In this document: positions 1-32,987 of the stretch, in pieces
Layout: each line of letters starts with the position of its first letter
How positions within the stretch are numbered: position 1 is the stretch's first letter
Assembly (NCBI GenBank): GCA_030064935.1
Contig: JASJEA010000008.1
Coordinates: 1 to 32,987, forward strand
Length of the DNA stretch: 32,987 nt
Direction: 5' to 3'
From: Crocosphaera sp.
GTDB taxonomy: Bacteria > Cyanobacteriota > Cyanobacteriia > Cyanobacteriales > Microcystaceae
Translations under genes and position numbers: made by a program
Notes under the pieces: model-generated
What the model was told of the DNA's origin: nothing
Databases searched by the model: none
The model's input: only the letters and a program-made list of their open reading frames with translations

Positions 1-56
1 ACAGAGTGTTGTAGCTAATGAGCTTCTGGTGTTGAAATGAAGAGAGAGAGCGAATA

Positions 57-86
57 AATTTGAAATTAGGATTCTAATTTCAAATT
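57..86. repeat. AT-rich perfect hairpin upstream of clpS
   Basis: Two perfectly complementary 13-bp arms (57-69, AATTTGAAATTAG, and 74-86) enclose a GATT loop. There is no U-run on either side, so it is not a classic Rho-independent terminator. It may end a gene lying left of the window or be a remnant of an intergenic repeat. I see no coding region in 1-285. Confidence 0.5.
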
Positions 87-207
87 GTAACTCAATTATA
101 GCTTAATTTCGTCCATATTTTAGATGCGTTTGCCCTGATGAGAATGGCAGTATTATCAACTTCACACTTATGTATTACTTTTGTTCAGAGTACAAATATT
201 CTAAATA

Positions 208-279
208 TTGACAAAATTACAAAAGTATGAATTTCATATCAAGGCGGATTTTTTGGTAACATAATGCAAAACAAGGAGG
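208..279 (+). promoter_or_regulatory. clpS leader: possible -35 and strong Shine-Dalgarno
   Basis: A TTGACA hexamer is at 208-213, but no good -10 box follows at the standard spacing, so the promoter is only tentative. The ribosome binding site AAGGAGG at 273-279 is strong and lies 6 nt before the clpS ATG, which fixes that start. Confidence 0.4.
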
Positions 280-285
280 ATAGCT

Positions 286-579
286 ATGACAACAGAAGTA
301 ATCGAAAAACGGTCTTCTTCCACTTCTAACGTTCGTAAACCTGCCCCTCGTTATCGAGTGTTGCTGCATAATGACGACTTTAACTCTATGGAATATGTGG
401 TGCAAACCTTGATGCAAACTGTCGGGGGAATGACCCAACCTCAAGCGGTTGATATTATGATGGAGGCACATACAAATGGGACAGCATTGGTGATTACTTG
501 TGCTTTAGAACCGGCAGAATTTTACTGTGAAACCTTAAAAAATCATGGCTTAAGCAGTACCATTGAGCCGGATGAATAA
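286..579 (+). CDS. clpS: ATP-dependent Clp protease adaptor ClpS
   Basis: ClpS binds the N-terminal domain of a ClpA/ClpC-type unfoldase and delivers N-degron substrates to the ClpP protease in the cytosol. The 97-residue protein has the family layout: a flexible, charged N-terminal tail (about 1-20), then the folded domain with the HNDD motif at residues 28-31 and AHTNG at 61-65. The Asn-Asp pair and the His of these motifs form the N-degron pocket in characterised ClpS proteins. Length is normal for the family. The ATG follows an excellent AAGGAGG. It appears monocistronic, because the next gene starts 68 nt downstream with a weak TTG start. Cyanobacteria can carry two ClpS paralogues and I cannot say which one this is. 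Confidence 0.95.
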   Translation: MTTEVIEKRSSSTSNVRKPAPRYRVLLHNDDFNSMEYVVQTLMQTVGGMTQPQAVDIMMEAHTNGTALVITCALEPAEFYCETLKNHGLSSTIEPDE

Positions 580-647
580 TTGTAGTTCTAATCAAAAACA
601 CTCAAAATTATACTTATTAATTGACACATTAGCACTCGTTTGAATCC

Positions 648-1463
648 TTGAAATTTAATCCTACTATAATTGCTAATTACCCAGTACCGATAAGGCTGGG
701 GATTTTTATTATCATCCTTTTATTTTTATGGCTTCCTCTGGCTATTCCGCTCTATTTATTATTCAAAGATGATGCTAACCTAACTACCATCATTACAATG
801 GTCATGCTTTATATAACATTTGTTTGTTTATTATTCATTTGGAATAAAAATGTTTATAAAATTAACAACTGGTGGCAAAGCTACGGATTGATATTTAGTC
901 GAAAAAATGGAGTTGAGTTAATCAATGGTTTAAGTTTAGGTTTATCGTTTACGTTTGGATTATTTATTGTAGAAGCAATTTTAGGATGGGTTAAGTTTGT
1001 TCAACCTAATGACAATTTTATAGTTATTATTTTTGAAGGTTTATTAAGTGCTTTCGGTATTGGTTTAGCTGAAGAATTATTTTTTAGAGGCTGGTTATTA
1101 GAAGAGTTAAAAAGAGATTATCATCTGCAAATGGTGACTATTTATAGTGCTGTAATTTTTGCCACTTTACACTTTTTAAAACCCCTAGAAGAAATTATTA
1201 GAACCTTTCCTCAATTTCCTGCTTTAGTCTTATTAGGTATCACCTTAGCATGGGCAAAACAGAGATATTCTAACCGTTTAGGAATATGTATTGGACTTCA
1301 TGGTGGTTTAGTTTGGGGATATTATATTATTAATGTTGGTCAGTTGATTGATTATACAAACACCGTTTCTCCTTTATTTACAGGGATTGATAATAATCCC
1401 ATCGCAGGAATTATGGGACTAATTGGCTTAGGAATTTTAAGTCTTTTGATGAAACCAAAGTAG
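648..1463 (+). CDS. CPBP family intramembrane metalloprotease (Abi/CAAX type)
   Basis: Polytopic membrane protein of 271 residues with several hydrophobic segments (for example about 17-39, 46-65, 96-114, 128-141, 162-178, 191-204, 246-267). It carries the CPBP/Rce1-type catalytic motifs: the EExxxR box as EELFFR (Glu142, Glu143, Arg147), a second-motif His175 in the sequence FATLHF, and His218 in GLHGG. These residues place it with putative glutamic/metallo intramembrane proteases. The substrate is unknown; relatives are linked to prenyl-protein processing, bacteriocin immunity or stress. The start is TTG at 648, the first possible codon after an in-frame stop at 630, with no visible Shine-Dalgarno. 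It converges with glpD. Confidence 0.85.
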   Translation: MKFNPTIIANYPVPIRLGIFIIILLFLWLPLAIPLYLLFKDDANLTTIITMVMLYITFVCLLFIWNKNVYKINNWWQSYGLIFSRKNGVELINGLSLGLSFTFGLFIVEAILGWVKFVQPNDNFIVIIFEGLLSAFGIGLAEELFFRGWLLEELKRDYHLQMVTIYSAVIFATLHFLKPLEEIIRTFPQFPALVLLGITLAWAKQRYSNRLGICIGLHGGLVWGYYIINVGQLIDYTNTVSPLFTGIDNNPIAGIMGLIGLGILSLLMKPK

Positions 1464-1570
1464 TGAAAATTTAAAAAGCCTGAATTTAATATAAGGAAAG
1501 TGGTAAATAACTTACACCCTCATTGTCTGGTTTAAAAAATTCAAACTCCTAAATCACGTTAAAGAAGGTA

Positions 1571-1631
1571 GAAAAAATGAAGAATTAAGAATGAAGAAAA
1601 AACTAATTCTAAATTCTACATTTTCCTTCCT
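1571..1631. repeat. Intergenic GAATTAAGAAT-type simple repeat
   Basis: The convergent gap between the CPBP gene and glpD contains direct and inverted variants of GAATTAAGAAT and AATTCTAAATTC, a common style of cyanobacterial intergenic repeat. A related inverted pair lies at 22827-22870. It could serve as a weak bidirectional terminator. Confidence 0.35.
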
Positions 1632-1639
1632 GACTAACT

Positions 1640-3352
1640 TTAAAAGAGAGGAACCTCTTCTCGATCGCAATTTCTAGATTCAGCCTCAGCGTTAACTGTA
1701 TCAAAATCGGGAATACATTTATTTTTCATGTAATTAATATAATTTTCACGGGCTGTTGCACATTTATACTCATCCCAATGGCAATAGGTTTTCAGGATAT
1801 GGATGAGGCTATCTAGGACTTGTAGACCATAATTAGCTTCCATTGCGATCGCTGTACGACGACGGGCAATATCCACCAGAGTTTGAGCGTATTCGTAACG
1901 TACAGCATAAACTACTTGAGCTTTAATATCGGGTAACTCAGAGGTAATTAATTCCCCTAACTTCGGTTCTGATTTAGTTAAAGCCAAAACATCCAACGCT
2001 TTTGCCCCATAGACTTTAAATAAATGGTCAATAGAGGAACTGGCAATCTTTTCTTGATAATCTTTCACTGCTTCTTGAATGCGAGGATCATTAGCTAAGA
2101 TGGCACCGGGTAGGGGTTGAGCTTCTGTAGGACAAGGGGGTGCAGTTTTGCCTAATTTTTTATAGACTTTATCGACAATTTCTTCTCCCACTTTACGATA
2201 GGTGGTTAACTTACCTCCAATGAGGGAAATAAGGTTTTTGACACCTTCTTTGCTGTGGTCAAAGAGAATATGACTACGGGTGATACTTCCAGCTTTTTTG
2301 CCTTGGGCGTTGGGTAAAGGGCGTACCCCAGAGTAGGTAAATTTAACGTCATCACGGCGGAGATTGGCGTTGGGGATAATATAGTTGGTTTCTTGTAATA
2401 AGTAGTCAATTTCTTCGTTATCCGCCTTCAATTTATCGGGAGTTCCCTCAAAGAGATAGTCTGTGGTGCCAATCAAATACATTCCCAACCAAGGGATAAT
2501 AAAGAAAGGTCTGCCATCGGACTTGGCTTCGACATATAAACTGGTATCTGGTGCACCAGGAAAAGGAGCGACAACAATATGACTGCCTTTGGTGCCACCG
2601 ATTTTCTGTGTTTTACCAATGGGTGCATTTTCACCATCTCTAATCCCCAACTTACAGACATAATCGACCCAAGGACCAGAAGTGTTGATAACCATACACT
2701 TATCTTGGCCTTTAACTGTAAATTCTTCTCCTGTGAGGACATCTTTACAGGTTAAATGGGTAACTTTATCCCCTTGACGGTTCAATTGTGTGACTTTAAC
2801 GTAGTTTAATACTGTTGCTCCTGCTTTATCAGCATCAATGATGTTTTCTAAACAGAGTCTTTCAGCATAGGTGACTTGACCATCATAATATTGCGCCCCA
2901 CCCACTAATCCCTCAGCATCCAGGGAAGGAAAAAGTTGTTTAAATTTAGCACTAGAGAGCATTCTATGGGAAGGAACGGTTTTATCCGCACTTAAAATGT
3001 CATAGAGACACATTCCAGCCCAAATTTTCCAGTAAGGGCGGGAACGCTCTTTATAAATGGGAATGGTTAAAAGTAGGGGTTTAACCAAATGAGGGGCAGT
3101 GTGTAAGAGGATTTCTCTTTCTCTTAGAGACTCCCGTACTAAGGGAACTTCAAAGTATTCTAGATAACGTAAACCCCCATGAATGAGACGAGTGGACCAA
3201 CTAGAAGTCCCCCCGGCAAAGTCTCCTTTTTCGATGAGAATGGTTTTTAAGCCTCGTAAAGCCGCATCCCGTGCAACTGCGGCACCATTGACTCCGCCAC
3301 CAATCACAATTAGGTCGTAGGTTGTTTGTTGAATGGATTGAAAATCTCGCAC
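1640..3352 (-). CDS. glpD: FAD-dependent glycerol-3-phosphate dehydrogenase
   Basis: Oxidises sn-glycerol-3-phosphate to dihydroxyacetone phosphate and passes electrons to the quinone pool at the membrane. The 570-residue protein begins with a Rossmann FAD motif (IGGGVNG, about residues 17-23), followed by the family signatures GGTSSWSTRLIHGGLRYLE (about 48-66) and a substrate-domain region rich in conserved Gly and Arg (for example GTKGSH and SGVRPLP). The C-terminal DAO_C-type helical domain is present (about 415-545). Length is typical. The start is GTG at 3352, since the FAD motif lies close to the N terminus and no ATG precedes it; the Shine-Dalgarno is weak. It lies 138 nt downstream of mcrC on the same strand but is probably an independent housekeeping gene. 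Confidence 0.95.
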   Translation of the reverse strand: MRDFQSIQQTTYDLIVIGGGVNGAAVARDAALRGLKTILIEKGDFAGGTSSWSTRLIHGGLRYLEYFEVPLVRESLREREILLHTAPHLVKPLLLTIPIYKERSRPYWKIWAGMCLYDILSADKTVPSHRMLSSAKFKQLFPSLDAEGLVGGAQYYDGQVTYAERLCLENIIDADKAGATVLNYVKVTQLNRQGDKVTHLTCKDVLTGEEFTVKGQDKCMVINTSGPWVDYVCKLGIRDGENAPIGKTQKIGGTKGSHIVVAPFPGAPDTSLYVEAKSDGRPFFIIPWLGMYLIGTTDYLFEGTPDKLKADNEEIDYLLQETNYIIPNANLRRDDVKFTYSGVRPLPNAQGKKAGSITRSHILFDHSKEGVKNLISLIGGKLTTYRKVGEEIVDKVYKKLGKTAPPCPTEAQPLPGAILANDPRIQEAVKDYQEKIASSSIDHLFKVYGAKALDVLALTKSEPKLGELITSELPDIKAQVVYAVRYEYAQTLVDIARRRTAIAMEANYGLQVLDSLIHILKTYCHWDEYKCATARENYINYMKNKCIPDFDTVNAEAESRNCDREEVPLF

Positions 3353-3490
3353 GATTCTTAGATTTGATTTAGTTGTCTTTCATCTAATTTAGCGAGATTT
3401 TTTGATTATTTAAACCTTTGAGTGGAGTCTGCGCTTTCTTAAGCAAAACTTCAAGAACAAGAAATGGGCAAATACTTTCCCTATACACTA

Positions 3491-4657
3491 TTAGTCATCA
3501 AATATTAATTGTTGTAAAAAGCTATTTCCTGCTGTTTCTATATCTTTATCTAAGCAAAACTCTATATTACGAAGATAAATATTCCTTATTTTATCAGTAA
3601 CAGTATTTTTGATAGTCGGTGTAATGAGAATCCCATGATCACAATTTTGTTCAAAGGCATAAGTAATGATTTGATAGATGTCATTTTGGGTGATTTCTGT
3701 TTTATATTTCGTATCCAGTACATACAAATTTTGTTCTGTCTTTTGATGGTAGATAATTAAATCAATTTTGAAACTAAAATTATCGTATTTAACGCGATGT
3801 TGTGTTTTTATTCCTAAGTGTGAGGGAAGATGAATTTTTAACCATGCTGCGACAAATTTTTCATACAGTTGATTCATATTTACCAAAAAAGGTAGACTGT
3901 TATAGTTTCCTTGTTCATGACTCGGTGTTGTATTGTCTAAAAAGAAGCGACAGAGGGAATGTAAACAGTGATAATCTTGGTTGAAACGGTTATATTTTCG
4001 GTTGATACAATCATTGGCTGTAAAGGGTAATAGGGTTAGATAACCTTGTAAGGCGTGATAAACTTTTCTCATCAAAATACGGGTGTTTTCGTGACAGGTT
4101 TCTTGACGACTGATGATATATATTGTCCACAGTAAAATTTGATTATCTTCTATGTCTTGAGTAAATTTATCATAATGACAAGTTAGCTTAGTTTTCCAGG
4201 GATATTTCGCCATCGTCTTAATATCTATTTTTCCTTTGACATAAGTTAACGCTTGTGAATGTTTTATATAAGTTGAATAAAGTCCTTTTTGGATACGGTT
4301 TAAGATACGATGAGCCAATATAGTTGCTAAACGGTTATAAAATTCTGGCAAGCTATCACAAGTCATTAAACCGTCTAAAAATTGAAAACTTTTGAGATTA
4401 TAAGCATACTCTAACATCTTAAAAATATTAGTAATAGGAACTTTCGGTTTAATGTGAAAATTCCAATCATTATTAATAGGGATATAACCTACCCATCCTT
4501 GGGAAGTAATTTCCCATTTATCGCCTTGTTTGGTATATTTTGGTTCTACGTTTAATTTCTTATTATATTTATCCTTGAGTTGATCAATAATCTCTTGTGG
4601 AATTTGACTACGGGCAATATTAAAGGGTTTATATTCAATTAGGTTTATTGTATTCAT
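3491..4657 (-). CDS. mcrC: McrC-type nuclease subunit of a McrBC restriction system
   Basis: McrC is the endonuclease partner of the McrB GTPase; the complex cleaves DNA carrying modified cytosines. The 388-residue protein has an N-terminal McrB-contacting region (about 1-150, with TSQGWVGYI near 51-59), a helical middle and a C-terminal PD-(D/E)xK nuclease domain. The likely catalytic residues are Asp299 (FKIDLII), Asp315 and Lys317 (LDTKYK), with Glu265 a possible further ligand; all are intact. It lies downstream of mcrB with an unusual gap of 300 nt, whereas these genes are normally adjacent or overlapping. That gap holds a decayed repeat element, so co-expression with mcrB is uncertain. 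Local DNA is more AT-rich than glpD, which suggests acquisition by transfer. Confidence 0.85.
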   Translation of the reverse strand: MNTINLIEYKPFNIARSQIPQEIIDQLKDKYNKKLNVEPKYTKQGDKWEITSQGWVGYIPINNDWNFHIKPKVPITNIFKMLEYAYNLKSFQFLDGLMTCDSLPEFYNRLATILAHRILNRIQKGLYSTYIKHSQALTYVKGKIDIKTMAKYPWKTKLTCHYDKFTQDIEDNQILLWTIYIISRQETCHENTRILMRKVYHALQGYLTLLPFTANDCINRKYNRFNQDYHCLHSLCRFFLDNTTPSHEQGNYNSLPFLVNMNQLYEKFVAAWLKIHLPSHLGIKTQHRVKYDNFSFKIDLIIYHQKTEQNLYVLDTKYKTEITQNDIYQIITYAFEQNCDHGILITPTIKNTVTDKIRNIYLRNIEFCLDKDIETAGNSFLQQLIFDD

Positions 4658-4687
4658 AGATAATATATGAACATGAATTTAAGGTTA

Positions 4688-4792
4688 TTAAGCTTCATCT
4701 GTATCTTTTCCATACCCTGTAATATGACGTAGGATAAAATCAAGACTTGCTTGAATTTGGTTTTTTCCATGTTCAATGTTATCACAAGTATT
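4688..4792 (-). other. Short open remnant between mcrB and mcrC
   Basis: A stop-free minus-strand frame of about 34 codons ends 30 nt upstream of the mcrC start. Its protein-like composition (it reads DNIEHGKNQIQ, then LDFILRHITGYGK) suggests the C-terminal tail of a lost gene. It has no start codon and I do not recognise the family. It may be what remains of a gene, or of an mcrB 3' part, displaced by the adjoining repeat element. Confidence 0.25.
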
Positions 4793-4809
4793 CAAAAATT
4801 AAGCTTTAA

Positions 4810-4962
4810 TTGTAGGGTGGTTTAGATGGCTATAATTTAGTTTATCATAAGTATTTAATTATCCATCGTAACCCACCAAAAGATCATGTAAATGGTAGTT
4901 TAAAGCATTATTTAAACCTTAGTTTAGCATCAATAATAATCATCAGCATAACCCACTCTACA
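4810..4962. mobile_element. MITE-like palindromic element at the mcrB 3' end
   Basis: Imperfect terminal inverted repeats of about 11-12 bp bound this segment of about 153 bp: TTGTAGGGTGG at 4810-4820 and CCCACTCTACAA at the right end. An internal CGTAACCCACC at about 4868-4878 repeats the motif. The GTAGGGTGGGTTA style is widespread in cyanobacterial intergenic repeats. The element carries no transposase. Its right end contains the TAG that stops mcrB (4958-4960), so the insertion defines the present C terminus of McrB. Confidence 0.45.
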
Positions 4963-6364
4963 AGTTAAATTTATCTTGTATATTTTCCCACCTAAATTTA
5001 TTTATTTTGTCAGTTTCATCAAAAAAATATTCTTCTAAATAGGGTTCTATTTCCATTGCCCAAATGTCTTCAATATCATCTTGTAATGTTTCGGTAAGGA
5101 AAAAAGAAACACCAATTTCATAATGACTATCATTAATGGTTTTATTGAGTTCTTTTAAAATGTTTATTAATGATTCAATATCATAGTTTTGATTATGTTT
5201 TTGATGGTATTTTATGAGGATGTCATAGTTAGGTTTGATGGGAATAAATGCAAAGCGACGACGCAACGCATGATCTACTAAAGCAATAGATCTATCAGCA
5301 GTATTCATAGTTCCAATTATATAAACATTTTTGGGTATTTTAAATTCTTTATTACTTCCTACAAGTTTTATTTTTTCTTCTCTATATTCTAGTAAATACA
5401 TCAATTCTCCGAAGACTTGAGAGAGGTTAGCGCGGTTAATTTCATCGATGATTAAAATACATATATCATCACATTTTTCTGCTTTTTTACAGAAGTTTAA
5501 AAAGTGTCCAGGTATCATCGAATATTCTAGGTTTCCATCGGGAGAAGTTTGGGGACGAATACCTTGTATAAAGTCTTCATAACTATAACTAGGATGAAAT
5601 TGTATGAGTTCATAAAATCCATCTCCACTACTAATAAAATGTTTAGCAATATGTTTCACTAGGTAGGTTTTTCCTGTTCCTGGTGAACCTTGAAATATAA
5701 TATGTTTTTTCCGTTTTAGGGTTTTTATATATTGATTTAATTCATTTTCTTCTAAGTTAGTATCTTCAATTAAATTTTCTATTGGATAAGTTGTAATGTG
5801 TAAGTATTGATAGATTTCTTTATTAGGATCATCAGAAGTAAAGAGTAATATGAGAGGAAAAAAGGATTCGATAAATTGTACTATTTTTATAGTTAATTCT
5901 TGCAAAGATAGTGTTAATAGCTCCTCTTTTTCTATAAAACTCCATGCTTCTAATATAAATATTGGTTGTTTTGGAAAACTAGAATTAATTTTATTATTAT
6001 TTTTCGTATTTTCAAAATTGTAGGTTTTGTATTTAAAATTTTCTTCAATTTCTTTTTGATCTACATCTTTAGTGACAAATAAACCAACTATATTATTTTC
6101 TCTTTTCGTTTGATCATAATATTTAACCATATCAACTATTTTTTTAGAAAATATAAAAGAAAAAATTGGATCATAAGTTTCAACAAAATCATATAATTTT
6201 AAATTACGTACGTCACTATATTGAATATAGATATGTAAATTTAATGTATTATCACTTAATGTACTATAAAAATTAATTGGAGTATCTTTATCGAACCATA
6301 GTGTTTGCCATAAATACTCTTTTGATAATGAATTTTTTGCAAAACATATATTATTAAATTCCAT
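4958..6364 (-). CDS. mcrB: McrB-type AAA+ GTPase of a McrBC restriction system
   Basis: McrB recognises modified DNA through its N-terminal domain and forms a GTP-driven hexameric AAA+ motor that activates McrC. The 468-residue protein has a variable N-terminal region (about 1-205) that I do not recognise, then the motor domain: Walker A GSPGTGKT (226-233), Walker B ILIIDEIN (303-310), the McrB signature MNTAD (353-357) and an arginine cluster RRR (368-370). All nucleotide-binding motifs are intact. The ORF of 109 codons lies 36 nt upstream, suggesting one operon. The stop codon lies inside an inverted-repeat element. The N-terminal half is strongly AT-rich. The closest alternative is another GTP- or ATP-dependent AAA_5 restriction motor, but the neighbouring mcrC settles the assignment. 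Confidence 0.88.
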   Translation of the reverse strand: MEFNNICFAKNSLSKEYLWQTLWFDKDTPINFYSTLSDNTLNLHIYIQYSDVRNLKLYDFVETYDPIFSFIFSKKIVDMVKYYDQTKRENNIVGLFVTKDVDQKEIEENFKYKTYNFENTKNNNKINSSFPKQPIFILEAWSFIEKEELLTLSLQELTIKIVQFIESFFPLILLFTSDDPNKEIYQYLHITTYPIENLIEDTNLEENELNQYIKTLKRKKHIIFQGSPGTGKTYLVKHIAKHFISSGDGFYELIQFHPSYSYEDFIQGIRPQTSPDGNLEYSMIPGHFLNFCKKAEKCDDICILIIDEINRANLSQVFGELMYLLEYREEKIKLVGSNKEFKIPKNVYIIGTMNTADRSIALVDHALRRRFAFIPIKPNYDILIKYHQKHNQNYDIESLINILKELNKTINDSHYEIGVSFFLTETLQDDIEDIWAMEIEPYLEEYFFDETDKINKFRWENIQDKFNL

Positions 6365-6400
6365 CTTGCGTATTTTATTTTTAACTTGTTTGGATAAATT

Positions 6401-6730
6401 TTATAATATTTTTTTTGTAAGATAATTTAAAGGTTTTTCAATATGAATTATTAAGTCTTCATATTCAGAAATAAAAGCAGTATTTGTAAAAGAATTCTCT
6501 TTAAAATACTTTTCTAAATAAGTAAATATATTTCCCGTAAATAATGGTTTTGAGTTATCTTGTGTATATTGATAATTATTACTCATATTTTGACTAAAAT
6601 ATTTTATAAATTCGGAAGGTGGGCAAATTATAAACCTATCTGAAGTTATCACGATTGATAAAACATTTGCCCACCAGACATAAGCTATGTTTATTGCACT
6701 ATTTTTGTCCATTGGTTGAAAAAAGTACAA
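6401..6730 (-). CDS. Hypothetical protein, possible first gene of the mcrBC operon
   Basis: A 109-residue protein I do not recognise. It has no transmembrane segment, no cysteine pairs and no obvious nucleotide motif; it looks like a small soluble alpha/beta protein with aromatic patches (YVWWANVLSIV near 17-27). The frame opens with TTG at 6730; an ATG at 6712 would give 103 residues, and neither has a clear Shine-Dalgarno. It shares strand, AT-richness and a 36-nt spacing with mcrB, so it is probably part of the same acquired unit. It might be a third component, a detached specificity domain of McrB, or an unrelated cargo gene. Confidence 0.5.
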   Translation of the reverse strand: MYFFQPMDKNSAINIAYVWWANVLSIVITSDRFIICPPSEFIKYFSQNMSNNYQYTQDNSKPLFTGNIFTYLEKYFKENSFTNTAFISEYEDLIIHIEKPLNYLTKKIL

Positions 6731-6822
6731 TTACTTAACTTGAAAAGTTATTATGACAGTTTAATAGAAACAATTTATTTGTTAACATTTTCTGCAAATG
6801 CTAAACATTTAGAAGAAGCGAT

Positions 6823-6847
6823 AATGGTATCAAAAAATAATACCATT
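6823..6847. repeat. Hairpin in the gap between the mcr block and nirA
   Basis: Arms AATGGTAT (6823-6830) and its complement (6840-6847) enclose an A-rich 9-nt loop. The divergent gap 6731-7193 otherwise holds no gene I can support, only a C-rich tract and the nirA control region. Confidence 0.3.
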
Positions 6848-6930
6848 GCCACTGTTTTGCTTAATGTAACCTCAAACTAATATCAAATCCGCTTAATGAG
6901 TAAACGTTAAAATTGCTATTGTAAATTTAT

Positions 6931-6962
6931 CTTCCCCTGCCTCCCCTGCTCCCTCTGCTTAC
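6931..6962. repeat. C-rich CCCCTGCCTCCCCTGC tract
   Basis: A pyrimidine-rich tract of degenerate CTCCCCTGC units, of a kind common between cyanobacterial genes. A shorter relative (CTCCCTCTGCCTCC) lies at about 12145-12158, just after the other end of this operon. No function is evident. Confidence 0.4.
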
Positions 6963-7117
6963 CTCATCCTCACTCACATATGGTATTCAACAGGATTTCA
7001 TATAAATCTCGTAGGGGTTTATTCTCATTAAACCCAGCACCCTTAAGTAATTAAACGTAATTAAAATGCAATAAATAAATCATAAAGATGTAAAAAACGA
7101 ATTAAATCTAACATTTT

Positions 7118-7159
7118 GTTACATTAGCTACAAAAATTTCGCTATTGTAGAGCTTAAAT
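7118..7159 (+). promoter_or_regulatory. Probable NtcA-activated nirA promoter
   Basis: GTT-N8-TAC at 7118-7131 differs by one base from the NtcA consensus GTA-N8-TAC. It is followed after 22 nt by TTAAAT (7154-7159), a near match to the TAN3T -10 box. That geometry (20-24 nt spacing) is the class II NtcA promoter arrangement known for cyanobacterial nitrogen genes. It would start transcription roughly 25-30 nt before the nirA start codon and respond to nitrogen limitation. Confidence 0.55.
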
Positions 7160-7193
7160 AGTTAGCAACTTCACCTAATGGAGGCTTTTCCCC

Positions 7194-8732
7194 GTGGTGC
7201 AAAGTACCCAACCTAAAGAAAAGTTAAACAAATTTGAAAAGATCAAGGCTGAAAAAGATGGACTAGATATAAAAGATGAACTAGAAAACTTTGCCCGCAT
7301 CGGTTGGGAAGCAATGGACAAAAGCGATCTTGAACATCGCCTTAAATGGGTGGGTATTTTCTATCGCCCTGTCACCCCTGGCAAGTTCATGTTAAGGATG
7401 CGGATGCCCAACGGCATCTTAACCAGTGAACAAATGCGAGTTCTTGGTCATATTGTACAACGATATGGGGAAGATGGAAACGCTGACATCACCACCCGCC
7501 AAAACCTCCAATTGAGGGGTATTAGACTCGAAGATATCCCCGAAATCTTTAACCTTCTCAACTCTGCCAAGATGACATCCATGCAGTCAGGAATGGATAA
7601 TGTCCGTAATATTACGGGTTCACCTATGGCTGGTTTAGATGCAGATGAACTAATCGACACCCGTGAGTTAGTCCAAAAAGTGCAGGACATGATTACTAAC
7701 AAAGGTGAAGGTAATTATGACTTCACTAACTTACCCCGAAAATTCAATATTGCCATTGAAGGGGGGCGGGATAACTCAGTTCACGCTGAAATTAACGATA
7801 TTGCCTTGGTTCCTGCTTATAAGAACGATGAACTAGGATTTAACGTGGTAGTGGGTGGTTTCTTCTCAGCTAAACGCTGCGAAGCTGCTATTCCCCTTAA
7901 CGCGTGGGTTCCTCCCACAGAAGACGCTGTTGTGGGGCTATGTCGTGCCATTTTGACTGTATTTAGGAATAATGGCTCAAGGGCAAATCGTCAAAAGTCA
8001 CGCCTGATGTGGTTAGTGGATGAATGGGGCTTAGATCAATTCCGTGAGGCGGTAGAAGGGGAATTAGGCTATAAATTAACCCCAGAAGCCGAAAAAGACG
8101 CAATTGACTGGGAAAAACGCGATCATATTGGAATCTTCCCCCAAAAACAAGCAGGTTACAACTATGCGGGTATGCACGTCCCTGTGGGTCGTTTGTACGC
8201 TGAGGATATGTTAGACTTCGCAAGGATAGCAGAAGTCTATGGAAACGGAGAACTTCGCCTCACCGTTGAGCAAAATATCATTATTCCCCATATTGCTGAC
8301 GAAAACTTAGAGGTATTTTTAGAAGAACCTATCCTCAGAAAATTTAGTATTAACCCAAAACCCCTACAAAGAGCCTTAGTTTCCTGTACAGGGGCGCAAT
8401 TTTGTAACTTTGCTCTGGTTGAGACGAAAAATCGGGCTGTAGCTTTAGCTAAGGAACTCGATGAAGCCTTAGAACTTCCCCAAACCGTTCGTATTCATTG
8501 GACAGGTTGCCCCAACTCCTGTGGACAACCCCAAGTGGCCGATATTGGTTTAATGGGCACAAAAGTTCGCAAAGAGGGCAAAACCGTTGAAGGGGTTGAC
8601 CTGTATATGGGGGGAAAAGTGGGTAAAGATGCTCATTTAGGTACGTGTGTCCAAAAAGGTATTGCTTGCGATGATTTACTGCCTGTTTTGACTGATATCT
8701 TAATTAAGAATTTTGGTGCAAAACGTCGGTAA
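7194..8732 (+). CDS. nirA: Ferredoxin-nitrite reductase
   Basis: Reduces nitrite to ammonium with six electrons from reduced ferredoxin, in the cytosol. The 512-residue protein has the two duplicated half-domains of the nitrite/sulfite reductase family. The four cysteines that bind the 4Fe-4S cluster and bridge to siroheme are Cys398 and Cys404 (CTGAQFC) and Cys439 and Cys443 (CPNSC). The siroheme-contacting region TTRQNLQLRGI (100-110) is present. The start is GTG at 7194, supported by TGGAGG at 7179-7184. It is the first gene of an operon with nrtP and a NarK-type transporter, which argues for nitrite rather than sulfite reductase. Regulation by NtcA is suggested by the upstream site. Confidence 0.96.
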   Translation: MVQSTQPKEKLNKFEKIKAEKDGLDIKDELENFARIGWEAMDKSDLEHRLKWVGIFYRPVTPGKFMLRMRMPNGILTSEQMRVLGHIVQRYGEDGNADITTRQNLQLRGIRLEDIPEIFNLLNSAKMTSMQSGMDNVRNITGSPMAGLDADELIDTRELVQKVQDMITNKGEGNYDFTNLPRKFNIAIEGGRDNSVHAEINDIALVPAYKNDELGFNVVVGGFFSAKRCEAAIPLNAWVPPTEDAVVGLCRAILTVFRNNGSRANRQKSRLMWLVDEWGLDQFREAVEGELGYKLTPEAEKDAIDWEKRDHIGIFPQKQAGYNYAGMHVPVGRLYAEDMLDFARIAEVYGNGELRLTVEQNIIIPHIADENLEVFLEEPILRKFSINPKPLQRALVSCTGAQFCNFALVETKNRAVALAKELDEALELPQTVRIHWTGCPNSCGQPQVADIGLMGTKVRKEGKTVEGVDLYMGGKVGKDAHLGTCVQKGIACDDLLPVLTDILIKNFGAKRR

Positions 8733-8737
8733 TCAAA

Positions 8738-8760
8738 GGGGCTTAACAATGTTAATCCCC
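8738..8760 (+). terminator. Intercistronic palindrome nirA-nrtP
   Basis: Arms GGGGCTTAACA and TGTTAATCCCC pair with a single C/T mismatch and almost no loop. It begins five bases after the nirA stop codon and is followed by CTAAAA, not a U-run. A near-identical structure follows nrtP. It could be a partial terminator, an RNA-stability or processing element that sets relative expression, or a protein-binding palindrome. Confidence 0.5.
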
Positions 8761-8803
8761 TAAAAAAATCAAAATTAACTTAACTCAGAGGAAAACAACG
8801 AAA

Positions 8804-10393
8804 ATGCTTGGAGAAATGTGGTCATTGAGAGGAAGGTATAAAATACTACACATGACGTGGTTTGCCTTCTTTTTATCCTTTGTAGTTTGGTTTAACCTTG
8901 CACCTTTAGCTACTCAGGTAAAAGCTGATTTTGGGCTAGAAGTCAGTCAAATCCGAACCTTAGCTATTTGTAACGTCGCTTTAACCGTTCCTGCGCGGAT
9001 TATTATCGGAATGTTATTGGATCGCTACGGACCGAGGATCACCTATACATTACTGTTGATGTATGCAGCTATTCCCTGTTTAATCTTTGCCACGGCACAA
9101 AACTTTACCCAATTAGTCATTGGAAGATTAATGTTGGGTATCGTCGGTGCAGGGTTTGTGATTGGGATTCGCATGGTTGCAGAATGGTTTCCTCCCAAAG
9201 AGATCGGACTAGCAGAAGGTATTTATGGCGGTTGGGGTAACTTTGGTTCTGCTGCTGCTGCTTTTACCCTTCCCACCATCGGCGGATGGTTCGCTTTTGG
9301 CGCACTTTCCCCCGCAGGTGATCCCCTACTCAACTGGAGGCTTTGTATCGCTGGAACAGGCATTATTGCTGCGCTGTATGGAATTTTATACTACAATAAC
9401 GTCCAAGATCATCCCCCAGGAAAAACTTACCGCAAGCCCGAAAGCGCAAGAGGGATCGAAGTTACCACAAAGCGTGATTTTTGGTTCTTAATGGTGATGA
9501 ATGCACCCTTATCCGGCATTCTCATGGTCTTAGCTTGGCGGTTAACTAAAGTAGGTTTCTATGGTGTCAATACCATGTACATAGTTTGGGCTTGTTTATT
9601 GGGCTTATATCTGTTCCAAGCTTATAACTGTTGGGTGGTGAATAAGGATTTAATGACCGGTAAGAAGCATTATCCAGCAAAAGATCGTTATCGTTTTTCT
9701 CAGGTTGCTATTCTAGAATTAACATACATTGTCAACTTTGGCTCAGAGTTAGCGGTGGTTTCCATGCTTCCAGCTTTCTTTGAAGGAACATTTCCCTTAA
9801 CCCCAGCACAAGCAGGGATGATCGCCTCTAGTTATGCCTTTATGAACTTGATGTCTCGTCCAGGTGGGGGTTTAATCTCAGATAAGTTGGGTAGTCGTAA
9901 GAATACAATGGCCGTCTTAACCTTCTGTATGGGTATTGGTTATCTGATGATGGGTAGTGTCAGTAGCAGTTGGTGGCTACCTGGAGCTATTTTATTAACC
10001 ATGGCTTGTTCTTTCTTTGTGCAAGCAGGAGAAGGGTCAACTTTTGCCATTGTTCCCCTGGTAAAACGTCGTATTACTGGTCAAGTCGCAGGAAACGTGG
10101 GGGCTTACGGGAATGTAGGCGCAGTGGCTTATTTAACCATTTTTAGTCTCTTACCCGAATGGTTAGGAGGAGGCAAAGATCCTAGTCCGGCAATTATTGC
10201 TCAAGCCAATACTGCCTTTTTCCAAATCATGGGTATTATGGCAATTATTGTGGCCTTTTTATGCTGGTTTATTCTCAAAGAACCCGAAGGCTCTTTTTCT
10301 GAACATCACGAAGGCGAAGAAGAAGATTCGCAGTTACAGCCTGTTCATGCAATGGAAAACGATATTTCTGTTAACTCTATTTCTAGGGGTTAA
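8804..10393 (+). CDS. nrtP: Nitrate/nitrite permease, MFS NNP family (NrtP type)
   Basis: Inner-membrane major-facilitator importer for nitrate and nitrite. The 529-residue protein has about 12 membrane segments and a polar C-terminal tail with an acidic stretch (EGEEED). The two nitrate-signature regions are visible: GGWGNFGSAAAAF in segment 5 and GNVGAYGNVGAVAY in segment 11. The two substrate-binding arginines are likely Arg65 (VPARIIIG) and the Arg of MSRPGGG. The MFS loop motif is present (GMLLDRYGPR). An AGAGGA ribosome site precedes the ATG. The gene sits 71 nt after nirA and belongs to the same operon. The permease form, instead of the ABC NrtABCD system, is typical of marine and some unicellular cyanobacteria. 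Confidence 0.93.
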   Translation: MLGEMWSLRGRYKILHMTWFAFFLSFVVWFNLAPLATQVKADFGLEVSQIRTLAICNVALTVPARIIIGMLLDRYGPRITYTLLLMYAAIPCLIFATAQNFTQLVIGRLMLGIVGAGFVIGIRMVAEWFPPKEIGLAEGIYGGWGNFGSAAAAFTLPTIGGWFAFGALSPAGDPLLNWRLCIAGTGIIAALYGILYYNNVQDHPPGKTYRKPESARGIEVTTKRDFWFLMVMNAPLSGILMVLAWRLTKVGFYGVNTMYIVWACLLGLYLFQAYNCWVVNKDLMTGKKHYPAKDRYRFSQVAILELTYIVNFGSELAVVSMLPAFFEGTFPLTPAQAGMIASSYAFMNLMSRPGGGLISDKLGSRKNTMAVLTFCMGIGYLMMGSVSSSWWLPGAILLTMACSFFVQAGEGSTFAIVPLVKRRITGQVAGNVGAYGNVGAVAYLTIFSLLPEWLGGGKDPSPAIIAQANTAFFQIMGIMAIIVAFLCWFILKEPEGSFSEHHEGEEEDSQLQPVHAMENDISVNSISRG

Positions 10394-10413
10394 CTCGATT
10401 CAATGATCAATGT

Positions 10414-10434
10414 GGGCTTAATAATATTAAGCCC
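10414..10434 (+). terminator. Intercistronic palindrome nrtP-narK
   Basis: A perfect palindrome with arms GGGCTTAATA and TATTAAGCCC around one central A, followed by CCTAAAA. In sequence and position (20 nt after the stop codon) it resembles the palindrome after nirA, so the two probably act alike on the operon transcript. Confidence 0.5.
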
Positions 10435-10467
10435 CTAAAAGGGTTTACTGAAAATTAATGATTATTG

Positions 10468-10503
10468 TTCAAACTTCACACTACAAAGAAGTTTGAAGGA
10501 GAG
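10468..10503 (+). promoter_or_regulatory. Hairpin adjoining the narK Shine-Dalgarno
   Basis: A perfect 10-bp stem (TTCAAACTTC at 10468-10477 with GAAGTTTGAA at 10488-10497; loop of 10 nt) ends inside the ribosome binding site AAGGAGAG (10496-10503). The first two bases of that site are paired in the hairpin. The structure could modulate translation of the third operon gene. This is inferred from sequence only. Confidence 0.45.
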
Positions 10504-10511
10504 AATGAAAA

Positions 10512-12071
10512 ATGCGAGAAGTGGTTCAATGGAACCCCGAAGACACTGAGTTTTGGAAAACTCAAGGAATGCGTCGTGCAAATCGTAATCTTTGGTCATC
10601 AATTCCCTGTTTATTATGTGCCTTTGCGGTTTGGCTTTATTGGAGCATTATAACCGTTCAAATGAAAAACCTAGGATTTCCTTTTGATACAGCACAACTG
10701 TTTAATTTGAGTGCAGTGGCTGGATTAACTGGAGCAACATTACGCATACCTAATTCATTTTTAATTGCTATTTCTGGCGGCAGAAATGTTATTGTATTAA
10801 CAACTGCTCTACTGATTGTTCCCACTTTAGGGGCAGGGATTGCCTTGCAAAACCCTGAAACCCCCTATAGTCTCTTTGTCTGTTTAGCAGCTTTATCTGG
10901 CATTGGTGGTGGCAATTTTGCCTCATCAATGTCCAATATTAGTTTCTTTTTTCCTAAAAAAAATCAAGGGGCTGCATTAGGTTTAAATGCAGGACTTGGA
11001 AACTTAGGAGTTAGCGTCATGCAGGTGTTATTACCCTTTGTCATGACCTTTGCTTTGTTTGGCTCTTTTAGTGGCTCAGGAATAGCTTTACCGACGGATG
11101 TGGGAGGAAAAACTGCAGGAACTTTAATCTGGTTACAAAACTGTGGGTTAGTTTGGGTTCCTATTTTAGTTATTTTGGCTATAAATGCTTGGGTTAATAT
11201 GGATAATTTACCCACAGCAAGCCCCGATATAGGCTCAAGTAAGCAAGAAACAATGGCAGCTTTAGTTAAGTCTTTTGTTCTCATTTTATGTGGTTTTTTG
11301 AGTGCCAGCATTGGCTTATATATGCTGCTCAAAGTTAATATTAATATGTGGATTGTTTTGCCTATTACCATTGCTTTAACAGTGGTAATAATGGGGATAG
11401 TACAACGTCCTTTTAATATTTCTTTGACTCCTCAATTCAAGATTTTCAAAAATAAACATAACTGGATCATGACTTGGTTATATACCATGACTTTTGGTTC
11501 CTTTATTGGTTATTCCGCTGCCTTTCCTTTACTGATTCGGGTGGTATTTGGAGACTTACCCGATGGTACTGCTAACCCCAATGCAATTAATCCCTTTGCC
11601 TATGCTTGGTTAGGCCCTTTAGTAGGATCATTAATTCGTCCCATTGGAGGTTGGTTATCGGATAAATGGGGTGGTGCAAATGTTACCCATTGGGATACAA
11701 TTGTCATGATTGGCTCTGCTTTAGGGGTGGCTTATTACGTTAAACAAGCCAGTGATTCTCAAACCCCAGAAATCTATTTTGTACCGTTTCTTATCCTTTT
11801 CTTGATTCTTTTTATCACAACGGGTATTGGTAATGGTTCCACATTTCGCATGATTCCCATCATTTTTGAACCAAAACAAGCAGGACCAGTATTAGGATGG
11901 ACTTCAGCCGTTGCTGCTTATGGTGCGTTTATTATTCCTAAAGTCTTCGGGGGACAAATTAAAGCAGGGCATCCTGAATATGCCTTGTATGGTTTTGCCT
12001 TGTATTATCTCAGTTGTTTAATCGTTAATTGGTGGTTTTATGCCCGTAAAAATGCAGAAATTCCTTGTTAA
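10512..12071 (+). CDS. narK: NarK-type nitrate/nitrite transporter (MFS NNP family)
   Basis: Second NNP-family membrane transporter of the operon, 519 residues. It closely follows the pattern of E. coli NarK/NarU and not that of NrtP: the N-terminal WNPEDxxFW motif (7-15), NRNLWSSIPCLLCAF, LRIPNSF with the substrate Arg78, and the signature run FASSMSNISFFFPK followed by QGAALGLNAGLGNLGVSVMQ. A second conserved Arg lies in LIRPIGGWLSDKWGG and the second nitrate signature near SAVAAYGAFIIPK. NarK proteins exchange nitrate for nitrite, so the protein may export surplus nitrite or add uptake capacity. An extended insert after segment 6 (about 215-300, two extra hydrophobic stretches) makes it longer than E. 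coli NarK. The ATG follows AAGGAGAG. Lateral origin is possible. Confidence 0.8.
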   Translation: MREVVQWNPEDTEFWKTQGMRRANRNLWSSIPCLLCAFAVWLYWSIITVQMKNLGFPFDTAQLFNLSAVAGLTGATLRIPNSFLIAISGGRNVIVLTTALLIVPTLGAGIALQNPETPYSLFVCLAALSGIGGGNFASSMSNISFFFPKKNQGAALGLNAGLGNLGVSVMQVLLPFVMTFALFGSFSGSGIALPTDVGGKTAGTLIWLQNCGLVWVPILVILAINAWVNMDNLPTASPDIGSSKQETMAALVKSFVLILCGFLSASIGLYMLLKVNINMWIVLPITIALTVVIMGIVQRPFNISLTPQFKIFKNKHNWIMTWLYTMTFGSFIGYSAAFPLLIRVVFGDLPDGTANPNAINPFAYAWLGPLVGSLIRPIGGWLSDKWGGANVTHWDTIVMIGSALGVAYYVKQASDSQTPEIYFVPFLILFLILFITTGIGNGSTFRMIPIIFEPKQAGPVLGWTSAVAAYGAFIIPKVFGGQIKAGHPEYALYGFALYYLSCLIVNWWFYARKNAEIPC

Positions 12072-12077
12072 GAAGAT

Positions 12078-12098
12078 TGAAACATAATAAAAGTTTCA
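12078..12098 (+). terminator. Weak hairpin after narK
   Basis: Arms TGAAAC and GTTTCA flank an A-rich 9-nt loop, 7 nt after the narK stop. There is no U-run; it is a possible operon end only. The remainder up to 12190 holds a short pyrimidine-rich repeat and no gene. Confidence 0.25.
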
Positions 12099-12190
12099 GT
12101 TAGTAATACCAGATAGGCTTATTATCGTAGATTAATATTCTTTCTCCCTCTGCCTCCTTAAGATGATTATCTACTTTCTAAAGCGGAGAT

Positions 12191-12520
12191 GTTAACCCTA
12201 AATTCACATCCCAAAAATGCTGCCATTGTGGGTATATTCACAAAGAAAACCGCAATAAAGAACGTTTTTTGTGTCTTAATTGCGGTTTCTTTGGTGATGC
12301 TGATATTCAAGCCTCAGTGAATATTGGAATTAAAGGACTTGAAACTCTTGGAATTAGTCAATCTAAGCTACTGATGGTCAATCAGAAAGTCACGCCCAAA
12401 CCTGAATTAACAGGTTCTAAAAATAGGGAGAAAATATCAATCTCGTCGGAGATTGAGCCTGGGAACCTTCAGCAGTTGAGTTTGTTTGAATGGGTGAACG
12501 GGGAAGTGATTCCCTGTTAG
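12191..12520 (+). pseudogene. IS200/IS605-family TnpB, C-terminal relic
   Basis: About 109 codons that match the C-terminal end of the TnpB RNA-guided nuclease of IS200/IS605-type elements. Reading from 12191, VNPKFTSQKCCHCG leads into the zinc ribbon (C-x2-C ... C-x2-C: CCHCG, then CLNCG), followed by GDADIQASVNI, where the Asp of the final RuvC motif lies. The tail ends in QLSLFEW, a usual TnpB ending. The first two RuvC acidic motifs and the whole N-terminal two thirds are missing, and an in-frame stop lies at 12179. It therefore cannot be a working nuclease. A terminal hairpin follows directly, so the right end of the old element is preserved and the left end lost. Confidence 0.85.
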
Positions 12521-12560
12521 AATCCCCAACTTCAGCCAGAGCAAGTTGGGGTTCTTCAAT
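12519..12560. mobile_element. IS200/IS605-type right-end hairpin; shared terminator
   Basis: CCCCAACTT (12524-12532) and AAGTTGGGG (12543-12551) form a 9-bp stem with a 10-nt loop directly after the TnpB stop codon. In IS200/IS605 elements this position holds the right-end hairpin and the 3' part of the guide RNA scaffold. It begins with AGAATCCCC, as does the solo end at 24725, and continues to TTCAA. It also overlaps the stop codon of the opposite-strand amylase gene (12556-12558), so it may now terminate transcription from both sides. Confidence 0.55.
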
Positions 12561-13884
12561 TAGCTAACCACATTTGAGCCGTTCTTGGGTTAATCGATAA
12601 ATTAAAGCGATCGCCCTCAAGTCTCATGTGGTTGTGATTGATTAAATCTTCATACTCACTAGGCTGTCTTAAGCCATAAGTGCTAAACTCCACCCAAGCA
12701 TGATCACCTCCCTTATTGATGGCAACAATGCCACAATCTCCCCGTCGGAAGACTAAGACTAAGTCACTTTCATATAGTATGGTCATGGTTTGTCCCTGAA
12801 CCTGATTGTGAAAGCGAATCATACGCTTAATATCGTCTCTTTTAAACGCATCGCACCAGCGATCATGATCTTCAGGATGTCTGTGGACTGATTCGTTATG
12901 ATCTGAGTAAATTAAAGGAAGACCTCCATCTTTCCCTACAATATAGGCATAAGCTAAATTTTCATCGGTGCGATCGAGTAACAGGTGACGAAAATCCTCA
13001 TTATGAGGAAGATCATGATTGACCACAAAAGTAACAGAGCGACTCCAAGGTAAACCATTGTTCTCGTTTTCAGGACGGGCTAATTTTCTGAGAGAACCTC
13101 CCATCTCGAATGCTTTGCGGATGGTTTGAAACAAACGGAAATCATAGGCAGATAGCCAAGTTTCCTCAAGAAAGGGATCTAAAAATATTCTTTCTTCATG
13201 ATCATTAGTGGTCAATACTTCCCCAAACAAATAGCGTCCAGCCAAGGAATCACTATCAGCAAAATTATCAATCATACGCTTGCTTATATGTTTGATCGCA
13301 TCAATACGGAAGCCATCAAAGCCCATTTCTGCCAAGGCCGTTAACATAGTTCGTTGTTGTAATAACACCCAAGAAGAATCCATTAAATCGGGTAAATCAC
13401 TAATATCTCCATAAACAACCCGGTGTCTATCAGTCCATTCATGCTCTTGAATATTGCCTGAACGATTAAAATCATTACCAGAAAATAAGCCTTCATTCAA
13501 ATCGCCATACAATTTATTGGCTTCAAATAAGTCTCGATTATGTTTATAGTTTTCTAGTTCAGCTTTCCCTGGAAAGTTTAAGCGATCTTCTCTCTGTTCA
13601 TTGGCCATGTGATTGATAACAATATCAGCATAAATCTTCAGTTTAGGCTCACCTGTATGACATTGTTTAATCAATTCCTCTAGTTCTTTTTTCCCTCCGA
13701 GATGGGACAAAAGCACTCGATAATCTTTGGGTTGATAACGTTGCCACCAGTGATGAGAGTTAACATCTGAATAGAGAATGGGTGGAATTAGTAGTGCACC
13801 ATAACCTGCATCTCGTATTTCTCCTAGTCGATCAATAATTTCTTGATACTTCCAATTGAAAACATGAAGTACGACATCACTCAT
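12556..13884 (-). CDS. Alpha-amylase family glycoside hydrolase (GH13)
   Basis: Cleaves or transfers alpha-1,4-glucan chains. I chose the ATG at 13884 (442 residues, starting MSDVVLHVFNWKY); the frame could extend to an ATG at 13965, but the added 27 residues are not family-like and AAGGA lies 10 nt before the chosen ATG. All GH13 regions are present: region I DIVINH (87-92), region II GFRIDAIKH with nucleophile Asp195, region III with acid/base Glu222 (GEVLTT), and region IV NHD (289-291). A short beta-domain closes the C terminus. There is no signal peptide, so it is probably cytosolic and acts on glycogen. It lies opposite to the nitrate genes and between their two blocks. Exact specificity is not clear. 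Confidence 0.88.
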   Translation of the reverse strand: MSDVVLHVFNWKYQEIIDRLGEIRDAGYGALLIPPILYSDVNSHHWWQRYQPKDYRVLLSHLGGKKELEELIKQCHTGEPKLKIYADIVINHMANEQREDRLNFPGKAELENYKHNRDLFEANKLYGDLNEGLFSGNDFNRSGNIQEHEWTDRHRVVYGDISDLPDLMDSSWVLLQQRTMLTALAEMGFDGFRIDAIKHISKRMIDNFADSDSLAGRYLFGEVLTTNDHEERIFLDPFLEETWLSAYDFRLFQTIRKAFEMGGSLRKLARPENENNGLPWSRSVTFVVNHDLPHNEDFRHLLLDRTDENLAYAYIVGKDGGLPLIYSDHNESVHRHPEDHDRWCDAFKRDDIKRMIRFHNQVQGQTMTILYESDLVLVFRRGDCGIVAINKGGDHAWVEFSTYGLRQPSEYEDLINHNHMRLEGDRFNLSINPRTAQMWLAN

Positions 13885-14028
13885 AACAATTTTTTCCTTG
13901 TAGCGGGATATTGCTTTCAGTTGCAATAATCCTATTTTAACTGACAAGAACCCCCCTGTTATCAAAAATCAAACAAAGAGAAATTAAACCTAGGTAAAAC
14001 TACCTTTTTACTTAAGTCTATCAAAAGA

Positions 14029-14456
14029 CTGATACTGGATATTATGGCAGTATTTGGGTTTCCTGAAGGGGCAAAAGGTTACTATCAACAATGGAAGGAA
14101 GATAATGTTGTTTCTCAAGTAGTGTTTGCAATTGTTTTACCAGGAAATACTCAAGCTTAAATGAGTTGAAAATTGCTTTTTTATGAGCGTTACGGTGTAG
14201 AAGAATATTATATTTATGAACCTCATAAATATAAACTAACTGGACTATTAAGAAGTAACTAAGGGTTAGAAATTATTGATAACATAGATGGTTAGATTAG
14301 TCATCATTTAGGAATTATTTTTGAAAGAAAAACCCCTCATTAACCCTTGATTATCGTGATGGTAATCTTTTTAAAACTTAAACATAAGAAAAATAACGAG
14401 TAGATAAATTAGCAGCTAAATTAAAAGAATTAGAAATTAACTCAGATGAACTGTAA
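14029..14456 (+). pseudogene. Uma2-family (DUF820) nuclease pseudogene
   Basis: Translation shows a degraded copy of the Uma2/DUF820 restriction-endonuclease-like family, very abundant in cyanobacteria. Recognisable pieces in order are DIMAVFG, QWKEDNVVSQVVFAIVLPGN, then after stops at 14158 and 14167 KLLFYERYGVEEYYIYEPH, LTGLLRSN, a further stop, LEIIDNIDG and HHLGIIFERKTP. A frameshift near 14340 leads to LDYRDGNLF and, after more stops, the coiled-coil tail KLAAKLKELEINSDEL that ends at 14456. The N-terminal third is missing. Two stops fit single-base changes of the expected Glu and Arg codons (GAA to TAA, CGA to TGA). It is not functional. The stretch 13885-14028 holds nothing else I recognise. 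Confidence 0.75.
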
Positions 14457-14595
14457 AAAAATGTTAAATGAGATGAGATATTTTTTTCTTAAAATATCAG
14501 TTTTGCTATGATGGTGGCATTCCCGAAGTAAACTAATTATTGATACTCAGTCTATAACCCTAGAACATTTTCCTATATCTTATCAAGGATTTATC

Positions 14596-14853
14596 ATGAG
14601 AATTGCAGAAATTGAAAATGAGTATTACAACAGGACATTTCACTATCTTCTAACCCTATTGCATGATATTAGGTATATAGAGGATTTGAAGTCACAGTCC
14701 AATATATTTTCGTTACAATTACAAGAAATAGAAAAAGAAGTTATGAAAGATTTATATGATGCAATTGAATTGTATGAAAAACCTCCTAATGAAAAAGTTT
14801 ATGACGATTTAAACGACGATATTAAAAAAATTATTGGACTAAAAAAATCGTAA
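14596..14853 (+). CDS. Hypothetical 85-residue helical protein (ORF A)
   Basis: I do not recognise this protein. It is acidic and almost entirely helix-forming (Glu-, Leu- and Lys-rich), with a heptad-like stretch at about 28-60. It has no signal peptide or membrane segment. The ATG is preceded by AAGGA about 6 nt upstream, which supports translation. It is the first of three very AT-rich frames (A, B, C) filling the gap between the Uma2 pseudogene and narB. It could be intact, or the first part of a larger gene broken further downstream. Confidence 0.5.
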   Translation: MRIAEIENEYYNRTFHYLLTLLHDIRYIEDLKSQSNIFSLQLQEIEKEVMKDLYDAIELYEKPPNEKVYDDLNDDIKKIIGLKKS

Positions 14854-14860
14854 GTTATAA

Positions 14861-15220
14861 ATAGTAAAAGAAAAGACTAAAGAATTAATAGACTATTATA
14901 AAAAATATAACTATAGGTGGAGTAACAGCCCAGAAAATAGTCAAAACTACGAAAAAATTAAGAATTTTTCAAAATTATTAGAATCGAAGGAAACGCCTAA
15001 TAATATTGATAATAAAACTTATTATGAGATTAATGACCAATTATATAGCGTGAAAATGTTTTTTTACAAAGCAGCTAAAGATCGCAAAAGTGATTATGAT
15101 GAAATTAAAGAGAGACTTCAAAAAATAAAAAATGACATCAACGAAACTAAGAAAAAGATGATAACAAAAAGAATTATTGTTGATGTTATTATTATCAACA
15201 AAAGTAAAAAAAGAATATGA
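14861..15220 (+). other. Open frame without a start codon (ORF B)
   Basis: A 119-codon stop-free frame whose translation is protein-like: Lys-, Glu- and Asn-rich, with probable coiled coil in the last 50 codons (DEIKERLQKIKNDINETKKK). No usable start is present near its beginning; the first candidates are GTG at 15050 and ATG at 15056, giving only about 55 residues. It ends in an ATGA overlap with ORF C, a typical coupling signal. A stop at 14858 in the same frame blocks any simple frameshift link from ORF A. It may be a gene that has lost its 5' end or a rare-start gene. Confidence 0.4.
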
Positions 15221-15645
15221 TTAATAACTCAGCTACATTAGAAATATGTAATTCCGAGATTTCTAATGGAAATAACTGTCAAGATTCCGAGTTGAAAGTA
15301 AGGTCAATAAAAAGAAGTATAGAAGGACGCGACCTGATTTTAGCAAAACTGGAATTAAAAATAATTGAAGAATCGACCAAAGGGAATGGGGAATCAAACA
15401 ATGATGGAAATTCATTTAAATCCCGACAGCAAATGATACAAGATTTATTCTGTCCTAAGAATGAAAATGATTCATTTTTATTTACTTTAAAATCAACAAA
15501 TTTTCAGGGTACACAGTGGCAAGATAAATACAAAAAAGAAGGTGACTTAATAAATAAAAAACTTTATAAAAATAATATTTGTCAACAAGATAAGTCTTCT
15601 CAAGCTTCGTTGACTATTTTCAACAAGTCATTAGACTACTATTAA
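15217..15645 (+). CDS. Hypothetical 142-residue protein (ORF C)
   Basis: I do not recognise this protein. It is hydrophilic and Asn-, Ser- and Lys-rich, with no membrane segment and no known motif; a helical part lies at about 25-55 and the rest looks disordered. The start overlaps the ORF B stop (ATGA), implying translational coupling. It ends 23 nt before narB, so the narB promoter must lie inside or upstream of this frame, or narB is read through from it. The low-complexity composition makes it possible that this is decayed coding sequence. Confidence 0.45.
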
Positions 15646-15668
15646 ACCCCTATTCCCCAAACTCCAAA

Positions 15669-17870
15669 ATGACAAAATCTACTAAAACTCTTTGTCCCTA
15701 CTGTGGTGTAGGTTGCGGTTTAGAAGTCTTCCCTCCGGCTCAACCAGGAAAACCTGTAAACCGAGATAGGGAAGGAAACCCCATCTGGCAAGTCAGAGGC
15801 GATCGCAACCACCCCTCAAGTTTAGGGAAAGTCTGTGTTAAAGGGGCAACCGTCAGCGAATCATTGGGGAAAGATAGGCTTAAATATCCCATGATGCGAG
15901 ATAGTTTAGAGGAGGAATTTCGGCGTGTTAGTTGGGATGAAGCTTTAAATGCTATCGTAAACCGTATTCAAACCGTACGTTTAACCCAAGGACCAGACGC
16001 ATTATGTATCTATGGTTCCGGACAATTCCAAATTGAAGATTACTACACCGTTGAAAAACTCTTTACCGGATTTCTAGGAACCAATAACCTTGATAGTAAC
16101 TCTCGTCTGTGTATGTCTTCTGCAGTTGCTGCTTATAGCCAAAGTTTCGGCAGTGACGGACCGCCCTGTTGTTATGAAGACTTAGAGTTAACCGACTGCG
16201 CCTTTTTAATCGGAACCAATGCAGCCGAATGTCATCCCATCGTTTTTAACCGTCTCAGAGTCCATCATAAAAAGAACCGTAAGGTTAAAATGATTGTGGT
16301 AGACCCCAGAAAAACTCAAACCGCAGCAGCAGCAGACTTACATTTAGCCATTAAACCAGGAACCGATATCGATCTCCTCAATGGTATAGCCCATTTATTG
16401 ATGCGGTGGCGTTGCATGGATACCTTTTTTATTGATGAATGCACCCAAAACTTTTCCGCTTATGCTGAGGTTATCCGTCATTATCCCCCTGAATTAGTCG
16501 CCCGTAACTGTGGGATTACTGTTAAAGAGTTGCAAAAAGCGGCCAAATATTGGGCCAACTCAAAAAGGGTGTTATCCTTATGGTCCATGGGGATGAATCA
16601 ATCTTCTGAAGGAACCGCAAAAGTTCGTACCCTGATCAACTTACATTTAATGACTGGAGATATTGGTAAACCAGGTGCCGGGCCATTCTCTCTCACGGGA
16701 CAACCTAATGCCATGGGGGGCCGAGAAGCAGGAGGGCTGTGTAATATTTTGCCTGGTTATCGTGTCTTGAATAACCCCCAACATTGCGCAGAAATGGAGC
16801 AGTTTTGGGGACTGCCATCGGGAAGCATTCGACCTCAAAGGGGGTTAACTGGTTTAGAAATGATGCGTGGCTTAGAAACAGGAGACATAGGTTTTTTGTG
16901 GATTGCAGCCACCAACCCTGCCGTCAGTATGCCGGATCTTAAACGGACTCAAGAAGCCTTGAAGCGATCGCCGTTTACCGTTTATCAAGACGCTTATTAT
17001 CCCACGGAAACCTCAGTCTATGCCCATATATTACTCCCTGCAGCCCAATGGAGTGAAAAAACAGGGGTGATGACTAACTCCGAGCGAGTGGTTACTTTAT
17101 GTCCTCAATTTCGAGAGCCTCCCGGAGAAGCAAGGGCCGACTGGGAAATATTCGCCGAAGTGGGACGACGTTTAGGGTTTGAGGAAGGGTTTAGTTTCCA
17201 AACCTCGGCTGAAGTTTATGCAGAGTTTGTCAGAATAACAGAAGGCCGTCCCTGTGACACCTCTGGGTTAAGTCATAACAAGTTACGCACCTATGGTCCT
17301 TTGCAATGGCCTTACACTGATAGTTGGCCTTGTCTGGAAGGGGAGGAGTTAGCCCAACAAAATCGCACTAATAAGAGACTTTATACAGATTTTCGTTTCA
17401 ACACCCCAGATGGGCGGGCAAGGTTTGCGGCATATCATTCTAGAGGGCTGGCTGAACCCCCGGATGAAGCTTATCCTTTCGTTTTAACCACAGGGAGATT
17501 ATACGGCCATTGGCACACCCAAACCCGTACGGGGCGCATTGCTAAAATTCAAAAGATGCACCCTAATCCCTTTATTGAAATTCATCCCCAAGATGCTGCA
17601 AAATTGAACATTAAAGAGAATAGTTTGGTAGAGGTGCAATCCCGTCGAGGAAAAGCTCGTTTTCCTGCCCAAATAACTAAAGCTATCTCCCCTGGTACGG
17701 TGTTTATTCCCATGCACTGGGGCGCACTTTGGGCTGATGATGCGGAGGCCAATGCTTTAACCCATCCTCATACTTGTCCTACTTCTTTACAACCAGAGTT
17801 AAAAGCTTGTGCGGTACAAATCAGTATTGCCATCGAAGAGGTAGCTTCTGGGAATTTATTCAATAATTAA
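15669..17870 (+). CDS. narB: Ferredoxin-dependent assimilatory nitrate reductase
   Basis: Reduces nitrate to nitrite using ferredoxin as donor; a molybdenum bis-MGD enzyme with one 4Fe-4S cluster. The 733-residue protein begins with the cluster-binding cysteines Cys9, Cys12, Cys16 (CPYCGVGC) and Cys56 (KVCVKG). The probable molybdenum ligand is Cys148 (SNSRLCMSS). The molybdopterin oxidoreductase domain follows, and a C-terminal dinucleotide-binding domain (about 610-720) contains [18 protein letters not shown]. Length matches cyanobacterial NarB and there is no twin-arginine signal, so it is cytoplasmic. It is 3.6 kb away from nirA-nrtP-narK, although these genes usually form one operon. I find no convincing NtcA site directly upstream. 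Confidence 0.95.
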
Positions 17871-17887
17871 AGAATAGATTTCAGAAG

Positions 17888-19078
17888 ATGCCAATGGTCA
17901 AAAAAGAAGTATTATTTATGAGTAACGGTCATGGAGAAGACCTCAATGGCAGTCTTATTCTCCAGGAATTACTAAAAATGGCTCCCCATATTACTATTAC
18001 AGCAATGCCCTTAGTGGGAGAAGGCAATGCTTATCGTGCTTTAAATTTACCCTTAATTGGCCAACCGAAGAATTTGCCGTCTGGGGGGATATTTTACATG
18101 AACCCCTTAACTCTGTTAAAAGACATTGGTGCTGGATTAATTGGCCTGACTTTATATCAAATTCGTACCCTGTTAAAAGTTTGTTCTCGCTATGATTTAA
18201 TTGTGGCTGTTGGGGATATTTTTCCTATTACCATGGCCTATATTTCTCGTCGTCCCTATGTGGCTTTTTTGGTCTCAACGTCTAGTTTTTATGAAGGAAG
18301 ATTAAACCTTCCTTGGTTAACCCGTTGGTGTCTGCGATCGCCTCGTTGTCTGGCTATTTTTACTAGAGATGCTTTTACGGCACAAGATTTACAACAACAA
18401 GGATTCAAAAAAGCTTCTTTTTGGGGTTATCCTATCATGGATATTTTAACACCAACCCGAACTAATATAAATCTTAATCCCAATCTTCCTACCATTGCTT
18501 TATTACCGGGTAGTCGTTTACCCGAAGCCCTTAATAACTTAGCATTATTATTACAAGTTTGTGCAGAGGTAGGCAAACTAGAAACCCTACAATTTCGAGT
18601 AGCTTTAGTCAAAGCTATCCAAAAAAGTAATTTAGAAACATTAGCCAAACAGTTAGAATGGCAATATCAATCTCCAGGTATTTTACTCAAAAAACAAGAA
18701 AAAAATCTCATTCAAGTGGAATGTTATTATGGGGCTTTTGCTGATATTATTACCAACTGTGATCTAGTTTTAGGAATGGCAGGAACGGCAGTGGAGCAAG
18801 CAGTTGGCTTAGGTAAACCAGTGATTCAATTACCAGGAAAAGGACCCCAATTTACCTATGCCTTTGCTGAAGCACAAATGAGATTATTAGGAATCTCAGT
18901 AACCACCATTGGTAAACGTTATAACGATCCCAATCTTTTCACTAAAGTCGCCCAAAGAATTCAGACTATTTTAAAGGATGATAACTATTTAAAAAAGTGT
19001 GTTGACAATGGACAAGAAAGAGTGGGAAAACCAGGGGGAGCGATGGAAATTGCTCAAGCGATCGCTAAATTTATTTGA
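17888..19078 (+). CDS. Lipid-A-disaccharide synthase-related protein (GT-B fold)
   Basis: A 396-residue protein of the conserved cyanobacterial family related to LpxB. It has the two-domain GT-B glycosyltransferase pattern: an N-terminal NGHGEDLNGS motif (about 13-22), a central DLIVAVGDIFPI segment, then in the C-terminal half LLPGSRLPEA and the nucleotide-sugar region LGMAGTAVEQAVGLGKPVIQLPG. True LpxB joins UDP-diacylglucosamine to lipid X; many cyanobacteria lack typical lipid A, so the substrate here is unknown. It starts 17 nt after narB and may be co-transcribed, though the functions seem unrelated. The start may alternatively be the ATG two codons later. Confidence 0.8.
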   Translation: MPMVKKEVLFMSNGHGEDLNGSLILQELLKMAPHITITAMPLVGEGNAYRALNLPLIGQPKNLPSGGIFYMNPLTLLKDIGAGLIGLTLYQIRTLLKVCSRYDLIVAVGDIFPITMAYISRRPYVAFLVSTSSFYEGRLNLPWLTRWCLRSPRCLAIFTRDAFTAQDLQQQGFKKASFWGYPIMDILTPTRTNINLNPNLPTIALLPGSRLPEALNNLALLLQVCAEVGKLETLQFRVALVKAIQKSNLETLAKQLEWQYQSPGILLKKQEKNLIQVECYYGAFADIITNCDLVLGMAGTAVEQAVGLGKPVIQLPGKGPQFTYAFAEAQMRLLGISVTTIGKRYNDPNLFTKVAQRIQTILKDDNYLKKCVDNGQERVGKPGGAMEIAQAIAKFI

Positions 19079-19090
19079 TGAAACTCAGAG

Positions 19091-20488
19091 CTAAGATTCA
19101 CTAATTTTTGTTGACATATCTGACGTATTTTCTGCTGATTCAGACTGTTCAAAGACCACTCTTAATAAGGGAGGGGCTAAAAAGGTTGTAGCAATGACCA
19201 TTAAAACAATAGCAACATCTAAAGATTGGGGTAATGCCCCGGTTGCCGAACCTAAACCAGCAAAAACTAACCCCACTTCTCCCCTAGGAATCATACCGGT
19301 TCCAATAGCTAAACGGTTTACTTTGTCTTTAGAAAAAGCGAAGAAACCGGCAGCTACCTTCCCAACAATGGCAACAACAATCAGAAATCCGGCTACAATT
19401 AAACCTTCTCTATTCGCAGGAATAGAAGGGTTAAGAACACTGAGATCGGTTTTAGCCCCAATGGAGACAAAGAAAACAGTAGAAAAAATGAAAGATAGAA
19501 CTCCAACTCCTTCAATTAAATCTTCTTTTTTAGTGGTTCCGCCTAAAATTAATCCCGTAGCAAATGCCCCTAAAATACTCTCTAAACCCACTAAACCAGC
19601 CAGTAAACTCAGACCAATAAAGAGAATAAAAGATCCCATGCCATCGGTACCAGGGGCTTTAAACTGTTGTAAAGTGTTGATAAACCATTGACCAAAAAAG
19701 CGATTCATCACCACTGCAGCAATCATAAATGCAGCCGCTATTAAAATTAACTGTACTGCGTTCCCCACATCAATTTGACCAGTTTCCACAATACTAATAA
19801 CCACTGCCAGGATAACGATACCTAAAATATCATCCAGAATAGCCGCCCCTAAGATAATTTGACCTTCTTTCGATTTGAGAACCCCCATATCCTGCATCAC
19901 TTTAGCGGTAATACCGATACTGGTAGCGGTTAAAGCCGCACCGGCAAACAACGCAGGAAGGGCAGGAATATGAAATATATAAGTCATTCCCAAAAATCCC
20001 AAAACAAAGGGTAGTGTTACCCCAACAATAGCCACAAAAGCCGATTGGAGACCTACTTTTAGGAGTTCTTTGAGATCTGATTCTAAACCAATGAGGAATA
20101 ATAACACCCCGACTCCAAACTCGGCATTATTTTCCGTAATGATGCGAACTGGACCTGCGAAAACTGTTTGTATTTCTTCTGCGGAACTATTAGAAATGAA
20201 TTGAATAAAAGTAACCACAGATGAATTGACTTCTCCTCCTTCTAAAGCAAGAATATGTAATCCTGAAACACCGATGGCTAAACCGGCAATTAAATCACCA
20301 AGAACAGGGGGTAAGCCAACTCTAACGGCCAGTTCTTGGAAAATACGACTGGAAATGAAGATAGAAAGACCAACAATTGCTAGACAAATGGCTAAAATCT
20401 TTGTTTCATTTTCTCCTTCTGTTGCTGTGGCCATTACCCAAGGTGTAAACCACCCTAAACTAATGTTAGTGAGAATCATATTGTCCAT
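19091..20488 (-). CDS. nhaS3: CPA2-type cation:proton antiporter (NhaS3/NapA-like)
   Basis: Exchanges Na+ or K+ for protons. The 465-residue protein has about 12-13 hydrophobic segments and the ion-binding pair Asp219-Asp220 (AAILDDILGI) characteristic of electrogenic CPA2 antiporters. Other conserved features are GLPPVLGDLIAG (58-69), FLIGLESDL (131-139) and the late MIPRGEVGLVFAGLG. A region of about 90-120 between early segments is polar and extends outside the membrane. It resembles Synechocystis NhaS3, the essential Na+/H+ antiporter placed in the thylakoid membrane; localisation here is inferred. It lacks the C-terminal TrkA/RCK domain of KefB. It ends 12 nt from the convergent LpxB-related gene. 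Confidence 0.85.
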   Translation of the reverse strand: MDNMILTNISLGWFTPWVMATATEGENETKILAICLAIVGLSIFISSRIFQELAVRVGLPPVLGDLIAGLAIGVSGLHILALEGGEVNSSVVTFIQFISNSSAEEIQTVFAGPVRIITENNAEFGVGVLLFLIGLESDLKELLKVGLQSAFVAIVGVTLPFVLGFLGMTYIFHIPALPALFAGAALTATSIGITAKVMQDMGVLKSKEGQIILGAAILDDILGIVILAVVISIVETGQIDVGNAVQLILIAAAFMIAAVVMNRFFGQWFINTLQQFKAPGTDGMGSFILFIGLSLLAGLVGLESILGAFATGLILGGTTKKEDLIEGVGVLSFIFSTVFFVSIGAKTDLSVLNPSIPANREGLIVAGFLIVVAIVGKVAAGFFAFSKDKVNRLAIGTGMIPRGEVGLVFAGLGSATGALPQSLDVAIVLMVIATTFLAPPLLRVVFEQSESAENTSDMSTKISES

Positions 20489-20701
20489 AATTGAAAGTTC
20501 TTTTGTACCTGTTGGAATGAATTGTACTATTTTATGTTTCTCATTTTAATAAGATTTAAGTCTATTTGATTTTGTGTATAGCTTATAATTCTTGAGCAAG
20601 TCTAATTAGTTGGGAGTCGTTATCTAACAACTTTTCAATCTATCTATCTCTAAGATAGACTTCAGCAATTAAATTTCTATCAGATTACCGAGATCAATTA
20701 G

Positions 20702-20733
20702 AAGAGATGAGCTATATTTTTGTCTCATCTCTT
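20702..20733 (-). terminator. gyrB terminator-like hairpin
   Basis: A perfect 10-bp stem (AAGAGATGAG at 20702-20711 with CTCATCTCTT at 20724-20733; 12-nt loop) lies 11 nt past the gyrB stop. No long U-run follows on the minus strand, so termination strength is uncertain. The rest of 20489-20744 is the antiporter leader, with no gene. Confidence 0.5.
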
Positions 20734-20744
20734 GATAGTCCAAA

Positions 20745-22730
<1,986 letters not shown>

Positions 22731-22826
22731 TCAAAAATTCTAACACAAAAGGGTTAAAGACTGCTTAGAGTTGAGGTAAGAATATTGATTGTGTTTGGGT
22801 GTAACAAATGTGGAATGCAGAATGCA

Positions 22827-22870
22827 CAATTAAGAATGTAGAATGAACAGAAGAAATTAATTCTTAATTG
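22827..22870. repeat. Inverted repeat in the gyrB-purA gap
   Basis: CAATTAAGAAT (22827-22837) and its exact complement (22860-22870) are separated by 22 nt. Flanking GAATGCAGAATG and GTAGAATGAAC are variants of the same simple repeat. The gap of 327 nt between the divergent genes gyrB and purA otherwise holds only promoter sequence; a TAGAAT box on the minus strand (22737-22742) is a possible gyrB -10. Confidence 0.4.
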
Positions 22871-22934
22871 CCTTGATAAAGTCATTTTTGAGCAAAATAG
22901 AGACAATGTTGCCAGGCTCCCCAAAAACTATCCT

Positions 22935-22964
22935 TTGACAAAACCCTGATTAATTCTCTACAAT
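22935..22964 (+). promoter_or_regulatory. purA promoter, sigma70/SigA type
   Basis: TTGACA (22935-22940) and TACAAT (22959-22964) are separated by 18 bp, close to the vegetative consensus. The predicted start, near 22971, leaves a leader of only about 30 nt before the TTG start codon of purA, with no clear ribosome binding site. Confidence 0.65.
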
Positions 22965-22994
22965 GGTGGATTGTGTGAACTGTAGCTATTTTAA

Positions 22995-24341
<1,347 letters not shown>

Positions 24342-24370
24342 ATCCAATTAATTTTTAAGGAGTAACTGTT

Positions 24371-24673
24371 ATGTCTTTATCTATTGAATGTCAAAAACGT
24401 CCTGAAAATATTAAACCCAATGCCTTACGTCGTGAGGGGTTGATTCCTGCTACCCTATACGGACATAATGGCACAGAATCGATGCAATTAGCTGTTAATC
24501 AAAAGGAAGCCGCATTGATGCTTAGGGGCGTTACCGTTGATGAAACTGTAATCGATGTGAATATTCCTGATCTATCTTGGAATGGTAAGGCGGTAATCAA
24601 AGAAATACAGGCACATCCTTGGAAACGAAATTTGATTCATCTGAGCTTCTGTTATGTTAAGGGTGAAGGTTAA
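24371..24673 (+). CDS. rplY: 50S ribosomal protein L25 (bL25)
   Basis: Binds 5S rRNA in the large subunit. The 100-residue protein is the short, single-domain form and has no C-terminal Ctc/TL5 extension. Conserved features are the N-terminal AxRREGLIPATLYG pattern (NALRREGLIPATLYG, about 18-32) and the strand VIKEIQAHPWKRNLIHLSF near the end. TAAGGAG precedes the ATG. It follows purA by 29 nt and probably shares its transcript. Downstream lies a solo insertion-sequence end. Confidence 0.88.
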   Translation: MSLSIECQKRPENIKPNALRREGLIPATLYGHNGTESMQLAVNQKEAALMLRGVTVDETVIDVNIPDLSWNGKAVIKEIQAHPWKRNLIHLSFCYVKGEG

Positions 24674-24689
24674 AGAAGTTAGGAAGAAG

Positions 24690-24757
24690 CAATTCTTTTA
24701 GGGCAAGCTACTTCGTTGAACCAAGAATCCCCGCACTTGTAGGGCGGGGAGTGTCAA
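24690..24757. mobile_element. Solo IS200/IS605-like terminal sequence
   Basis: The stretch ending AGAATCCCCGCACTTG, TAGGGCGGGG and AGTGTCAA resembles the right end of cyanobacterial tnpB-bearing elements. CCCCGC (24729-24734) pairs with GCGGGG (24744-24749), and the loop bases CACT (24734-24737) could pair with AGTG (24750-24753), a pseudoknot-like arrangement known from TnpB guide RNAs. No tnpB or tnpA is nearby, so this is a remnant or a MITE. It abuts the truncated Nudix frame directly. The left limit is approximate. Confidence 0.5.
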
Positions 24758-24948
24758 AGGCAGGATTGACTATCCATGGCCGTTCCCTAATAGAAGGCTT
24801 AAGAAGGGAAGTGGAAGAAGAAACTGGCATCACAGATTTTAAAATAGAAAAACTCTTAACTGTTGCTGAAAGTTTCGTCCCTGAAACAGAAGGAAACATA
24901 TTACATACTGTTAATATTATTTATCATTTTTATATAATGGACAGTTAA
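24751..24948 (+). pseudogene. Truncated Nudix hydrolase
   Basis: A 65-codon frame (GTG at 24751) retaining the core of a Nudix box: G-LTIHG-R, then after seven residues REVEEETGI. The consensus Glu after the first spacer is replaced by Arg. Family members have about 130-160 residues with two strands before the box; here only four residues precede it, because the sequence upstream is the insertion-element end. The C-terminal half is also missing, as the frame stops shortly after NIIYHFYIMDS. It is therefore very likely non-functional. The start codon itself is contributed by the element end. Confidence 0.7.
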
Positions 24949-24972
24949 ATGACAAACTTATAATCATTTTCC

Positions 24973-25221
24973 ATGAATAAACAACCTATTACTGTGGGTA
25001 GCAAAGTGTCTTTGGTAACGAAACCCCCTTATCTAAAAACGGCTGATCCTATGCCCATGTTACGCCCTTGTGATCTTTTAGCAGTTGGAGATGAAGGTAT
25101 TGTTATCGATCGTCGTCCTGGGGGTTATTGGGGAGTTAAATTTTCTCAAGGAACTTTCTTAATGGAAAGTCAATATATTGAGGTTTTAAACTCCCAGGAA
25201 TCATCTCATATGGAAATGTGA
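24973..25221 (+). CDS. sipA: Regulatory protein SipA (DUF3148)
   Basis: A small cyanobacterial and plastid-lineage protein that binds and modulates the NblS/Hik33 histidine kinase in Synechococcus elongatus. The 82-residue sequence fits the family pattern: GSKVSLVTKPPYLKTADP (9-26), PMLRPCDLL (28-36), GDEGIVIDRRPGGYWGVKF (39-57) and a final SQYIEVL. It looks like an SH3-like beta barrel. The tail of about 12 residues (SQESSHMEM) is variable. The ribosome site is weak. It is convergent with the TPR gene, whose stop codon is adjacent, with no gap. Recognition is by pattern and I am fairly sure of it. Confidence 0.8.
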   Translation: MNKQPITVGSKVSLVTKPPYLKTADPMPMLRPCDLLAVGDEGIVIDRRPGGYWGVKFSQGTFLMESQYIEVLNSQESSHMEM

Positions 25222-26064
25222 TTATTCAGTTTTTTCTACTGTTTCTGGATTTTTATCAACTTTTGGGGACTGCAAGGAAATGTCTTTGAGTTGTTCTTTA
25301 TACTGAACAGGGGCTTTAAGAATCGCTTCTTTAAATAAGGTTTGTGCTTCTTTTTCTTTCCCTTGTTCTCGGACCAAAATTGCTTTGGCTAAAATCGGAC
25401 GAAAATCATTTTTATCCCCTTTAATAGCCTGATCATAGATGATTAAAGCATCTTCATAACGCTTTTGTTCGCTGTAAATTTCTCCGAGTAATAATTGTAG
25501 AGAAGTGAGGTTGAAAACACTTTGAGAAGCTGACTCATTGGACTGTTCCTTTATGGCTTGGTTTAAGGTATTTTGAACTAAGTTAATAGCATCTTGAGAA
25601 CGATTTTGCTGCATCAAAAGGTCTACCATTCCTTTTAGGGCTCTCATTTCCCCAGGATTGGCTGCCACAATTTCCTGATAGGTTTTAAGGGCCGCTTCAT
25701 AATTTTTTAACTGTTGTTGCGATTGAGCGAGTAAAATCCCATAATCGGGTTGTTGTGGGTTTAACTGTGCCAATCTTTTTAGTGGGGCGATCGCAGCTTC
25801 AAGATCACCTTGTCGCAGTTGGGTTTCCAAAAGTCCTAATAAGGCATTTTCGTTATCAGGTTCCCTCTCTAAGACTAACTGATACCCTAATGCTTCGTTT
25901 TCCAGGCGGGTGCTTTCTGGGGTAACAACGGAGGTTTGATCGCTTTGACTAGCTTGGACGATACTACTAAGAATAGGTAGAATGGAAAAGGAAAGTAGAG
26001 CTAACAACATCAATACTAATGCAGCATAGATCCAACTACGGTGTTTTGTTTTAGAGACTTTCAT
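25222..26064 (-). CDS. Membrane-anchored tetratricopeptide repeat protein
   Basis: A 280-residue protein with a single N-terminal membrane segment (about 12-37) that probably anchors it with the C-terminal part in the periplasm or lumen. Several TPR units follow, including LEREPDNENALLGLLETQL, LAQLNPQQPDYGILLAQSQ and QEIVAANPGEMRALKGMVDL, then a further pair after about 175. The end is polar and likely disordered. The start lies 21 nt after tamB, so the two are co-transcribed. TPR proteins are scaffolds, so a role as a TamB partner in envelope assembly is an inference from position. Confidence 0.8.
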   Translation of the reverse strand: MKVSKTKHRSWIYAALVLMLLALLSFSILPILSSIVQASQSDQTSVVTPESTRLENEALGYQLVLEREPDNENALLGLLETQLRQGDLEAAIAPLKRLAQLNPQQPDYGILLAQSQQQLKNYEAALKTYQEIVAANPGEMRALKGMVDLLMQQNRSQDAINLVQNTLNQAIKEQSNESASQSVFNLTSLQLLLGEIYSEQKRYEDALIIYDQAIKGDKNDFRPILAKAILVREQGKEKEAQTLFKEAILKAPVQYKEQLKDISLQSPKVDKNPETVEKTE

Positions 26065-26085
26065 AATAAGGTGTAAATTTATATT

Positions 26086-29000
26086 TTAAAATCGTTGTTC
26101 AAACTGAATACTACCACGATTATCATCAGAAAAGTTACTTGAGCCTCGTAGGGTTGTACTGTCATTAATACGATATTGAATACCAAGTTTTGGCGGGCTA
26201 TCGCCGTTAACAATGGTTTGAATAGATAGGGAAAAGTCGTCAGTTACATCAACACCTGCTTCTGCTGCAACACCTATGTTAGATGTATCAATTGCATTAT
26301 CCTCATCAACCAAAGGAGTTGGAAAAATACGAAATTCGCTTAATCCTAATGCTTCTCCAATCGCCCCTTGAACGGGACCTAACACTGCATTTCCTGCTAA
26401 ATTAACTAATCCTAATGTAGTTTCTCCTGTTCCTAATGTATTGAGAAATGTCCCCCCCAGTAGGGTTATAATTTGTTTTTGATTCCGTTTTGGTTGACTA
26501 CTTAATTCGATGTTTTCTGTAATATTACTGGCAAATCCTTCTACATTAGCTTTAATTCTTACTGTTTCTAAACTATTTTTATCGGCACTAAAAACTTCGG
26601 GTATTTCTGATGAGTTGGGATTAACAATCGCCTTATTATTATTGGTTTCGGTAGCAGAGGTAAATAGTTTAAGATTGAGGTAAGGATCAAATCCTTTATG
26701 GGGTAAGAATTGTGCTGTATTATTTTTTCCTCCAGCCAATCTTAGTTGACTAGCAAACAGATTGACTAATCCATTTCTTAACTGAATTTCGCCTTCGGGT
26801 TGAGGTTTATTTAAAGTCCCATTTAAGGTTATATTTCCCGTGGCTAAAAAGGTTAATATGGGAGGGCGGTTAATAACAATTTTATCTCCTAATACTATTT
26901 GCAGTGCATTTAATTCTGTGACTGCTAATAAAGGGTTATTTTGGTTATTTTGGCTCTTTTTTCTTTTTTCTCCTAATAAAACTTGACCATCATATAGGTT
27001 TACTTGTCCCCCAATTTTTGGAGCTAAAACACTGCCATTAATATTAATAAATCCATTAACTCCTCCTTGATATAGTTGATCAACATTGAAGTATAAATTA
27101 TCAATACCAACAGTAAGAGATGATTCTTTATCTGTTGAATTAATTAAAGGTAATGAGCCCATTACAGAAACTTTACCACCTGAAAATTCTCCTGAAAATT
27201 CATCAAAACTAATGGTATCTAAATCAAATAAAATCTTGCCCTGAACCTGTGTAAAATAGTTTTGGGGCATCATTTGTGTGGCAATAGTTGCATTTTTAAT
27301 TTCTGCCAAACCATCAGCTTGAAGTTGGTAGGGAATTCCCCTTTTTGGGTCAACTTTTCCTAATAAATGTAACTGAACTTGTCCCGTTCCATTCAACCAA
27401 GCCACTTTACCTTGAGTCATAATATTTAGTAAGGTCAAGCCTTCATTTTTTGCTTGAAACTTTAAGGAAAGTTGGTCGCTTTTCGGTTTTACCTTAGCAA
27501 AGGGTAAAGCATAAGGAAAGGTTCCTTCTATAGTCAACGGATCACTACGATTATCGAGAACACTACTAGCGGTAAAATCAAATTGACCCCCATTATAGGT
27601 AAACTTTCCTTTGGTTGAGTCTAAGGCTGTTTGGTTGATAGTGGGGTGGTTAACGGCCAAATTTCCTGATGCTTGGGGGTTGTTGCGAGTTCCTCCTAAG
27701 TTTACATTTCCGTTTAGTTGTCCCCCCAAGGTGACGGCAGAGGGAAGGTTAACCCATTGGGAAATGGTTTCTAAGGGAATGTTGAGAACTTCTAGCTTTC
27801 CTTGTTGGCTTGTTTGTCCAATCTGACCAGCAAAGTTAATCATACTATCCTTGAGGCGCAAATTAAAGGGTTCTAGGGTCAAAATACCGTTTTGCCAGTT
27901 ACCTTTGGCTTGTAACTGAGTTAGTTGGTAGTCTCCCCATTGCCATTGTTTTCCTAAAAGATTAAATTGCGTGTTTATTCCGGTTTTTGGACTAATATTG
28001 AGGGCAATTTGTGCTTTAAAATCCCCTTTTACCCGTTCTAGTGGGGGTAAACTTTCACTTCCTTGTGCTTGTTTTTGTTTATCTTCTAACCAAGCGGTGA
28101 TTTCTTTAAGTGTATCCATACGATGGCCGAGAGGTTTAGTGGCTGTTTCTACTTTAAATAGAGGAGTTTGGGAACTAGAAGGATTATTTTCGTATAAATC
28201 GGCTGCTTTGGCATATTTTGGTGGTTTAAGTCCTCGTTTTAAGTCTTCTAATTCAAAAATTTGCAGCGTTTCTAATATGTCCTGCAATTTACCCTGATTA
28301 ATGTTGATATTAGCTACTATTTCTGGACCTTGAGGAGTTTGGGTAAATTGTCCATTAAGGTCATATTGACTGTTATAAGTTAATATTTGAGTGTTCTGTA
28401 GAGATAAACTTTTGTTTGCATAGTGAAAGCTTCCTTTAAAAGCTTTCGCTTGCATTGTGCCTATAATGGGGTTGAGAATGGCTACCTTTTGACCTGCGAT
28501 CGCTCCTGTTTCCAAATCGAGGGTAACCAATCCCGATAGGTTGCCGCTCATGGGTTGGGTAAGAATTTGATTATTTTTGTAGATTTTTTGGGCAATTTTG
28601 CTAATAATGGGCAAAGGAATGGTTTTTATCTCAGTTTTCCATTGTTTATCTGTTTTATTAGCTCTTAAATCAATATTTTTTTGTTTGACTGCTATACTAA
28701 GGGGTTGAAGTTCGGGATTAAGATGAAGATGAAGGCGATCGCTTTGACCATCGAGGTGCAATATTAGTCCTGTTTCGGTTTTTTTAGTTATTTTTCCGCT
28801 AATAACGGGCTCAAATCTTATATCTTCTACATTTAAGTTAATTAACGCCATTTGCCCTTCAATATTAGGATTTTGAGGAGTTCCTGCCATCGCTCCTTGA
28901 AAATCTAGTTTCCCTTGGTAAGTTAATTGAGGTAAGGATAAGGGTAAATTACTCAAATTAAAGTTTTTTGCGTCAATATTTAGGTCAAATTCTTGTATTA

Positions 29001-31455
29001 TATCTAATTTATTTTTTTTACTCTGAAAATCTATGTCTAACCATCCTTTAGCGTTTAAACCAGATGCCGTTACCTCGTCCAAGGTTAAACGTTGTCCATT
29101 CCATTGCATGGTTGCAGTTAAGGGATGGTCAAATTGGGGTAATCCCTGACTTAATTTTAAGCTTCCTTTCGCTTGTAGATATTTTGGGGATATTTTGTTT
29201 ATTTTTCCCTCAATATCTAAGTTTCCTTCCACACTACCTTTTAATTTAGGAGACAATAGCCCCAACGGAAGTGCCTTTGAGGTGAGGGTTGTGGTAAAGT
29301 TACCTTGACTGATAGTAATATTATCTGTATTGATTGTCCCTTGAGACAAAATTAATTGTCCGGTTCCTTGTCCTTCAAGACTGTCTAAAAAATTATTATG
29401 ATCGAGATTACCGGTTAGGATTAAATTACTGTTTAATTGTCCTGATAACTGTTGAGGAATGTTGTGACTTAAGTTAGTTAGATTAAGGTTATGAGTAACT
29501 AAGTTAGTTGACCATTTTCCTCGATTCAATTGAAAATTATTGGTCTGAATACTTCCTTGACCAATGTTTAAAGTTCCTTCTCCTTTTCCTTGAATATTGT
29601 GATTATCTTTATCTAATTTACCCCCCAGATAAAAGTTGCCTGTTAATTCTCCCTGTAAATCAGTTGTTGTCTTCAATTCCTCAATATTTAATCTTTCTAT
29701 CTCTAAATTCGTATGCCAATCTCCTTCAGACAATTTTATATTGTTAGCATAAATTGAGCCATTATCAACTGTTACTTTAGCTTGTCCATCAACAACGAGA
29801 CTATCAATCAATTTATCTTCAAGATTACCTGTTAACTGAAACTGCCCCTGTAGCTTGCCCTTTTTAAAAGGTAAATCTAAACTTTCTAAATTAATATTAG
29901 AAGCCATTACAGTTCCTTGCCAATTGCCATTGCTATAAGTAATATGTTCAGCGTTTATGGTGCCACCGGCAAGTTTAAATTTGGCCTTTCCTTTCGCCGT
30001 CAAGCTTTCATTTTTTTTCAGATTTCCCGATAAATTAATATTCGTATCAACTCGCTCAATATGGTTAGGAATTTCTATTTTATAAAGACTAGCTAAACTT
30101 GTAGCAGGAAGATTGTTTCCTTCAATCTCAAGGGAATATAGAGGGAAATATGAATCAAAATTAAAGTTTCCTTTCGCTATTAAAGTTCCGCCCACCTTTG
30201 GAGTTGCTTGAAAATTATTAATTTTTAACCCCGATTTATTTAACTCTAAATTACCTTTGATTTCACTAAAATAAACTCTATCAAACTGCATAAACTCCGT
30301 ATTAATCACAGACATCAATATCTGAGGATTATCCAAACTACCAACAACCTTCAAATCCCCTTTTATTTTTCCTGTTGTTGCAAGTTGAGGTGGTTTCCGT
30401 TCAATGGTTTTAAAAATATCTATAATAGGTACTGCTTGAGTTGTTGCAGTTAAATCAAATCCCTCGTCTAAATCAATATTTCCTCTAACAATTCCTTTGA
30501 CCTCGCCAAACTCAGTTACCACTTCATCAAAGTTAATTTGTGTCCCTTGAAAGCGTAGCTGTCCCTGAGTAAAAAAAGCATGAGGTAAAGTCTTAACCTT
30601 CGCTTCTACCTGGTGTAACTGGGCTACACCTCTTAACTGAGGTAGTTCTTTACTTGCTTTATAAACCTCTAGATTAGCATTAACTTTCCCACTATTTAAT
30701 TCAAGAGGAAGGGGCAAAAATTGCCCGATTTCTGTTGCATTTATTTTATTTCCTCTCACCAATAAACTAATCCCTTTATCTTTTATGTTAAAGAGACCAG
30801 AAATTGCTAAATCACCCCCATCAATCATCTTAGATAAAACCTTAAACTTAATCTCATTTTTATCATGAACCATCTCTATTATTGCTGACACATTTTCTAA
30901 ATTAATTGGAGATTCTTTATCCCCATTACTGGAACGAGATACAGCGATCGCCTTTCCCTTTTCTATAGCCAAAGATTTAAGTTTGATGGGGTTATTGGGA
31001 TTCAATTTATTAAAAGGTGTTACCAACCAACTTCCTTGTTTTCCCTGTTCCAAATAAGCCGATGGTGTGATAACTGTGATGTTAATATCAAGTTGACGAT
31101 AAATAATATATTGAAGGGGATTATAAGAAATTTTTAAAGCCGACATAGAGACGTTAGCCGGATCAGTAGCAGTAGGCAATAGCTCCGTCTGACCAAAGCG
31201 AATATAATTAAAGGAAAAGGACTGCAAAGCTCCTAATTCTACAGGACGATTGAGAAAATGACTTAATTGCTTCTCAACCATAGGGGTTAAGTTGCGTTGT
31301 ATAAGAAAACCGCCTGCAACTGTTCCCCCACTCAGCCCCAACAAAACAACCGTAACCCCCCATCTACAAAGGGTTAAATATGGTTTTCGCAGTTGAGTTT
31401 TTTGAGAAGTTCCTAGCTCGTAATGCTGTTCTTTTCGAGAAGGGTTTGTTGTCAT
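26086..31455 (-). CDS. tamB: TamB/Tic236-type outer-membrane translocation and assembly protein (DUF490)
   Basis: A giant AsmA-like protein of 1789 residues that would span the periplasm, anchored in the inner membrane by one segment (about 30-53), and assist outer-membrane protein or lipid transport with an Omp85 partner. Its chloroplast relative is TIC236. The body is a long series of beta-strand-rich repeats, including four tandem units of about 70 residues (about 489-771; FIND section). The C-terminal TamB domain (about 1400-1789) contains LLGGTFLNTLGTGE and GLSEFRIFPTP and ends in FEQRF, a terminal aromatic residue suited to an outer-membrane contact. It is larger than E. coli TamB (about 1260). 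A short Lys/Arg-rich start precedes the anchor. Confidence 0.88.
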   Translation of the reverse strand: MTTNPSRKEQHYELGTSQKTQLRKPYLTLCRWGVTVVLLGLSGGTVAGGFLIQRNLTPMVEKQLSHFLNRPVELGALQSFSFNYIRFGQTELLPTATDPANVSMSALKISYNPLQYIIYRQLDINITVITPSAYLEQGKQGSWLVTPFNKLNPNNPIKLKSLAIEKGKAIAVSRSSNGDKESPINLENVSAIIEMVHDKNEIKFKVLSKMIDGGDLAISGLFNIKDKGISLLVRGNKINATEIGQFLPLPLELNSGKVNANLEVYKASKELPQLRGVAQLHQVEAKVKTLPHAFFTQGQLRFQGTQINFDEVVTEFGEVKGIVRGNIDLDEGFDLTATTQAVPIIDIFKTIERKPPQLATTGKIKGDLKVVGSLDNPQILMSVINTEFMQFDRVYFSEIKGNLELNKSGLKINNFQATPKVGGTLIAKGNFNFDSYFPLYSLEIEGNNLPATSLASLYKIEIPNHIERVDTNINLSGNLKKNESLTAKGKAKFKLAGGTINAEHITYSNGNWQGTVMASNINLESLDLPFKKGKLQGQFQLTGNLEDKLIDSLVVDGQAKVTVDNGSIYANNIKLSEGDWHTNLEIERLNIEELKTTTDLQGELTGNFYLGGKLDKDNHNIQGKGEGTLNIGQGSIQTNNFQLNRGKWSTNLVTHNLNLTNLSHNIPQQLSGQLNSNLILTGNLDHNNFLDSLEGQGTGQLILSQGTINTDNITISQGNFTTTLTSKALPLGLLSPKLKGSVEGNLDIEGKINKISPKYLQAKGSLKLSQGLPQFDHPLTATMQWNGQRLTLDEVTASGLNAKGWLDIDFQSKKNKLDIIQEFDLNIDAKNFNLSNLPLSLPQLTYQGKLDFQGAMAGTPQNPNIEGQMALINLNVEDIRFEPVISGKITKKTETGLILHLDGQSDRLHLHLNPELQPLSIAVKQKNIDLRANKTDKQWKTEIKTIPLPIISKIAQKIYKNNQILTQPMSGNLSGLVTLDLETGAIAGQKVAILNPIIGTMQAKAFKGSFHYANKSLSLQNTQILTYNSQYDLNGQFTQTPQGPEIVANININQGKLQDILETLQIFELEDLKRGLKPPKYAKAADLYENNPSSSQTPLFKVETATKPLGHRMDTLKEITAWLEDKQKQAQGSESLPPLERVKGDFKAQIALNISPKTGINTQFNLLGKQWQWGDYQLTQLQAKGNWQNGILTLEPFNLRLKDSMINFAGQIGQTSQQGKLEVLNIPLETISQWVNLPSAVTLGGQLNGNVNLGGTRNNPQASGNLAVNHPTINQTALDSTKGKFTYNGGQFDFTASSVLDNRSDPLTIEGTFPYALPFAKVKPKSDQLSLKFQAKNEGLTLLNIMTQGKVAWLNGTGQVQLHLLGKVDPKRGIPYQLQADGLAEIKNATIATQMMPQNYFTQVQGKILFDLDTISFDEFSGEFSGGKVSVMGSLPLINSTDKESSLTVGIDNLYFNVDQLYQGGVNGFININGSVLAPKIGGQVNLYDGQVLLGEKRKKSQNNQNNPLLAVTELNALQIVLGDKIVINRPPILTFLATGNITLNGTLNKPQPEGEIQLRNGLVNLFASQLRLAGGKNNTAQFLPHKGFDPYLNLKLFTSATETNNNKAIVNPNSSEIPEVFSADKNSLETVRIKANVEGFASNITENIELSSQPKRNQKQIITLLGGTFLNTLGTGETTLGLVNLAGNAVLGPVQGAIGEALGLSEFRIFPTPLVDEDNAIDTSNIGVAAEAGVDVTDDFSLSIQTIVNGDSPPKLGIQYRINDSTTLRGSSNFSDDNRGSIQFEQRF
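29140..29990 (-). repeat. Four tandem ~70-residue repeats within tamB
   Basis: Coding repeats recognisable by a recurring pattern: a Gly-rich opener, a strand ending in GxI with NN or DN, a Gly-Asn/Asp-Trp turn, and LxGxLxGN. The openers are KAKFKLAGGTINAEH, QAKVTVDNGSIYANN, EGTLNIGQGSIQTNN and TGQLILSQGTINTDN. The protein sequence has diverged, so the copies are old. They extend the beta-taco groove of the protein. Confidence 0.6.
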
Positions 31456-31567
31456 AATACTTATTCACACCACCACACTCACCAGAGTTTTCTCTAGCCA
31501 TTATAGTTGTTGAAAACACTTTCTGCTTTTCTAGATAACTGCGAGCCATTTGTCCCCTATTCTAAAT

Positions 31568-31593
31568 CTGGGCAATAATTACTTATTGCCCAG
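31568..31593 (-). terminator. Hairpin between the HEAT gene and tamB
   Basis: A perfect 11-bp stem (CTGGGCAATAA at 31568-31578 with its complement at 31583-31593) has a TTAC loop. It lies 66 nt past the stop of the HEAT-repeat gene and upstream of tamB on the minus strand. No strong U-run follows. It probably separates the two transcription units. Confidence 0.5.
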
Positions 31594-31658
31594 TTAAAAG
31601 GGGTATCAGCAAGAATATCCCACCAAAATCTGTGATTTAAAGGGAGATTCTCAAAGTA

Positions 31659-32315
31659 TCAGAGCAACACTTCTAGAGTTGAAGCCACAACTCGATGATT
31701 GGTGTCGTCTCGCAATTGTACTAACGCAGCCCTAGCCTTGGGAGCTTCAAAAATTCCTAAAACTCTAGCAACTTGGGCTCTAACCGCTACTATTTCACTG
31801 ATTGATAGCTCAACTAGTATCTCAATTGCTTCCGACTCTAAAGGTGTTCCCTTTAATTTCCGTAAATAAGAAATCGATGCCAATTGTACCGTCAGATCAT
31901 CCCCTTCTAATCCCCATTGAGAAAGCTGTAGAAAAACATCAGGGGAACCCATTTCTTCTATTGCGGCGAAGATGCTTTGTCGCAACAACCAGTGAGATTC
32001 GTCTCTAAAAAGTTCCATCAAATGGGGAATGGCTTTTTCTCCATACTTAGCGAGGGAATTAGCCGCTTCGGCTTTGACGTTGGGATCTCTATCATTCTCA
32101 ATCAAATTGAGCAGGACATCAAAACCTTCATCACTCAGTTTATGTCCTAAACCCTTTGCTACAAAGGAACGGATCACAAACTCTTTGTCATACATTATTT
32201 GTTTGAGTAGGGGAACAACGACATTCGCTGGGTGATTCCTTAGCTCCACAATCGCTTTGAGGCGATTTTGAGGATTGGGATTCTCAAGGTTTGCTTTGAT
32301 CTGATTTATTTCCAT
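31659..32315 (-). CDS. HEAT-repeat protein, PBS-lyase-like type
   Basis: A 218-residue protein built of about six or seven HEAT/PBS-type repeats of about 30 residues, each with the pattern A-x-x-L. Examples are NRLKAIVELRNHPANVVVPLLK (one helix pair), FVIRSFVAKGLG, NVKAEAANSLAKYGEKAIPHLMELF and AVRAQVARVLG. There is no membrane segment. Such proteins are phycobilin lyase subunits or scaffolds, or assembly factors such as IaiH, which binds IscA in Synechocystis. I cannot choose between these from sequence alone; the absence of a nearby phycobilisome gene argues against a lyase subunit. GAGGG precedes the ATG. Confidence 0.8.
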   Translation of the reverse strand: MEINQIKANLENPNPQNRLKAIVELRNHPANVVVPLLKQIMYDKEFVIRSFVAKGLGHKLSDEGFDVLLNLIENDRDPNVKAEAANSLAKYGEKAIPHLMELFRDESHWLLRQSIFAAIEEMGSPDVFLQLSQWGLEGDDLTVQLASISYLRKLKGTPLESEAIEILVELSISEIVAVRAQVARVLGIFEAPKARAALVQLRDDTNHRVVASTLEVLL

Positions 32316-32443
32316 AATTTCAGTACCCTCTAATGTTTGAGCATCAACTTGCTTGGACAGCTTTTTATGAACTAATGTAAATTAATGTAAATTATTATTA
32401 AAATTATAGCGTTAAATTCTTTAATCATGCACCAAGAGTATGT

Positions 32444-32517
32444 GTGAGCATCTTGCTCACTCGCTGTAAAAATAGCAGGCAGGATGCTTGCACTGCCGGA
32501 AATCTAATGCACGCTCA
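32444..32517. repeat. Paired palindromes, cyanobacterial intergenic repeat
   Basis: GTGAGCA-TCT-TGCTCAC (32444-32460) is a 7-bp hairpin. It is followed by a GCAGG-rich second palindrome, GGCAGGATGC with TGCACTGCC, at about 32481-32500. The pair resembles the GAGCATCTTGCTC plus GGATGC type repeat found between cyanobacterial genes. No gene is present in 32316-32987. Confidence 0.4.
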
Positions 32518-32536
32518 TGGAAACAGACCACTACTA

Positions 32537-32585
32537 GCGATCGCTTTTTCAACTATTGCGCAACACTAGCAGTTCTCAAAATCTA
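32537..32585. repeat. HIP1-headed structured repeat, copy 1 (diverged)
   Basis: The first of three related copies, opening with the HIP1 octamer GCGATCGC and T5. It matches copies 2 and 3 with a few substitutions (for example CTATTGCGCAAC versus CTGTTGCGCAAC) up to CAGTTCTCAAAAT, after which the sequence differs. Confidence 0.75.
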
Positions 32586-32627
32586 TAGCACTACGCATTA
32601 AGGGAGGGGACATTTTTCTTTTCCCTG

Positions 32628-32657
32628 TTATATAACCTGTTATAACAGGTTATATAA
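32628..32657. repeat. Perfect 30-bp palindrome
   Basis: The left arm TTATATAACCTGTTA is followed immediately by its exact complement, TAACAGGTTATATAA. The only loop would be the central turn, so it suits a homodimeric DNA-binding protein or a cruciform. It contains no open frame. Confidence 0.8.
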
Positions 32658-32817
32658 GTTGAGATTTCAACGGGAGATGGTCAATCAGAATGAGCGAATT
32701 ACCGATCCCTCAAGTTGGAGGCTTGAAACAAGGAAAATTCCTCGCCATCCCTCGATCGCTTTTCATCCCCTTGAAAGAGGAGGCTTGGAACCCTTTTTTT
32801 CGGTCAGATGTTATTGT

Positions 32818-32882
32818 GCGATCGCTTTTTCAACTGTTGCGCAACAATAGCAGTTCTCAAAATTTAGAAATGAGCTTATTTA
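32818..32882. repeat. HIP1-headed structured repeat, copy 2
   Basis: A 65-bp unit: GCGATCGC, T5, then the perfect palindrome GTTGCGCAAC (32836-32845) inside a larger inverted pair, AACTG (32832-32836) with CAGTT (32851-32855). It then runs into TCTCAAAATTTAGAAATGAG and CTTATTTA. It differs from copy 3 by one base. Confidence 0.8.
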
Positions 32883-32922
32883 CTCTAGTGCTAGAGTTTT
32901 AAGTTTGAGTCCCCAGATAAAT

Positions 32923-32987
32923 GCGATCGCTTTTTCAACTGTTGCGCAACAATAGCAGTTCTCAAAATTTAGGAATGAGCTTATTTA
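32923..32987. repeat. HIP1-headed structured repeat, copy 3 (runs to window end)
   Basis: Same 65-bp unit as copy 2 with one substitution (AGGAATG versus AGAAATG). The offset between the two starts is 105 bp. The window ends within or at the end of the unit, so the array may continue to the right. Confidence 0.8.

Follow-up and report, generated by a model that had tools for sequence, protein, structure and literature searches.

Several kinds of small repeat described in bacteria bear likenesses to the locus examined here. Elhai and colleagues reportedly described, in 2008, very small mobile repeated elements of cyanobacteria, about 21-27 bp long, in Nostoc. For BIME/REP systems, an associated RAYT transposase gene is a criterion. 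Transposition of the IS200/IS605 type has as its features a preferred left flank, a conserved right end and no target duplication. According to excerpts of the published accounts, BIMEs contain alternating REPs (PMC2817692), HIP1 is over-represented and has been linked with methyltransferases (PMC4390886), and the genomes of Microcystis and Crocosphaera watsonii are rich in repeats (there, repeats over 1000 bases; PMC2442094).

The window, by which we mean the whole stretch of 32,987 nucleotides that was analysed, is all of contig C242 of a Crocosphaera genome of 4.76 Mb in 319 contigs (G000), and was compared with eight congeners (G001 to G008). At its right end an earlier note had described three copies of a unit of about 65 bp. 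We consider it fairly probable that these copies belong to an inherited, intergenic, non-coding repeat, mainly of Crocosphaera, that expands and contracts in place, and no title describing this repeat family was found in the part of the literature that was covered. The features of the array and its surroundings are:

31659-32315, minus strand: neighbouring gene, encoding a HEAT-repeat protein (protein scanned for domains)
32536-32601, plus strand: repeat unit copy 1, with a strongly conserved 49 bp at 32537-32585 and HIP1 at 32537-32544
32586-32683, plus strand: first part of linker type A, also found on contig C307
32628-32657, strandless: 30-bp palindrome within linker A, containing the piece TATAACCTGTTATAAC
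32684-32806, plus strand: nested 123-bp interspersed element, with left flank GGTCA and right end CGGTCA
32807-32816, plus strand: remainder of linker A past the insertion
32817-32882, plus strand: repeat unit copy 2
32883-32921, plus strand: linker type B (short), containing CTCTAGTGCTAGAG
32922-32987, plus strand: repeat unit copy 3, with the contig end directly after it

The three copies are as the earlier note had them, and each of two core patterns has three matches in the window compared with none in 100 shuffles. Between copies 2 and 3 there is a single difference in 66 bases, and their offset is 105 bp, again as described; copy 1 is 79% identical over 66 positions and starts 281 bp ahead of copy 2. 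The internal layout that had been proposed for all three, with GCGATCGC, a T5 run and GTTGCGCAAC inside AACTG/CAGTT arms, holds for copies 2 and 3, whereas copy 1 has ATTGCGCAAC and AACTA. Contig C242 ends where the window ends, and this cuts the array short. The last 14 bases of C242 are the first 14 of reverse-complemented C307, which carries two further units, and positions 32869-32921 recur as an identical stretch at the end of C307. The 14-base overlap is compatible with a join of the two contigs but, because the sequence is repetitive, is no proof of one. A CRISPR-like reading of the array was dropped, as a linker is common to the two contigs. The motif GTGAGCATCTTGCTCAC lies ahead of copy 1 (32440-32465) and is also found on C304 and on contig C198 of G007.

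The family extends well beyond the window. A blastn search with copies 2 and 3 against their own genome gave 32 matches; the 21 that pass E <= 1.1e-4 are situated on nine contigs (C242, C307, C120, C121, C299, C163, C100, C304 and C239). C120 holds nine units, mostly spaced 97-101 bp apart, and in four of the nine contigs (C242, C307, C299 and C163) units are found at the contig end. A sequence-only model of 58 positions was built from 37 units of G000, G001, G002 and G004 (alignment A1, which uses 37 of the 53 units listed by script). At E <= 0.05 the model has 64 matches in G000, which excludes a family of only three copies, and among the congeners 56 in G001, 30 in G007, 21 in G002, 15 in G003, 12 in G008, 9 in G004, 7 in G005 and 4 in G006; in each genome the search scored 150 first-look candidates out of about 2900 to 4300, and the counts are approximate in either direction, as the model is biased toward its source genomes and weak matches include partial and coding ones. 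We took counts from this model and not from the bare 18-mer core, which has 86 strand hits compared with one in the control, because many places of the 18-mer fall in ORFs: in 20 further regions of G000, 17 of 26 places were inside ORFs of at least 240 nt.

When a single unit was compared with 39 genomes by blastn (E <= 0.001), matches were obtained in G000, G001, G002, G004 and G033, a genome of another family; this last match falls within a 371-aa ORF and was rejected as a unit, as were core matches in G010 and G029, which also fall within ORFs. For 21 genomes from outside Crocosphaera, one locus apiece was scored with the model, and the best match was one of 29.4 bits in G016, which belongs to the same family and another genus (locus L095, 1499-1531, on contig C1). 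The match is a partial unit with the palindrome and a GACTCCCAAAAA tail, and sits between apparent genes, although an opposite-strand 190-aa ORF overlaps part of it. Given this likely unit, the description of the family as genus-restricted was dropped; to judge from the sequence matches, the family is found mainly, and perhaps not solely, in Crocosphaera. Plasmid and phage collections yielded zero matches.

The core of each unit measures about 45-58 bp, linkers that vary in length connect one core to the next, and the majority consensus of the 37 units reads AGCGATCGC-n-TTTTTAACTGTTGCGCTACAGTA-n-CAGTTCTCAAAAT. Spacings within arrays are often 64-65 or 92-105 bp, and a spacing of 62-68 bp characterizes a subgroup comprising C194 (G000), C54 of G001 and C198 of G007. 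All units point in the same direction in each of 20 multi-copy loci (75 units), which may be 18 arrays, as C242 and C307 may be one and likewise C299 and C163; this table omits loci with a single copy, hits of lower score, and the weaker matches that the same palindromes give on the opposite strand. Mean identity is 0.816 within groups (53 pairs) and 0.600 between groups (613 pairs), with C242 and C307 counted as one group. We also found that 75 of 77 strong hits in 28 loci are outside ORFs of at least 100 codons (the 77 being those of at least 27 bits, minus one L184 hit, among 102 hits from 36 chosen sources); of the two exceptions, one on C121 overlaps the end of an ORF and one on C120 overlaps the start of an ORF of 128 codons.

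Upstream of a 608-aa ORF (96% identical), contig C54 of G001 has eight units and contig C154 of G003 shows four, although the latter contig ends 58 bp past its last unit and the count of four may therefore be low. The many copies, the head-to-tail order, the greater likeness within arrays and this apparent difference in unit number beside the same gene uphold the word 'amplifying' in the earlier note, with the contig end taking weight from the comparison of unit numbers. We infer that unequal recombination or slippage between direct copies would make arrays grow and shrink, that new places would be seeded rarely, and that the arrays would need no function. One unit of the G003 array is split by a hairpin-like insertion of about 90 bp with TTAG on both sides (L265, 2330-2835). 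Near another shared ORF, contig C85 of G001 has one copy and contig C198 of G007 has nine, with a differing spacer.

It is possible, but unlikely, that the unit is instead a small mobile element, moved by a transposase acting in trans in the manner of REPs or MITEs, with tandem arrays as a by-product. The earlier note had taken it for mobile or amplifying, and its places vary between species. A single unit stands isolated on C312, and the C121 array starts at the stop codon of the preceding gene. For five places in G000, namely those next to the window's HEAT gene and next to genes that we take to be glgA, truB, porin and rbfA, the model (E <= 0.05) found no unit in 33 loci of relatives, including the loci of the HEAT gene's relatives in three congeners. 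These gene names, and hisG, were recognised by eye and are presumptive, the proteins scanned for domains being HEAT and TamB only. The five genes (HEAT, glgA, truB, porin and rbfA) were found in 3, 6, 8, 7 and 8 of the 8 congeners, respectively, with the porin belonging to a multi-copy family (71-81% matches) of uncertain orthology, and one porin locus reaching only 143 bp past the gene.

Because the neighbouring sequence differs at most of the five places, however, gains there are not assignable to transposition of the unit, and rearrangement may be their cause. The comparison turned up no cleanly empty site that lacks just one unit, neighbours differing at most of the places compared, nor do units have a constant flank. 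By eye, arrays start and stop in differing parts of the unit. A single copy can, moreover, be inherited in place: G001 and G008 have one in common after the same 559-aa ORF (95% identical), with an alignable spacer. As the sequence upstream of rbfA differs among relatives also, we make no claim of a link between arrays and synteny breaks. Contigs C198 (L264) and C201 (L271) of G007 have in common a 322-aa ORF (99% identical), but the side of this ORF on which the units lie is not the same in the two.

What looks mobile in the window is the element nested within its array. The linker that follows copy 1 is longer than its counterpart at the matching unit of C307 by exactly 123 bases (32684-32806), and the spacing of copies 1 and 2 is 281 bp, as opposed to 158 bp on C307, because of this insertion. 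In G000 we found 59 matching pieces at at least 40 places, the window's included, among the 40 of 187 candidates that were scored. Thirty of the 40 places were read, giving 29 distinct copies (L241 repeats its neighbour's copy), 25 of which were aligned. The right end is CGGTCA in 20 of the 29 distinct copies and GTCA in 26 of them, and GTCA forms the left flank in 14 of the 23 copies whose left end was located. The left flank is frequently unlike the right end, which speaks against target duplication. Copies are 123 to 180 bp long, mostly 130-180 bp (one mis-set length of 193 excepted), that of the window being shortened, and folding gave a z score of -3.0 in one copy and, in a second copy folded on both strands, scores of -1.2 and -1.5. 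From its ends and flanks, the element is perhaps a non-autonomous single-strand transposon. At a later time the array of the window received this 123-bp insertion from a different, probably transposable, element family. Two layers that appear as one in the raw letters can be told apart: the tandem repeat and, within it, a small element that is probably mobile. Hairpin loops of the element occur in both orientations, as GAGGAAACCTC and GAGGTTTCCTC (L216-L244).

The repeat also differs from its earlier description as a unit that uses HIP1 as its head. Allowing at most one mismatch to GCGATCGC, HIP1 lies only on the 5' side of 17 of the 37 units, only on the 3' side of 10, on both sides of three and on neither side of seven, and a fixed head therefore fails as a rule. 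Exact or one-mismatch HIP1 is nevertheless found beside 30 of the 37 units, compared with 6.8% of random 68-nt pieces (drawn from ten of the same loci, arrays included), and the window contains 13 HIP1 sites against 0.14 expected from base composition. HIP1 often neighbours the unit without being its fixed head; with the palindromes it would be a frequent component and not an end used by an enzyme, and we caution that HIP1 beside a repeat should not be read as a functional end.

Three other contigs of G000, C23 (L139), C29 (L140) and C221 (L141), carry otherwise different tandem arrays, repeating about every 198 bp and each reaching a contig end, that contain TTGCGCAACAGT-like, TATAACCTGTTATAAC-like and HIP1-like pieces, as does the window family. 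TATAACCTGTTATAAC itself recurs in the C23 and C221 arrays and a variant of it on C29. Since different array families of one genome share pieces, short palindromes (HIP1, AACTGTTGCGCAACAGTT and TATAACCTGTTATAAC) could be modules that replace one another, start tandem arrays and promote local duplication, an idea we hold to be doubtful. We likewise think it improbable, on present sequence comparisons, that copies of the core palindrome matter as sites of methylation or of binding, for example by a chromosome-organising protein or a regulator. Such a site would fit the strong conservation of the core letters and the presence of TTGCGCAACAGT or close variants, together with TATAACCTGTTATAAC, in the 198-bp-period arrays. 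It fits poorly with the spread of model matches within a single genus, where one species has 4 and another 64, with the lack of a fixed neighbour gene, and with common variants, such as TTGCGCTACAG, that disrupt the palindrome.

The earlier note had also called the repeat structured, which the folding results do not sustain. Folded one at a time, units score no better than shuffles (z from 0.24 to 0.84), consensus folding of the units with RNAalifold predicted zero pairs, and in the palindrome hairpin 69.9% of cells are paired compared with 69.8% in shuffles. For the AACTG/CAGTT arms, none of 500 shuffles reached the observed cells paired and covariation score, and 2, 12 and 144 of 500 reached the values of three other measures; kinship among sequences can exceed shuffles in this way without structure. 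No Rfam family matched at its gathering score, the matches lying far below it at E 0.3 to 1.9. Promoter-like sites in the region are at chance level (2, compared with 1.8 expected), and there are two terminator-like sites (0.6 expected, sd 0.9), one of them within linker A. Although the inverted arms, which beat shuffles in part of the measures, and the terminator-like site are what a transcribed structured RNA (a small RNA or cis-regulatory element) might show, the fold scores, the lack of consensus pairs and of an Rfam match, and the chance-level promoters make such an RNA very improbable.

The explanation we prefer is an inherited repeat, situated between genes, whose arrays lengthen and shorten in place. 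Several points count against it: the G003 count may be too low, being taken 58 bp from a contig end, and the model counts are approximate; the copy common to G001 and G008 could reflect selection; the conservation of the core exceeds what neutral filler might show; the AACTG/CAGTT arms are paired in more cells than in any of the 500 shuffles; and linker A holds a terminator-like site. Repeats of this family are places where Crocosphaera assemblies break, and they may serve as a strain marker.

Compared with known systems, the nested element may resemble non-autonomous IS200/IS605 elements in its left flank, its right end and the lack of evidence of duplication. HIP1 accompanies most units; it differs from them in being frequent by itself, and in lying on a varying side or being absent. 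Like BIMEs and REPs, the units are short, intergenic and palindromic and occur in mosaics with other short motifs, but they run in one direction without alternation, and the palindrome that BIMEs keep as a hairpin pairs here no better than in shuffles and has no RNAalifold pair. With the elements of Elhai and colleagues the family has in common that it is cyanobacterial, intergenic, small and dispersed, whereas its core is longer, at 45-58 bp, and arranged in arrays. The repeat is an ordinary kind of bacterial repeat: as in bacterial minisatellites or VNTRs, units are head-to-tail, more alike within than between loci and homogenised per locus, and unit number may vary beside the same gene in two species (with the caveat of the contig end); the Crocosphaera family differs from these in being dispersed over many loci.
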